This document shows positions 1 to 64,000 of a DNA stretch of 64,000 nt, piece by piece. This DNA comes from Synechococcus sp. AG-679-B05. Its GTDB lineage: Bacteria; Cyanobacteriota; Cyanobacteriia; PCC-6307; Cyanobiaceae. The stretch is taken from positions 1 to 64,000 of the forward strand of contig QCUJ01000003.1 in assembly GCA_003210795.1 (NCBI GenBank). The letters are read 5' to 3'. The notes beneath the pieces are model-generated. The model was not told the DNA's origin. It worked only from the letters and a program-made list of their open reading frames with translations, and ran no database searches. Each line of letters begins with the position of its first letter. The stretch's first letter is position 1. The position numbers and the translations under genes are program-made.

Positions 1-280
1 CACCAAGCAGATCGGCCTGGAGAGCAATCCGGTTGCGATCACGACAGGCCATCTGCAACACAGGCTCCAGGCCAGCGTCCTGAAGCAGGCGACAAACGGC
101 CAGGCTGCTCATGCGCATCACCGCCCGGCTGCCATCAGTGACGTTGACAGCATGAACACGTCGCTTGAGAAGGTCGCCCATCGCGAGGGCATTGGAGGGA
201 TCCCCACCCCTCGGAGGCATCACTTCAGCTGTGAAAATCTGTTGCCCAGACTCAATGGTGCGCTGGAGCGCCGTTGTCAA
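1..280 (-). CDS. metF: methylenetetrahydrofolate reductase, N-terminal part (runs off the window)
   Basis: Reverse strand reads (TTG)TTALQRTIESGQQIFTAEVMPPRGGDPSNALAMGDLLKRRVHAVNVTDGSRAVMRMSSLAVCRLLQDAGLEPVLQMACRDRNRIALQADLLG, typical of the MetF N-terminus. Not in the ORF track; start codon is inferred. Confidence 0.8.
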   Translation of the reverse strand, partial: MTTALQRTIESGQQIFTAEVMPPRGGDPSNALAMGDLLKRRVHAVNVTDGSRAVMRMSSLAVCRLLQDAGLEPVLQMACRDRNRIALQADLLG

Positions 281-364
281 ACCGTAACTCGTGAATCCGA
301 ATAACTATGCAGGATCGCTAGCCCAAATCAGCACTAAGCTTTGCGCAAAGGGGTGTTGCTACCC

Positions 365-643
365 ATGGCCACAGACGATCCAACAGATCCTCTGACCATC
401 GCACTCTCAGCTCGCGAGATTGAAATCATCGAGCTGGTGGCTGATGGGCTCACCAATCAGGAAATTGCCGACAAGCTGACCATCAGCAAGCGCACGGTCG
501 ACAACCACGTGAGCAACGTCTTTACCAAGACTGGATCAAAGAACAGGGTCGCCCTTCTCAACTGGGCTATGGATAACGGCAGAATCTGCCGTGACGGCTT
601 CAACTGCTGCGCCCTTCCAGAAAACGACTCCCCCGAATCCTGA
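365..643 (+). CDS. pedR: small LuxR/NarL-type HTH regulator, PedR/Ycf29-like
   Basis: LSAREIEIIELVADGLTNQEIADKLTISKRTVDNHVSNVFTKTGSKNRVALLNWAMDNGRI is a GerE HTH. No receiver domain, and a C-terminal NCC cysteine pair as in cyanobacterial PedR. Internal ATG preferred over the upstream start in the track. Confidence 0.8.
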   Translation: MATDDPTDPLTIALSAREIEIIELVADGLTNQEIADKLTISKRTVDNHVSNVFTKTGSKNRVALLNWAMDNGRICRDGFNCCALPENDSPES

Positions 644-785
644 AGGAGGTCACGACGGGCTCCGGCAGATCCTGCAGGGATCCTGAGGTCAGCGGGATCT
701 CGAAGAGGGCGGCATATTCCAGACAGGCATCAATGCTCCCGCCAGCGAAGCGGAGAAACCCTTGTCTGTCATAAAGGCCAACCAT
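600..785 (-). CDS. small conserved-looking hypothetical protein
   Basis: 61-aa ORF overlapping the 3' end of the pedR-like gene; plausible composition, no recognised domain. Confidence 0.4.
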   Translation of the reverse strand: MVGLYDRQGFLRFAGGSIDACLEYAALFEIPLTSGSLQDLPEPVVTSFRIRGSRFLEGRSS

Positions 786-846
786 CAGCGAACAAGGCTG
801 AAGCTTTGCTCAAATCTAAAGGAAATCAGCAGAAACTTCCAGGGGT

Positions 847-1464
847 TCAGAGGACCGCTTGGAACCCATTGAGATAGGGCATGTGCTCCATCAGAGCATC
901 CACCTGTGGACCGTTGTCGAGCAATTGGGATGTGGCGTCCCAGCGCCCGCTGCGGAGCATCTCGCCAGGGCCAGAATCCACTGCAACCTCCCAGCTCTCC
1001 TCCTCGGTCGACAGCTTCATCTCCTCGAGGTTCAGCGACCAGGAGCGAGAGGGATCGGCCTGAACCAGCGCTTGGATCGCCTTGATTTGATCCGGTGCCG
1101 CAGTCATGCAGGGGATCCCGAGAGCAAGGCAGTTTCCGAAAAAGATCTCGGCAAAGCTGACCCCCACCACGGCGCGGATTCCCCAGCGCATGAGCGCCTG
1201 AGGTGCGTGTTCCCGACTGGAGCCACAGCCAAAGTTTCCATTCACCATCAGGATCAACGCTCCCTGGAACCGAGCCTGATCAAAGGGATGCTCCCCATTC
1301 AGCTCCTTCCGGTCATCCGCAAAGACTTGATCTCCAAGGGCATCGAAACTGACGCACTTGAGGAAGCGGGCAGGAATGATCCTGTCGGTGTCGATGTCTT
1401 CACCAGCGACGACGAGAGCACGGCCTTCAACCAGCTGAATCGGCCCGGAAGGGAAGCTGGACAT
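847..1464 (-). CDS. leuD: 3-isopropylmalate dehydratase small subunit
   Basis: GEDIDTDRIIPARFLK...GNFGCGSSREHAPQAL. ATG at 1464 overlaps the leuC stop (TGATG); the longer ORF in the track starts inside leuC. Confidence 0.95.
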   Translation of the reverse strand: MSSFPSGPIQLVEGRALVVAGEDIDTDRIIPARFLKCVSFDALGDQVFADDRKELNGEHPFDQARFQGALILMVNGNFGCGSSREHAPQALMRWGIRAVVGVSFAEIFFGNCLALGIPCMTAAPDQIKAIQALVQADPSRSWSLNLEEMKLSTEEESWEVAVDSGPGEMLRSGRWDATSQLLDNGPQVDALMEHMPYLNGFQAVL

Positions 1465-2882
1465 CACAAATCCGGTTGAGTGGAGAGGGAGCGAACGTCG
1501 GTCACACGACCGTGAACAGCAGCAGCAGCCACCATGGCCGGGCTCATCAGCAGGGTGCGGCCACTGGCGGAGCCCTGACGGCCCTTGAAGTTGCGATTGC
1601 TGGAGCTTGCACTGATCTGACGCCCCTCCAGACGATCGGGATTCATCGCCAGGCACATGGAACAACCCGGCTCACGCCACTCGAAGCCTGCCGCCCGAAA
1701 CACCTGATCCAGCCCCTCCGCCTCCGCCGCCTTGGCCACCTGCTCAGAACCAGGCACCACAAAGGCCCTGATTCCATCTGCCACCTGACGACCTCGGGCG
1801 ACGGCAGCAGCAGCCCTCAGATCACTGAGACGACCATTTGTACAACTACCGATGAAGCACACATCCACCGGGACACCGGCGATGGGAGTTCCCGGTTGCA
1901 GATCCATATACCGATAAGCCTCTTCGGCCATTGGACGCTCACCAACCTCAAGGCTTTCAGGCATGGGGATGGATTCATCAATCCCCAGACCCTGCCCCGG
2001 TGTAATGCCCCAGGTCACCGTCGGAGCAATGGCTGATGCATTGAACACCACCTCATCGTCGACCACGGCATCCGCATCACTGGCCAAGGAGCTCCACCAG
2101 GCCACAGCACGATCCCAGTCCTCCCCCCTGGGGGCATGGACTCGGCCGTTGAGGTAGTCGAACGTCACCTGATCGGGGTTGACGTATCCACAGCGTGCGC
2201 CCCCCTCGATGGCCATGTTGCAGATTGTCATCCGCTCCTCCATCGACAGAACCTCAATGGCAGGGCCAGCGAATTCATAGGCATAACCAACACCGCCCTT
2301 AACCCCGAGCGTGCGAATCACATGGAGCACCAGATCCTTGGCGGAAACACCATCGGTGAGCTGGCCATTCACCTGGATTCGACGCACTTTCAGCTTGTTC
2401 ATTGCCAGGCTCTGACTCGCGAGAACATCACGCACCTGACTGGTGCCGATACCGAAAGCGATCGCACCGAACGCACCATGGGTGGAGGTGTGCGAGTCGC
2501 CACACGCCACGGTCATCCCTGGCTGAGTCAGACCCAGCTCTGGAGCGATCACATGCACAATTCCCTGTCGACCACTGCCCAGGCCGTTCAGCACAATGCC
2601 GTGTTGAGCACAGTTGCGTTCCAGGGTGCTGAGCATCTCCTCAGCCAAGGGATCTTCAAACGGGCGCTGCTGCGAAATGGTGGGGACGATGTGATCGACC
2701 GTGGCAACGGTTCGCTCCGGACAACGCACGGTCAGTCCTTTGTCCTTCAGGGCAGCAAAGGCCTGGGGGCTGGTGACTTCATGGATCAGATGCAGACCCA
2801 CGAACAACTGGGTGGATCCACCGGGAAGTTCCGTCACCCGATGCAGATCCCACACCTTGTCGTAAAGGGTGCCGGAACTCAA
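1464..2882 (-). CDS. leuC: 3-isopropylmalate dehydratase large subunit
   Basis: [36 protein letters not shown] and [10 protein letters not shown] motifs. Confidence 0.97.
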
Positions 2883-2908
2883 CAGTCGCTCTGCGCAGAG
2901 GATTGACC

Positions 2909-4177
2909 CTAGGACTGAGCCAGCAAGCGCAAACGCAACAGATCAAGAGCACGAATCAGTGTGAGTTGCTGTATCGCCCCACGCCCGCGGCGTTCACCGA
3001 AACGAAGTGCTGCCGATTCACAGCCATCAGGCCCTGCCACAGCCACGTGAACCAGGCCAACGGGCTTCTGGGGGGTACCACCACCAGGGCCAGCGATGCC
3101 ACTCACAGCCACCCCCCAATCGGTCTCCAGCCGATCACGCACTCCTTCTGCCATGGCCCTGACCACCTCATCCGAGACGGCCCCATAAACTTCCAACAGA
3201 TCCAACGGAACACCCAGCTGACGCCGCTTGACCGCGTTGCTGTAGGCAATTACCCCACCGGCAAATGCCGCCGATGAACCTGGCACCGCGGTCAATGCTG
3301 CACCAATGCCACCCCCGGTGCAGGACTCCGCCACCGCCAGGGTCTGGTGATGGCGGCGCAAATGGTCCAAGACAACTGACGCCAGGCTGTCGTCATCACT
3401 GCCGTAGCAAAGCACTCCAGTGCGTTGACGCAGGTCCGCTTCCAAGGGGTGCAGCAATGCTTCTGCCTCGACTGAAGATGCTGCACAAGCGGTGAGCCGC
3501 AGTTTCACGTCGCCGAGGGATGCATAGGGCGCCACTGTTGGGTTGGAGCCCTCAAACAAATCAGCCACCTGCTCGGCAAGGTTCGATTCACCGATACCGC
3601 TGAACCGCAGCACCCGACTGACGAAAACGCCCACTGTCCCTCCATTCTGCTGCAGCCAAGGCTCAGCAGTCTCCTGAAACATCGCCCGCATCTCCGAAGG
3701 CACTCCCGGGAAAGTGAGGATTGTGAAACCAGGCTTCGGAGACCAGATCATCCCGGGGGCTGAACCGAGTGGGTTGGGCAGAACATCAGCCCCCTCTGGC
3801 AACGAGGCCTGACGACGGTTGCAAGGGGCTACGGGGCGTCCACCGCTGGACAACTTCGCCTGAATCTCCTGCCAAAGCTCCGGATGTTCCCGCAGCGGTG
3901 TGTCAAACGCGGCCGCCAGCGACTCCGTTGTGAGGTCATCGGGCGTTGGGCCAAGCCCTCCGGTGGTGATCAGAACACGACTGCGGGTCGCCGCCTCGCG
4001 CGCAGCCATTGCCAGTCGCTCCGAGTTATCGCCCACCACGGTCTGGCGGTAATGAGGCAATCCCAGAGCCGCGAGTCGTTGTGCAATCCAGCGTGCGTTG
4101 CCATTGAGGATGTCTCCGAGCAACAGCTCAGTACCCACACACAAAATCTCAACACCGGCCTCAGCCATGGGGATCAC
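2909..4177 (-). CDS. cinA: CinA family protein (competence/damage-inducible, nicotinamide-nucleotide amidase)
   Basis: [30 protein letters not shown]... and C-terminal [21 protein letters not shown]. Confidence 0.93.
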
Positions 4178-5300
4178 GGATCGAAGCCGGGTCAGCCACG
4201 GCTGAAGGAGATGTCTGGCACAGAGCCCGTTCCGTCTGCAGTTGCCTGCGGCTGATCACAACCGTGGCCACCAGAATCGCTGTTGCCAGACCCAACCAGA
4301 GAAACCTCATCTCTGCATTGGCAACGACCAGGGCAAGCGCCGCCAGCCACTGGGTGAACACGTAGATCAAAAGAACCGTGCGTCGATGGCTGAAACCGGC
4401 TCGAAGCAACCGGTGGTGCAGATGGCGCCGGTCTGGATAGAACGGTGATCGGCCTTCCCGCAGACGGCCCATGATCACTGCAGACATATCGGCCAAAGGC
4501 AGCGAAAGAATCAACAAAGGCAACACGAGACTGACGGTTGTCAATCCTTTGGCTGGGCCAACAATGCTGACCGCCGCCAGCGTGAACCCAAGGAAGTAGG
4601 ACCCTCCATCGCCCATAAAGATCCGGGCCGGGTTGAAGTTATGGCGAAGGAAACCGAGACAACAACCAGCAAGTGCTGCGGCCAGGAAGCCAGCCGCAAC
4701 CTGATGCAACGAGAAGCTCACAGAAATCAGACCCACCGCAGCGATACCGGCAACGCCTGCAGCGAGACCATCCAGGCCATCCAGCCAGTTGATCGCATTG
4801 GTGATACCAACCAACCAAACCACGGTGGCCAACAGACTCAACCCATCACTGAGCACCAGAGCGGACCCTGAACTGTTCAACCAAGGCAGATCGATGGCTC
4901 CGATGCGGACTCCCTGGCTCCATATGATGCTGGCGACTGCGAACTGGCCAATCAATCTCGGCCAGGGAGAAAGCTCGAAGAGGTCGTCGGCGAACCCAAT
5001 GCAAAAAAAGCAGAGTGATCCGGCGAGCGTGCTCCAGATCAACTGATCACGCTCGGGAGCGAGCAGGCCAAATCCCCCAAGCACCCAGATAACCGTCAGG
5101 GCAAGGAGAAAGCCCAGCACCATCGCAATGCCGCCCAGACGCACCATTGGTCTGTCGTGCTGCTTGCGCGGATCAGGCTTGTCGGTAAGACCAAGGCTCA
5201 GGCCGAAACTTCGCACCATCGGAGCCAAGCCAGTGGTCACAACAGCAGCCGTACCAAAGCTCAGCGTGGCAACCGCTAGCGGGCTGGCAGCGAGATTCAC
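4161..5300 (-). CDS. MraY/WecA-type undecaprenyl-phosphate GlcNAc-1-phosphate transferase
   Basis: Multi-TM protein with [35 protein letters not shown] and [10 protein letters not shown] motifs. Confidence 0.9.
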
Positions 5301-5391
5301 GCGGGCTCCGGGATCAGAACAGCCCTTTCGACAAGGGAATGTTCAGATCCTAGGAAGCTCGAACGATGGGAACCAACTTCTCTTGGTCCAG

Positions 5392-6693
5392 TCAGGCAAG
5401 CGCCGGTTCACGTGCATCCGCATAGAGGGGGAAGCGCTGGCAAAGCGACTCGACCCGTGCGAGGCAGAGCTGCTGAATCGCATCATCCTCGGGGTTGAGA
5501 ATGCGGTCAGCAATGACATCCGCGACCTCACGGAACGCATCAGCATCGAAGCCACGGGTGGTCAGTGCTGCTGTCCCCAGTCGAAGACCACTGGTGACGA
5601 AGGGGGATTCAGGATCAAAGGGAACCGTGTTCTTGTTCGCGGTGATGTGCACATCGCTAACGAGTAGATCGGCCACCTTGCCGGTCATTCCAATGCCACG
5701 AAGGTCCATCAGCACCACATGGTTGTCGGTGCCTCCACTCACAACATCGATGCCACGAGCGATCAATCGCTCCGCCAGAGCGCCTGCATTAGCGACCACC
5801 TGCTGGCTGTAGGCCTTGAAGGAGGGCTGCAACGCCTCGCCGAATGCCACAGCCTTGGCTGCGATCACGTGCTCAAGCGGTCCACCCTGGCTTCCGGGGA
5901 AAACCGCCTTGTCGAACTTCTTGGCGAACTCCGCATCACGGCAGAGGATGAGGCCACCTCGTGGACCTCGCAACGTCTTGTGCGTTGTCGTGGTCACCAC
6001 GTCGCAGTGGGGTACTGGGCTGGGATGCACTCCAGCTGCCACAAGGCCTGCGATGTGAGCCATATCCGCCAGCAGGTAGGCACCCACTTCATCTGCGATG
6101 GCGCGGAACGCCGCGAAATCAATCGTGCGCGGGTATGCGGAATAGCCGCAAACGATCAGTTTCGGCTTGTGCTCGACAGCAAGCTGACGGATCGCGTCCA
6201 TGTCCAGACGCTGGGTATCCCGATCAACTCCGTACTGAATGACGTTGAACCATTTGCCGCTGACATTGACGGGCGAACCATGGGTGAGATGTCCTCCATG
6301 GGAGAGGTCCAGACCCATGATTGTGTCGCCGGGCTGAAGCAGGGCAAGAAAAACTGCGAAGTTGGCCTGAGCGCCGCTGTGGGGTTGAACATTCGCCCAG
6401 GCAGCGCCGAAGAGTTCCTTCGCACGCTCAATCGCCAGTTCTTCGATGGCATCGACGTGTTCACAACCCCCGTAATAACGCTTACTGGGGAGACCCTCGG
6501 CGTATTTGTTCGTCAGCACGGAACCCTGAGCCTGCATGACGGCCCTAGATGCAAAGTTCTCAGAAGCAATGAGCTCGAGGTGCGTCTCCTGGCGTTGAAG
6601 CTCCTGCTCAATGAACCCCGCGATGGCTGGATCCGCTTGGGCTAATTCAGCATCGATGGAGCTGCCGGAGACCTGGCTCATTGGTTTTGACAA
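5392..6693 (-). CDS. glyA: serine hydroxymethyltransferase
   Basis: [42 protein letters not shown]...[14 protein letters not shown]. Confidence 0.98.
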
Positions 6694-6746
6694 TCGTGCG
6701 TGAGCTGAGGGTAAGAAATCGCTACGGCACTGGGTCCTGTTAAGAC

Positions 6747-6772
6747 AAAAAAAACTGCCCCGAAAGGCAGTT
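6747..6772 (-). terminator. intrinsic terminator downstream of tRNA-Arg
   Basis: Reverse strand AACTGCC-TTTCGG-GGCAGTT followed by a T run. Confidence 0.85.
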
Positions 6773-6777
6773 AACAG

Positions 6778-6851
6778 CGCGCCTGGAGAGATTCGAACTC
6801 CCGACCCTCTGATCCGTAGTCAGATGCTCTAATCCGCTGAGCTACAAGCGC
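6778..6851 (-). tRNA. tRNA-Arg (anticodon ACG)
   Basis: Reverse strand GCGCTTGTAGCTCAGCGGATTAGAGCATCTGACTACGGATCAGAGGGTCGGGAGTTCGAATCTCTCCAGGCGCG folds as a cloverleaf; GCGCTTG pairs with CAGGCGC; anticodon loop CTACGGA. Confidence 0.95.
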
Positions 6852-6944
6852 TGGCGTGAATCCATGAGACCCCATCGAGGGTCCCGGCGTCAACTCGAAC
6901 CCAACCCGCGCCAGGATTGAAACAGTTCCGAATCACTCTGAAAG

Positions 6945-7199
6945 ATGCCGATTCGCTGGTACGGACCCGCTGACAAAAATGATCCGACCTATTGCCATTT
7001 CGAGCGGATCGTCAACTTTTGCCTTCACGCAGGTGTTTTTGCCGCCATCAACAGCGGCATCTGGTTCCTGCAGGAGATGCGCCATCCCTTGGCCGATGGG
7101 ACCCTGCCATGGATCACTGGAAGCTGGCTGACTCTTCTAATCGGGCAGCTGATCAGCGTGATCATGCGGCGACCCAAAGCAGCGGAACCCGCAGATTGA
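6945..7199 (+). CDS. small membrane protein, conserved hypothetical
   Basis: 84 aa with two hydrophobic stretches (FCLHAGVFAAINSGIWFLQ, WLTLLIGQLISVIM). Confidence 0.75.
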   Translation: MPIRWYGPADKNDPTYCHFERIVNFCLHAGVFAAINSGIWFLQEMRHPLADGTLPWITGSWLTLLIGQLISVIMRRPKAAEPAD

Positions 7200-7233
7200 C
7201 GTCAGGATTGAGCCCAACCTTGCTGATCTGCTG

Positions 7234-7524
7234 ATGTCTCTGCCAGCTACCGAGCTGCAAGATTTGCAAAGTGCCCTCTCCGATCGCCTCTACATCCAGA
7301 TTTCTGGTTGGCATCTGTACTTGGGCGACGCCAACCTGGCGAAGGCCTTGGCGATCGAATGCAGCGCCAGAGTCAACGAAAGCGCGGCGGTGGCTGCACG
7401 CAAATCCCTTGAAGCCGTATCAGTTCCGATTGCAGGGGGGGCCAGTCAAATGCCGTTGGCACGATTGATACCTCCGGCCCAGCTGCGGGACCTTGAGGAG
7501 ATCCTGGAGCCGTACTGCCGATAA
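7234..7524 (+). CDS. conserved cyanobacterial protein, DUF3181-like
   Basis: 96 aa: LQDLQSALSDRLYIQISGWHLYLGDANLAKALAIECSAR...; family recalled from pattern, not searched. Confidence 0.7.
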   Translation: MSLPATELQDLQSALSDRLYIQISGWHLYLGDANLAKALAIECSARVNESAAVAARKSLEAVSVPIAGGASQMPLARLIPPAQLRDLEEILEPYCR

Positions 7525-7552
7525 AGTCGGAAACCGATCGCACGATCAAGAG

Positions 7553-7810
7553 GTGTTGATCATTGAGGTCACCAACGCCCGTGAGGTGGTTCGTCAACGC
7601 ATTGGTCGGTTGGGAGCACGGCTGATCGGCAAGGTCGTGGACCCCGAACAGCAGGTGGAGGAGGCGTTGATTCAAGAAATGGAAAACGCCTTTAAGGAAT
7701 TTGGTATCGAAGCCAAGATCACCTCGGTTTCAGGTCCCCAGACCATCGGCCGCGACAGGCTTGAGGTTCCCCTCCAGGTGAGAGCGATCAAAGAGGTAGA
7801 ACTCGACTGA
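7553..7810 (+). CDS. conserved cyanobacterial hypothetical protein
   Basis: LIIEVTNAREVVRQRIGRLGARLIGKVVDPEQQVEEALIQEMENAFKEFGIEAKI...; GTG/TTG start chosen over the longer ORF start. Confidence 0.7.
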   Translation: MLIIEVTNAREVVRQRIGRLGARLIGKVVDPEQQVEEALIQEMENAFKEFGIEAKITSVSGPQTIGRDRLEVPLQVRAIKEVELD

Positions 7811-7820
7811 ACCCTTGCCA

Positions 7821-9428
7821 TCAGCGCCTTCGCAGCCGGCGACGGAGAGCAGAGGCGATCTGGGTCACTTCAGGATTGCCAAAGGCTGTTCCAGCTCCCC
7901 AGTACACCAACAGTCCCAGGCTGGCCGGAACGGCGATCTGCCAGATCAAGCCCATCCAACCGGAAGGCCAGACCACCCATGCCATGAGGCTCCAGGACGC
8001 ACATGTGGCCAAACCTGTTGCCAGAGCAAGCCTTGCCGCATCAAGACCCCACTGCCGAAGGGGTAAACCCTCCAGCCTTCGCTGCAAAGTCAGAAGCAAA
8101 AGAAGGCAGGTGAGAACGTTGATCGCCACCGTGGCCAGCACCAGCCCCGGCGCTCCGAAGTTGAACGGAGACTGATTGCCCCAGGGCGTGGGACCACCGA
8201 CCAGCAGCCAATCGAACAGCACATTGAGACCGATCCCTGCCACTGAAAAACGGAACGGTGTTGTGCCATCGCCAAGGGCATAGAAGACCCGAACCAGAAC
8301 ATCTCTGCCGAGATAGGCCGGCATCCCAAGGCCATAGGCCATCAACAGGCCTGTCACCAGCCGCGCGGCATCGGCATCAAAAGCGCCCCGTTGGTACACG
8401 AGCGCAACGATGGGAGTCCCGAGCGCAATGAACAGACCACCCAGCGGCAACATCGACGCCGTGGACAACATCAAGCCCTGGCGGATGCGATGAATCAACT
8501 GAGGCCGATCCTTAGGCTGTGTGAGTCGAGCGAACGTGGGCAATAACGGCACCAGCAAAGCGTTGGAAATCAAGCCAAGCGGCGTCTGAACAAGCAGATT
8601 CGCGTAACCGAGACCAGCAGCGGCACCAGCGATCCCCGATGCAAAGAACAGATCGGTGAACACATTGATCTGGAGCATTCCAGAAGACAGGGTTGCCGGA
8701 CCCATCACGGCCCAAACCTCACGGACACCGGGATGCCGCCAATCCCAGACGAGTTGAAAGCGGGCCAGACCCTGACGCATCAATGCGGGCAACTGAATTA
8801 GCCACTGGAGGATGGCCCCCACCAGGGTGGCCGCCGCCAACATCACACCACCGGTCATGGCAGCAGCTGGGAGCGCGATCTCCCCACCGAGCTGCCACCA
8901 GAGCAGACCCACTCCAGTGATCATGGCCAGGCTGGACATCAGCGGTGATATCGCTGGAATCCAGAATTCGTCTGCCGCATTGAGCGAGCCGAAGCCAAGA
9001 CCGATCAAGCCGGCGAAGAGCGCCATCGGCGCCATCACTTGCAGCTGAACGACGGCGATGGCATGCAGCTCAGGGCTGAGACCTGGCCCAACAAGAGCGA
9101 TCAAAGGATCCGCTGCAAGCACGAGGATCACCGTCACCAGCAGCAGAAAGGCACTAACGCTGGTGTTCAAGGCCGCAAGGATGTGGGCTCCCTCGCGCTT
9201 GGGCCGGCGGCTGAGCACGCTGACCATGGCGCTGTGAAACGGCCCGTTGATTCCCCCGAGCAGGATCAACAGAAACCCAGGCAGTACATAGGCGTAGTTG
9301 TACGCGTCGTAAGCCGCGCCCACTCCAAATGCCGCAGCAATCACAAGCTGACGGAGGAGGCCGCCACATTTGCTGAAGAGGGTTCCGAGGGTGACCACCA
9401 GAGCGATCCCCTTGAGTGAACGCGCCAT
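7821..9428 (-). CDS. murJ: MurJ/MviN lipid II flippase family
   Basis: Multi-TM, GTLFSKCGGLLRQLVIAAAFGVGAAYDAYNYAYVLPGFLLILLGGINGPFHSAMV. Confidence 0.93.
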   Translation of the reverse strand: MARSLKGIALVVTLGTLFSKCGGLLRQLVIAAAFGVGAAYDAYNYAYVLPGFLLILLGGINGPFHSAMVSVLSRRPKREGAHILAALNTSVSAFLLLVTVILVLAADPLIALVGPGLSPELHAIAVVQLQVMAPMALFAGLIGLGFGSLNAADEFWIPAISPLMSSLAMITGVGLLWWQLGGEIALPAAAMTGGVMLAAATLVGAILQWLIQLPALMRQGLARFQLVWDWRHPGVREVWAVMGPATLSSGMLQINVFTDLFFASGIAGAAAGLGYANLLVQTPLGLISNALLVPLLPTFARLTQPKDRPQLIHRIRQGLMLSTASMLPLGGLFIALGTPIVALVYQRGAFDADAARLVTGLLMAYGLGMPAYLGRDVLVRVFYALGDGTTPFRFSVAGIGLNVLFDWLLVGGPTPWGNQSPFNFGAPGLVLATVAINVLTCLLLLLTLQRRLEGLPLRQWGLDAARLALATGLATCASWSLMAWVVWPSGWMGLIWQIAVPASLGLLVYWGAGTAFGNPEVTQIASALRRRLRRR

Positions 9429-9498
9429 CGCGGCTCAACAACTTGGCCGCATTGTGGGGGCGGCGGCAGTGGACCATGGACATCCCCTGGCCTCCGCC

Positions 9499-10263
9499 AT
9501 GACCGGTTGTCCTGCCCTTGGAACTGCGCTGCTCGAGTTCGAGCCCCTTCAGGAAGGGGTGCTGATCAAGCGCTACAAGCGTTTTCTGGCGGACGTGGAG
9601 CTGGCCAATGGCGAAACGGTCACAGCCCATTGCGCCAACACCGGCCCGATGACTGGGGTTCTGATACCAGGGCAGCGCGTGCGTCTCCGCCATGCCCCCT
9701 CCCCAAAACGCAAGCTGGCCTGGACGTGGGAGCAGGCGGAAGTTCCGGGGACCAATGGCGAGCCCTGCTGGGTGGGCATCAACACCGCTTTGCCCAACAG
9801 GCTGATCAAGGCAACGATTGAAGCGGGATGCCTGGTGGAACCGCTGGGCCCCATCGCGTCAATCCGGGCGGAGGTGACCTACGGAACCAACAGAAGGAGC
9901 CGCATCGACCTGTTGCTGACTCCAGCGGACGACAACACCGACCAGCGACCGATTTATCTGGAGGTCAAAAACACCACCTGGACCAATGGACACACGGCTC
10001 TGTTCCCGGACACCGTCACCGAACGTGGCCAGAAACACCTGGTGGAACTGATGGGGATGCTGCCTGATTCCCGGGCGGTTCTGGTGCCCTGTCTCAGCCG
10101 CCCGGATGTACTTGACTTTGCACCGGGGGATCGGGCCGACCCGCGCTACGGCACGCTGTTCCGGGAAGCCGTGGCAGCCGGAGTGGAAATTCTGCCCTGC
10201 TGCTTTGGTTTCAACGCGAACAAAATCAGCTGGCAAGGGCGACGGCCACTGGCAAAGATTTGA
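9499..10263 (+). CDS. sfsA: SfsA family DNA-binding/sugar fermentation stimulation protein
   Basis: FLADVELANGETVTAHCANTGPMTGVL...YLEVKNTTW...FPDTVTERGQKHLVEL. Confidence 0.95.
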   Translation: MTGCPALGTALLEFEPLQEGVLIKRYKRFLADVELANGETVTAHCANTGPMTGVLIPGQRVRLRHAPSPKRKLAWTWEQAEVPGTNGEPCWVGINTALPNRLIKATIEAGCLVEPLGPIASIRAEVTYGTNRRSRIDLLLTPADDNTDQRPIYLEVKNTTWTNGHTALFPDTVTERGQKHLVELMGMLPDSRAVLVPCLSRPDVLDFAPGDRADPRYGTLFREAVAAGVEILPCCFGFNANKISWQGRRPLAKI

Positions 10264-10374
10264 TTTTGGTATCCAAACGAACACTTGAGCTGCACACTGC
10301 AGGCCACCGTTGGAGCCGTCGGTCTTTGTGCACTTTGTGCATAAGACCTCAACAGCAGCTCTGCTCTCTCATTC

Positions 10375-11835
10375 ATGACAACTGCATACCAAGCGCCACC
10401 GAAAAAGCGGCGTAAAACCCTTCAAGAGGCCAGCCTTTTGGAAGGCCCCATGATGCTGATGAAGAGCATCAGGGGATTCAGCTCGAATCGCGCCATGACC
10501 TGGATGGCATGTGCGCCACTGGCTCTAATGGGGCTGGGGATCTTCACCCTCTCAGCCAAGGCCGAAGAGCTTCCAGAGCTCTCAGCGGCTTTTCTTGCCA
10601 ACAACCTCTGGTTGCTGGTGGCGACGATTCTGGTGATCTTCATGAACGCCGGCTTCGCCATGGTTGAAGCAGGCATGTGTCGCCAGAAGAATGCCGTCAA
10701 CATCCTTGCCAAAAACCTCTTCGTCTTCGCTCTCGCGGTGACGGCCTACTGGTTCATCGGCTACTCGCTGATGTACGGCGATGGCTCGAACGGCTGGTTC
10801 TATTTCGGCGGACTTTTCTTTGACCCAACCGTCACAGCTGAAACGATCAGCGAAGCCGGTTTGGTTCCAACCGTTGATTTCCTGTTTCAAGCTGCATTCG
10901 CAGGAACAGCGGCAACGATCGTTTCCGGCTTGGTCGCTGAACGCATCAAGTTCGGAGAGTTTGTGATCTTCGCCCTAGTGCTCACTGCGTTCATCTATCC
11001 CGTTGCTGGCTCTTGGCAGTGGAACGGTGGCTGGCTGAGCGAGATGGGTTTCATCGACTTTGCAGGCTCCTCGATCGTCCACTCCGTTGGCGCATGGGCC
11101 GGTCTGGTCGGTGCAGCCTTGCTTGGACCCCGCATCGGGAAATACGTCGGCGGCAAGGTTCAGGCGATTCCTGGCCACAACATGTCCATCGCCACCCTGG
11201 GCGCGTTGATTCTTTGGATCGGCTGGTACGGCTTCAACCCGGGGTCCCAACTGGCCATGGACCAGTGGGTGCCCTATGTCGCTGTCACAACAACCCTTGG
11301 AGCTGCAGGCGGGGCCATCGGCGCCACCGTGATTTCCACGATCACCTCCAAGAAGCCTGATCTCACGATGATCATCAATGGCATCCTGGCCGGGTTGGTC
11401 AGCGTGACTGCCGGCTGCGGAAACCTCACCCTCACCGGCTCATGGATGGCTGGATTGGTGGGCGGCATCATCGTTGTCTTCTCCGTCGCAGCCTTGGATG
11501 CTGCTGGAATCGATGATCCGGTCGGCGCATTCTCCGTGCACGGTGTGTGCGGCATATGGGGAACCCTCGTCATCGGCCTCTGGGGCTACGACATTCAGGG
11601 CGATGGTTCAGGACTGGGTCTCCTTGTTGGAGGCGGCATCAATCAGCTCGGCGTTCAAGCCCTGGGCGCTGGTGCCTATGCCATCTGGACTGTTGTGACC
11701 TGCTTCATCGCCTGGCAGATCATCGGAGCCTTGTTCGGAGGCATTCGCGTCACTGAACAGGAAGAAACCGAAGGTCTCGACATCGGCGAGCACGGAATGG
11801 AGGCCTACGCAGGCTTCTCGACCACAAACAACTGA
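10375..11835 (+). CDS. amt1: ammonium transporter
   Basis: Amt family: NAGFAMVEAGMCRQKNAVNILAKN, GSSIVHSVGAWAGLVGAALLGPR, GNLTLTGSWMAGLVGG. Confidence 0.97.
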   Translation: MTTAYQAPPKKRRKTLQEASLLEGPMMLMKSIRGFSSNRAMTWMACAPLALMGLGIFTLSAKAEELPELSAAFLANNLWLLVATILVIFMNAGFAMVEAGMCRQKNAVNILAKNLFVFALAVTAYWFIGYSLMYGDGSNGWFYFGGLFFDPTVTAETISEAGLVPTVDFLFQAAFAGTAATIVSGLVAERIKFGEFVIFALVLTAFIYPVAGSWQWNGGWLSEMGFIDFAGSSIVHSVGAWAGLVGAALLGPRIGKYVGGKVQAIPGHNMSIATLGALILWIGWYGFNPGSQLAMDQWVPYVAVTTTLGAAGGAIGATVISTITSKKPDLTMIINGILAGLVSVTAGCGNLTLTGSWMAGLVGGIIVVFSVAALDAAGIDDPVGAFSVHGVCGIWGTLVIGLWGYDIQGDGSGLGLLVGGGINQLGVQALGAGAYAIWTVVTCFIAWQIIGALFGGIRVTEQEETEGLDIGEHGMEAYAGFSTTNN

Positions 11836-11857
11836 TCCCATTCAGGGTTCGGTTCTC

Positions 11858-11883
11858 AGCCCGGCCATCAGGCCGGGCTTTTT
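11858..11883 (+). terminator. intrinsic terminator after amt1
   Basis: AGCCCGGCC-ATCA-GGCCGGGCT followed by TTTT. Confidence 0.9.
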
Positions 11884-11938
11884 AATTGCTTGGTCCACAA
11901 GCCAGACCCCATAGAGTCAAAGCAATCCTGCGCTCCCA

Positions 11939-13138
11939 ATGGACACCCACGCCTTCAAGCGCTCCCTTCACAATTCAGAGCGTTACAACCGGCGAGGCTT
12001 CGGGCGTGCCGAGGAAGTGGCCGAAAGCCTTGAGCAGGCTTATCAAAGTGGCCTCATCGGCACCATCCGTGAAAACAACTACAAACTCAGCCACGGCCGG
12101 CTGAATATTCGATTGGCAGAAGCGTTCGGCTTTTGCTGGGGCGTGGAACGAGCCGTTGCTATGGCATACGAAACCCGCAAGCACTACCCGGAAGAAAGGT
12201 TGTGGATCACCAATGAAATCATTCACAACCCCTCGGTGAACGATCATCTGCGCGAGATGGACGTTCAGTTCATCCCCGTGGAACAAGGCGTCAAGGATTT
12301 TTCAGGCATCAGCAACGGTGATGTGGTCATCCTTCCGGCTTTCGGAGCAACGGTGCAGGAAATGCAGCTGCTTAACGAGCGGGGTTGCCACATCGTTGAC
12401 ACAACCTGCCCCTGGGTGTCCAAGGTGTGGAACACCGTCGAGAAGCACAAGAAGCAGATCGTCACTTCGATCATTCACGGCAAGGTGAAGCATGAGGAAA
12501 CCCTCGCCACAAGTTCTTTTGCAGGCACCTATTTAGTGGTCCTTGACCTTGAGGAAGCCCAGATCGTCGCGGATTACATCCTTGGGAAAGGTGATCGCGC
12601 TGACTTCATGCAGCGCTTTGCCAAGGCCTGCTCAGTGGGATTCGACCCCGATAAAGATCTGGTCCGCCTCGGCGTCGCTAATCAGACCACCATGCTCAAA
12701 AGCGAAACCGAAGAAATCGGGCGACTGTTTGAACGCACAATGCTTCGGAAGTATGGCCCTATGGAGCTGAACGATCATTTCCTTGCTTTCAACACCATCT
12801 GTGATGCAACGCAGGAACGTCAGGACGCCATGTTCTCATTGGTGGATGAACCCTTGGATCTGATGGTTGTGATCGGGGGATTCAACTCCTCCAACACCAC
12901 ACACCTCCAAGAGATCGCAATTACCCGAGGCATCCGCTCCTTCCACATCGACACCCCCGATCGAATCGATGTGAACACCAACACAGTGGAACACATGCCT
13001 CTGAGCGAAGCGTTGCGAACCGACGAAAAATTTCTCCCCTTAGGACCAGTGAATGTGGGGATCACCTCAGGAGCCTCCACCCCAGACCGAGTTGTCGAGG
13101 AGGTCATTGGAAAACTGATGCAATTGAGCGAAAAGTGA
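11939..13138 (+). CDS. ispH: 4-hydroxy-3-methylbut-2-enyl diphosphate reductase
   Basis: [20 protein letters not shown]..., [27 protein letters not shown]. Confidence 0.97.
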
Positions 13139-13198
13139 GAGCCGAAGAGCTTGATATTGATGCACCTCTAGTGGACCGAAACCAGCCTTTCTCCAGTC

Positions 13199-13748
13199 GT
13201 GATCAATACCTCGCGCCTAAATATCGAAAGCCTGCGACACGCCGCAGGACCTCAAGTGCGCCGGTACATCAGCAGATTTTCCGACTCGATGGAGGTGCGT
13301 TCGACTGCTGAAACGGTTACGCATCATCTCGATAAACATCAGCCTTGGTTTCAACGCTGTAAAGAACCCATGGCTGCCCGCGAAATGGACGATCAGACCT
13401 ATGTCCTGACACTCGGCCAATTCGGAAACTTTGGCTTCGAAATTGAGCCAACCATTGCCCTGAAACTGCTACCTCAAAAGAATAATATTTATCGGATGGA
13501 AACAGTGGAAGGTGATCACGCAATCGATCAATCCGCACAGCCATTACGACGTCGATTTTGAAGCCAAGATGCTCCTGTAGCCCAGCGAGTCAAACCAGTC
13601 AGTCAACGCAACCGTGCAGTGGGATCATGACCTAAGCGTGTGGATACACTTACCGAAAGTGATCACCCGCTCCGACAAATTGTGCATCAAATCTCTCGCC
13701 GACTTATATGGAAAGTTTAAGAGTATTTTCACGTGTCTAAAGGCTTGA
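13199..13748 (+). pseudogene. decayed DUF1997-like gene (frameshift plus in-frame stop)
   Basis: First frame reads to YRMETVEGDHAIDQ; the +1 frame then gives INPHSHYDVDFEAKMLL, a TAG at 13578-13580, and continues as PSESNQSVNATVQWDHDLSVWIHLPKVITRSDKLCIKSLADLYGKFKSIFTCLKA. The xVxWDxDLxVxIxxP pattern resembles the DUF1997 C-terminus. Confidence 0.65.
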
Positions 13749-13805
13749 AATACCCGAAAAGGATTAGGGCTGCTTTTTAACTTAACCCTTTGCCACAACA
13801 GACGT

Positions 13806-14183
13806 TCAGGCCTGTGGAATACCACGACTCCTGGCAGTCTCTAACTGACGTTGCCTGAGGTCAATCAAGTGTTCAAAATCAACCCAGTGAATGCAATCAA
13901 CAGGGCATGTATCGATTGCTTCTTGTATCCTTTCAATTGAATCTCCGTCCTGACGAATGGCTCGACAACGACCCGTCTCAGCAATCATTAAAAAGGTGTT
14001 GGAAGCTACATGCGCGCAATAACGGCACCCGATGCAATCTGATTCTTCAACCCAAACAGCCTTCTGACGCAATTCGCCTCCCAAGACAGGCTCATCGCCA
14101 GTCTGCAGTGACTCATTGAGAGTTAAAGGTGTTGAAAAAGCATGAACAACACCTAATTCATCCTGGAAGGATCCATCATCCAC
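13806..14183 (-). CDS. 4Fe-4S ferredoxin-type protein
   Basis: ESDCIGCRYCAHVASNTFLM...EAIDTCPVDCIHWV: CxxCxxC and CPVDC cluster motifs. Confidence 0.9.
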   Translation of the reverse strand: MDDGSFQDELGVVHAFSTPLTLNESLQTGDEPVLGGELRQKAVWVEESDCIGCRYCAHVASNTFLMIAETGRCRAIRQDGDSIERIQEAIDTCPVDCIHWVDFEHLIDLRQRQLETARSRGIPQA

Positions 14184-14196
14184 GGCTCAAAAAGAA

Positions 14197-14961
14197 TCAG
14201 CGAATCGTGAACATCGCGTTAACGACAGAAAGCACGACCACAACAGAGGTTGAAGCTGCTATCACCAAGAATGCCAACCAAAACTTGAGGATTCGGCCCT
14301 CTGGCTTCTCATAAATCAACCTAGAAACTGTCAGAGGATTGGATATTTTATTGAACTCAACAACAGACATCATCAAACTTTCACTAATCAAACGATCACG
14401 CCAATCCTCTCCATATCGGGGCAAACGCTGATAAATCGGCATTTCACCGATCGGACGCCCCGGGATCTTTCGGCTGACCTGCTCTGGCACGGAGTCGTAA
14501 CCAAAGCGATTCATATATTCAGGGCTATCAAGAATATCGTCCACAAATCCAACAAAACCTTTTTCAGCAATCAGAACTGCCCAAGATCTTTTTTCATCTT
14601 CACCGAATACTGGACGACCGAGGACACGACCAACAACCTGCTCAACAAGACGATAATTAGAACTACAGGCTACATAGCCCCTGTAAAATCGATCCGACAG
14701 CAACAACCCCCGCACGAAATCACGAATAGTGATACTCCCGTCTTTGTATTGAGACTCGAGAAATATTTCTCTGTCGCAGGACATGGAGTGAAAAAAGATT
14801 TGGCGATAGCATTTATCAATCACTTCGGCGGCCGCTTCAGTGGACTGGTCCGGACGAATATCCGGAAAAGAGTCTGACAGCCGCTTAACTCTCGCGTTCT
14901 GGGTTACAAGCCTGAAAGGGAGCTGATTTCCAACCGAACTCTTAACCACAGGGCTATTCAA
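14197..14961 (-). CDS. cpcL: membrane-anchored phycobilisome rod linker, CpcL (CpcG2-type)
   Basis: Pfam00427-like linker: IDKCYRQIFFHSMSCDREIFLESQYKDGSITIRDFVRGLLLSDRFYRGYV...VVGRVLGRPV...KGFVGFVDDILDSPEYMNRFGYDSVP. Ends in a hydrophobic helix FWLAFLVIAASTSVVVVLSVVNAMF. TTG start. Confidence 0.87.
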   Translation of the reverse strand: MNSPVVKSSVGNQLPFRLVTQNARVKRLSDSFPDIRPDQSTEAAAEVIDKCYRQIFFHSMSCDREIFLESQYKDGSITIRDFVRGLLLSDRFYRGYVACSSNYRLVEQVVGRVLGRPVFGEDEKRSWAVLIAEKGFVGFVDDILDSPEYMNRFGYDSVPEQVSRKIPGRPIGEMPIYQRLPRYGEDWRDRLISESLMMSVVEFNKISNPLTVSRLIYEKPEGRILKFWLAFLVIAASTSVVVVLSVVNAMFTIR

Positions 14962-15191
14962 AATTAAGATGCTAATTATGAACCAAGCGGAAAATACAAG
15001 CGATCCAAATCACGCCAACAAGCGAATCAAGAGAGGAGGGCCGCCGGCATTAAAGCAGGCGCAGGGGCAGCATTTTATACTTTATATTGCATTAAATAAG
15101 TCGCCCACGCATTAACGGCAATAAGCCAAATGAACTTGGAGGAGGGCGGTCAGGCTTTGGTGATAAAATTTGGTCTAGGAAAAAGATCTAA

Positions 15192-15434
15192 ATGGCACTG
15201 AGCGGATTCGAAATCGCGATGGGGGGGGTTAGCTCGATCCCCGTTCTTGGAGGCCTGATTTTCTTGGGCTTTAAGGCCTTTGGCGAAAAGAATCTCGATG
15301 CTTCCAAGTTAAAGCCCAAAAAACCCGCCGCTGCTGAAAAGAAACCAGCTCCTGCAGCCAAAAAAGATCCTGCCGCTGCTGAAAAGAAACCAGCTCCTGC
15401 AGCCAAAAAAGATCCTGAATCATCAGAGAAATAG
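15192..15434 (+). CDS. small membrane-anchored protein with Ala/Pro/Lys-rich repeat tail
   Basis: 80 aa; hydrophobic N-terminus then two copies of PAAAEKKPAPAAKKD. Confidence 0.7.
   Translation: MALSGFEIAMGGVSSIPVLGGLIFLGFKAFGEKNLDASKLKPKKPAAAEKKPAPAAKKDPAAAEKKPAPAAKKDPESSEK
15324..15413 (+). repeat. 45-bp tandem repeat, two copies, within the 15192-15434 CDS
   Basis: 15324-15368 and 15369-15413 are almost identical (first codon CCC vs CCT), encoding PAAAEKKPAPAAKKD twice. Confidence 0.95.
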
Positions 15435-15546
15435 TTTGCGATTAAAAGTCGCAAACGATCAAATTTCGAGCCTTGACTAATTGTAATATAAAAATCAAAA
15501 ATCGATAATTCATTGATGTAATTTCATGCATTCAAATAGCATTAAA

Positions 15547-16050
15547 TTAGCCGCCAAGGCTTACTTGATATAACTTTCCGATAAATTCGTTGGAGTAAAT
15601 AAACCAAGCAACGAGAGCGCCTAAACTTCCTCCCAGCCAGAAAAAAGTCTGGAACTGTGTCCAACTCTTGGAATTAAACAACTCCTTGGGAGGGTTGGGT
15701 ACAGTTGGATTTGCGGGAGGCTGATAAAATTTACCTCCAGCTTGGCCATAGAGGAAAAACAATGTAGTGAGTATGGTTACACCGCCAATGGTCGAAAACA
15801 AACCAATGGTCGTTGAAAATTCAGTGTTACGCATCGGCCCAAGAACTGTAAATGGGCCGTACAAAACAAAACCAAATGCTGAACCCAGCTGAAGCCCCCT
15901 AGACTTAATCGATAGACCTTGCCGGTACATCGGCAGCAGATTAATGATTGATCGAACTGCGATATTGCTATTAACTGGTGTAATTAAATCCCCAGCACAA
16001 GGATCTTGAAAAGGCCTGACTGTCGACAATGGCTTGGAATTTTCGTTCAT
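15547..16050 (-). CDS. psaL: divergent photosystem I reaction center subunit XI (PsaL-like)
   Basis: FQDPCAGDLITPVNSNIAVRSIINLLPMYRQGLSIKSRGLQLGSAFGFVLYGPFTVLGPMRNTEFSTTIGLFSTIGGVTILTTLFFLYG follows the PsaL pattern (TPVNSS...LPxYRxGLSPxxRGLExG.AhGyfL.GPF...GPLRNTE...GLlStIG). Confidence 0.88.
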   Translation of the reverse strand: MNENSKPLSTVRPFQDPCAGDLITPVNSNIAVRSIINLLPMYRQGLSIKSRGLQLGSAFGFVLYGPFTVLGPMRNTEFSTTIGLFSTIGGVTILTTLFFLYGQAGGKFYQPPANPTVPNPPKELFNSKSWTQFQTFFWLGGSLGALVAWFIYSNEFIGKLYQVSLGG

Positions 16051-16244
16051 TGCTTACAAAAGTCCTATCCAATTATGAGCAAAAAGAAATAAACATCAAA
16101 AGCAAAAAATACAAGAGGGCAGACAATAAGAACCTGCAAGCGGATCCTATGGCACACAGAGGGGCGGGCTGATTTGAGTACTTGAGCTTATGGCGAAGTT
16201 TTACTGGCAATGCTTTGACAGATACGTACAAAGAACCATCAGCC

Positions 16245-16328
16245 ATGACTGAACCTGCTTGCCCAATGCCAACACCTGAGCGTCAGCCAGTCTGCCCAAT
16301 GCCAACACCTAAATCACTGAACATTTAA
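16245..16328 (+). CDS. candidate 27-aa peptide with duplicated CPMPTP motif
   Basis: ATG ... TAA translates to MTEPACPMPTPERQPVCPMPTPKSLNI. No clear Shine-Dalgarno; coding status uncertain. Confidence 0.3.
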   Translation: MTEPACPMPTPERQPVCPMPTPKSLNI

Positions 16329-16356
16329 TCTCATTCGTAACGACTCACTAAGCTAC

Positions 16357-17163
16357 TTAAAGGCCAGAAGAAAAGTGACAAACACACCCTGGACCCTTAC
16401 CAAAAGGAGCTGAATGAAGCAATGCTTCACTCACATAGTGCTTTGAGTCTGCAATTGCATCTGACCATGTAGCACCACGAGCCAACAATGCGGTGATGGC
16501 TGCACTGAGAGTGCAGCCCGTACCGTGTGTATGAGGCGTAGGCAGGAATTGGCTGACATGCCATGTGCCAACCCCCTGACTTGTTAAAAAATAATCTTGA
16601 CCAGCAATTGCCTGCAATCCACCACCTTTAACAAGAACAGCTTCAACGCCATAATCAAGGAGTTTATAAGCAACTTGCTCGACATCCGCTGGTGTTGATA
16701 TTGAACAATCTGTCAACAAACTGGCTTCATAAATATTGGGAGTAATTAATGATGCCAAAGGGAACAACGATTTCTTGTAAAATGATACGGCTTCTTCATC
16801 CAACAAGATAGATCCAGCCCTGGAAACTATGACAGGATCAATGATTTTAAACCCAGGAAAATCTACCAAAAAACCAACAATTTCATCGATAATTTCAACT
16901 GAAAACAACATTCCTGTCTTGAGTGCTTTCACAGAAAGGTCGCTGAGCACAGCCCTCATTTGGTGACGAATCAAATCGCAGCTGATAGCTTCAATATGAG
17001 AAACACCTTGACTATTTTGAGCCGTAACACATGTAATGACAGAGGCACCATGAATAGCAAGACGATTGAATGTCTTCAAATCAGCCTGAATCCCAGCTCC
17101 ACCTGAGGAATCACTACCACCAATCGTTAAAACAGATTCAAATTTTTTATGCCATTCAGTCAT
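16357..17163 (-). CDS. thiD: hydroxymethylpyrimidine/phosphomethylpyrimidine kinase
   Basis: LTIGGSDSSGGAGIQADLKTFNRLAIHGASVITCVTAQNSQGV...HTHGTGCTLSAAITA. Confidence 0.95.
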   Translation of the reverse strand: MTEWHKKFESVLTIGGSDSSGGAGIQADLKTFNRLAIHGASVITCVTAQNSQGVSHIEAISCDLIRHQMRAVLSDLSVKALKTGMLFSVEIIDEIVGFLVDFPGFKIIDPVIVSRAGSILLDEEAVSFYKKSLFPLASLITPNIYEASLLTDCSISTPADVEQVAYKLLDYGVEAVLVKGGGLQAIAGQDYFLTSQGVGTWHVSQFLPTPHTHGTGCTLSAAITALLARGATWSDAIADSKHYVSEALLHSAPFGKGPGCVCHFSSGL

Positions 17164-17330
17164 CTATCTGCCGACTGATTGTCCGGCATTAATTCATTCA
17201 CATTGGGCATTGGGTCCGGTTCCCCATCGGCTATTGCTCGCGCACGTTTATAAAACCAGCTCTCGGTCGTTCCAGCTGTCTCCATGGCTTCTGCAATTTT
17301 CAACCAATTGGTTTGTTCAATTTGATCCAC
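17160..17330 (-). CDS. 56-aa hypothetical protein coupled to thiD
   Basis: GTG start; VDQIEQTNWLKIAEAMETAGTTESWFYKRARAIADGEPDPMPNVNELMPDNQSADR. Its TGA overlaps the thiD ATG (ATGA). Not in the ORF track. Confidence 0.5.
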   Translation of the reverse strand: MDQIEQTNWLKIAEAMETAGTTESWFYKRARAIADGEPDPMPNVNELMPDNQSADR

Positions 17331-17402
17331 TGTGCCGCTTCCTTTAGACGCTTATACACCTTAACAGTTTCCTCAAAATGTTTGTGATCACCCCTGCGAC
17401 GC

Positions 17403-17810
17403 TTGAGCAATACTGAGCTACAAACGCAAACGCATATAGGCGATGCCACTCCACGTACTAAAATCATCATGATGGAGCTACAAGCGATGTCCAGCTGGCA
17501 CGATCAACTTCTGAAGATAGGATTTCAGAAAGTCAAATCCGCTGACGGGGCTGTTCGTTACTGCTATGAAGCTAAGAATCGTCGGACATCGTTCTGGACA
17601 CAGATCACCGTTAAACAGGTTGGTCGGCCGTCTCCCGACTCGTGGCAGATAACCTACGCCCGATCTGAGATTCAAGTTGGGTTGTGGAAAATACATTCTG
17701 TCGTCAACGCAGTTGATGTTGTTGTTCACAACAATTCTCAAAAAATGGTAGAAGACATTGGCGAAAAAATTAAAATTCAGCCGAGTTTTCTACAACGAAT
17801 AAGCAGTTAA
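17403..17810 (+). CDS. hypothetical protein
   Basis: 135-aa ORF; start uncertain (TTG, or internal ATG at MELQAMSSW). Confidence 0.6.
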   Translation: MSNTELQTQTHIGDATPRTKIIMMELQAMSSWHDQLLKIGFQKVKSADGAVRYCYEAKNRRTSFWTQITVKQVGRPSPDSWQITYARSEIQVGLWKIHSVVNAVDVVVHNNSQKMVEDIGEKIKIQPSFLQRISS

Positions 17811-17815
17811 AACCT

Positions 17816-18361
17816 ATGCCTGGCATTCAAAATCGCCTCACAAGCGACCTCTCCAGTTTGATTTGGCACACAGAACGAGTTATTCTTCGAGAAGCAGGGT
17901 GTGCCAATGAAATTGGTGAAGTCGACTGGAAGAAAGCAAAAGCATTAGAACACAATCCTTTCGCAAATAAAAGCAAATGCTCAACATTGGCAATCTACAA
18001 AATCTTGAATCTAAGTAGTATCAGAGTGTTTAGGATCAAAAAACAAGACAATACATGGCATTGGTTTCTTGTTGATGATATGAGATACAAACGATACCTA
18101 GAAGCTCAAGGCAAGAGAATGGTTGATTTTATTTTCTGCCCAACAAAGCGTCAATTCAAAATGACGTGGAAAGAGGCGCCAACTGACATCATTAAAAAGT
18201 TGCCGATTGGCCAAGAGTTTGATACATGCGAAGAGATCAAATCTCCAATCAGCTCAGATCACTATGACCAAGAAACTCAAGATTTTGAATCTAAATTAAT
18301 TACTAGTAAGAAAAAGTGGCAAGAGCATTTGCGTGAAAATTCAACTAATTATATCCGATAA
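17816..18361 (+). CDS. hypothetical protein
   Basis: 181-aa ORF directly downstream of the previous one; no recognised family. Confidence 0.65.
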   Translation: MPGIQNRLTSDLSSLIWHTERVILREAGCANEIGEVDWKKAKALEHNPFANKSKCSTLAIYKILNLSSIRVFRIKKQDNTWHWFLVDDMRYKRYLEAQGKRMVDFIFCPTKRQFKMTWKEAPTDIIKKLPIGQEFDTCEEIKSPISSDHYDQETQDFESKLITSKKKWQEHLRENSTNYIR

Positions 18362-18433
18362 GCGCACAGAACCATAAGACCAATCCACGTGATGAATTGA
18401 CAGATGGCATAATATAGTCAAATTCAAAACCTC

Positions 18434-18907
18434 ATGACTGAAAGCGTTAACCCAAAAATCACAAGTGCTGGCTTGCTGGTTTTAAGACTGTTTGCATCAA
18501 CACTGATGATTCACCATGGCATTGAAAAGCTTTCTGATGTTGAGGGTTTCACAACTTATATCGTTGATCAATACTTTGCCTTCCTGCCTCTTAACCACGC
18601 TCTATGGACCACGGCAGCCGCTTACACCCAAATTATTGGGTCAATTTGCCTTTTAGCTGGCCTCGTAACACGAGCTTCGGCGATCGGTTTGGCTTCAACA
18701 ATGGTTTTTGCATTGGCATTTCATGGACTTGATACCGGTTTACAGGGAGCACCCCTTGGCATCGTTGATGCACACAATTATGAATACGAGACTTCAGCGC
18801 TGTACTTGGCAATTTTTGCAGGTTTGACAATATGGGGTAGCGGATCGTTCAGTATTTCTTCATTATTTAAATCATTTCTACCTGAAAAAATTCAACCATG
18901 GGCATGA
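18434..18907 (+). CDS. DoxX family membrane protein
   Basis: GLLVLRLFASTLMIHHGIEKL...IIGSICLLAGLVTRASAIGLASTMVFALAFHG. Confidence 0.85.
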   Translation: MTESVNPKITSAGLLVLRLFASTLMIHHGIEKLSDVEGFTTYIVDQYFAFLPLNHALWTTAAAYTQIIGSICLLAGLVTRASAIGLASTMVFALAFHGLDTGLQGAPLGIVDAHNYEYETSALYLAIFAGLTIWGSGSFSISSLFKSFLPEKIQPWA

Positions 18908-18955
18908 AAATGTGTCACAAAAAACTCATGGATTTACTTAACAGTTTTAGATGCA

Positions 18956-19102
18956 ATGTTTAAAATCATCAAGGAAAAGATTAACTTTTTAATGGACAAA
19001 CTTAGGCGTAAAGTTGCTTATGTACCAGCAGTTTCTGATACCGTTAAATCATTGCAGGATGTGGGCCTCGATTTAACGGAGGATCAGAATGGAGAGACCT
19101 AA
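18956..19102 (+). CDS. 48-aa hypothetical protein
   Basis: MFKIIKEKINFLMDKLRRKVAYVPAVSDTVKSLQDVGLDLTEDQNGET; overlaps the start of the next ORF (19089). Not in the ORF track. Confidence 0.45.
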   Translation: MFKIIKEKINFLMDKLRRKVAYVPAVSDTVKSLQDVGLDLTEDQNGET

Positions 19103-19490
19103 ACTTGATAAATTCCAATTCGAAATTGCAGTTGAAAATGCAGGCTTGACAGAACTTGAAATAGATATCCTCGAATACATACGTTATAATGGTATTTTTG
19201 ACGAATTGTCCTTACGAAAGGCTTTGTCACTGCCTTCAAAGCCACCAGCATTATATCGACTAAATAAAATCTGCGAAAAGATTGCAATTCATTTATCAAC
19301 AATTTCGAATGAACTATTTAAATGGTCTAAGCAGCAAAACCCAGACAATATTGCCTGGAAAGGCAACCTTGTTTGCAGCATTGGATATAATTGTGATGGA
19401 GATAGGCTAGAGCCTGAATCAGGGACTGTTTTATACCATACGTTTATAATTCATAAAGAATTATTCAATGGTTTTGGCGATAATGATTGA
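19089..19490 (+). CDS. hypothetical protein
   Basis: 133-aa ORF, MERPKLDKFQFEIAVENAGLTELEIDILEYIRYNG...; no recognised family. Confidence 0.6.
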   Translation: MERPKLDKFQFEIAVENAGLTELEIDILEYIRYNGIFDELSLRKALSLPSKPPALYRLNKICEKIAIHLSTISNELFKWSKQQNPDNIAWKGNLVCSIGYNCDGDRLEPESGTVLYHTFIIHKELFNGFGDND

Positions 19491-19500
19491 TATAAGCAAC

Positions 19501-19752
19501 CTAATTCAATGAAATCAAGCATATATCAACGCCGATCATTAATGCAATAGCCAATAAGATCGTTGGATTGAATTTTTCAAACCGTTTCTTTTTTCTCTCA
19601 CGGGCCGCAATAATTGGATTTTGAATATAATCAAACTTTACTTCTTCAGGCTTAAGTTCATCTTTTTTGACCTTAGGACTGCAGCCAATTGATTCGCCGT
19701 AGAGAGACTCTCTTTTAGGTAACTTTGGTTCAATCAAGACGTCAGTACTCAA
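19501..19752 (-). CDS. small C-terminally anchored membrane protein
   Basis: 83 aa; charged N-terminus and terminal hydrophobic helix ILLAIALMIGVDICLISL. Confidence 0.5.
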   Translation of the reverse strand: MSTDVLIEPKLPKRESLYGESIGCSPKVKKDELKPEEVKFDYIQNPIIAARERKKKRFEKFNPTILLAIALMIGVDICLISLN

Positions 19753-19885
19753 ATCATTTCTACTAAAGCAGAAATTCAGAAATCAAGTCAACGTGCTACA
19801 CAAGAAAGTCCGTTAAAACTAGCGCCAAAATTACACAAATGATACCGCAGCAACACACTTAAAACATGCTTTTCTACATTTAATC

Positions 19886-20215
19886 TCAAAGTATCTCTTC
19901 TCTAATTGTCCTTTCAAAGACAAACTTCATTGCGAGAATTAAAAGATTCAAAGTAAACGTAATTGAATTGGCAATTAACACCGCATAGGCTTTCGTCATA
20001 TACCCGTATATGATCCAGCAAAAGCAGCCGCTACAGAAGGCAACCAAAAGCACATAGGAGACATCTTCAGCCTTCTTGGATTGCCAGGTTTTGAGAACCT
20101 GTGGAATGAAGGCCCCTGTCGAGAGCAGCGCTGCCGCTGAGCCGAATACTTCTGAAAGGATCATCGAGCTTGGGGAGTGAAAACCATGGGATGAATCAAG
20201 AGATTTACAGCCCAT
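19886..20215 (-). CDS. SemiSWEET/PQ-loop family transporter
   Basis: GSAAALLSTGAFIPQVLKTWQSKKAEDVSYVLLVAFCSGCFCWIIYGYMTKAYAVLIANSITFTLNLLIL: three TM and the PQ motif. Likely starts at an internal ATG (MILSEVFG). Confidence 0.85.
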   Translation of the reverse strand: MGCKSLDSSHGFHSPSSMILSEVFGSAAALLSTGAFIPQVLKTWQSKKAEDVSYVLLVAFCSGCFCWIIYGYMTKAYAVLIANSITFTLNLLILAMKFVFERTIREEIL

Positions 20216-20343
20216 CAGAGCTGATCAAAATGAAGGCCACACCAAGAAAATAACAGCCATTTTGTATAAAATGCGAAGGCGAGCACGCTCATTAGCTATA
20301 TTCAATAAGCCAAGAGCTAGGATAATACATTTTTAGGTTATAG

Positions 20344-20712
20344 ATGCTTGTACTAAACGTCATCCTAGGACTTACAGCAATAGCTTGGATTATTATCGGA
20401 ATTAAGACACATGCAGATTGGGTGGTTAATATTTTTGACCAAGAAAGCCGAAAAATAAAAAATCAACAAACTGCAATTGAAAAATATGGATATCAGTCCG
20501 TCACTTCTTTGGATGTCTTGTCTCCCAAGAAGGCATTTGTGTTCGGCTATTGGGATGGGGCAGAGTCAAACGAAAAACAGAAAGAAAATGTCAAAGTTGG
20601 GAAAAGCCCATTAATTTTTCAAATAGTTAATGGAAGTTTGATCGCTTTCACCTCAATTGCTTTTTTAACAGTGCTTAGTCGTGGACTCTTTACTGGGATC
20701 GGATTACTTTAA
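20344..20712 (+). CDS. membrane protein, hypothetical
   Basis: 122 aa with hydrophobic N- and C-terminal segments. Confidence 0.6.
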   Translation: MLVLNVILGLTAIAWIIIGIKTHADWVVNIFDQESRKIKNQQTAIEKYGYQSVTSLDVLSPKKAFVFGYWDGAESNEKQKENVKVGKSPLIFQIVNGSLIAFTSIAFLTVLSRGLFTGIGLL

Positions 20713-20729
20713 TCAGCAACTAATTTATA

Positions 20730-20897
20730 GTGACTTTGAAAGCATGTGTGATCTGTAAGCAAGTATTTTATGCAAGTAGTCCAAGACAACTAGCATGCTG
20801 TAAACAATGTCGCGCTGCATTAGTAAAAAAAAGAAATCGAACTAGGCTCAAATACCAAATTGTCACAAAACATCGGTCAATACGCGATGCAGAGTGA
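20730..20897 (+). CDS. 55-aa cysteine-rich, zinc-ribbon-like protein
   Basis: GTG start; MTLKACVICKQVFYASSPRQLACCKQCRAALVKKRNRTRLKYQIVTKHRSIRDAE (CxxC...CCxxC). Its TGA overlaps the GTG of the next ORF at 20894. Not in the ORF track. Confidence 0.55.
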   Translation: MTLKACVICKQVFYASSPRQLACCKQCRAALVKKRNRTRLKYQIVTKHRSIRDAE

Positions 20898-21217
20898 CAT
20901 CATTTTGTCACGTCACTAGGGATTATTTGACACCTGCAGAGGCTTATAATTTGCCATCATTTGAAAGTTCGATCAATTTGATTCAAATGCAGGAGCAAAA
21001 GATTGCTTTAGCAAAATCGATGACAAGTTTAATATCTTCCAAGGCTTTTATAAGCATTTCGTTTATAGTGATAATGACTAGTGCCTTGTTTCAAATACTA
21101 ATAAGCACTGAGGATCAACTCAGTGCTTATATAGCTGTTATACCAGCTTCAACAGTTATCATCATGGCTTGGTTCACTGTAGTTCGACGCCTTTTCAACA
21201 AATCTGGAAATGTTTGA
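20894..21217 (+). CDS. two-TM membrane protein, hypothetical
   Basis: 107 aa; FISISFIVIMTSALFQILI and AYIAVIPASTVIIMAWFTVV. GTG start overlapping the upstream stop. Confidence 0.6.
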   Translation: MTSFCHVTRDYLTPAEAYNLPSFESSINLIQMQEQKIALAKSMTSLISSKAFISISFIVIMTSALFQILISTEDQLSAYIAVIPASTVIIMAWFTVVRRLFNKSGNV

Positions 21218-21425
21218 TTCTAACAACAATTTGTCCAAAACATTCAGAGGTTTGGGATTTTCATTTTTCATGTGCGGTGCATTTTTTCATTGCGTCGACT
21301 TTCTTGGAGTTGAGCAGACTCTTGAATGGGGAACAGGGATGGGATTTATGGCTACAATCGTTTTGACAATTTATTTTTGGGCAAAATATTTAACCCGCAA
21401 TAAAGTCTGGAAATCTATCTTTTAG
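21210..21425 (+). CDS. two-TM membrane protein, hypothetical
   Basis: 71 aa; ATG overlaps the 3' end of the preceding ORF. Confidence 0.6.
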
Positions 21426-21451
21426 AGAATCAATTTATAGTTTGTCAATCA

Positions 21452-21745
21452 ATGAGTAACTATCAAATTTCTGTAACTTATAATGACAACCTCTATGAAT
21501 TTGAATGTGCTGACAACGAATATATTTTAGAGGCCGCAGACCGACATGAAATCGAACTACCATTTTCATGTCGTGCAGGTGCCTGTTCGACTTGTGTAGG
21601 AAAAATAAATCAAGGGAGCGTGGACCAGCACGATCAAAGCTTTTTGGACGACGATCAATTGGCTGCAGGGTTTGCCCTGTTATGCGTCTGTTTTCCCACA
21701 TCTGATCTCAATATCGAAGCTGGGGTGGAAGAGCAGATATATTAG
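21452..21745 (+). CDS. petF: plant-type [2Fe-2S] ferredoxin
   Basis: [64 protein letters not shown]: CxxxxCxxC...C cluster. Confidence 0.95.
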
Positions 21746-21829
21746 TAGCTTGCATAACACCGTGAAGTCACATAAGTGTCGTAGCTCTGCCCAAAAACGT
21801 CCAAAATAGAACAGATTTTGCATGAAGTC

Positions 21830-22342
21830 ATGCGTTTTACTATTGTTTACGCATCGGCAACTGGTCATACAGAAGATATAGCTGAACGATTAAATACATT
21901 ATTGCCAGACTCAGAATTAAAAGATTTGGATAGAATTGATTTCACAAAAGAGTTAGAGGAAGCTGAGGCATTAATTTGTTGCACGCCAACTTGGAATACA
22001 GGATCTGATGTAAAGAGATCCGGAACAACTTGGGACGAACATATCGACAATATTCCTCAACTTGCGTTAAAAGATAAGCCAATTGCCATTGTTGGCTTGG
22101 GTGATTCGGCGGCTTTCAGTAAATATTTCTGTGATGCGATGGAAGAGCTCTACAGGTCTTTCCAATCTGCAGGAGGTCGAATGATTGGACATGTGTCCGT
22201 CGATCAATATATTTTTGATGAATCAAAAAGTGTTATCGACGGAATGTTTTGCGGGCTTCCCATTGACGAGGACAATGAGTCAGAAAAAACTGATAATCGC
22301 CTACAAGCTTGGGCTCAAAGCTTACTAAAAGAAATGAATTAA
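21830..22342 (+). CDS. isiB: long-chain flavodoxin
   Basis: MRFTIVYASATGHTEDIAERL... CTPTWNTG... VGLGDSAAFSKYFCDAMEELY ... GMFCGLPIDEDNESEKTDNRLQAWAQSLLKE. Confidence 0.93.
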   Translation: MRFTIVYASATGHTEDIAERLNTLLPDSELKDLDRIDFTKELEEAEALICCTPTWNTGSDVKRSGTTWDEHIDNIPQLALKDKPIAIVGLGDSAAFSKYFCDAMEELYRSFQSAGGRMIGHVSVDQYIFDESKSVIDGMFCGLPIDEDNESEKTDNRLQAWAQSLLKEMN

Positions 22343-22397
22343 AAACTATTAACTAACACAAGCAAGGCCTTTATTTAAAATTTTAATAACTTACTAT

Positions 22398-22425
22398 AAT
22401 GTTACTTCGCTTCGGAAGTAACATT
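22398..22425. terminator. 11-bp perfect inverted repeat between convergent flavodoxin and psbY-like operons
   Basis: AATGTTACTTC-GCTTCG-GAAGTAACATT; bidirectional hairpin without a strong T tract. Confidence 0.5.
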
Positions 22426-22614
22426 AGTTTTACTAGCTTGCTTTACGCTCATAAAATCCATAGGAAGCCCTCCACATACTGAAACAATTACCGGAGTCAT
22501 TACCATGGCCACTACTAATAATCCGATAGGCTGGGGTATTGATTGTTGAGTAGCTAAAACAAGAACTCCTGCACACATTAATATGTATAGAGTCGCAAAC
22601 AATGTAATTTTCAT
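22402..22614 (-). CDS. 70-aa two-TM protein coupled to a psbY-like gene
   Basis: [55 protein letters not shown]...; its ATG overlaps the upstream TGA (ATGA). Confidence 0.6.
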
Positions 22615-22748
22615 AGACCTTGAGTGTTTTGCTTGAAGTCATTCAATGCTCTCTGAAGCTGGCCCAAAGCAGCTCGCCCAATATTATATCCAGCCCAAGA
22701 CAGTGCCAGAATCACTGGGAAGAGTACAACTAAGATTCGAAAATCCAT
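22611..22748 (-). CDS. psbY: PsbY-like photosystem II miniprotein
   Basis: [45 protein letters not shown]; cyanobacterial PsbY reads MDWRVLVVL.P...A.WA.YNIG.AAL.QLQR. Not in the ORF track (45 aa). Confidence 0.8.
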
Positions 22749-22982
22749 GGGACTAAAAAATCGAAATGTGATGCTAGATCATTTCTTTCAGGCAAAGCCG
22801 CCAAAATGATGCCAATGCAGGAACTCATCAAACAGAGAGAACGCTGAATTGATTCAATCGTATGCATCATTGTACAGCATGCATATTTGACGTTCTCTAA
22901 TTAACAGGCTTACAAAATATCGTCAAATATGAGTGGTGATTGTGATGAGAAACTCTAAATTTGTACAAGAATATATAAACAG

Positions 22983-23201
22983 TTGATCGAGCCCAATTGG
23001 GATTACTTTATTCATGCTCCGTTGGATGAGGGTGTCATTCGCTTTGAAACAAAAACTGAACGAGCACTTCACGCCAGAGTGGTTGCATCAGAAGCAAACT
23101 GGATGGAATGCCAGAGCAGTGAGCGACTCATCAAATGGTGGGAAGCGCGACAAGATTTAGAGGCGTTTCAAGAAGGCCGCAGAATCAATCAAGATCGGTA
23201 A
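22983..23201 (+). CDS. hypothetical protein
   Basis: 72-aa ORF, TTG start, IEPNWDYFIHAPLDEGVIRFETKTERALHARVVASEANWMECQSS... Confidence 0.5.
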   Translation: MIEPNWDYFIHAPLDEGVIRFETKTERALHARVVASEANWMECQSSERLIKWWEARQDLEAFQEGRRINQDR

Positions 23202-23510
23202 ACTTAGGAATATTATTATCAATTAATACCTGAATTTGCAATCCATGCAACAATCATACCCATCATCAAGCCAGTAAAAATTACTGCGCACCATACATTT
23301 AGCCAAAAATAAATTTGCTGCAATGATCAAGCACTAATCAAATCAACAAAAACTATAGTGCTCACTATTGAAAACAATTTAAACTTGAACCAATTCAATA
23401 ATATTTTGATCAATTAGCACGAAGGAAAAGATCTTTAAGTTCAACTCCAATGTTAGATTTGGCACAAGGCCTCCAGCAGGAGGAATTTAAAGTGTAAAAA
23501 AATCTATCTC

Positions 23511-23648
23511 ATGTATCAAGATTATACTGCAATTGCATTGTTGCTTTTTACGGCAGTACCCCTTGCTGCTGTTGCAGCAACAGCTTTCTTTTATGTAAAA
23601 AATAACGACCGTAAAACACCCCTGAAAAGAGAAGATTTTTATCGGTAA
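23511..23648 (+). CDS. 45-aa single-TM protein (photosystem-miniprotein-like)
   Basis: MYQDYTAIALLLFTAVPLAAVAATAFFYVKNNDRKTPLKREDFYR; AGGAGG about 30 nt upstream. Below the ORF track length cut-off. Confidence 0.55.
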   Translation: MYQDYTAIALLLFTAVPLAAVAATAFFYVKNNDRKTPLKREDFYR

Positions 23649-23666
23649 TTACATGCAAAACGAAAT

Positions 23667-24125
23667 TCAGTCAAGGCCGACAATTTTATTTAAAATTTCC
23701 ATTCCTGTAAAAGCTTGCCACAAGAAGAGTACTAACATCGCCATTCCCAGGCCAACATGTATTTTACGTGCCATGAGATTGCCACGTTGCATCAAGGGCG
23801 AAAGAGATGCTCCGATAGCAACCATGCCAGACATTAATAAACCAACGAGCAAATGAGCGTCAACAAATAATTTTTCATTATTGACGTAAGTGACAGCCAT
23901 TCCACCCAGGTTGCCGATCACCATGGCTGATAAAAATAAACTTCCCCAGAGGTAATGACGTTGAGCGAATTTTCCTGAAACAAGGGCCTTGCGTTGCTCA
24001 GAAGTGCCTGTTCGGAACTTCTTCGCCTTGATTCCGAGATAAAGCACCCAGCCACCCAGACCCAACAGAATCCACTCCATCAGAGGGTGCACGAAGTTGA
24101 GGCCGAAGGACAGCGATTCCAGCAT
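23667..24125 (-). CDS. DUF4079-like membrane protein
   Basis: Four hydrophobic helices with GTSEQRKALVSGKFAQRHYLWGSLFLSAMVIGNLGGMAVTYVNN... Confidence 0.75.
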   Translation of the reverse strand: MLESLSFGLNFVHPLMEWILLGLGGWVLYLGIKAKKFRTGTSEQRKALVSGKFAQRHYLWGSLFLSAMVIGNLGGMAVTYVNNEKLFVDAHLLVGLLMSGMVAIGASLSPLMQRGNLMARKIHVGLGMAMLVLFLWQAFTGMEILNKIVGLD

Positions 24126-24177
24126 CCAGTTTTCGGATCGACCTGACGAGGCTAATCAGCAGCGTTCCTCAACTGAC

Positions 24178-25797
24178 TTAATGGAGGAAATGACGACGAC
24201 CGGTGAGCAGCATCGACATCCCAAGCTCATCGCATGCCTTGATGGAATCGGAATCCCGCATACTGCCCCCGGGGTGAATCACGGCTGTGATGCCGTGACT
24301 GGCAGCCAGACGCACCGTGTCATCGAATGGGAAAAATCCATCACTCGCAAGTACAGCGCCTTTGACATGTTCACCGGCAGCGTCCAAGGCAATACGAGCA
24401 GAGCCAACACGGTTCATCTGACCGGCCCCAACGCCAAGGCTCTGGCCCGACTTGGCAACGACGATGGCGTTCGAGCGAACATGACGGACCAATCGCCAGG
24501 CAAATTCAAGGTCCTGATGCTCCTGTGGTGAGGGCGGACGCTGCGTGGCAACACTCCAGGAATCAGGGGTGATCATCTGATCATCCAGATCCTGAACAAG
24601 CAATCCACCCAGGATGCTACGCACATAACCAGGGCCAGCTGCATCGATGGCGTCGGTAGACAGTTCCAGCAGACGCAGATTGGCTTTGCCCGCCAAAATT
24701 TCCCGAGCCTCAGGCGTGTATCCAGGCGACACCACACACTCGAGGAACAAGCTGGTCAACTCGCGTGCTGCTGGTGCATCCACCTCACCATTGATGGCGA
24801 TGATTCCCCCAAAAGCACTGACCCTGTCGGCATCGAGAGCACGCGTAAGCGCCGCCGAAACCGCAGTTCCAACTGCAACGCCACAGGGATTTGTGTGCTT
24901 CACCACCACCGCCGCGGGCTGCTGCGCCGGAGTCAATCCTCCTTGCCCATAGCCGAATTCACGCACTGTGGCCAGCGCCGCTTCCAGATCAAGCAGGTTG
25001 TTGGTGCTGAGCTCCTTGCCCTGTAGCTGGATGGCACCGCCCCAGCCCTGCCGCGGTTGGCTGTACCAACGAGCGTTCTGATGGGGATTTTCTCCGTACC
25101 GGAGCGTCTGACGCTGCGGTACGGCTCCCAACCATGGTCCATCAGCCACCTCAACATCCTTTGCCATCCAGGTACTGATGGCGGTGTCGTAGGCAGCCGT
25201 GTGCTGAAAAGCCTCGAGTGCCAACTGACGTCGAAGCTCCGGGGGAACTCGACCAGCGGAATCCTGGAGAGCCGCCAAGACGCTGTCGTACTGAGAGGGG
25301 CTGGTGAGAACGGCAACATCGGCATGATTCTTGGCGGCGGCCCGCACCATGGCCGGCCCTCCGATGTCGATGTTCTCGATCGCCTGTTCCCATGTGACAT
25401 CAGGCTTGGCAACGGTTTCGCGGAAGGGATACAGATTGACCACCACCACATCGATCGGAGCAATGTTCTGCTGCTCCAAATCAGCCTGATGGGAGGCATC
25501 GTTGCGCTTGGCCAGAATTCCCCCATGGACTCGAGGATGAAGGGTCTTGACCCGACCACCCAAAATCTCCGGAGCGCCTGTGTGCTCTGAAACGCGGGTC
25601 ACCGGAAGACCAGCCGTCTCCAAAACCTTGGCGGTGCCGCCACTGGAGAGAAGCTGATAGCCATGGACGCGATGCAAAGCCTCCGCAAGAGGCACGATTC
25701 CGGTCTTGTCGGAAACACTCAGCAGGGCGACAGGGGCCATCGAAACGACATGACTGGAATCCTCAGCCAACCTACGCAGGAGTGAACATGTCTCCAT
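24178..25797 (-). CDS. purH: bifunctional AICAR transformylase/IMP cyclohydrolase
   Basis: [20 protein letters not shown]..., [39 protein letters not shown]. Confidence 0.98.
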
Positions 25798-26368
25798 GAA
25801 CCGACGCTTGGTCCTGCTGCATGGCTGGGGAGCCGATGGTGACGACCTACGTCCACTGGGGGATGCCTTAAAGGCCAGGCTGGGCGGATCACTTGATCTG
25901 GTCAGCCTCGATGCGCCGGAGCTTCACCCTCAGGGAAGCGGACGTCAGTGGTATGGCCTATTCCCCGCTCAGTGGGACGCCGTACCCGCAGCCATCAACC
26001 AACTTCAACAGCGGCTGCATCAACTTGACGGTGGCGAGCCAGCACTGAAACGAACCGTGCTGTTCGGCTTTTCTCAGGGTGGTGCAATGGCCATACACGC
26101 TGGTTGCGAGCTGCCTCTGGCTGGCGTCATCTCCTGCAGTGGCTATCCCCATCCGAATTGGCAACCCCCTTCAGGACATCCACCAGTCCTTCTATTTCAC
26201 GGCAAAGACGATACGGTCGTTCCGTTTGAAGCCATGGCACAGATACGAGACAAACTCGACTCGCACAGATGCAAAGCCCTTCCATTCAAAAACGGTCACA
26301 CCATTCCAGAAGAAACGATGCAACCGATTGAGAACTTCATCAGCTCGGTGTTGACCGAACTTCAATAG
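25796..26368 (+). CDS. phospholipase/carboxylesterase family alpha/beta hydrolase
   Basis: [16 protein letters not shown]..., [25 protein letters not shown]. Confidence 0.9.
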
Positions 26369-26374
26369 GCGAGA

Positions 26375-26743
26375 TCAAACGAAGGCGTACTCGTATTCCT
26401 CCATTTCTTCCCAGTCGTCCGAAGCCAAATCAAGACCTTCAAACAGTTTGTCTTCCCCAATCGAATCAACGATGGTGCGAAGAGAGGGAAAGAGGAAATG
26501 ATTTTCCTCAGCGTACTGAGCACTGAACAATCCTTTCTCACCCCAGAAGAAACGATCCGTTGTGTGCTCATTGCGGCGCACATGAAGCAGTGCTGGTGGT
26601 ACGAGAGCCGCTTCAGCGATATAACGCCTCGCGGCAGTGACGGGCTTGTATTCGCCGGTTTCCAGGTTGTGCATGGAAACGTGAGCCAAAACACGCTGAC
26701 CAGCCAACCGACGACGACTGATGCGCTTGCGCTTCTTGGACAT
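26375..26743 (-). CDS. DUF3155-like conserved cyanobacterial protein
   Basis: MSKKRKRISRRRLAGQRVLAHVSMHNLETGEYKPVTAARRYI...; family from recall. Confidence 0.7.
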   Translation of the reverse strand: MSKKRKRISRRRLAGQRVLAHVSMHNLETGEYKPVTAARRYIAEAALVPPALLHVRRNEHTTDRFFWGEKGLFSAQYAEENHFLFPSLRTIVDSIGEDKLFEGLDLASDDWEEMEEYEYAFV

Positions 26744-27114
26744 GGAGGCTCCGGGACAGGGGGGGGTGGACTTGATGGTGAACAGTCAGTCGTATCCAAT
26801 GCGGCAAATCGCCGCCAACAGGACATCACCAGAGATTCGGCCGACGGAAATCGTCAGACACAGAAAGACCGCGTCAGGATGGACGAAGTGAACTGCGTCC
26901 ATTCAGAAGATCACCAAGACCCGAATTGATGCCGTGGTGACATCCAGCAAAAGATGCTTCAACCTCTGCTGTAGCTTTGGTAGCTGCAAAAAAGCAACCC
27001 CTCGGGACACTGGCGAGAGCAAACCCTTGACGAGCTGCGCCTCGGTCGTTATGAATATTTTAAGACTTTTCCAAGATTTTTCAAGTCCCTCCACTACAGC
27101 ACCATCGGCTAACC

Positions 27115-28269
27115 GTGGGTAACCCCCGTTACGACAACGGGATTCAGCTGACCGATCGATTCCATGACTTTGCCGATCAGCAGCTGGCCCCCCAGGTCCA
27201 AAGCGGACCCATTCGGCATCTGGGGCTTTATGTGAGCACCCCACCCGATAGCAGCGGTCCACCTCTGATTCTGATCCGGCAGTGGTCTTCAGGAACCCTC
27301 AGCCTTCCGCCGGCGGATGCCGACCCCAACCTGAGAACACCGGACGCCCATCGCCGCTGGTTTCCACTCCAGGATGCCGGCCTGATCCTGGGGGCGCTTC
27401 GAGTCGACCTCGAGTCCACCAGCAGCTGGACGAGCGAAGTCGACGCAGAGACACGTCGCTGCTCCGCAGCCATCAGTCATGCGCTCGGACGAGATCTGGA
27501 GTGTCAGCAGCTCAAGGATGAACTGACACGCCAGAACCAACAGCTGCGCACACTTGTTCATCAACTGCGCAATCCTCTCGCTGCTCTTCGCACCTATGCC
27601 CAGTTGCTGATGCGGCGGCTGGAACCGGACAGCGCCCATCAGGCTTTGCTGAGCAACATGCTCAGCGAGCAGCGCCAGCTGGGGCGCTACATCGACGCTC
27701 TTGATGCTCTTGGAGAGCGCGCTCTGCCCCACTCCGAAGAGGACATGCTCGGTCCAACCCTGTTGCCACCGGGAGGGACCACAACAACTGACACCCTGGC
27801 CGCGTTGATCCAACCTCTGGTGGAACGCGCCGAAGCCACCGCCAATCTGCAGAACCGACCCTGGCGAGGACCCAGCAGCTGGCCCGTCTGGAGTGAAGGT
27901 TCAGCCGGAGATGGATTCATGGCGGAAATCGTGGCCAATCTTTTGGAAAACGCCTTCCGCTACAGCCCAGGTGGCTGCGCCATTGGCCTGGAACTTCTCA
28001 ATAACGGACTGTGCGTCTGGGATTCAGGGCCACCGATTCCGAACATTGAACAATCCCGAATCTTCCATCAGGGAGAACGCGGATCCTCCGCCAAAGACCG
28101 TCCGGGTACCGGCCTTGGCCTAGCCCTCGCCCGCCGCCTTGCAGAACGCAACGGCGGACATCTGACCCTGAGCACCGAACCCAAGTCGATTCACCCCAAC
28201 CTGCCGGCAACGGGGAATGCCTTCCAACTCAGCTGGTCCCGAGCAGCCCTGCCAGCAGGAGAAGCGTGA
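27115..28269 (+). CDS. sensor histidine kinase
   Basis: H-box VHQLRNPLAALRTYAQLLMRRL; N-box NLLENAFRYSPGG; G-box GTGLGLALARRLAERNGGHL. Confidence 0.93.
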   Translation: MGNPRYDNGIQLTDRFHDFADQQLAPQVQSGPIRHLGLYVSTPPDSSGPPLILIRQWSSGTLSLPPADADPNLRTPDAHRRWFPLQDAGLILGALRVDLESTSSWTSEVDAETRRCSAAISHALGRDLECQQLKDELTRQNQQLRTLVHQLRNPLAALRTYAQLLMRRLEPDSAHQALLSNMLSEQRQLGRYIDALDALGERALPHSEEDMLGPTLLPPGGTTTTDTLAALIQPLVERAEATANLQNRPWRGPSSWPVWSEGSAGDGFMAEIVANLLENAFRYSPGGCAIGLELLNNGLCVWDSGPPIPNIEQSRIFHQGERGSSAKDRPGTGLGLALARRLAERNGGHLTLSTEPKSIHPNLPATGNAFQLSWSRAALPAGEA

Positions 28270-29005
28270 TCGCTTCACTCAGCACCAAGGAGGCTCCATA
28301 ACTGTCGCCGGTATGACCACCCAGGCGCCGACCCAGACAGTCCGCCACCAGCACAGCCACCGGAGCACCCAAAAGCAATGCCAGCGGCTGCACGCCACAA
28401 ACGGCCAGCAACACCACACCCGGCAAAATCGGCAGCACATCCCAGGCAGGACGACTATGCCAACGATGGAAAGCAGCGGTTCCATCGATTCGAATGTAGT
28501 CGAACTGTGCCATCGCCCATAGCGGGGCGACACGAGCCCAAAAACCAGCCAGCACAAGGGCCTCCGGAGCAGCAGGTCCGAGTTGCAGCAGCGCTGCAAT
28601 CTCCAGAAGCAGAACCACCGCCAGGGCTAGCACGCCACTGGCACCGACGCGACTGTCGTCCATTGCCGCAAGCCGGCGTTCCTCACCAGCAGCGACCCCA
28701 TCGGCCGTGTCCATCAACCCGTCGTGGTGCAAGCCACCACTGAGGCGAATACCAACAACAATTACCAGCGGTGCCAAGGCCACCGGGCTCCACCCCAGAC
28801 GAACCAGGCCAATCCACACCAAGGCCTGCAGCCCTCCGATCAGCAAACCGATCCAGGGAGCAAACCGGGCAATGCGCTCGAAGCGTGGCGCCGGCCAGGG
28901 CCATGCCGGCAGCACCGAATAAAAAATCCAGGCACCGGCCAGATCAGCCAGCCACGGTGGAGCATTCCGAGCGATGGTTCCGTAGCGCGTGAGTGCTGGC
29001 GTCAC
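28229..29005 (-). CDS. cobS: adenosylcobinamide-GDP ribazoletransferase
   Basis: GGLHHDGLMDTADGVAAGEERRLAAMDDSRVGASGVLALAVVLLLE. GTG start at VTPALTRYG assumed. Confidence 0.92.
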   Translation of the reverse strand: MTPALTRYGTIARNAPPWLADLAGAWIFYSVLPAWPWPAPRFERIARFAPWIGLLIGGLQALVWIGLVRLGWSPVALAPLVIVVGIRLSGGLHHDGLMDTADGVAAGEERRLAAMDDSRVGASGVLALAVVLLLEIAALLQLGPAAPEALVLAGFWARVAPLWAMAQFDYIRIDGTAAFHRWHSRPAWDVLPILPGVVLLAVCGVQPLALLLGAPVAVLVADCLGRRLGGHTGDSYGASLVLSEAITLLLLAGLLGTS

Positions 29006-29034
29006 CGTAGGTTCAACCCGGTGACGATCCTGCT

Positions 29035-30157
29035 TTGTTCGGCTTCGACATCTCGGCCCGTTGTGCCAACACAGCAGCCCGGTGCGGCACCTTCCACACA
29101 CCGCACGGTCCGGTGGAAACCCCACGATTCATGCCCGTGGGAACCCTGGCCACTGTTAAAGGCATCAGCACCGAGCAACTGGCACGCACCGGCGCTCAGA
29201 TGGTGCTTTCCAACACGTACCACCTTCATCTGCAGCCCGGCGAAGAGATCGTTGCCGCGGGTGGAGGACTGCACCAATTCATGGGCTGGGACGGTCCGAT
29301 GCTCACCGACTCCGGTGGCTTTCAGGTTTTCAGCCTCGGAGACCTGAACAAAATTGATGACCGTGGCGTGGTGTTCCGCAATCCACGGGACGGTCGAATC
29401 ATCGACATGACGCCGGAGCATGCAACACAGATCCAGATGGCACTCGGTGCCGATGTCGCCATGGCCTTCGATCAATGCCCCCCCCTATCCAGCGACCGAA
29501 AACGATGTGATCGATGCCTGCCGGCGCACCCATGCCTGGTTGGCGCGCTGCGTTGAGGCCCACACCTGTGAGAGCCAGGCCTTGTTCGGCATCGTGCAGG
29601 GCGGATGCTTCCCCCATTTACGTCGGGAGAGCGCTCGAGCCGTAGCCGACTTCGACCTGCCGGGAATCGCCGTCGGCGGGGTCAGCGTGGGCGAACCCAT
29701 CGAGGAGATGCACCGGATCGTGAGGGATGTGACGCCGCTGTTGCCCGATGCTCGACCCCGCTACCTGATGGGAATCGGCACTCTGCGCGAAATGGCCGTG
29801 GCTGTGGCCAATGGGATCGATTTGTTCGATTGTGTCCTACCAACCCGGCTCGGACGGCATGGCACGGCCTTGGTTGGTGGAGAACGCTGGAATCTCCGCA
29901 ATGCCCGATTCCGACACGACCACACACCCCTGGACACTAGCTGCCCCTGCCCAGCCTGCTCCAACAACCACACCCGGGCCTATCTGAACCACTTGATTCG
30001 CAGCGAAGAGTTGCTGGGGCTGACCCTGCTCAGCCTTCACAACATCACCCATCTTTTGCGCTTCACCACAGCCATGGGGCAAGCAATTCGGGAGGGTTGT
30101 TTTTCAGAGGATTTCGCTCCCTGGGAGCCCGACTCACCAGCCCATCACACGTGGTAG
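29035..30157 (+). pseudogene. tgt: queuine/archaeosine tRNA-ribosyltransferase, frameshifted at a C8 tract
   Basis: Frame 1 (29035-29556): [15 protein letters not shown]...[13 protein letters not shown] type motifs to FDQCPP. The frame holding [23 protein letters not shown]...FGIVQGG...MGIGTLREM continues to 30157. Junction is at C8, 29478-29485. Confidence 0.9.
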
Positions 30158-30190
30158 CGTCCAACCAACGCCTTATTTGAAGTACAAGGG

Positions 30191-30334
30191 ATGGCCGCCT
30201 TCACCCTCGACCTGCTGGCACAGCTGCCCGAGGCCTACCAGGCCTTCTCACCGCTGATCGACATCCTGCCTTTGATTCCGGTGTTTTTCCTGCTGCTTGC
30301 CTTTGTTTGGCAAGCCTCCGTGGGTTTCCGCTGA
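30191..30334 (+). CDS. psbK: photosystem II protein K
   Basis: [47 protein letters not shown]; classic PsbK. Not in the ORF track (47 aa). Confidence 0.95.
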
Positions 30335-31072
30335 TCAGCTGTCGCGGAGAACAGCCCAAACAAACGCAGGAAGAACGAGCATTCTTCGCCAGCGACTGGG
30401 CTCCTGCACTAGCCGATACAGCCATTCGATCTGCAGGCTACACATCCATCGCGGTGCACGATTTTTGGCGCCAGCCCAGACATCGAAGCTGCCACCAACG
30501 CCTATCCAAAGACCCGCTTTTCCGATCTGTTGCTGCTGGGACCAGATCTCTTGGCGGGGAACCCCAAGGGCGATCAACACCAAATCCGGTACTGCATCGG
30601 CTAACTCCGCCTCAATCTCCGGCCAGGCCTGCTCCGGCTGATAGCCATCCACAGCCATCACCAGGTTCAAACCTGGGAAAGCCTCAGGGAGAGTCCGGCG
30701 CAGGTTGCCCATAACCTTCGGAGACGCCCCCACCAACGCAACGCGCCAACCATGGGAAGCGGCATAGCCCAGCAGGGTCCAGGCCAGTTCAATCCCAGCC
30801 GTTTTCAATACCCTCACGCCCTGGCGAGATAGCGCCCACACCACCCCAGCACCATCGGGGATCACCAGCTCCGCTGAAGCGATAGCCAGACCCAGCTGGG
30901 GATGACTGCGAGCAGCCATGGTCATTTCCGCATTGAGGGTCACGACACGGCCACCGCCGCTGGAATGCAGGCCGATCGCTGCTGCGGAGACATCACGACA
31001 GGCATCCACAGGGACACCAAGAACCTCACAACGGCGACGGTCATCAGGGGTTGTTAACGAATCCATGGGCAC
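30335..31072 (-). CDS. WecG/TagA/CpsF family glycosyltransferase
   Basis: VVTLNAEMTMAARSHPQLGLAIASAELVIPDGAGVVWA..., LVLIALGVPRQEIW, GVGGSFDVWAGAKNRAPRW. Confidence 0.93.
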   Translation of the reverse strand: MPMDSLTTPDDRRRCEVLGVPVDACRDVSAAAIGLHSSGGGRVVTLNAEMTMAARSHPQLGLAIASAELVIPDGAGVVWALSRQGVRVLKTAGIELAWTLLGYAASHGWRVALVGASPKVMGNLRRTLPEAFPGLNLVMAVDGYQPEQAWPEIEAELADAVPDLVLIALGVPRQEIWSQQQQIGKAGLWIGVGGSFDVWAGAKNRAPRWMCSLQIEWLYRLVQEPSRWRRMLVLPAFVWAVLRDS

Positions 31073-31081
31073 CGCTCCGCA

Positions 31082-34000
31082 TTGGAGAATTTAAGGGCGG
31101 CAAATCGACTGGGCATGGTGGAAAAGTCGGCAAAGACCCCCACAGAACAGAGCCGCATTGAGGCGGTGATCCAACGGCTTGACCGCTCCATCAGCAAGGT
31201 GGTGCTGCAACGCCAAGACCCGATCAGTGGCCTGCTTCCCGCCAGCACCGCGCACACGATTCACGGCAACTACGGCGATGCATGGGTGCGGGACTGCGTG
31301 TATTCCATTCAATGCGTCTGGGCACTGAGCCTGGCGATCCGCCGCCATCGGGGTCGGGGGGGCCAGAACAGCCGGGCCTGGGAACTCGAACAACGGGTCA
31401 TCGCACTGATGCGTGGACTGCTGCGAGCGATGCTGCGCCAGGCAGAAAAGGTGGAGCGGTTCAAGCACAGCCTGGATCCTCTGGACGCCTTGCATGCCAA
31501 ATACGACAGCAGCAGTGGTGATCCCGTGGTGGCCGATGACGGCTGGGGTCACCTGCAGCTCGATGCCACCTCTCTGTTCTTATTGCAGCTGGCTCAGCTG
31601 ACGCGGAGCGGCTGCACCGTGATCCACAGCCGTGATGAAGCGGATTTCATCCAGAACCTGGTCTTCTACATCGCTCGGGCCTACCGGACCCCCGACTACG
31701 GCATCTGGGAACGGGGCGACAAGGGCAACCATGGACTACCGGAGCGGAACGCCAGCTCGATCGGGATGGCCAAGGCCGCACTGGAAGCCCTCGAGGGGCT
31801 GGATCTCTTCGGCGTCTATGGCGATGGATCCTGCCGAGTGCTGATTCCCCAGGGAGCGCTGGTACGGCTGCGACGCGCCCTGGAAAGTCTGCTGCCACGG
31901 GAATCAGCCAGCAAGGAGGCCGACAGCGCCTGTCTTTCCGTGGTGGGCTATCCAGCCTGGGCCGTAGAGAACAACAATCTTGTCCAGCGCACCCTGCGTC
32001 GGATCCGACGGGATCTGGGGGGGGCCTATGGCTACAAGCGCTTCCTGCGCGATGGCCACCAAACCGCCGTGGAAGATGGCACCCGGCTGCATTACGAGCC
32101 GGAGGAACTGGCCGAATTCGAAGGCATCGAATCGGAATGGCCTCTGTTTCTGGCATTCGAACTGGTCACATCCTGCTGTGAAGAGCGCTGGCAGGAGGCC
32201 AGACGCTTGCACAACAACTTGCAGGCTCTTTCTGTGCAATGCGATGGCGAGGCGTTGTACCCCGAGCTTTATCGCGTGCCGGATGAAAAGGTCGAAGCAG
32301 AGCGCAAGCAGCCTGGAAGCCAGGAGCGCGAGGCCAACACAAATCTGCCCCTGATCTGGACCCAGAGCCTCGCCTGGCTGGGCGAAATGTTGCTGGAAGG
32401 TGTTGTGACACCCGCTGACCTCGACCCCTGCAACCGCCGTCAGGCCTCAGCCCTGGGAGCGGAGTCGGTCCTGGTGGCTTTCGCTGTCCAGGATGCTGCC
32501 GTTGGCACGACCTTGATTGAGGCTGGTTTGCCCCTAAGCCTGAGTGGGACGATCAGCGTGCAGTGCTCCGATGCCCTCGGAGAGAGCCTGGCCCAGCTAG
32601 GGGCCAATCCACGACTGAACCTCAGCGGCCTGCCACCAAAGCGAATAGAGACGGAAGACACAGCCCGGTTTTACCGCCAGGGGAGACGTGATCTGGCCTT
32701 CACCGCAGCCGTGCTGGAAGACAGCGTCAGCTACTTAGCCGATGACCCGCTGCAGCTGGTGGACAGCGTTGTTGATGAACTGCATTTACTGCAACGCCAC
32801 TGGCGGGGCCCCGGACTGCCACTGCTGCTGATCCCGATCAGCTCTGAATCCTTTAAACACCACCCGGAAGCCATTCTCAATCTGGGCCGAACGCTGAGCA
32901 GAGGCAGCATCGGCGGGATCAGCGTGCAGTTCGACACAGTAGAGCAACTCAGAAGCATGGGGCAGTGGCTTGAGCTGCCTGGAGAAGCGCCCAGCCCGGA
33001 AGGGAAGGTTTCGAGCAGGGCACTCAGCACAGCCTTGCTGCGTGAAGCCACAGACCTGGCGGACCTCACCGCCGCTCAGGAACAGGAACTGGACGAAACC
33101 GAAACGGATGCTCTGCAGGCACGACTCTGGGCCAGTGACTCTCTTCACGAACAGGCCGAGGTCTTGGAATTGCTGCAACGCCGTTTCGGCGTGGAAGCGA
33201 CACAAACAAGCCCAGGCGCCGGGCCTGTGAGCCTGAGGCATCTGCTGGAGGAGGTCTATACCCGGGGACTTCGCTGCCAGGAGTGGAGCGTGGTTCGCCG
33301 TTGTGCCGGTGCACTGGGGATGGTGCACCCCCAGCTGGAGGATGCCCTCACCGACCTACTGATGCGTCAAACACAGGTGGTGGTGGGGCGTAACTACACC
33401 GCGGACTCACGCCTGATCCGCCCTCTGGACAACAGCGCCATTGCCGAACGCATTGCGCGCACCAGCGGTACCGACAGCAGGGAACGGATGCTCGAGCAGG
33501 AGCTGCTGCTGGCGCTCGACAGCATTGCCCGACGCCAACCCACGCTGCTCAAGGGCAGTCTCACCCTGCAGTTGAGCCAGTTGCTGCTTCTGCTGACCTC
33601 GGAACTGGCCGTTGAGCAGCGACTCAGCCAGGACGAAGCCTTCGAAGCGCTTTGCAGCACCTCACCCCATCTCATCCGCGACCGATTGCGCCGCCTTCTG
33701 AGCGACGTGGACCACGGAAGAGCCGCCTTGCAACGCGGTGAGCAACTGCACGTCAGCGGGCGCGTGCAGTGGAAAGTTCCCGATCCACTGGAGGTGGCTC
33801 CAAGCGGTGGGGACTGGCTGCAGCACCGGATCCGGCTGGGCACTTTGCAGAAGGTGCCGCGCGACTTCTACGCCGGGATCTGGAGCTTGCTTCGCCATTG
33901 CCGCGGCCTGGTGATCGGCGACAAGCTCGAACGACGCAACCGTCTAAACAGCAGTCTGATCCTGGAGAAGACAGCAGGGGAGCGCAATTTCGCCACCTTG

Positions 34001-34312
34001 GTGGAGCATTTGCTCAGCCGGATCGATGCACCGGAATACCGGCAGCTCTGCAACGAATGTTTGCTGTCTCTGATGGCCTTCGTGGAGGCCAACCCGGATG
34101 TGCGTTTTGCCGACGATCTCGCCCTGGATGTGGTGATCGGTCACGCAGTTCGCGTGGGCTGGCTGCTGACCCATCCATCCCTGGCAGATGGAAATTACAG
34201 CCAGTACAAGGCACTGGCCTGGGGGCAGTTCTACGCAGCGTCCCCTGGGGACTGCCGTCGTTGGCAGATCGCAGCCCTGAAAGAATTGACCGAACAGAGG
34301 GCACTGGTGTAA
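31082..34312 (+). CDS. large glycoside-hydrolase-15 / phosphorylase kinase alpha-beta-like protein
   Basis: 1076 aa; LDRSISKVVLQRQDPISGLLPASTAHTIHGNYGDAWVRDCVYSIQCVWALSLA...DDGWGHLQLDATSLFLLQLAQL matches the PHKA/PHKB N-terminal GH15-like domain. May start at the ATG of MVEKSAK. Confidence 0.8.
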   Translation: MENLRAANRLGMVEKSAKTPTEQSRIEAVIQRLDRSISKVVLQRQDPISGLLPASTAHTIHGNYGDAWVRDCVYSIQCVWALSLAIRRHRGRGGQNSRAWELEQRVIALMRGLLRAMLRQAEKVERFKHSLDPLDALHAKYDSSSGDPVVADDGWGHLQLDATSLFLLQLAQLTRSGCTVIHSRDEADFIQNLVFYIARAYRTPDYGIWERGDKGNHGLPERNASSIGMAKAALEALEGLDLFGVYGDGSCRVLIPQGALVRLRRALESLLPRESASKEADSACLSVVGYPAWAVENNNLVQRTLRRIRRDLGGAYGYKRFLRDGHQTAVEDGTRLHYEPEELAEFEGIESEWPLFLAFELVTSCCEERWQEARRLHNNLQALSVQCDGEALYPELYRVPDEKVEAERKQPGSQEREANTNLPLIWTQSLAWLGEMLLEGVVTPADLDPCNRRQASALGAESVLVAFAVQDAAVGTTLIEAGLPLSLSGTISVQCSDALGESLAQLGANPRLNLSGLPPKRIETEDTARFYRQGRRDLAFTAAVLEDSVSYLADDPLQLVDSVVDELHLLQRHWRGPGLPLLLIPISSESFKHHPEAILNLGRTLSRGSIGGISVQFDTVEQLRSMGQWLELPGEAPSPEGKVSSRALSTALLREATDLADLTAAQEQELDETETDALQARLWASDSLHEQAEVLELLQRRFGVEATQTSPGAGPVSLRHLLEEVYTRGLRCQEWSVVRRCAGALGMVHPQLEDALTDLLMRQTQVVVGRNYTADSRLIRPLDNSAIAERIARTSGTDSRERMLEQELLLALDSIARRQPTLLKGSLTLQLSQLLLLLTSELAVEQRLSQDEAFEALCSTSPHLIRDRLRRLLSDVDHGRAALQRGEQLHVSGRVQWKVPDPLEVAPSGGDWLQHRIRLGTLQKVPRDFYAGIWSLLRHCRGLVIGDKLERRNRLNSSLILEKTAGERNFATLVEHLLSRIDAPEYRQLCNECLLSLMAFVEANPDVRFADDLALDVVIGHAVRVGWLLTHPSLADGNYSQYKALAWGQFYAASPGDCRRWQIAALKELTEQRALV

Positions 34313-34315
34313 CAG

Positions 34316-35323
34316 TCAGATCGGTTGCCTGAGCGGGACGCCCATATCGGGATGCTCCACCGCTTGCTCGATCAAATCGGCGAGCAGAAGTGCCCTCGAG
34401 GCCTGTAAACCATCGACAGCTGGTGTTTCGCGACCACGCACGCACTGAAGAAAATGCTCCAATTCGGCATAGAGAGGTTCAATCGAGGTGGTGCTGACCT
34501 CTTCGATGAAGCCGTCATTGCGATAGAGCAACTCACCGTGATCGGCGGAATACCACTCATGGGCACGGCGGTGGATATGCAAGGTGTGATTGAGAAAATC
34601 AGTCTCCACAAGGCTTGAGCGACAGTGAGCACTGAGGCTGCGGATCTTGCGGTGACTCATTTTGCTGGCGGTGAGGCTGGCAACGACAGCGTTCTCGAAT
34701 CCCAGGGTGGCGTTGACGTAGTCGATGGGTCCCTCGCCGCTGCGACCACCAGCCGCTGCCAGCCGCACCACCGGCGCCTGGGCCAGCTCGAGCACCAGAT
34801 CGATGTCGTGAATCATCAGGTCGAGCACGACTGAAACATCATTGGCCCGATCGGAGTGCGGACTGTGACGGCGACCTTCGAGCACCACCACCTCCTCATT
34901 GGCCACCACCTTGGTGAGCTCTCGGAAGGCGGGATTGAATCGTTCGATATGGCCCACCTGAAGCAATCGACCGGCTTCACGAGCGGCCTGAATCAAAGCG
35001 GTGGCTTCGTCCTGGCTGGCGGCGATCGGTTTCTCGATCAACACGTGAACGCCGGACTCGAGGCAAGCCAATCCCACCGAATGGTGCAGCAGAGTGGGAA
35101 CGGCGATGCAGACGGCCTCCACATCCGCCAGCAATGTGTGGTGATCGGGGAACCACTGGCAACCGAACTGTTCCTGGGCCAATTGACCGCGATCGGGGTC
35201 TGGATCGGCCACGCCGACAAGCTCAGCATCCTTGAGAAGACTCAGCACCCTTGCGTGGTGCCAACCCATGTTGCCGATGCCGATCACCCCCACCTTCACT
35301 GGATGCATGGGGGCGAGGGTCAT
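34316..35323 (-). CDS. Gfo/Idh/MocA family oxidoreductase
   Basis: KVGVIGIGNMGWHHARVLSLL...VCIAVPTLLHHSVGLACLESGVHVLIEKPIA. Confidence 0.95.
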   Translation of the reverse strand: MTLAPMHPVKVGVIGIGNMGWHHARVLSLLKDAELVGVADPDPDRGQLAQEQFGCQWFPDHHTLLADVEAVCIAVPTLLHHSVGLACLESGVHVLIEKPIAASQDEATALIQAAREAGRLLQVGHIERFNPAFRELTKVVANEEVVVLEGRRHSPHSDRANDVSVVLDLMIHDIDLVLELAQAPVVRLAAAGGRSGEGPIDYVNATLGFENAVVASLTASKMSHRKIRSLSAHCRSSLVETDFLNHTLHIHRRAHEWYSADHGELLYRNDGFIEEVSTTSIEPLYAELEHFLQCVRGRETPAVDGLQASRALLLADLIEQAVEHPDMGVPLRQPI

Positions 35324-35349
35324 CAGCGGATGTATTAATTCCTGGCAGG

Positions 35350-36648
35350 TTATCGGGCCTCTGTCGGTCCAGGCTCCTGCTCCGGCTCCGGCAACACCAC
35401 ACGCACCCGTTCAATGCGGGGCCCGGCCATGGCTGTGATCTCGAATTGCAGGCCGTTGAAACGCAATGCCTCCCCCGGCGAAGGAATGTGCTGCAACCGT
35501 TCCAGCAGAAATCCAGCCAGGGTGTGGTGGTCATCGGCTTCGGGCAGATCGAGTTCCAGCTGGCGATTGAGTTCGAAGATCTCCAGATCACCGGCAGCCA
35601 GCCAGGATCCACTGCGATCCTCCTCAGGCTGCAGCTCCGGCTCATCTTGGTTGTCCTGCAGCTCATCACCGACGATTTCGCCGGTGAGGTCAGCCGCGGT
35701 GACCAGACCTTCCGTACCGCCGTGCTCATCCACCACCAGTAAGAGCGGCTGGCCGCTGCGGATCATCGGCAGCAGCTCGGCCAGGGTGCTGGTCTCAAGC
35801 ACGCGCACAGCGGGCTGCAGGTAAGGCTCCAGCGGTGAATCAGCCGACAAATCCCCTCGCGCGATGGGTTCAGCCATGCCCCGCAGGTCGAGCACGCCAC
35901 GCACATCATCTAGTGATAGACCGATCACCGGGAAACGGGCATGACGGGTGTGATGAACCGCTTCCATCATTTCGGCGAAGCAAACATCCACCGGGAGAGT
36001 GACCATGCCGGAGCGGGGCACCATCACTTCACGCACCTGGGTGTCCCGCAAAGCGAAAACCCCTTCGAGAATGTTGCGCTCGTCGGGGAAGAGGCCGGTG
36101 ACACGCCCTCCATCAATCAACGTCTCAAGCTCTCCGGCCGATAGGGCGGGGACCAGTTCGTCCCACTGAGGACGCAGCCCCACCAGCCTCAACATCAAAT
36201 TTGCCAGGGCCTCCAGAAAATTCAGCAGAGGAGCGAGACAGCGCATCACGATCTCGAGCATCGGCCCCAGGGACAGGGCTGCCCGCTCAGGACGACTTAA
36301 CACCCAGGCCTTCGGCAGCAGACCCGCCACCAAGGTGGCCATCACAACCAAAGTGAGAAACAGCACCGTGTCGAGCCAGGCAGCACCGGCTGTTCCCTCG
36401 GGCCAAAGCCGCAAACCGAGGCCCCTTCCAGTCCAGCCCAGGGCGATCAGAGGCAGGCTGCTGCCCAACTGCGAGAGGGTGAGGGCACGCCGAAGCCGCC
36501 GCTGAAGGCGTTGCAGAGGGAGGGCGCCGCTCTGACGCTCCTCCACCAACACCTCAACGCGGCTGGGGCGCAGCCGCAGCAAGGCGATTTCCGCAGCAGC
36601 GAAAAAGGCCGGCAACACCAGCAACAACCCCAGTAGGAGCAGACGCAT
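35350..36648 (-). CDS. CNNM/HlyC/CorC-type transporter-associated protein with CBS domains
   Basis: N-terminal TM (DUF21), VREVMVPRSGMVTLP, VVDEHGGTEGLVTAADL, C-terminal CorC/HlyC. Confidence 0.93.
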   Translation of the reverse strand: MRLLLLGLLLVLPAFFAAAEIALLRLRPSRVEVLVEERQSGALPLQRLQRRLRRALTLSQLGSSLPLIALGWTGRGLGLRLWPEGTAGAAWLDTVLFLTLVVMATLVAGLLPKAWVLSRPERAALSLGPMLEIVMRCLAPLLNFLEALANLMLRLVGLRPQWDELVPALSAGELETLIDGGRVTGLFPDERNILEGVFALRDTQVREVMVPRSGMVTLPVDVCFAEMMEAVHHTRHARFPVIGLSLDDVRGVLDLRGMAEPIARGDLSADSPLEPYLQPAVRVLETSTLAELLPMIRSGQPLLLVVDEHGGTEGLVTAADLTGEIVGDELQDNQDEPELQPEEDRSGSWLAAGDLEIFELNRQLELDLPEADDHHTLAGFLLERLQHIPSPGEALRFNGLQFEITAMAGPRIERVRVVLPEPEQEPGPTEAR

Positions 36649-36661
36649 CAGTCGGAATACA

Positions 36662-36734
36662 TGGGGGTCGCGAGGATCGAACTCGCCTTAGGCGAATTAT
36701 GAGTTCGCTGCATTCACCAGATTGCTAGACCCCC
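36662..36734 (-). tRNA. tRNA with anticodon CAT (tRNA-Met elongator; lysidine tRNA-Ile not excluded)
   Basis: Reverse strand GGGGGTCTAGCAATCTGGTGAATGCAGCGAACTCATAATTCGCCTAAGGCGAGTTCGATCCTCGCGACCCCCA; all stems pair. Not initiator-like. Confidence 0.92.
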
Positions 36735-36747
36735 ATCACACCGATTG

Positions 36748-37230
36748 TTACCACAGGGGCTGAACTGGTGTGAAGTCTGAACTGACCTGCACTGAGTCCA
36801 CGTTGATGGCCTCAGCCGCAAGGCTGCTGCCGAATCCATTGTTCAGATCTCTGGTGCGCAAGGGGAGGGACGGGCTCTGCTCTTCAACCAATGCACGGGT
36901 GGTGGCCCCCACCGCTGCGGAATCCCAGATCACAGTCTGATCAGGGAACCCGAACCCCATCACGCGGTTGCCGTTGTCACCCGCCACGGCAAGTCCGAAC
37001 AGATCGGTGATTTGATGAACAAGATCCACTCCCCGTTCATAGGGCGCGGTCCAGGTGAAGAACCGCCTTTCGATCAACTCAGCTGTTCGTTCTTCGGGTC
37101 CGCAAACGGTCACCTCCACAGGCGCCATGGCGGAAGCAGCGGGATCAGGTGCTTCCAGGGTTGTCGTACAGACCACTGGACCGGCAGCAACAGGAATCAC
37201 CGCCAGTTCCCCCAGAGACAGAACCGCCAT
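36748..37230 (-). CDS. hypothetical protein, likely secreted
   Basis: [27 protein letters not shown]...: signal-like N-terminus; no recognised domain. Confidence 0.6.
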
Positions 37231-37312
37231 GATGCGGAACTCGTTGACGACCAAAGTTCCGGAAAACCTCTTTGCGCAAACTAAAGAACGTTTCCCTCTG
37301 CGGCCAGTCCCT

Positions 37313-37897
37313 ATGTCAACGGCGACCCGATCCTCCGAGGACCAGCGCGAGTTGTTGCTGCTGCGTTTGGCGGAATCTGCCTACCGCCGCGGCCAGTTCA
37401 CCCTCGCGTCGGGACGGTCAAGTGAGCACTACGTCAACTGCAAACCTGTCAGTCTCAGCGGCTCTGGACTGGCGCTGATCAGCTCGGCGATGTTGAAGAA
37501 CGTGGAAGTCGACGCCTTGGCTGTCGCCGGACTCACCCTTGGGGCTGATCCGCTGGTCAGCGGAGTGGCCATGGCCGCTGCACAAAATGGGCGTGACCTC
37601 GACGCGCTCATCGTGCGCAAAGAAGCTAAGGGCCATGGCACAGGAGCCTGGCTGGAAGGCCCCCTGCCCGCTGCGGGATCAGTCGTGACAGTTCTTGAGG
37701 ACGTTGTGACCACGGGGGGTTCCTCACTGAAAGCTGTGAACCAGTTGAAGGAAGCCGGCTACCAGATCAACCGAGTGGTCACGATCGTGGATAGAGAAGA
37801 AGGAGGTGCTGCCGCTATGGAGAAGGCGGGCCTCGAGCTGATCAGCCTGTTCCGACTCTCAGAGGTGTCAGCCTGCGCCGCCACATTGAGGAGTTGA
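37313..37897 (+). CDS. pyrE: orotate phosphoribosyltransferase
   Basis: [20 protein letters not shown]..., [21 protein letters not shown] motif. Internal ATG chosen. Confidence 0.95.
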
Positions 37898-38700
37898 CAA
37901 TGAGCATGCACTGGGACGAAGCGTTCCCGATCATCCGGCTTAACGGCGCGGGGGCCAAGGATTTTCTGCAGGGACAGACCACGGCAGACCTGCGGAAAAC
38001 AGTGCATGGAAGGCTGCAGCAAAGCTGTTGGCTGACGGCCACCGGGCGGCTACGTGCCGTGCTCGAGCTTCGGCTGGATGATGACGGAGCCGATGTCTTG
38101 GTGCTGGCCGGAGACGCTGACGCGATGGCCCAGGGATTGGATCAGGTGATCTTTCCCGCCGATCGCGTGCGCATGGGGGAGCGACGGCTGCAACGACGGA
38201 TTCAGGCGTTACGACCTGACAGCCCTGCGGCCTGGATCGACGACGAGTCGATCCAGCCGAGCGAATTCGCTGGCAGCCGCCGTCTGCTCTCCACCGAGCT
38301 TGAAGAGCGAAGGCTAAGGCTGGGATTTCCGCCTGGGCCGGGTGAACTGACAGGCAACACCAACCCATTCGAACTGGGACTGGCGCAGTGCATCAGCCTC
38401 GACAAGGGCTGCTACCTCGGCCAGGAGACCATGGCCAAACTGGCCGGAAGGGGTGGCATCAAACAGCAACTGCGCTGCTGGGTCAGCTCAAACCGACTGA
38501 ACAGCGGAGACCCGCTGTTTGACGGAGAAACCCGGGCTGGTGTCGTGACCAGCATCCTGGAACTGGAGAGTGATTCATTGGTTGGATTGGCGCTGATTCG
38601 GCGTCAATATCTGACCTCTGGTGCATTGAATGGCCCGAACGGACAGATGGTGACCCTGGAGCGACCCGAGCTGTTTCAGGATCCGCCGTCGCCGGATTGA
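37894..38700 (+). CDS. ygfZ: YgfZ/GcvT-like folate-binding protein
   Basis: [12 protein letters not shown]...[13 protein letters not shown]...[15 protein letters not shown] (K-G-C-Y-x-G-Q-E motif). Overlaps the pyrE stop; ATG may be at 37900. Confidence 0.92.
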
Positions 38701-40175
38701 AACGAAGCAGGGGTCTGGCGCAAGAGCCAGTCGGCAACCGCCCAGGTGGCTCGGCAGTCGTCGCGGTTGTAGGTGAAAATCCAGCCAAGGGCATTGGTGG
38801 TGCCGCGCCGGTTTGGGCCATCCCCCTGCCACTGCCGCCACCACAGAAGAGCGTGAGCACCATCAACCCCGGTCTGGCTCCAGCGAAAACCCTGCCAAGC
38901 GGCGACTGCTTTAAGCCCATAGCTGTTGAGGGGCAGGCGCCAGTGGCTGCGGACCCGTGCATGCACATCCACCAGGCGAGCTCGGAGCAACATCAGCTTG
39001 TGCTCGGCAACACCTTGGCGCTCCGCCATCCGCCGCAGAGCCAAGGACTCGGTTTCTCCGTAATGGAGAACAGGCCAACCTTCATGGACACTGAGATAGC
39101 GATCGAGCCGTTCCCAGCAGCGTTGTTCACCGTGCTCGGCCAACACCAGCAACGGCTGATAGCGAGCAGCGGTCAGATCCCAGGATCCATCAGCTCGGCA
39201 GGGGAGTCGCCAGAAGCCATGGAGAAAATCATGGCGGGCATCGGGGTCTGATTCGATGTCGTAAAGAAGCACCCCGGGCGCACCCACGAGCTCCGGCAAA
39301 GCAGGTGTGTTCTGCAGACGCTCGGGTTGACCGTCCCTCTGGCAACGGGCCTGGGCCACAAGCGTTCGCGCCACCTCACCGTGCTGTTCCCCGAACCGCT
39401 CCATCTGTTCCGCCAGACGATCGGGATCCGCAGCCGCGAGATCATGGAGACCGTGGATCCCGAGCTCCTTGAGCATTTCGCGTCGTTTAGCGCCGATGCC
39501 GCTCACCTCGCTCAGATGCCCCTCAGCTGCAGCTTCTGCATTGCACAGCCCGCGCCAGCTGCAGAGCGTGCACTTGCGACGGTCGGCCGCAAGCGGCGGC
39601 GGATCGGATCGATCGAGATCAACACGCAGCTTGCGCAAGGCATCTCCCAGCTGCTTACGCAAACCAGCTGACAGGCCGACACGGTCCCGTGCCGGCCGAC
39701 GACCCATCCCGCCACCACCAACGACCAGCGCATCCCGCACCGGAGCCTGCTGCTCCTGCTCCAGCAACAGCGCCATCAAGGCCAGCGGTAGTTGATGTTC
39801 ACGGGTCATTCGCCGACCCTGACGCGCCAAGACCGGTTGATAGGAAAACGCGCCCCAGCGACTTCGACCTGAGACGCGGCGCAGCAACGGCGGATGGGCT
39901 TCCACAAGCTCTCCACCGGGGCCGCGACCCTTCAGGCGCAGACCAACAACACCCTCAGCCCCAGCCGCACAACCCGCCTGGCCGTGGGCTGGCTTTTGCG
40001 GCATCAAGGCAACGAAGCAACGCTGCTGGTCGTCCAGCATCAGGTTGCGATGGGCGCTCCATCGCCGCTGGGTCGCATCCCCATGGCGATCCAACCAGGC
40101 CTTACGCCGACAGCGCAGCCAACTGCGCAGCAACCGATCGGTGAGCACGTTGGCGGCAGGCGGGGTGTCACCCAT
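38676..40175 (-). CDS. TM0106-type RecB-like nuclease
   Basis: KCTLCSWRGLCNAEA, RREMLKELGIHGLHDLAAADPDRLAEQM, LLYDIESDPDARHDFLHGFWRL, YNRDDCRATWAVADWL. Confidence 0.87.
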   Translation of the reverse strand: MGDTPPAANVLTDRLLRSWLRCRRKAWLDRHGDATQRRWSAHRNLMLDDQQRCFVALMPQKPAHGQAGCAAGAEGVVGLRLKGRGPGGELVEAHPPLLRRVSGRSRWGAFSYQPVLARQGRRMTREHQLPLALMALLLEQEQQAPVRDALVVGGGGMGRRPARDRVGLSAGLRKQLGDALRKLRVDLDRSDPPPLAADRRKCTLCSWRGLCNAEAAAEGHLSEVSGIGAKRREMLKELGIHGLHDLAAADPDRLAEQMERFGEQHGEVARTLVAQARCQRDGQPERLQNTPALPELVGAPGVLLYDIESDPDARHDFLHGFWRLPCRADGSWDLTAARYQPLLVLAEHGEQRCWERLDRYLSVHEGWPVLHYGETESLALRRMAERQGVAEHKLMLLRARLVDVHARVRSHWRLPLNSYGLKAVAAWQGFRWSQTGVDGAHALLWWRQWQGDGPNRRGTTNALGWIFTYNRDDCRATWAVADWLLRQTPASFQSGDGGS

Positions 40176-40228
40176 GGCGCGACCCTAGGGCCACCAGCTG
40201 CTAGATCCAGGTCAGCACAGGCTGTTCG

Positions 40229-41692
40229 ATGGCTTCCGCATCTCTGCCGCTCGGTCCAGCTCCGATCCGGTTCGGCACCGATGGGTGGCGCGGCGTACTG
40301 GGCGTTGACATCACAGTTGAACGGTTGCTTCCAGTCGCTGCGGCAGCAGCACAGGAGCTCGCCCATCGCGCCCCCCCAGACCTCGACAGCCGCATCGTGG
40401 TGATCGGTTACGACCGGCGTTTTCTGGCACCGGAGCTGGCGGAGGCCATTGCCAGCTCCGTCCGGGGCTGTGAACTCGAGCCGCTGCTCACAGAAACGTC
40501 GGTACCGACACCTGCCTGCAGCTGGGCGGTGGTGCAACGCAAAGCCCTGGGAGCCCTGGTGATCACCGCAAGCCACAACCCACCTGAATGGCTGGGTCTC
40601 AAGATCAAGGGACCGTTCGGCGGGTCGGTGGAAGGGGACTTCACCGCTGCTGTGGAGAAGCGTCTGGCCGCAGGGGGAATCACAGCATCGATTCGGGATG
40701 ACGTGATCCGCTTCGATTGCCGAGGGGAACACCTCGACGGATTGAAAAGCAATTTCGATCTCAAGGCACTGATCCACGGCCTGAAAGCGATGAACCTGAA
40801 GGTGATCGTCGATCCGATGCACGGCTCTGCCGCAGGCTGTGTTCCTGAGTTGCTCGGGACCGAAGCCAGCGGTCTGGTTGAGGAAATCCGCAGCGAACGG
40901 GATCCCCTGTTCGGAGGTCATCCGCCGGAACCGCTGGCCCCATACCTGGTTGAACTGATCGCAGCTGTCAAGGCCTCCACCACCTCAGGGACACCGGCTG
41001 TGGGACTGGTGTTCGACGGCGACGGCGACCGAATCGCTGCCGTTGATGAGACCGGCCGCTTCTGCAGCACTCAGTTGCTGATGCCGCTGTTGATCGATCA
41101 CCTGGGTCGGGCCCGCAACCTGCCGGGCACGGTGGTGAAGACCGTCAGTGGTTCTGATCTGATGCGACGAATTGCGGAAAGCCAAGGTCGCGACGTTCTG
41201 GAACTGGCCGTCGGGTTCAAATACATCGCCAGTGAAATGCTCACGGGGCAGGTCTTGATCGGCGGTGAGGAATCCGGTGGAGTTGGGTTCGGCATGCACC
41301 TTCCGGAAAGGGACGCCCTGTTCGCAGCCATGTTGGTGCTCGAGGCTCTTGTCGAGGGGGGACAACCCCTGGGGCAACGCCTGGATGCTCTCCAGAATCA
41401 GCATGGAGGCAACAGCCACTACGACCGACTGGACCTCCGACTGGCCGATATGGAGGCGCGTAAGCGTCTGGAGGGTCTCTTGGCGGACAGCACGCCCAAG
41501 GAGGTTGCCGGAACGGCTGTTCAGAAGGTGATCACCACTGACGGCATCAAATTGCGAATGGGGGAAAGCCACTGGCTGATGCTGCGCTTCTCGGGCACCG
41601 AACCCTTGCTGAGGCTCTACTGCGAGGCGCCAGATGCCGAACGGGTCGGCACTGTGCTGGCCTGGGCCAAGCAGTTTGCAGAGGCCGCGTGA
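40229..41692 (+). CDS. phosphoglucomutase/phosphomannomutase family protein
   Basis: IRFGTDGWRGVLG, VITASHNPPEWLGLKIKG, VFDGDGDRIAAVDE, GGEESGGVGF, FSGTEPLLRLYCEA. Confidence 0.96.
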   Translation: MASASLPLGPAPIRFGTDGWRGVLGVDITVERLLPVAAAAAQELAHRAPPDLDSRIVVIGYDRRFLAPELAEAIASSVRGCELEPLLTETSVPTPACSWAVVQRKALGALVITASHNPPEWLGLKIKGPFGGSVEGDFTAAVEKRLAAGGITASIRDDVIRFDCRGEHLDGLKSNFDLKALIHGLKAMNLKVIVDPMHGSAAGCVPELLGTEASGLVEEIRSERDPLFGGHPPEPLAPYLVELIAAVKASTTSGTPAVGLVFDGDGDRIAAVDETGRFCSTQLLMPLLIDHLGRARNLPGTVVKTVSGSDLMRRIAESQGRDVLELAVGFKYIASEMLTGQVLIGGEESGGVGFGMHLPERDALFAAMLVLEALVEGGQPLGQRLDALQNQHGGNSHYDRLDLRLADMEARKRLEGLLADSTPKEVAGTAVQKVITTDGIKLRMGESHWLMLRFSGTEPLLRLYCEAPDAERVGTVLAWAKQFAEAA

Positions 41693-42270
41693 AGACGCTT
41701 GTGATCGCCAGCAGTAACCCTGGCAAGGTCCATGAATTCGAGAATTTGCTGCGGGCTCTGCCCCTCAACGTTCGGCCGCAGCCTGAAAGACTGGAGGTCG
41801 AGGAAACGGGCAGCACGTTTGCAGCCAATGCAAAGCTCAAAGCCAAAACCGTGGCTTGCGTCACAGGGGAATGGGCCCTGGCCGACGATTCCGGCCTAAG
41901 TGTGGATGCGCTCGATGGTGCCCCCGGAGTTCACTCCGCCCGCTATGCCAACTCCGATCCCGAACGCATTGAACGCCTACTGACCGCACTGAAGAATTGC
42001 AGCAAGCGAGAGGCCCACTTCTGTGCAGCGCTCTGCATTGCCGCCCCCGACGGCCGTGTGCTGCTGGAAGTGGAAGGGCGTTGCCAGGGACGCATTACTA
42101 CTGCCCCCCGGGGAGATCAGGGCTTTGGCTACGACCCGATTTTTGAAGTCAAGGACACGGGGTTGACCTTTGCGGAGATGGCACTGGCAGAAAAGAAACA
42201 ACACGGCCATCGCGGCCGAGCCTTCACAGCACTGGAACCGAAACTTCGAAAGCTGCTTGCCACGATTTAG
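41689..42270 (+). CDS. rdgB: RdgB/HAM1 non-canonical purine NTP pyrophosphatase
   Basis: LVIASSNPGKVHEFENLLRAL..., ALADDSGLSVDALDGAPGVHSARYA, GFGYDPIFEV. Confidence 0.96.
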   Translation: MKTLVIASSNPGKVHEFENLLRALPLNVRPQPERLEVEETGSTFAANAKLKAKTVACVTGEWALADDSGLSVDALDGAPGVHSARYANSDPERIERLLTALKNCSKREAHFCAALCIAAPDGRVLLEVEGRCQGRITTAPRGDQGFGYDPIFEVKDTGLTFAEMALAEKKQHGHRGRAFTALEPKLRKLLATI

Positions 42271-42355
42271 TGGAAACAAGCTGATGACAACAGTTCGATT
42301 ACAACGCCAAGAACCGATCCGTGGTCGCCTCTAAGCTTGGTCTGTACGGTGAGGC

Positions 42356-43411
42356 TTGACGCTGACGAGGTCTATGGCCATCGCCATGACCACGGGTTAC
42401 AGCGCACAGACCGAAGGGGCTCTCCTCTGCATCGAAGCCGCCTCGGACTGGGCCTTGACTTGTGTGAATCAACTAAATGACGCGAACAGCCACGTTCTGA
42501 TCGATTACGGCGCCGCTGATGGCGGTACGGCTGTAGGGCTCTGGAGCCAGGTGCTGGATCGCCTGCATGAGAAGCAACCCAAGGCCCATCTAACCCTGAT
42601 CGGCAACGATCTTCCAAGCAACGACAACGTCGCCCTGGCAGAAAACCTGGCGCGACAGATTCCTCGAGAACCAAAGCCAACGGTTCTGGTGAGCGCCCGA
42701 AGCTTCTATGAACCCTCAGTGGGGCCGGACACGGTGAGTTTCGGCTTCTCAGCCACTGCAATGCATTGGCTGAGTGCATCTCCGGGGCCACTTAACAACC
42801 ACACCCACGTATTGGCCTCTGGAGATACGGAGGCGCTACAGCGGTTCACCGCGCAGGCCATGAAAGATTGGACTGACGTCCTTGAACTGCGCAGCCGTGA
42901 GCTGAAGGTGGGCGGCCGCCTGCTGACCGTGAACCTCTCGCGGGATGAAGACGGTCGCTACCTCGGCCACAACGGCGGCGAGACCCGCAATGTGCACGAC
43001 CAGCTGCATCAGATCTGGCGCGGCATGGCTGATGAAGGAGCAATCAGTGAGGAGCAGTACCGCAACGGCACCGTTCTGAACTTCTATAAATCGCCCGAGG
43101 AGTTCATGGCTCCGCTCAAGGATGAGGGATCGGCTCCGTACAAGAACGGCCTGAGACTGGTGGATGAGCGCACCGTGTATGTGAAATGCCCCTATCGGCG
43201 CCGCTGGAATGAAGACGGAGACACCGCTGCCTTTGCATCAGGACTGATGGCCACCATCCGCAGCTGGAGCCGTCACAGCTTTGCCAGCTCCGCCGGCGAT
43301 GCTGCTGCCGACACGGTCTACAGCCGGCTGGAGCAACGCATTGCTGAGGCCCCCAGCGAATGGAGTCTCGACTATGTGGAGCACCATCAGATGATGGAGA
43401 AGGTGGCCTGA
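42356..43411 (+). CDS. SABATH-type (carboxyl) SAM-dependent methyltransferase
   Basis: IDYGAADGGTAVGLWSQVLD..., LTLIGNDLPSNDN, SFGFSATAMHWLSASP. Confidence 0.85.
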   Translation: MTLTRSMAIAMTTGYSAQTEGALLCIEAASDWALTCVNQLNDANSHVLIDYGAADGGTAVGLWSQVLDRLHEKQPKAHLTLIGNDLPSNDNVALAENLARQIPREPKPTVLVSARSFYEPSVGPDTVSFGFSATAMHWLSASPGPLNNHTHVLASGDTEALQRFTAQAMKDWTDVLELRSRELKVGGRLLTVNLSRDEDGRYLGHNGGETRNVHDQLHQIWRGMADEGAISEEQYRNGTVLNFYKSPEEFMAPLKDEGSAPYKNGLRLVDERTVYVKCPYRRRWNEDGDTAAFASGLMATIRSWSRHSFASSAGDAAADTVYSRLEQRIAEAPSEWSLDYVEHHQMMEKVA

Positions 43412-44466
43412 TGCAGAGCAGCGACCCTTCCACGCCGTCAGTTTCGGTTCTGGCCGAACACGTCTCTGAGCATCTTTCGGTGTTCGTGGTGGCCGAAAAC
43501 ACCGATTCCAAACGCCCTGCCAACGGCGGACTGCGGCTGCTCAACTACCCAAGCGATGAAGCCTGCATCGCCGACGGAGAGCGCCTGGCAGGTCTGATGA
43601 CACACAAGCATGACCTCTACGGCACCGGTTTCGCCGGCGGCAAGATCGTGGCTCGCGCCGCAGAACCCGATGCGGTCAAGGATGAACTCATCAGCGTCAC
43701 CGCGGAGCTTCTGGAGTCGCTTGACGGCGCGATGATCACCGGCTGTGATCTCAACACCAGCCTGGAGGACATGGAGCGTCTGACAGCGCTCACACCCCAC
43801 GTGTTGGCAGCGGTCGGCAGCCCGGTTGATGCCAGCGCCGCCACAGCCCACGGCACCCTCGGCGCTGTGGAAGCTGTGCTGGACGCAGAATTGAAGGATG
43901 CTGAACCCGGGCGTGCTCTTGTGCACGGTTGCGGTGCGGTAGGTGGAACGGTGGCGCGCCATCTGGTGGACCATGGCTGGACGGTGTTCACCGTCGATCT
44001 GGACCGGGACAAAGCTGCATTCCCCGGAGCCACCCCGCTGCCAGACAACTGCCCCTGGTGGGAATTGCAGCTGGATCTGTTCCTGCCCTGCTCGATTTCA
44101 GGACTGATCGACAGTGAAATGGCGGCGACCCTTCGAACCCCTGCTGTCGTTCCAGCGGCCAATGCCCCCTTCCAGCAGCCGCAGCTGGCTGACGACCTGC
44201 GCAGTCGCGGAGTGCGCGTGCTGCCGGACCCATTGGTCAATGCCGGAGCAGTGATCGCCGACTCGATCGAGCGCTTCTCACCCAATGTTTGGAAGGATGC
44301 GGGCGCCAAGGACGTCTACGCCTTTGTCCGCGACGAAGTGCGTCAGCGCGCCGCTGACTACCTCAACCAGCGGGACCAGGGCCTATCGGCGGGGGACGCC
44401 CTGGAAGAAGTGGCGGCCACTCCGAGCCATGAACCCATTGGCCTCAGCTTCGGAGACAGCGAATGA
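43411..44466 (+). CDS. Glu/Leu/Phe/Val dehydrogenase-family protein
   Basis: NGGLRLLNYPSDEACIADGERLAGLMTHKHDLYGTGFAGGKIV...ALVHGCGAVGGTVARHLVDHGWTVFTVDLD. ATG overlaps the upstream TGA. Confidence 0.85.
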   Translation: MQSSDPSTPSVSVLAEHVSEHLSVFVVAENTDSKRPANGGLRLLNYPSDEACIADGERLAGLMTHKHDLYGTGFAGGKIVARAAEPDAVKDELISVTAELLESLDGAMITGCDLNTSLEDMERLTALTPHVLAAVGSPVDASAATAHGTLGAVEAVLDAELKDAEPGRALVHGCGAVGGTVARHLVDHGWTVFTVDLDRDKAAFPGATPLPDNCPWWELQLDLFLPCSISGLIDSEMAATLRTPAVVPAANAPFQQPQLADDLRSRGVRVLPDPLVNAGAVIADSIERFSPNVWKDAGAKDVYAFVRDEVRQRAADYLNQRDQGLSAGDALEEVAATPSHEPIGLSFGDSE

Positions 44467-45653
44467 GCATGCCCAACTCCATGCCCAGCAAGGCAGCGAT
44501 CGTGATCGTGGGCGGCGGCATGGCCGGCCTCAGTTGCGCTGCCTCCCTTGCACGTCGTGGCATCACGGACGTGGTTCTGCTGGAAGCACACACACTGGCC
44601 CACGCCAAAGCCAGCAGCTTCGGCGAAACACGCATGTTCCGGGAGATGTACTCCGACCCGGTGCTTTGTCGACTGGCGCAGGAGGCCAACAGGCTCTGGC
44701 GTGAGGAAGAGATCCACGCAGGAGAACAGCTGCGTGAGACCCACGGTTTGCTGTTTTACGGCGAAAGCTGGGATCAGGAAACGATCGAGGGATCCATCCC
44801 TGGTGCCCGTCGCGTCATGGACGACCAGGGCATCCCCTACGAGGCTCTCGATGCCAGCCAGATCGCCAGCCGTTTCCCACTGAAACCGAGGGCCGACTTC
44901 ACCGGTTTGTTTGAACCCACCGCGGGGGCCGTGCGCAGCGACAAGGTTGTCGCCCACTGGATCAACACCGCCCGCAACGCCGGTCATCATCTGATCGAAC
45001 ACTGCCCCGTGGCCGGTCTCGATGCTGATGGAGGGGGTGTGACCCTGGAGAACGGTGAGCACATCGCAGCGGGACAGCTGGTTGTGGCCTGCGGCATCTG
45101 GAGCCAGCTGCTGCTGGCTCCCCTGGGTCTGGCGCCGAAATTGGAGGTATGGCCCATGCTCTGGGCCCATTACACCGTCGATCCAGAGCTGGCCGATCGT
45201 TATCCCCAGTGGTTCTGCTTCCAGCGGGAGCGAGGGGATGATGGTGGGCTCTATTACGGCTTCCCCGTCCTCAGCCGAACCGACGATGGACGCCCGCGGA
45301 TCAAAGCCGGGATCGACTGGGCCCCCATGGAGCTTCGGGTCGCTGAACCCAATGCCATGGCCACAGAACCCCCGGCCCGCCTGGTGGAGCTGCTTGACAC
45401 CTTCTTGTTCAATGAGCTGGAGGGTGTGAGGGAGCGCGTGGAAACCGTGATCAGCCCTTATTCCATGGCGAGCGATGTGAATTTTGTGCTGGATCGACTC
45501 ACACCGAGGCTCAGCCTGTTCGCTGGAGGCTCCGGCCAGGCCTTCAAGTTCGCCCCCCTGATCGGCGATTCCCTGGCGCGGCTCGCCGCAGGCGAACAAC
45601 CAGCCGTGGACCTCTCCTGCTGGAGCCATCACCGCGACGCCGTCAGCGCCTGA
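44463..45653 (+). CDS. FAD-dependent amine/N-methyl amino acid oxidase (sarcosine-oxidase-like)
   Basis: AAIVIVGGGMAGLSCAASLARRGITDVVLLEAHTLAHAKASSFGETRMFREMY; ATGA overlap with the upstream gene. Confidence 0.85.
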   Translation: MSMPNSMPSKAAIVIVGGGMAGLSCAASLARRGITDVVLLEAHTLAHAKASSFGETRMFREMYSDPVLCRLAQEANRLWREEEIHAGEQLRETHGLLFYGESWDQETIEGSIPGARRVMDDQGIPYEALDASQIASRFPLKPRADFTGLFEPTAGAVRSDKVVAHWINTARNAGHHLIEHCPVAGLDADGGGVTLENGEHIAAGQLVVACGIWSQLLLAPLGLAPKLEVWPMLWAHYTVDPELADRYPQWFCFQRERGDDGGLYYGFPVLSRTDDGRPRIKAGIDWAPMELRVAEPNAMATEPPARLVELLDTFLFNELEGVRERVETVISPYSMASDVNFVLDRLTPRLSLFAGGSGQAFKFAPLIGDSLARLAAGEQPAVDLSCWSHHRDAVSA

Positions 45654-45671
45654 CCCCTCCCCCGCCAACTC

Positions 45672-47219
45672 ATGTCTGAAATCCCCGCGAGCCAACGCTC
45701 CTGGTGGCGACAGCCACCCCTCTGGGTCGGCGCCGTCCCCCTGCTGATTTTCCTGCTGGTCTCCGCCGTCGACCTGGCTCTGGCCAAGCACTTCACCGAG
45801 AATAGTAAAGCCGTTATCAGCGATGCCCTGGGTGGGGTCTGGCAGTGGATGGTGGTCCTGCTGTTCCTGGTCGCCCTGATTCTGGCCATCAGCCCTGCCG
45901 GCAAACTCCGTCTCGGAGGGGCGGAAGCCAAACCGAGTCTCAAATTCTTCGATTGGTGCGCCGTACTGATCTGCACCCTGCTGGCGGGTGGTGGTGTCTT
46001 CTGGTCAGCGGCAGAGCCCCTGTACCACTTCCAAACGCCCTCGCCCATCTTCAAAGGCATCGAAGGTGGCACCGCCGCCGCAGTTGATCCTGCTTTGGCA
46101 GTGAGTTTTCTGCACTGGGGATTTCTGGCCTGGGCCCTGGTAGCCACGACCACCACCATCACCTTCTCCATTCTCGAGCAGCGCGGTGAACCGTTGCGTC
46201 CGCGCACCCTGCTGGTGAACATCGTCCCCCGCAGCTGGGTGGACGGACCGCTGGGTCACCTGGCGGACGGTCTCTCGGTGGTGTCTGCCATTGCCGGCAC
46301 CGTTGGCCCCCTCGGTTTTCTCTCACTTCAGCTCAGTAACGCTGCTGGACAACTGCCCTGGCTCACCGACAGTGCAGGCCTGCAATCTTTGGTGGTGCTT
46401 CTGCTGACAGCTGTGTTCGCCACATCCACCGTCAGTGGCATTCAGAAGGGAATCAAATGGCTCTCAGAGCTGAATGTTTGGCTCACACTCGCGATGGCGG
46501 CGGGGCTCTTGCTGCTGGGGCCGGGGCTATGGCTGATTGAGCATTTCTTCAGCGGATTCCTGACGTATCTGATTCAACTGCCGCAGATGGCCCTCACGCC
46601 GAATGTGGCTCCGGACAACTGGATCAACGGATGGACGGTCTTCTACTGGGGCTGGTTTCTGGGATATGCCCCGCTGATGGGCTTGTTCACCGCCGGGGTG
46701 AGCCGCGGCCGCAGCATTCGTGAGCTTGTGCTGGCAGTAGCGATCCTCTGCCCGATCGTGACAAACATTTGGTTCACGCTGCTGGGCGGCACCGGACTCC
46801 ACATGGAGCTGGAAGGTGGTGGCATCGGTGAGGCACTGGCCCAGAACGGTGCCGCAGCAGCACTGCTGAGCATTCTCAGCCAGCTACCACTGGCGGCGTT
46901 GCTGATTCCGGTGGGCCTCGTACTGGTGGTGCTGTTCATGTGCACAAGCGCCGATTCAATGAGCTATGCAGCGGCCATGGTCGTGAGTGGAAGGAACGAG
47001 CCACCTGCTTTTCTGCGCCTGTTCTGGGCCCTGATGATCGGCAGCCTCACCCTGGTGCTGCTGCGAATCGGATCCGGACTGGGAGACAGCACCTCCATCG
47101 ATGCGTTGCAGGCCTTCATCGTGATCACGGCAGTGCCCGTTACACCATTGGTGCTTGCCACGTTGTGGTCTGCGCCGCGGCTGGCCTGGAAGGAAGCCAA
47201 GCGGGAGGGACTCAGCTGA
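45672..47219 (+). CDS. BCCT-family transporter (betaine/carnitine/choline type)
   Basis: FWSAAEPLYHFQTPSP, NGWTVFYWGWFLGYAPLMGLFTAGVSRGRSIRELVLAV. Confidence 0.95.
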   Translation: MSEIPASQRSWWRQPPLWVGAVPLLIFLLVSAVDLALAKHFTENSKAVISDALGGVWQWMVVLLFLVALILAISPAGKLRLGGAEAKPSLKFFDWCAVLICTLLAGGGVFWSAAEPLYHFQTPSPIFKGIEGGTAAAVDPALAVSFLHWGFLAWALVATTTTITFSILEQRGEPLRPRTLLVNIVPRSWVDGPLGHLADGLSVVSAIAGTVGPLGFLSLQLSNAAGQLPWLTDSAGLQSLVVLLLTAVFATSTVSGIQKGIKWLSELNVWLTLAMAAGLLLLGPGLWLIEHFFSGFLTYLIQLPQMALTPNVAPDNWINGWTVFYWGWFLGYAPLMGLFTAGVSRGRSIRELVLAVAILCPIVTNIWFTLLGGTGLHMELEGGGIGEALAQNGAAAALLSILSQLPLAALLIPVGLVLVVLFMCTSADSMSYAAAMVVSGRNEPPAFLRLFWALMIGSLTLVLLRIGSGLGDSTSIDALQAFIVITAVPVTPLVLATLWSAPRLAWKEAKREGLS

Positions 47220-47910
47220 GGCAGTACACCAATCTCAAACCGACTGACGTTCGAGGCGAAGGAGCCTGTTGTGGATCAAATCCTTCAGGGGAGGTTTTCA
47301 CCATCATTGGTCGGGGGCCCTGGATGCTGTCTCCACGCTGAATGGAGATCAGGCTGACCTGCTGTAAACCGATCACCGCTGCCGTGGCCTTCGCCTGGGC
47401 CTTCCCACGCAACAGTGCCTCCGCCATCAGGGTCTGTTGCAACTTACGGTCCGCGTCTTCATCCGCCATCGACTGCATCCCCTGCTGACGCACCCCCGGC
47501 ATGGCGCCAACGGTCTGGATGAACGAATTGAAGTTGGCGGGAGTCACATCAGCCGATACCCCTGCTCTGGCCACGAACCGCTTCTCCACACCGTTGACTC
47601 GCTGGTGGCTTGTTGGAGCGGCAACCGTGAGTATCCCCTGAACCAGGGGCTGAAGCTCCCGCCGCAGTCGCCCAAGGCGCTGATTGAGCTGTTGCATCAC
47701 CGCCTGTTCGCTACGACCTTCACCGGTCACCGCAAGAGAAAACCGAAAACGGACGGCGGGGCTGGCGGCCTGCTCCCGCACCGAAAGCTCCAGCTGAGTG
47801 CCGTTACAAGCTGCAGACGCAGCCTGGACACTCGTGGCCAGGCCGGTCACAGCCGCATTGATCAGCAATAAACCAACCCCGCAACGCGACAAAAGCCGAC
47901 AGCAGACCAT
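47212..47910 (-). CDS. SIMPL-domain (DUF541) protein, exported
   Basis: N-terminal signal, LAVTGEGRSEQAVMQQLNQRL..., C-terminal AEALLRGKAQAKATAAVIGLQQVSLISI. Confidence 0.8.
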   Translation of the reverse strand: MVCCRLLSRCGVGLLLINAAVTGLATSVQAASAACNGTQLELSVREQAASPAVRFRFSLAVTGEGRSEQAVMQQLNQRLGRLRRELQPLVQGILTVAAPTSHQRVNGVEKRFVARAGVSADVTPANFNSFIQTVGAMPGVRQQGMQSMADEDADRKLQQTLMAEALLRGKAQAKATAAVIGLQQVSLISIQRGDSIQGPRPMMVKTSPEGFDPQQAPSPRTSVGLRLVYCLS

Positions 47911-47993
47911 CAGAGCTCAGCAACTAGTCGAGGTTTAGCTCCAATCGACCATGCGAAGGAAACAGAACGATGTCCGACTCGGGGGCATGCGCC

Positions 47994-49463
47994 TCAGCTG
48001 GCACCCGCCCAGCTGCCATGAAGACCATGGGGTACGGCCAACGGCAGCTCCAACACTGCCACCTCTGAGAGATCTCGAGCATCGAGAATCACCAGATCCG
48101 ACGACGCGCGGGCTCCGTTCCAGACCAGGTCCAGCACCCAGCCGTCATCCTCGGAGTCAGCTCCAGGGCGACGCACCATCAACGGCTCACTGACGAAGCC
48201 TCTGGGTGCAGCACTCCAGGTGTGGGTGGATCCAGTGGCCAGATCAAGCTTCTGGATCGCCTGCAGCGGATCGTTTCCAGACTCCCGCTCGGTAACTGCC
48301 ATCCAGGCATACCGGGCGCTCAGGCCTTGACGCTGAGGATTCACCATGGCGAACTCGCAGGTGCGGTTGCTGATGCGCTCGGTCTGCACAGATTCCCGGC
48401 TGAGATCCAGACGGCAGCGATGAAGGATCCCCTCCGGCACCTTGTCAAAATCGACTTGGGCGAAGTCATCGTCGGGTCCGATGGAGGGGAAGTCGTCGTA
48501 GACGATGCTCTCCACCACCACCTGATCGCCATCCTCGAAAGCATTGAGGTGGTGAAACACAAATCCATCCGGCGCATCAAGGATGCGCGGCTGCTGGCCG
48601 GCAAAGCAACCTGAATCCCGGGGAATCAGCCAGAAGCGACCTTTGCCGCCGGGCTGAGACTTCAAACACTGGGCCGCTCCCTTTTCTCCGGTGACAAACG
48701 GAAGAGGATTGAACGCAATGGCGTTCTGGAGGAACACCGCCCAGTTGGGTGTGATGGCGAAGTCGTGCAGAAAGGCGAAACCGGAGAAGCTGTCGGAGCG
48801 GTCATGCAGCAGGGTTCCGGCATCCGAACCATCTGTGGCGAACTCCATCAAGCGAATGGTGCTGCGCGGTCCGGTCTTCACACCGAAAGTGACCATGCAG
48901 GGACGGCCGTTATGGCCGGGATCAAAGCGGGGATGGGCGCTGAAAGCCTCGCCCTTCTTCAACACGCCATCAAGATGGGAGAGGCCACGGGTCTCGAGGC
49001 TGAGAGGGTCGAGAGCGTGGGGCTCGGCGGCTTCCCACAGGGCCAGCAGTTGATCGCCGAGCCGCACCACGTTGGTATTCGCGATGTTTTTCAAACGCAG
49101 ATCGAAGGCATTGGCGAGCCGGCCACCGGGCTTCTGGCTACCGAACACACCGCGATAAAGCACCTTGCCGGCCTTTTCCTCCGCCAGCCAGCCCTCGGTG
49201 CGCACATAGCGATTGCTCAGTTGAACAGTGCCCTTGTCAAACCGCATGGCCGCGATCATGCCGTCGCCATCGAAAGGATGATGAACGCGGTGACCATCCC
49301 GCTCCATCCTGCCGGGTCCATTGCGGTAAAAAGTGCCATTTAGCTCAGCTGGAACCATTCCACTCACCGGGTTCAACACCACGGCGGTGAGTTCCTCTTC
49401 CACGTTGACGAAGGCGCTGGCCCAGTCGCTGCGGCTGTAGCTGCGGATGGGGGCGACGGTCAC
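47994..49463 (-). CDS. carotenoid (apocarotenoid) oxygenase
   Basis: FYRNGPGRMERDGHRVHHPFDGDGMIAAMRF..., FLHDFAITPNWAVFLQN, FVFHHLNAFEDGDQVVVES. Confidence 0.95.
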   Translation of the reverse strand: MTVAPIRSYSRSDWASAFVNVEEELTAVVLNPVSGMVPAELNGTFYRNGPGRMERDGHRVHHPFDGDGMIAAMRFDKGTVQLSNRYVRTEGWLAEEKAGKVLYRGVFGSQKPGGRLANAFDLRLKNIANTNVVRLGDQLLALWEAAEPHALDPLSLETRGLSHLDGVLKKGEAFSAHPRFDPGHNGRPCMVTFGVKTGPRSTIRLMEFATDGSDAGTLLHDRSDSFSGFAFLHDFAITPNWAVFLQNAIAFNPLPFVTGEKGAAQCLKSQPGGKGRFWLIPRDSGCFAGQQPRILDAPDGFVFHHLNAFEDGDQVVVESIVYDDFPSIGPDDDFAQVDFDKVPEGILHRCRLDLSRESVQTERISNRTCEFAMVNPQRQGLSARYAWMAVTERESGNDPLQAIQKLDLATGSTHTWSAAPRGFVSEPLMVRRPGADSEDDGWVLDLVWNGARASSDLVILDARDLSEVAVLELPLAVPHGLHGSWAGAS

Positions 49464-49523
49464 AGGTGAGTCTTCAACGTTCGTCCATCATCTCGTAACG
49501 GACTGTGAAGCGCGGCAACAGAG

Positions 49524-50165
49524 TCAGTTCGCGCCGGCTTGCTCCAGCACACCCTTACTGCTGGGAACGGCGCCAGCACGGCGCGGATCCACCTCGGTGG
49601 ACATGCGCAGGGCACGGGAAAAAGCCTTGAAGCAAGCTTCCACGATGTGGTGGGAATTGACGCCATCCAGCTGACGGATGTGCAGGGTCATGCCGCTGTT
49701 GTTCACCACGGCCACGAAAAATTCCTTGACCAGTTCAGTGTCGTAACTGCCAATTTTCTGGCTGGGAATAGCAAGCCCGTAGCTGAGGTGCGGCCGCCCG
49801 GAACAATCAAGGGCCACCTGAACCAGAGCCTCATCCAGCGGTGCCACGAAGTGCCCGAAACGTTGAATGCCACGTCGATCACCGAGGGCCTGGGCAAGGG
49901 CCTGACCCAAAGCGATCCCGACGTCTTCATTGGTGTGGTGATCATCGATGTGGGTATCACCCACCGCATTGATCTGCAGATCGATCAGCCCATGGCTGCT
50001 GATCTGGTGGAGCATGTGGTCAAGAAACGGCACGCCGGTACTGATCTGACACTGGCCGACACCATCCAGATTGAGGCGCACCTTCACGTCGGTTTCACCG
50101 GTGACCCGATGGATGTCTCCCTGACGTGCCATCACAAACGATCCAGTGTCCTCATCGTGCCTCAC
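49524..50165 (-). CDS. hisB: imidazoleglycerol-phosphate dehydratase
   Basis: [48 protein letters not shown]. Confidence 0.98.
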
Positions 50166-50944
50166 ATTCCGTTGACGCAGTAGCCCGCATCCACATAAAT
50201 GGTCTGGCCGGAAATGCCACTGGCCAGGTCACTCAGTAAGAAAGCTGCGGTGCCGCCAACCTCCATCTGCGTGACTGTACGGCGCAGGGGAGCCTTCTCC
50301 TCGACGTTGTGAATCATGTCGAGGATTCCGCCAATGGCTGAGCTGGCGAGTGTCCGTATCGGGCCTGCGCTGATGGCATTGACGCGCACCTGCTTCTCAG
50401 GGCCCAACTCTGCCGCGAGATAACGCACTGAAGCTTCCAGAGCAGCTTTGGCCACACCCATCACGTTGTAGTTGGGGATCGCCCGCTCAGCCCCCAGATA
50501 GGAGAGGGTGATCACGCCGGCTTTCTCGCTGAACAGCGGCTTGGCATGGGCACAGAGTGGAGCGAGGGAGTAGGCGCTGATATCGAGGGAGCGGGCAAAA
50601 CCCTCCGCAGTGGTGGCGCTGTAGTCGCCGATCAACTCTTCCTTGCCGGCAAAGGCCAGACAGTGGACCAGACCATCTAGAACGCCCCACTTGTTCTTGA
50701 TTTCAGCGAAGACCTCCGCCATCTGATCGGCATCCTGCACGTTCAGGGGCAGAAACAGGCTGGGCTCGAGCGGTGCGGTGAGCTCACGAACCTTGGCTTC
50801 AAAGCGGCCCTTTTCATCCGGTAGGTAGGTGATGCCCAGGTCTGCACCGGCTGCATTGAGCTGCTGAGCAATTCCCCAGGCGATCGAACGATTGTTGGCG
50901 ATGCCGGTGACGAGAATCTTCTTGCCGGTGAGATCAAGCAGCAT
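50162..50944 (-). CDS. fabI: enoyl-[acyl-carrier-protein] reductase
   Basis: [40 protein letters not shown]..., [18 protein letters not shown]. Confidence 0.97.
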
Positions 50945-51026
50945 CGGAACGGACCGGAACGGTTTACATCGCGCGATTCTCCCCTATCCCCCGCCAAGAT
51001 CTCGATCCAACGTTCTGCATAGGCCG

Positions 51027-51935
51027 GTGCCCACCGTCCAGATCACACCAATCCCTGGGGATCTTCCGAGAGAGTTCGCCTCCCGAGATGCGCTTGAACA
51101 ACTGCTGGCGGAGGAATTCCCCGAAGCGGAAGGATCCCTCAGCCCGATTCGAGGAGGCCACCGGGCCGCCGAAGCCAAGTTGGCCCAGGTCAATCCGGCG
51201 CGCTACGCCAAAAGCCGCAACCATCTCAATGGCGCGGTGACTGGTCTATCCCCTTACATCCGCCATGGCGTTCTCACACTTGCGGAAGTGAGGGATGCGG
51301 TGTTTCAGCGAATCCGCAACCGAAATGACGGCAGCAAGCTGATCAACGAGCTGGGCTGGCGCGACTTCTGGCAACGGATGTGGCTGGAGTTAGGTGAAGG
51401 CATCCACGACGATCAGGAAGAGCCCAAGACAGGCCATGCAGCAGGCAGTTATGCCAAGGAGCTCCCTGCTGATGTGCGTGAGGGAACCACGGGGCTGGCC
51501 TGTATGGATGGGTTCCGCGATGAGCTGGTGACCACAGGCTGGCTGCACAACCATGCCCGTATGTGGATGGCGGCCTGGTTGGTGCACTGGCGTCGCGTGC
51601 ATTGGAAAGCAGGAGCTGACTGGTTTCTGGAGCACCTGGTCGATGGCGACCCTGCCAGCAACAACCTCAGCTGGCAGTGGGTGGCCAGCACCTTCAGCCA
51701 CAAGCCTTACTTCTTCAACAGAGACAACCTGGTGCGCTATGGCGGCACGCGGCATTGCGACGACTGCAGCAGCGTTGGCCGTTGCCCTTTCGACGGCACC
51801 TATGAGCAGCTGGAGAGCCAGTTGTTTGCACCAATGCCGGCGATCCGCAGCAGCGGCAATGGCGGGAATGGCCGCAACAGACGCCGCAGCGGTGCCAGGG
51901 CCGCCTTGGCTCGGCCCAAGCGAAAAGCCCCGTAG
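51027..51935 (+). CDS. photolyase/cryptochrome-like FAD-binding domain protein lacking the N-terminal domain
   Basis: NGAVTGLSPYIRHGVLTLAEV...LINELGWRDFWQRMW...WLHNHARMWMAAWLVHW...GADWFLEHLVDGDPASNNLSWQWVASTFSHKPYFFNRDN. GTG start assumed. Confidence 0.87.
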   Translation: MPTVQITPIPGDLPREFASRDALEQLLAEEFPEAEGSLSPIRGGHRAAEAKLAQVNPARYAKSRNHLNGAVTGLSPYIRHGVLTLAEVRDAVFQRIRNRNDGSKLINELGWRDFWQRMWLELGEGIHDDQEEPKTGHAAGSYAKELPADVREGTTGLACMDGFRDELVTTGWLHNHARMWMAAWLVHWRRVHWKAGADWFLEHLVDGDPASNNLSWQWVASTFSHKPYFFNRDNLVRYGGTRHCDDCSSVGRCPFDGTYEQLESQLFAPMPAIRSSGNGGNGRNRRRSGARAALARPKRKAP

Positions 51936-51947
51936 GACGCCACGACG

Positions 51948-52382
51948 ATGAAACGACCGATTCTTTGGATTCATGAGGAGGCCCTCGGCCCCACCAATCC
52001 CGCGCTGCGGGCCTGGCCCCAGGCGCCGGCCCTGTTCGTTTTCGACACGGAGTGGATTCAGCGCAGCCGGATCAGCCGCAAACGGCTGGGGTTTCTCTAT
52101 GAAGCTGCCCTGGAATTGCCCCTAACTTTGCGCAAAGGAGATGTGGCCGCTGAAGTTCTGGCCTTCGCGCATCGCCACCGGGCCGACGGCGTGGTGACAA
52201 GCACCGGGGTGGACCCGCGGCTGCAGCAGATCACCGAAGCGATCAAAACAGTGCTGCCCCTGCAGGAACTGGACCCCGATCCCTTTGTGGAGCTGCCCCG
52301 GCCGCCACGACTGGGACGATTCAGTCGCTACTGGCGCGAAGCCGAACCCGTGGTTTGGGAGAGCTATTCCCGAACGGGTTGA
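51948..52382 (+). CDS. stand-alone photolyase N-terminal alpha/beta-like domain protein
   Basis: RPILWIHEEALGPTNPALRAWPQAPALFVFDTEWIQRSRISRKRLGFLYEAALELPLTLRKGDVAAEVLAFAHRHRADGVVTST. Confidence 0.7.
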   Translation: MKRPILWIHEEALGPTNPALRAWPQAPALFVFDTEWIQRSRISRKRLGFLYEAALELPLTLRKGDVAAEVLAFAHRHRADGVVTSTGVDPRLQQITEAIKTVLPLQELDPDPFVELPRPPRLGRFSRYWREAEPVVWESYSRTG

Positions 52383-52903
52383 TCCCGCAAAAGCTGCTCC
52401 ACTCGCCGCAGTTCCTCCACCGGGCTGGTGAGCAGCTCCCCCTCCTCCAAGGCGGGCAGCTGCACCGGAACCACCTGCTCAGGTGTTCGGGGTGGCTCGG
52501 TCCACTGCCAGCGGTCTTCAGGCACGCGGGCCAGACAGAGGGCTTCCAGCTCCTTGGCCAGCAGATCTCTCACATCAGGGCGGGCGACCGCTTCAAAAAA
52601 TTCAGCTCGATCGGCGAGGCCGGAACTGAAGGGTCTGCTGCCATTGCCGTTAAACAATCGAGCGGGATCCGGCAACCAGCGCGGGCGACAGTTCCCTTCA
52701 AAGCTGGTGTCGGTCTCCAGATGAATGTGCAGACCAAAACCATCGGGTTGATTCACCACCGCAATCCCGTCGTGGGGCTCGTAGCGCTGCAGCACGAACA
52801 GGCGCCAGCTGGGCGGCTCGGCGGGGGCAGCGCAGGCAGCCAACCCCAACAAACCGCCAAGAAGCATCCCCCGCCGCATCCATTCGCTCCGGCCTCTCGC
52901 CAT
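52364..52903 (-). CDS. putative lipoprotein
   Basis: MARGRSEWMRRGMLLGGLLGLAACAAPAEPPSW: lipobox-like LAAC. Internal start chosen. Confidence 0.7.
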   Translation of the reverse strand: MARGRSEWMRRGMLLGGLLGLAACAAPAEPPSWRLFVLQRYEPHDGIAVVNQPDGFGLHIHLETDTSFEGNCRPRWLPDPARLFNGNGSRPFSSGLADRAEFFEAVARPDVRDLLAKELEALCLARVPEDRWQWTEPPRTPEQVVPVQLPALEEGELLTSPVEELRRVEQLLRDQPVRE

Positions 52904-52907
52904 CCTG

Positions 52908-53522
52908 ATGGAACTTCGCTTTTTCAGTCGCCGCGTCATGGCTTTGACACCCTCCACCATGCTGGCGCTCGGCACTCTCCTGCCCGCATTCGATCTACCT
53001 CTGGTCAGCGCAGGACGCCTCAACAGCCAGCAACTGATCGGGAAGCCAGTGCTGCTGATGGTGATCTGCGCCCACTGCCCCTTCGTTAAACACGTGGAGC
53101 CGGAACTCACCCGGCTGGAGCAGGACTTCGCCGGGAGAGTGCAGCTGGTGGGCGTGAGCAGCAACAGCCTGATCACCCATCCTCAGGACGGACCGGAGCA
53201 GTTGGCCGATCAGGCGCGCCGCCATGGCTGGCAGTTTCCTTACCTACTGGATGAGCAGCAGAGCCTGGCCCGGGATCTTCGGGCGGCCTGCACTCCGGAG
53301 TTCTATGTGTTCGCCGAGCAGGCTGATGGCCTTCAGACCCTGCGCTATCGCGGCCAGTTGGATGGAAGTCGGCCGGGCAATGACCAGCCCCTCAATGGCC
53401 AGGACCTGCGCGATGCCATGCATGCCTTACTTGATGGAACGGCCGTGAATCCAGACCAGCAGGCTTCTGTGGGCTGCAACGTGAAGTGGAACCCCGGACA
53501 TGAACCTGAGTGGTTCGGCTGA
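52908..53522 (+). CDS. thioredoxin/AhpC-TSA family protein
   Basis: GTLLPAFDLPLVSAGRLNSQQLIGKPVLLMVICAHCPFVKHVEPELTRL. Start may be the internal ATG (MALTPSTM). Confidence 0.88.
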   Translation: MELRFFSRRVMALTPSTMLALGTLLPAFDLPLVSAGRLNSQQLIGKPVLLMVICAHCPFVKHVEPELTRLEQDFAGRVQLVGVSSNSLITHPQDGPEQLADQARRHGWQFPYLLDEQQSLARDLRAACTPEFYVFAEQADGLQTLRYRGQLDGSRPGNDQPLNGQDLRDAMHALLDGTAVNPDQQASVGCNVKWNPGHEPEWFG

Positions 53523-53543
53523 ACCCCCCTTAAGATTCGCTTC

Positions 53544-54698
53544 ATGCAGGTTCCCCCCTTCAGCCTCAGCCAGCAGATCAGCGATCTGGGCACGGATCTT
53601 GAGGAGGCGGTACTCCAAGTTCTGCGCAGCGGCCAGTACATCGGCGGAGCTGCGGTCAAAGCCTTTGAAGATGCCTTCTCCACGTGTGTGGAAACGTCCC
53701 ACGCCGTGGGTTGCAACAGCGGCACCGATGCTCTGATCCTGGGGTTGCGGGCCCTGGACATCGGGCCAGGTGATGAAGTCATCACCTGCTCTTTCAGCTT
53801 CTTTGCCACTGCTGAAGCCATCAGTGCTGTGGGCGCCACACCGGTGTTTGTGGATGTAGACCCAACGACTTATCTAATCGATCTCGATCAGATCGAAGCT
53901 GCCATCACACCAACCACCAAGGCCTTGATGCCGGTGCACCTGTTCGGGCGTCCGGTGGACATGACCCGGCTGATGGCCATCGCCAAAGCTCACCATCTCA
54001 ACGTTGTCGAAGACTGTGCCCAGGCCACTGGTGCTCGTTGGAATGGCCAACCGGTGGGCAGCTTCGGTGATGTGGGCTGCTTCAGCTTCTTTCCCACCAA
54101 AAATCTCGGCGCTGCGGGAGACGGTGGCGCGGCGACAACCAACGATGCCGGCATCGCTCAAACAATGCGCGAGCTGGCGGTGCATGGAATGCCCGAGCGA
54201 TACCTCCACACTGCTCTTGGCTACAACAGCCGTCTTGATGCGATGCAGGCCGCGGTGCTGAATGTGAAGCTGCCGCGGCTCACAGGTTGGGTGGAGCGCC
54301 GGGCTGAGATCGCAGCGCGATACAGGGAGCAACTCGCCGACCTGCCTGGACTCTGCTTGCCCTCAACCGAACTGGGCCACAGTTGGAATCAATTCGTGGT
54401 GCGCATCAACAGCGCCCGGGATGATTTCAGACAGATCCTTCAGGACAGGGGGGTCAGCACGATCATCTACTACCCGATCCCCATCCACAGCCAACCCGCC
54501 TATGCCCATCTCGGCCAGGCGGAAGGCTCACTACCGATCACTGAACAGCTTTGCCAGCAGGTGCTCAGCCTGCCGATTTTCCCTGAGCTCAGTGATCAGC
54601 AGCAGCAAACCGTGATCGCAACACTGCAGAAACTGCTGCGGGTGCAAGCTCCAACGCAATTGCCCCGAAACGGGAATCAGGGGCGGATGGTCGCGTAA
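53544..54698 (+). CDS. DegT/DnrJ/EryC1/StrS family aminotransferase
   Basis: HAVGCNSGTDALILGLRALDIGPGDEVITCSFSFFATAEAISAVGATPVFVDVD...FPTKNLGAAGDGGA. Confidence 0.96.
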   Translation: MQVPPFSLSQQISDLGTDLEEAVLQVLRSGQYIGGAAVKAFEDAFSTCVETSHAVGCNSGTDALILGLRALDIGPGDEVITCSFSFFATAEAISAVGATPVFVDVDPTTYLIDLDQIEAAITPTTKALMPVHLFGRPVDMTRLMAIAKAHHLNVVEDCAQATGARWNGQPVGSFGDVGCFSFFPTKNLGAAGDGGAATTNDAGIAQTMRELAVHGMPERYLHTALGYNSRLDAMQAAVLNVKLPRLTGWVERRAEIAARYREQLADLPGLCLPSTELGHSWNQFVVRINSARDDFRQILQDRGVSTIIYYPIPIHSQPAYAHLGQAEGSLPITEQLCQQVLSLPIFPELSDQQQQTVIATLQKLLRVQAPTQLPRNGNQGRMVA

Positions 54699-56110
54699 AG
54701 CGCCTTGAACTTGGCCTGCTGCGCTTTGTGGTTGATCAGCGGTTCCGGATAGCCCCTGCGCTCCAAGGCAGGGATCTCACCACTGAGCAAATCCCTGGTG
54801 TTCACATGCCGCAACTCAGGCACCCACCGGCGGATGTACTCGCCCTCGGCATCAAACTTGCTGGATTGAGTGGCCGGATTGAAGATCCGAAGGGGCTTGG
54901 GGTCCATGCCGCTGCTGGCACTCCATTGCCAGCCGCCGTTGTTGGCTGCCAGATCACCATCCACCTCAAGCTCCATGAAGGCGCGTTCACCCCAGCGCCA
55001 ATCGCAGATCAGATCCTTCACAAGAAAGGACGCCACGATCATGCGACAGCGGTTGTGCATCCAACCGCATTGATTGAGCTGCCGCATCGCCGCGTCAATG
55101 ATCGGCATGCCGGTCTGGCCGTCCTTCCAGGAGCTAAACCAGTCCGAGCTGTTTTCCCAAGGGAAACGGCGCCATTGCTCCCGGTAGGGACCATCGGCTA
55201 ATTCCGGGAAATGAAACAGCGCCTGTTGGTAGAACTCCCTCCAGCACAGCTCCTGTTCCCAGACTGCGATGGCATGAAGCTGTTCCTCGCTGCGGGCCTG
55301 ATCGCGGGAACGCTGGGCCTCACACCAGGCTTGGCGTGGGCTGAGGGTCCCCATGCTCAAAGCAGCACTTAGGTAGGAGGTGCCTGCCATACCAGGAAAA
55401 TTGCGGTCCGGTTCGTAGCCGAGCAGAGGCCCACCAGAGAACGCAGCGAGCTGCTGTTGAGCAGCCGCTTCCCCTGGACGACAGGGGCAGAGTTCCGCTC
55501 CCCTAAAGCCATGGCTCTCGCGGAGAGCCGCCAAGGGATCAGCGGCCGGCATCTGGGCCGAATCAAGGTCCACAAGCCCCGTTGGCGCTGGGACGGTGGC
55601 GGGCTGCTTCTCCAGCACCTGACCACGCCAGTTGCGCAGGAATGGGCCGTAGACCCGGTAGGGATCGCCCGCGCCGGTCTTGAGCAGCTCCGGCGCGATC
55701 AGCAGCTGATCCCAGTCCACCAGCACCTTGCGGCCATCGGCCTGCAGCTTTTGGGCCACCTGACGGTCCCGTTCGCGGGCGTAGGGCTCCACATCGCGGT
55801 TCCACACCACCGTCTCAGCTCCGATCTGCTCCGCAAGCTGAGGCAGCTGCACCACTGGATCGCCCTCCAGCACCAGCAGACGGCTGCCGGCATCCCGCCA
55901 GCGCTGCTGCAGTTCTCTCAGGCTCTCGATCAAAAACCACAGCCGGGCCGGCGCCATCGGCGGCAGATGCTCCGGCGGGTCCATCAGCTGGGGATCGAGC
56001 ACATACACACCGGTCAGGGCCGGGCTGATCTCCGCAGCGGCCGCCAAGCCGAGGTTGTCCGCCAGGCGCAGGTCGCGGCGGTGCCAGAACAGGACGCGAG
56101 ACGTTGTCAT
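54677..56110 (-). CDS. phr: deoxyribodipyrimidine photolyase (full length)
   Basis: LFWHRRDLRLADNLGLAAAA..., WREFYQQALFHFP, GWMHNRCRMIVASFLVKDL, WRWGERAFMELEVDGDLAANNGGWQW. Confidence 0.95.
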   Translation of the reverse strand: MTTSRVLFWHRRDLRLADNLGLAAAAEISPALTGVYVLDPQLMDPPEHLPPMAPARLWFLIESLRELQQRWRDAGSRLLVLEGDPVVQLPQLAEQIGAETVVWNRDVEPYARERDRQVAQKLQADGRKVLVDWDQLLIAPELLKTGAGDPYRVYGPFLRNWRGQVLEKQPATVPAPTGLVDLDSAQMPAADPLAALRESHGFRGAELCPCRPGEAAAQQQLAAFSGGPLLGYEPDRNFPGMAGTSYLSAALSMGTLSPRQAWCEAQRSRDQARSEEQLHAIAVWEQELCWREFYQQALFHFPELADGPYREQWRRFPWENSSDWFSSWKDGQTGMPIIDAAMRQLNQCGWMHNRCRMIVASFLVKDLICDWRWGERAFMELEVDGDLAANNGGWQWSASSGMDPKPLRIFNPATQSSKFDAEGEYIRRWVPELRHVNTRDLLSGEIPALERRGYPEPLINHKAQQAKFKALYATIRP

Positions 56111-56670
56111 CAGAGCCCGAGAAGCTGTTTGGCGCGATACCAGGCGGTCACGCTTTTGCCATCGAGCCATTCATCGCCGGAGGCCAGGGCTGCATCCAAG
56201 GCGGCGGGTGACATCAGCACCACCTCCAGATCTTCGTCGTCATCCCCCGCTGGAGGGTTCTCCAGAGGGGTGAGCTCCCGAGCCAGGAAGCAGTGGATCA
56301 CCTCATCGGAATACCCGGGGCAGGGGAGCATCGGCCCCAGGGCATCCCAGCGCGCTGCGCTGTAGCCCGCTTCTTCACCCAGTTCCCGCTGCATGGATTC
56401 GAGCGGATCTTCCCCCTCTTCCAAGGTGCCAGCAGGGAACTCGAGAAGTCGGGCCTGCACCGCGAAGCGGTACTGACGCAGCAATACCACCTGGCCGTCA
56501 TCGGTGACAGGCACCGCCAACGACGCCCCCGGGTGGCGAATGATCCCGAAGGTGCCTTCGACCCCCATCGGCAATTTGATCCGATTTCGCTCGAAACGAA
56601 TCTTGCGGACATTCACCGCCTCAACAGTATCCAGTAGCTCAAAGGGCTCCGGGGCCGGAAGCGGCGCCAT
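56110..56670 (-). CDS. NUDIX hydrolase
   Basis: LLEFPAGTLEEGEDPLESMQRELGEEAGY (Nudix box). Confidence 0.93.
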   Translation of the reverse strand: MAPLPAPEPFELLDTVEAVNVRKIRFERNRIKLPMGVEGTFGIIRHPGASLAVPVTDDGQVVLLRQYRFAVQARLLEFPAGTLEEGEDPLESMQRELGEEAGYSAARWDALGPMLPCPGYSDEVIHCFLARELTPLENPPAGDDDEDLEVVLMSPAALDAALASGDEWLDGKSVTAWYRAKQLLGL

Positions 56671-56688
56671 GGGATCAGGCGTGAAAGG

Positions 56689-57177
56689 TCACCAGCATGG
56701 CGGGTGAGTGCCCTGCATCGCCTGAAGCAAGGGCTCGAGAACAAAGCTGCGCAGGTGCATGCGGGGATGGGGCAGCACCAGCTGTGGGTGGTCAAACCTC
56801 AGCTCACCCCAGAAGAGCAGATCCAAATCCAAGCTGCGTGGTCCCCAGCGCTGCTCACTCGATCGATCCCGACCAAAACCAGTTTCCAAATGCTGAAGGC
56901 GACGCAGCAGATTCAGAGCAGCCGCTGACGAAGGAGCAGACGGTACCGCCCTCACCAGCAGCACGGCATTGAGATAGCTGGGCTGATCCTGCGGCCCCAC
57001 CGGGTCGGTATCGAACAGCGCTGACCAACAACACACCGGTGCTGAACGGGCCCAATCCGCCACCTGCTGCTCCAGCAAAGGCCTCACCGCCAGCAGAGTG
57101 TCTCGGGGCGATCCAGCCACACTGGGTTGGTTGGCCCCCAGTGCCACCGCCAATGATGTGTCATCCATCAGGGACAT
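56689..57177 (-). CDS. folK: 2-amino-4-hydroxy-6-hydroxymethyldihydropteridine pyrophosphokinase
   Basis: [31 protein letters not shown]..., [22 protein letters not shown]..., [16 protein letters not shown]. Confidence 0.95.
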
Positions 57178-57215
57178 CAGCGAGACTGGCGCGCACGAAC
57201 GAGCTGAACGCGTCC

Positions 57216-59318
57216 ATGGTGGCAACCGGTGTAGCGGTGAGGGACGACCAGGCAATCCGTGCCTTCCCACTGGCGGCGATCACTGGCCACGGCACATTGA
57301 GGCTGGCTCTTCTGCTGGCAGCTGTGGACCCCGGCCTCGGCGGTGTGGTGATCGCGGGTAGGCGCGGCACCGGCAAATCTGTCTTGGCGCGGGGCCTGCA
57401 CGCCCTGCTGCCTCCTATCGACATCCTCGATATCGAGGGCGGTATTGGCCGCAACCTCGACCCACAGGAACCTGAGGAATGGGATGCCGCAACCCAGGAG
57501 CGCATCGAGGGCGAGCCACCCTCAACCGTGATTCCCGCACCCTTTGTGCAGATTCCCCTTGGGATCACCGAAGACCGACTGGTTGGCGCTGTAGATGTGG
57601 CCGCCTCACTGTCCAGCGGTAGTGCGGTCTTCCAACCCGGCCTGCTGGCGGATGCCCACCGCGGTGTTCTCTATGTCGATGAGCTCAACCTACTGGACGA
57701 CGGCATCGTCAACCTGATGTTGGCGGCGGTAGGGAGCGGCGAAAACCGGGTGGAGCGCGAAGGCCTCAGCCTCAGCCACCCATGCCGCCCCCTGTTGATT
57801 GCCACCTACAACCCTGAAGAAGGCAACGTTCGCGATCACTTGCTGGACCGCTTTGCCATTGCCCTCTCGGCCAATCAGCTGGTGAGCACCGAACAGCGGG
57901 TGGAGATCACCAACGCGGTGATCAGCCATGGACAGTGCAGCCGCACCTTCGCGACAACCTGGTCTGAAGAAACCGACGCCCTCGCAACCCAGCTGCTGCT
58001 GGCCCGCCAATGGCTGCCAGATGTGCGGATCAGCCGCGAACAGATCCAATACCTCGTGAATGAAGCCATCCGCGGCGGCGTCGAGGGTCACCGCTCGGAG
58101 CTCTACGCCGTGCGAGTGGCCCGCGCCCATGCCGCCCTCTCCGGCCGTGATCAGGTGGAAGCCCACGACCTGCAAGTGGCCGTAGCCCTGGTGATCGCCC
58201 CGCGGGCATCGCAGTTACCACCGCCGGACCAACAGATGGAGCCACCTCCTCCACAGGACCAGGAACCGCCGCCACCGCAGCAGGACGAGGGGGATCAACA
58301 GCAGGACAACCCACCACCACCGGAGGGATCCGGTGATGAGGACAACGACCCGGCTGAAGACAACGCCGACGACGACAACACTGACGACGAGGGCGACAGC
58401 GAGGAGGACCAGGCACCTCCGGCCGTGCCCGAGGAATTCATGCTCGACCCGGAAGCCATCGCCGTGGATCCCGATCTGCTGCTGTTCAACGCTGCAAAAT
58501 CGAAAAGCGGCAACAGCGGCAGCCGATCAGTTGTGTTCAGCGACAGCAGGGGGCGTTATGTGAAGCCGATGCTGCCGCGCGGGCCCGTGCGTCGCATCGC
58601 CGTGGACGCCACCTTGCGAGCAGCAGCGCCGTACCAGAAAATCCGCCGGGCCAGGGAACCGCACCGCACGGTGATCGTGGAGGAGGGCGATCTGCGCGCC
58701 AAGCTTCTGCAGCGCAAAGCTGGTGCTCTTGTGGTGTTCCTGGTTGATGCAAGTGGCTCAATGGCCCTGAACAGGATGCAGAGCGCCAAGGGCGCCGTGA
58801 TTCGCCTGCTCACCGAAGCATATGAGAATCGCGATGAAGTCGCCCTGATCCCGTTCCGCGGCGATCAGGCCGAGGTGCTCCTGCCCCCCACACGCTCGAT
58901 AACGGCTGCCCGACGACGGCTGGAATCGATGCCCTGTGGCGGCGGATCACCGCTGGCCCATGGCCTGACCCAGGCGGCCCGGGTCGGCGCCAATGCTCTT
59001 GCCACGGGCGATCTCGGCCAGGTGGTGGTGGTGGCGATCACCGACGGGCGTGGCAACGTGCCGCTGAGCACGTCGCTCGGCCAACCCAAATTAGAAGGGG
59101 AGGAGAAGCCCGACCTCAAGCAGGAAGTACTGGATGTGGCGAGTCGCTACCGGATGCTGGGGATCAAGCTGCTGGTGATCGACACAGAGCGCAAATTCAT
59201 CGGCAGCGGAATGGGCAAAGACCTTGCTGAAGCCGCCGGAGGCAAATACGTTCAGTTACCCAAAGCCAGCGATCAGGCCATTGCCGCAGTGGCCATGGAC
59301 GCCATCAGCGACATCTAA
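57216..59318 (+). CDS. chlD: magnesium chelatase ATPase subunit D
   Basis: AAA+ ([19 protein letters not shown]), Pro/acidic linker, vWA domain ([21 protein letters not shown]). Start chosen at [11 protein letters not shown]. Confidence 0.97.
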
Positions 59319-59362
59319 CGAATTGCACGATATTTAATCAATATTTACTCGATATCACACCT

Positions 59363-60262
59363 TTATCGCGATGAAGGGCCTGTTTCAGCGGGATACACCT
59401 CTGCAAACAACTCCCCAAGGCCGATGGTCACATTGCGCAGGGCCCTCATGAAGGCTGGGTCGGCCGTGAGCTGCGCCACATCACCACCCACCGCATCAAA
59501 CTTTGCGCTGAGTTGAGCTGCATTGGCCGCGGTCTGACGCAGCTCCTCAAGCGTCGTGGGGTTATCGAGTGCTGCCGCGATGTTGTTCACGTGGGCAGAC
59601 GCCGCTGCCGCGTTCGCCGTCGCGGCGTTGAGGTTGCTGACCATTGGCTGAGCCCTGGCGATTTCAAGCTGAAGCTGCTTCACCACTGCCTCGATCTCCT
59701 TCGCCGTCAGCTCGAACTGCTGGGTTGACTTCGCCAGGTTCGGCACGATCCGCGCGCTCTGGGCCTCGCTCAGCAACTGCTGCAGGGTCTCCATGATCGA
59801 CGCCAGGCTCGGGGCTTCCTCACCGCGAACGGGCGAACCATCACACAGTTGTAGGGACTGCTGACAGTCCTTGGATTTGGGTCGCGGTGCATCCTCAGGC
59901 AAAGGGGAGCCACGGCTCACCAAAACCACCTGTGCATCACCGCCGAGCAGAGAGGACGCCGCCACCATCGCCGTGACCGGTTGGGCCAGACGAAGGTCGA
60001 CTTTGTTGATTTCCAGGTCGGCCACCACTGCTTCCGGTGTGATCCGTACCGATCGCACAGAGCCCACCACAATCCCCCGGTAGGTCACCGGTGAACGCTC
60101 CGCCAAACCTGCTGCGTTCTGGAAGCTCGCTTTCAGACCCCAAACGTTGGATCCAAGCCGCACCCCCTGCAGCCACATCGATGTGGAGGCAAAAGCAACG
60201 ATGCCACCGACAACGGTGAACCCCACAATCGCGTCACGAACACTGCGTCGCATGGGTGTCAA
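59363..60262 (-). CDS. MCE/MlaD-family lipid transport substrate-binding protein
   Basis: One N-terminal TM, LKASFQNAAGLAERSPVTYRGIVVGSVRSVRITPEAVVADLEI. Confidence 0.92.
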   Translation of the reverse strand: MTPMRRSVRDAIVGFTVVGGIVAFASTSMWLQGVRLGSNVWGLKASFQNAAGLAERSPVTYRGIVVGSVRSVRITPEAVVADLEINKVDLRLAQPVTAMVAASSLLGGDAQVVLVSRGSPLPEDAPRPKSKDCQQSLQLCDGSPVRGEEAPSLASIMETLQQLLSEAQSARIVPNLAKSTQQFELTAKEIEAVVKQLQLEIARAQPMVSNLNAATANAAAASAHVNNIAAALDNPTTLEELRQTAANAAQLSAKFDAVGGDVAQLTADPAFMRALRNVTIGLGELFAEVYPAETGPSSR

Positions 60263-61044
60263 TGCGCTGGCTGCATCGGTCCGCGCAGGCTACCCGTCCT
60301 GAACTGCGCGACATAGGGATTATCGGTGCTGCGGAACTCATCCACCGAGCCCATCCAGCGGAAGCGTCCGCCGTACAGCATCACCACTCGTTCGGCTGAT
60401 CTCTCGATCGTGCTCCGCACATGGCTGACGACCACCGAGCAGCCTTTAGCAACGGTCGTGGTCTTCACGATCAGGTCTTCGATTCGGGTGCAGGCAACAG
60501 GATCCAGCCCAGCCGTGGGCTCGTCGTACAGCAGCAATGGCATCTCCGTCGCGTCCCGTAGCGGGTCGTCAATCAAGGCTCGGGCGAAGCTCACCCGCTT
60601 TTGCATACCACCGCTGAGCTGGCCGGGATAAAAGTCGGCCACATCCACCAGACCGACCGCATCGAGGCAGGCCTCCACCCGTCCGCGGATCTCCGATTTG
60701 GACAGTTGCCACTTTTTGCGCAGCAGGAATCCCACGTTCTGTTCCACCGTGAGCGACCCGAGCAGCGCGGGGTTCTGAAACACCAATCGCACATCCGGTG
60801 GGTCGGTCTGATCCAGGCGCAGGTAGGTCTGAGACTTGTTGAACAGGCGTAGTTCACCGCTGCTGGGTAGCTGCAGACCAGCCAGCAACCGCAGCACTGT
60901 TGATTTGCCGGCACCGGATGGACCCACCACCGCCAGGCGTTCGCCCGGTTGCATCACCAGATTCACCCGGTCCAGCACCGGCCTGACTCCCCACTGCATG
61001 GTGAGGTCCCGCATCTCCACAACGGGCTGCTCGAGATGGGGCAC
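60259..61044 (-). CDS. ABC transporter ATP-binding protein, MlaF/Ttg2A-like
   Basis: VVGPSGAGKSTVLRLLAG, LSGGMQKRVSFARAL, LLYDEPTAGLDPV. Start inferred. Confidence 0.93.
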   Translation of the reverse strand: MPHLEQPVVEMRDLTMQWGVRPVLDRVNLVMQPGERLAVVGPSGAGKSTVLRLLAGLQLPSSGELRLFNKSQTYLRLDQTDPPDVRLVFQNPALLGSLTVEQNVGFLLRKKWQLSKSEIRGRVEACLDAVGLVDVADFYPGQLSGGMQKRVSFARALIDDPLRDATEMPLLLYDEPTAGLDPVACTRIEDLIVKTTTVAKGCSVVVSHVRSTIERSAERVVMLYGGRFRWMGSVDEFRSTDNPYVAQFRTGSLRGPMQPAH

Positions 61045-61125
61045 GAACTGGGCCGAAAAGCACCAACATCCTGACGCGCATTCGCGAGCTCCGTACAGTT
61101 CCCATAACGACCGGATCAACCGGCC

Positions 61126-62520
61126 TTGGCGCCCGTCACACCGAAGCGAAGACGAGAGGCCAGAGCACTGCGAGCCCACCGCCGTCGCGATCTGATGACC
61201 CGCTCCCAGCGCGCTGTGCGCTGGCTGCAACCCGGTCTCGTGGTGAAGCGCTGGATGCTCACCTCAGGACTGGGACTGCTGATGGCCCTGCTGGGGGCAG
61301 CGGTATGGGCCGACCTCAAACCGATCTACTGGATTCTTGAGTCGCTGAGCTGGTTCCTGGGCACGATCACCACCGTGCTGCCCCGCGAAATCACAGGGCC
61401 CCTGGTGCTTTTGATTGGGGCATTACTGGTGCTCTGGGGCCAGAGCCGCAGCTTCAGCGCCATCCAGCAGGCACTGGCACCGGACAAAGACATGGTGCTG
61501 GTGGATGCCCTGCGGGCAAAAAGCCGCCTGAACCGCGGCCCCAACATCGTCGCCATTGGCGGCGGCACCGGTCTATCCACCCTGCTGAGTGGTCTGAAGC
61601 GCTACAGCAGCCATATCACCGCGATCGTGACGGTGGCCGATGACGGCGGAAGCAGTGGCGTGCTGCGGCGGGAATTAGGCGTCCTGCCTCCTGGAGACAT
61701 CCGCAACTGCCTGGCGGCTCTCTCGACTGAAGAGCCCTTGCTGACCCGTCTGTTCCAGTACCGCTTCTCCTCCGGCAGCGGGCTCGAGGGCCACAGCTTC
61801 GGCAATCTCTTTCTCTCTGCCCTGAGCGCGATCACCGGCAATCTGGAAACAGCAATCACGGCCTCCAGCCGAGTTCTGGCTGTTCAGGGGCAGGTGGTTC
61901 CTGCCACCAACGTGGATGTCCAGCTCTGGGCCGAGCTGGAGAATGGAGAGCGGATCGAAGGCGAGAGCAATATCGGCCATGCCCCTAGCCCCATCGTTCG
62001 ATTGGGCTGCACTCCTGCCCATCCCCCTGCCCTCCCGCGAGCTCTCGAGGCAATTGCCCAGGCAGATCTGATTGTGCTTGGCCCCGGAAGCCTGTACACG
62101 TCACTGCTGCCCAACCTGCTGGTCCCTGAACTGGTGAGCGCCATTCAACGCAGCCGCGCCCCAAAGCTCTACATCTGCAACCTGATGACGCAACCAGGGG
62201 AAACGGATGGTCTGGATGTGCGTGGACATCTGCGAGCCATCGAAGCCCAGCTGGCGAGTATCGGAATCGATCAACGTCTGTTCACCGCGGTTCTGGCCCA
62301 GGACAACCTGGAGCCTTCTCCACTGGTAGAGCGCTATCAGGCTCGCGGAGCAGAGCCGGTCAACTGCGATGCCGATGGGTTGCGACAAAGCGGTTACACC
62401 GTTCAACAGGCGCCACTTCAGGGGGCCAGACCGACTGCCACCCTTCGTCATGACTCCCGCAGCCTGGCTCTGGCGGTGATGCGGTTTTATCGATCACGCC
62501 GGAAGGAACGGGATCAGTAG
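61126..62520 (+). CDS. YvcK/CofD-like gluconeogenesis factor
   Basis: [62 protein letters not shown]-terminal TM pair. Confidence 0.95.
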
Positions 62521-63080
62521 GCGTCCTGCATTTCGTAGAAATCAGGCTGCACATAATCCTTGCGCAGAGGCCATCCCTTCCAGTCTTCTGGCATCAGCAA
62601 GCGTTTGGGATGGGGGTGACCATCGAACTGGATTCCAAACATGTCGAAGGTTTCCCTCTCTTGCCAGTCGGCTCCACGGAATAAGCCATAGATTGATGGG
62701 AGAGAAGGGGAGCCCTCCCTGCTTAAAAACACTTTGAGCCGCACCTCCCGCAGCTTGGTTGCTGGATCAACGGTCATGGCCTCGATCTGCTCGGCCATCG
62801 CCAGGAAGTGATAGAAGCAAACGAGGCGTTCACCAGGTCCTTCGTCGTAACCGCCCTGGCACTGGAGGTAATCGAATCCATTGCCTTTGAGAGCCGCGGT
62901 GATGATCGGCAGCAGTTCGGCTTCAACCCCGATTTGCTCGACACCCACGTGGTCTGGGTCGAGCGCTTGGTGGTCGAAACCCTCCTTGCTGAGCCACTGA
63001 CTCACGGGCCCAAACTCCTGGGCTACGACCGCTGAGGTCTCGTCCGCAGCCTTTGAAATGCTCTCGGGAGTTTCACTCAT
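62514..63080 (-). CDS. ndhJ: NAD(P)H-quinone oxidoreductase subunit J
   Basis: [76 protein letters not shown]. Confidence 0.98.
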
Positions 63081-63817
63081 AACTCGACTGTTTCGGGTGC
63101 AGGAGTCAGTACGGCAGCGTCGGTGGCCAGGGTCTGGCCGGCTGGAGCAGCAGCAAGAGCAGCTTTCTGAGTTTCAGCACGCAGATAGGCCCCAGTCACC
63201 TGATCGGCGACCCGTTTCATGTTGTGGGACACCGTGCAATAACGATGGGTCTGTTGATGCTTCCGACGCTCAGCAAGCGATTCATCACCCACCTTCTTTC
63301 GCAGCTTGATCACTGCATCAAAAATCGCCTCTGGTCGAGGAGGACACCCAGGCATATAGAGATCCACAGGGATCAATTTGTCCACGCCGCGAACAGCGGT
63401 GGTGGAGTCGGCACTGAACATGCCTCCAGTGATGGTGCAAGCCCCCATTGCGATCACATATTTGGGTTCAGGCATCTGTTCGTAGAGACGAACCAGAGCA
63501 GGGGCCATTTTCATCGTGACGGTACCCGCGACAATCAGCAAATCCGCCTGCCGCGGTGAACTGCGAGGGACCAATCCGAAGCGGTCAAAATCAAAACGGG
63601 AGCCGAGCAACGCAGCAAATTCGATGAAACAGCAGGCGGTTCCGTAGAGAAGGGGCCAGAGACTGCTGAGACGAGCCCAGTTGTGCAGATCATCGAGGCT
63701 GGTGAGAATCACGTTCTCACTCAGATCGGTGGTGATCGGAGGGGCACCAACAGGGCCACAACTCGCTTCACGCAGGTCGCGAACGGCAGTGATGGACGGA
63801 GTAGGGATGTCAGTCAT
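63077..63817 (-). CDS. ndhK: NAD(P)H-quinone oxidoreductase subunit K
   Basis: [76 protein letters not shown]. Confidence 0.98.
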
Positions 63818-63820
63818 GGC

Positions 63821-64000
63821 TCAGCTCCACTCGAGTGCGCCCTTGCGCCAGGCATAGGCCAGAGCGACCAACAGAATCGCAATGAAGACCAGAGCCTCTA
63901 TGAAGGCAAGCAGGCCAAGGCGGTGGAAGGCGACGGCCCAGGGATAAAGGAACACTGTCTCCACATCAAAAATGACGAAGACCAGGGCGAACATGTAGTA
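63821..64000 (-). CDS. ndhC: NAD(P)H-quinone oxidoreductase subunit 3, C-terminal part (runs off the window)
   Basis: Reverse strand [59 protein letters not shown]. Confidence 0.95.

Follow-up and report, generated by a model that had tools for sequence, protein, structure and literature searches.

A divergent PsaL paralog and a CpcL-type linker in a reshuffled gene set of marine Synechococcus: a candidate low-iron photosystem I-antenna module

Three neighbouring genes of Synechococcus sp. AG-679-B05, encoding a 4Fe-4S ferredoxin, a phycobilisome rod linker and a PsaL-like protein, raise the question of whether a photosystem I (PSI) subunit, an antenna linker and an electron carrier can form an accessory unit of their own. 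The original prediction proposed such a PSI-antenna module. We examined it in the window (the whole stretch of 64,000 nucleotides), in its genome (G000, an assembly 77% complete in 109 contigs), in 34 genomes of the window's genus and in a family-wide set of 400 genomes (G and C numbers below denote genomes and contigs). Its named near relatives, AG-679-D13, AG-673-B04, AG-670-B23 and AG-683-C23, are Synechococcus single-cell genomes. We lean slightly towards regarding the cluster as an accessory iron-limitation PSI-antenna module, and hold with good confidence the weaker claim that these are accessory genes tied to iron limitation.

Gene content of the locus

The three genes are all complete and all on the minus strand, and their ORFs and Pfam matches bear out the predicted protein types. 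The cluster extends beyond the segment 13806-16050 to about 22.3 kb, with a 2Fe-2S ferredoxin, a flavodoxin, a DoxX-family protein and small membrane proteins in addition (Table 1). Fd2 lies downstream of cpcL2 at a spacing of 13 bp, so that the two genes probably constitute one operon; cpcL2 has an alternative GTG start at 14949. PsaL2 is located 585 bp upstream of the CpcL2 start, and this distance, together with the opposite-strand ORF in the gap, suggests that it is a separate transcription unit. The same PsaL2-CpcL2-Fd2 arrangement is present in two sister genomes (G211 and G212, 98% identical). The dN/dS ratios of PsaL2 and CpcL2 range from 0.05 to 0.24, and both are therefore taken as working genes rather than chance ORFs.

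Table 1. Features of the extended cluster, in window coordinates
Feature	Position	Strand	Evidence
Fd2, second 4Fe-4S ferredoxin copy	13806..14183	-	Fer4_13, E 3e-14
CpcL2, CpcL-type rod linker with C-terminal TM helix	14197..14961	-	PBS_linker_poly PF00427, E 1e-33, 116 bits
80-aa small membrane protein, Lys/Ala-rich tail, divergent from cpcL2	15192..15434	+	homologs beside cpcL2
PsaL2, divergent PsaL paralog, 167 aa	15547..16050	-	PF02605, E 2e-41, 141.9 bits (cut-off 25)
DoxX-family membrane protein	18434..18907	+	PF07681; also adjoins PsaL2 in G186, G203
m122, conserved membrane protein	20344..20712	+	synteny: with PsaL2 (G186, G203), with CpcL2 in many other genomes
m107, small membrane protein	20894..21217	+	kept in PsaL2 islands of G186, G203
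m71, small membrane protein	21210..21425	+	kept in PsaL2 islands of G186, G203
petF2, plant-type 2Fe-2S ferredoxin	21452..21745	+	PF00111, TIGR02008; adjoins PsaL2 (G186, G203), isiA/CpcL2 in others
flavodoxin, isiB-type, FldA	21818..22342	+	PF00258; NF006738 above cut-off

The 80-aa protein exhibits a core sequence SIPVxGGLIFLGYKSFGE followed by the Lys-rich tail. Its homologs occur in 14 other genomes, nearly all of them adjoining cpcL2, and it has no Pfam match and belongs to no known family. A DUF1997 gene (13199-13561, plus strand) matches the first half of the family profile only and is highly variable between the near-identical sister genomes; it is possibly decaying beside the inserted block.

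Divergent copies of PsaL, CpcL and ferredoxin

The window PsaL exhibits 47-51% amino acid identity to the canonical PsaL of the same genus (47-55% for the whole PsaL2 group), and canonical proteins within the genus share 89-100% with one another. In a maximum-likelihood tree, eight PsaL2 proteins form one clade (support 100/100) apart from canonical PsaL, so that the window protein is divergent as predicted and does not group with the vertically inherited PsaL of its genus. PsaL2 is carried by 8 of the 34 genomes of the genus and by no other genus among the 400 family genomes: a PsaL2 profile run against these gives at least 279 bits for the eight PsaL2 proteins and at most 221 bits for the next best, canonical sequences. 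The NCBIfam equivalog model of PsaL scores PsaL2 at 173 bits, under its cut-off of 316. Eight alignment columns separate the two forms with no exceptions. In one of them the glutamate of the GLE motif, which we take from PSI structures to be a chlorophyll ligand, is replaced by glutamine in all eight PsaL2 sequences and in none of 33 canonical ones. The C-terminus of PsaL2 is 4-5 residues shorter than the canonical one in seven of the eight aligned sequences, the eighth (G207) being derived from an N-containing sequence. PsaL folds are the best Foldseek matches to the AlphaFold model of PsaL2, which is of low confidence (pLDDT 59, shallow alignment). No relative of PsaL2 was found in viral contigs, and a viral origin was rejected. 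Outside the genus, two PsaL matches each were obtained in G003, G027, G097, G321 and G333; they may be fragments or true second genes.

Both forms of PsaL occur together in five of the eight PsaL2 genomes (G186, G203, G207, G209 and G210). PsaL2 is thus a paralog that has diverged from canonical PsaL and occurs alongside it in related genomes. The original prediction called for a check on a second, canonical psaL in the window genome itself. There the assembly contains a single psaL, the divergent one, and canonical PsaL was likewise not detected in G211 and G212. Taken at face value, PsaL2 could have taken over from canonical PsaL in this lineage, being simply the organism's PsaL. We regard this as highly improbable in view of the canonical locus. 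In G210, the nearest relative in which that locus is intact, psaL is flanked by a glycosyltransferase gene on one side and an AcrB-type gene on the other, and this genome carries both PsaL forms. In G211 the two flanking genes break off at the extreme ends of two contigs, and the glycosyltransferase is cut by a contig end in G212. Neither immediate flank was found in the window genome, where a nearby alanine racemase is at a contig end. With the locus thus falling at contig ends or in an assembly gap, canonical psaL appears unassembled rather than lost.

The window genome contains nine PF00427 matches. Besides CpcL2, these include CpcG1 and a further linker, CpcL1. CpcG1 (contig C20) has no membrane helix (maximum KD19 0.28), whereas CpcL2 exhibits the predicted C-terminal hydrophobic helix (maximum KD19 2.65), placed at residues 219-247 in a model built with 17 aligned relatives. 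This model matches solved rod-core and CpcL linkers, including the CpcL of 8hfq, in fold comparison. The other protein, CpcL1, is the ordinary linker encoded in the phycobilisome region (G000:C4 46546-47136; L156 13505-14269) and ends in a hydrophobic helix, by which it looks like a CpcL; it is presumably the protein called CpcG2 in marine Synechococcus. In the tree CpcL2 falls in a well-supported clade separate from both CpcG1 and CpcL1. Being a third protein, with a helix and a clade of its own, CpcL2 is accordingly a second CpcL-type linker. It possesses the PF00427 domain and the C-terminal helix of CpcL, and the assembly of core-less, PSI-bound rods is a prediction from these features.

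The ferredoxin is an extra copy. A core copy of the 4Fe-4S ferredoxin is present in almost all genomes of the genus, and in nine CpcL2 genomes a second copy adjoins CpcL2 while the core copy lies elsewhere. With a divergent paralogous PsaL, a membrane-anchored linker separate from CpcG1 and an additional ferredoxin, the observations that would have counted against the original prediction (a sole, vertically inherited psaL, or a linker grouping with ordinary CpcG and devoid of a helix) were not made. The accessory character of these genes is thereby upheld. The adjacency of PsaL2 and CpcL2 in one lineage only, and the presence of another membrane-anchored CpcL-type linker in the genome, speak against the module itself.

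A reshuffled gene set with flavodoxin and isiA

PsaL2, CpcL2 and Fd2 each represent a second copy of a core gene, diverged and conserved. They are part of a gene set that is reshuffled among genomes and that also comprises flavodoxin, a 2Fe-2S ferredoxin, DoxX and several small membrane proteins. CpcL2, Fd2, the small protein, m122 and flavodoxin are found inside about 4 kb in G202, G210, G218 and G219. CpcL2 is near isiA in six genomes, grouped with the small protein and m122 in three (G089, G201, G209) and with 2Fe-2S ferredoxin and flavodoxin in the other three (G186, G203, G213). PsaL2 is found together with m122, DoxX, 2Fe-2S ferredoxin, flavodoxin, m71 and m107 in G186 and G203, which are complete genomes possessing all the genes. 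The proteins m122, m107 and m71, which travel with PsaL2, CpcL2 and flavodoxin, are candidate unrecognised iron-stress proteins.

Direct adjacency of PsaL2 and CpcL2 is confined to three 98%-identical genomes of one lineage and represents one evolutionary event. Independent low-iron or niche genes might simply pile up at a hypervariable site, PsaL2, CpcL2 and Fd2 having no joint function. The gene order indeed differs between genomes, PsaL2 and CpcL2 are distant or on separate contigs in G210, G186 and G203 (about 555 kb apart in G186), and the chromosomal site of the window, from purH to ispH, holds flavodoxin and not the PsaL2-CpcL2-Fd2 block in G004 and G061. However, recombination repeatedly brings together the same dozen genes, m122 is tied to both PsaL2 and CpcL2, and both proteins are under purifying selection; we therefore judge mere co-residence to be unlikely.

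Within the genus, CpcL2 is confined to genomes with flavodoxin: 17 of 20 such genomes carry it, against 0 of 14 flavodoxin-negative ones (Fisher p ~1e-6, shared ancestry ignored), and among genomes at least 90% complete in 9 of 12 with flavodoxin and 0 of 7 without (p 0.003, shared ancestry again ignored). Neither test takes account of kinship, and the physical linkage of the genes weighs more. CpcL2 and flavodoxin are both present in all eight PsaL2 genomes, and nine CpcL2 genomes show no PsaL2. Flavodoxin or isiA occurs in the genomic neighbourhood, as expected for an association with the isi regulon. A Fur-box-like site was found neither upstream of the cluster genes nor upstream of isiA, which served as control, and the scan therefore carries no information. 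Three complete or nearly complete genomes (G174, G215 and G220) carry isiA and flavodoxin without CpcL2 or PsaL2 and offer natural controls. The joint occurrence of isiA, isiB and a particular ferredoxin has been reported in four marine Synechococcus strains (Dufresne et al., PMC2441476).

Since flavodoxin, isiA and ferredoxins are the partners that are conserved, the trigger, as read from the neighbouring genes, is likely iron limitation rather than light colour, and the particular light conditions originally suggested are not borne out. A module for acclimation to light colour or intensity has a precedent in the green-light response of CpcL antennae in CA1 cyanobacteria (PMC9415938). Yet the cluster holds no recognisable photoreceptor, lyase or phycobiliprotein gene, and the neighbours conserved with it are genes for electron carriers and isiA; such a module is very unlikely here.

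A possible PSI isoform and its known relatives

Several reports bear on the function of such a gene set. From Synechococcus 7002, CpcL-PBS-PSI complexes could be obtained when cyclic flow was raised, for example by low iron, but not from cells grown normally; in these complexes the rods dock where PSI monomers meet (PMC9319322). PSI trimers are described as dependent on PsaL (Chitnis and Chitnis 1993, cited in PMC9938196). In iron-stressed Anabaena, the PsaL-like domain of IsiA2 replaces PsaL (PMC9938196). In view of these reports and the one on isiA and isiB, the cluster is best explained as encoding an iron-limited PSI isoform that has a rod antenna of its own. When iron is scarce, PsaL2 would take the place of PsaL in some of the PSI complexes, altering the PsaL face and the oligomer contacts of PSI. 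Short phycobilin rods, anchored in the membrane by CpcL2, would dock on PsaL2-PSI at the monomer-monomer interface. Electrons would be accepted by flavodoxin or alternative ferredoxins, probably favouring cyclic flow, and the few, iron-costly PSI centres would thereby collect more light.

The most specific form of this proposal is tentative and, as a whole, rather doubtful: an iron-triggered PSI isoform system of marine Synechococcus, similar in its logic to far-red acclimation (FaRLiP), in which PsaL2 reshapes the inter-monomer interface into a specific dock for CpcL2 rods, coupled to flavodoxin and alternative ferredoxins, with rods and IsiA together feeding scarce PSI. PsaL2 could instead be a partner of IsiA, breaking or reshaping PSI oligomers so that IsiA binds, CpcL2 being a separate low-iron antenna gene that shares the island. 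PsaL2 is surrounded by iron-stress genes, isiA is present in most PsaL2 genomes, including that of the window (contig C30), and the IsiA2 domain of Anabaena is a precedent; the loss of the last 4-5 residues and the E to Q change at the likely chlorophyll-ligand site also count in its favour. But PsaL2 is unfused to IsiA, does not adjoin isiA in the loci examined, and by score stands nearer to ordinary PsaL (138 bits to 6kif) than to the PsaL-like domain of IsiA2 (95 bits), and we consider this alternative rather improbable.

In large regions of the ocean iron is limiting for marine Synechococcus, and of the photosystems PSI carries the highest iron cost. If the proposed isoform with its CpcL2 rods is correct, these cells make a separate form of PSI for low iron, served by a phycobilin antenna of its own, and a reason is offered for the low-iron appearance of CpcL-PBS-PSI in Synechococcus 7002. 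In the open-licence literature on CpcL with isiA, or on a second psaL in marine Synechococcus, no account of the cluster was found.

Four known systems resemble the cluster in part. CpcL2 shares with CpcL (formerly CpcG2) the PF00427 domain, the C-terminal membrane helix and the fold of 8hfq, but it constitutes a second, separate clade, and its gene lies away from those of the phycobilisome, in the company of flavodoxin, isiA and ferredoxin. The IsiA2/IsiA4 proteins of Anabaena and Leptolyngbya, which bear a C-terminal PsaL-like domain, likewise represent an additional PsaL linked to iron limitation. In contrast, PsaL2 is a stand-alone 167-aa ORF with no IsiA (CP43-like) domain, which excludes an IsiA-PsaL fusion, and its sequence is nearer to ordinary PsaL. 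The PSI isoforms of far-red acclimation (FaRLiP) also include a paralogous PsaL, designated PsaL2, in an acclimation gene cluster. The far-red PsaL proteins exhibit only 26-28% identity to the window PsaL2 (7s3d, 7lx0), and membership in that system was rejected, none of psaA2/B2/F2/J2/I2, ChlF, RfpABC or apc paralogs being recognised among the window genes near the cluster. Finally, the isiAB iron-stress operon shares flavodoxin and, in the relatives, isiA with the present gene set; in marine Synechococcus this set is extended with CpcL2, PsaL2, ferredoxins and small membrane proteins, and is scattered and shuffled.
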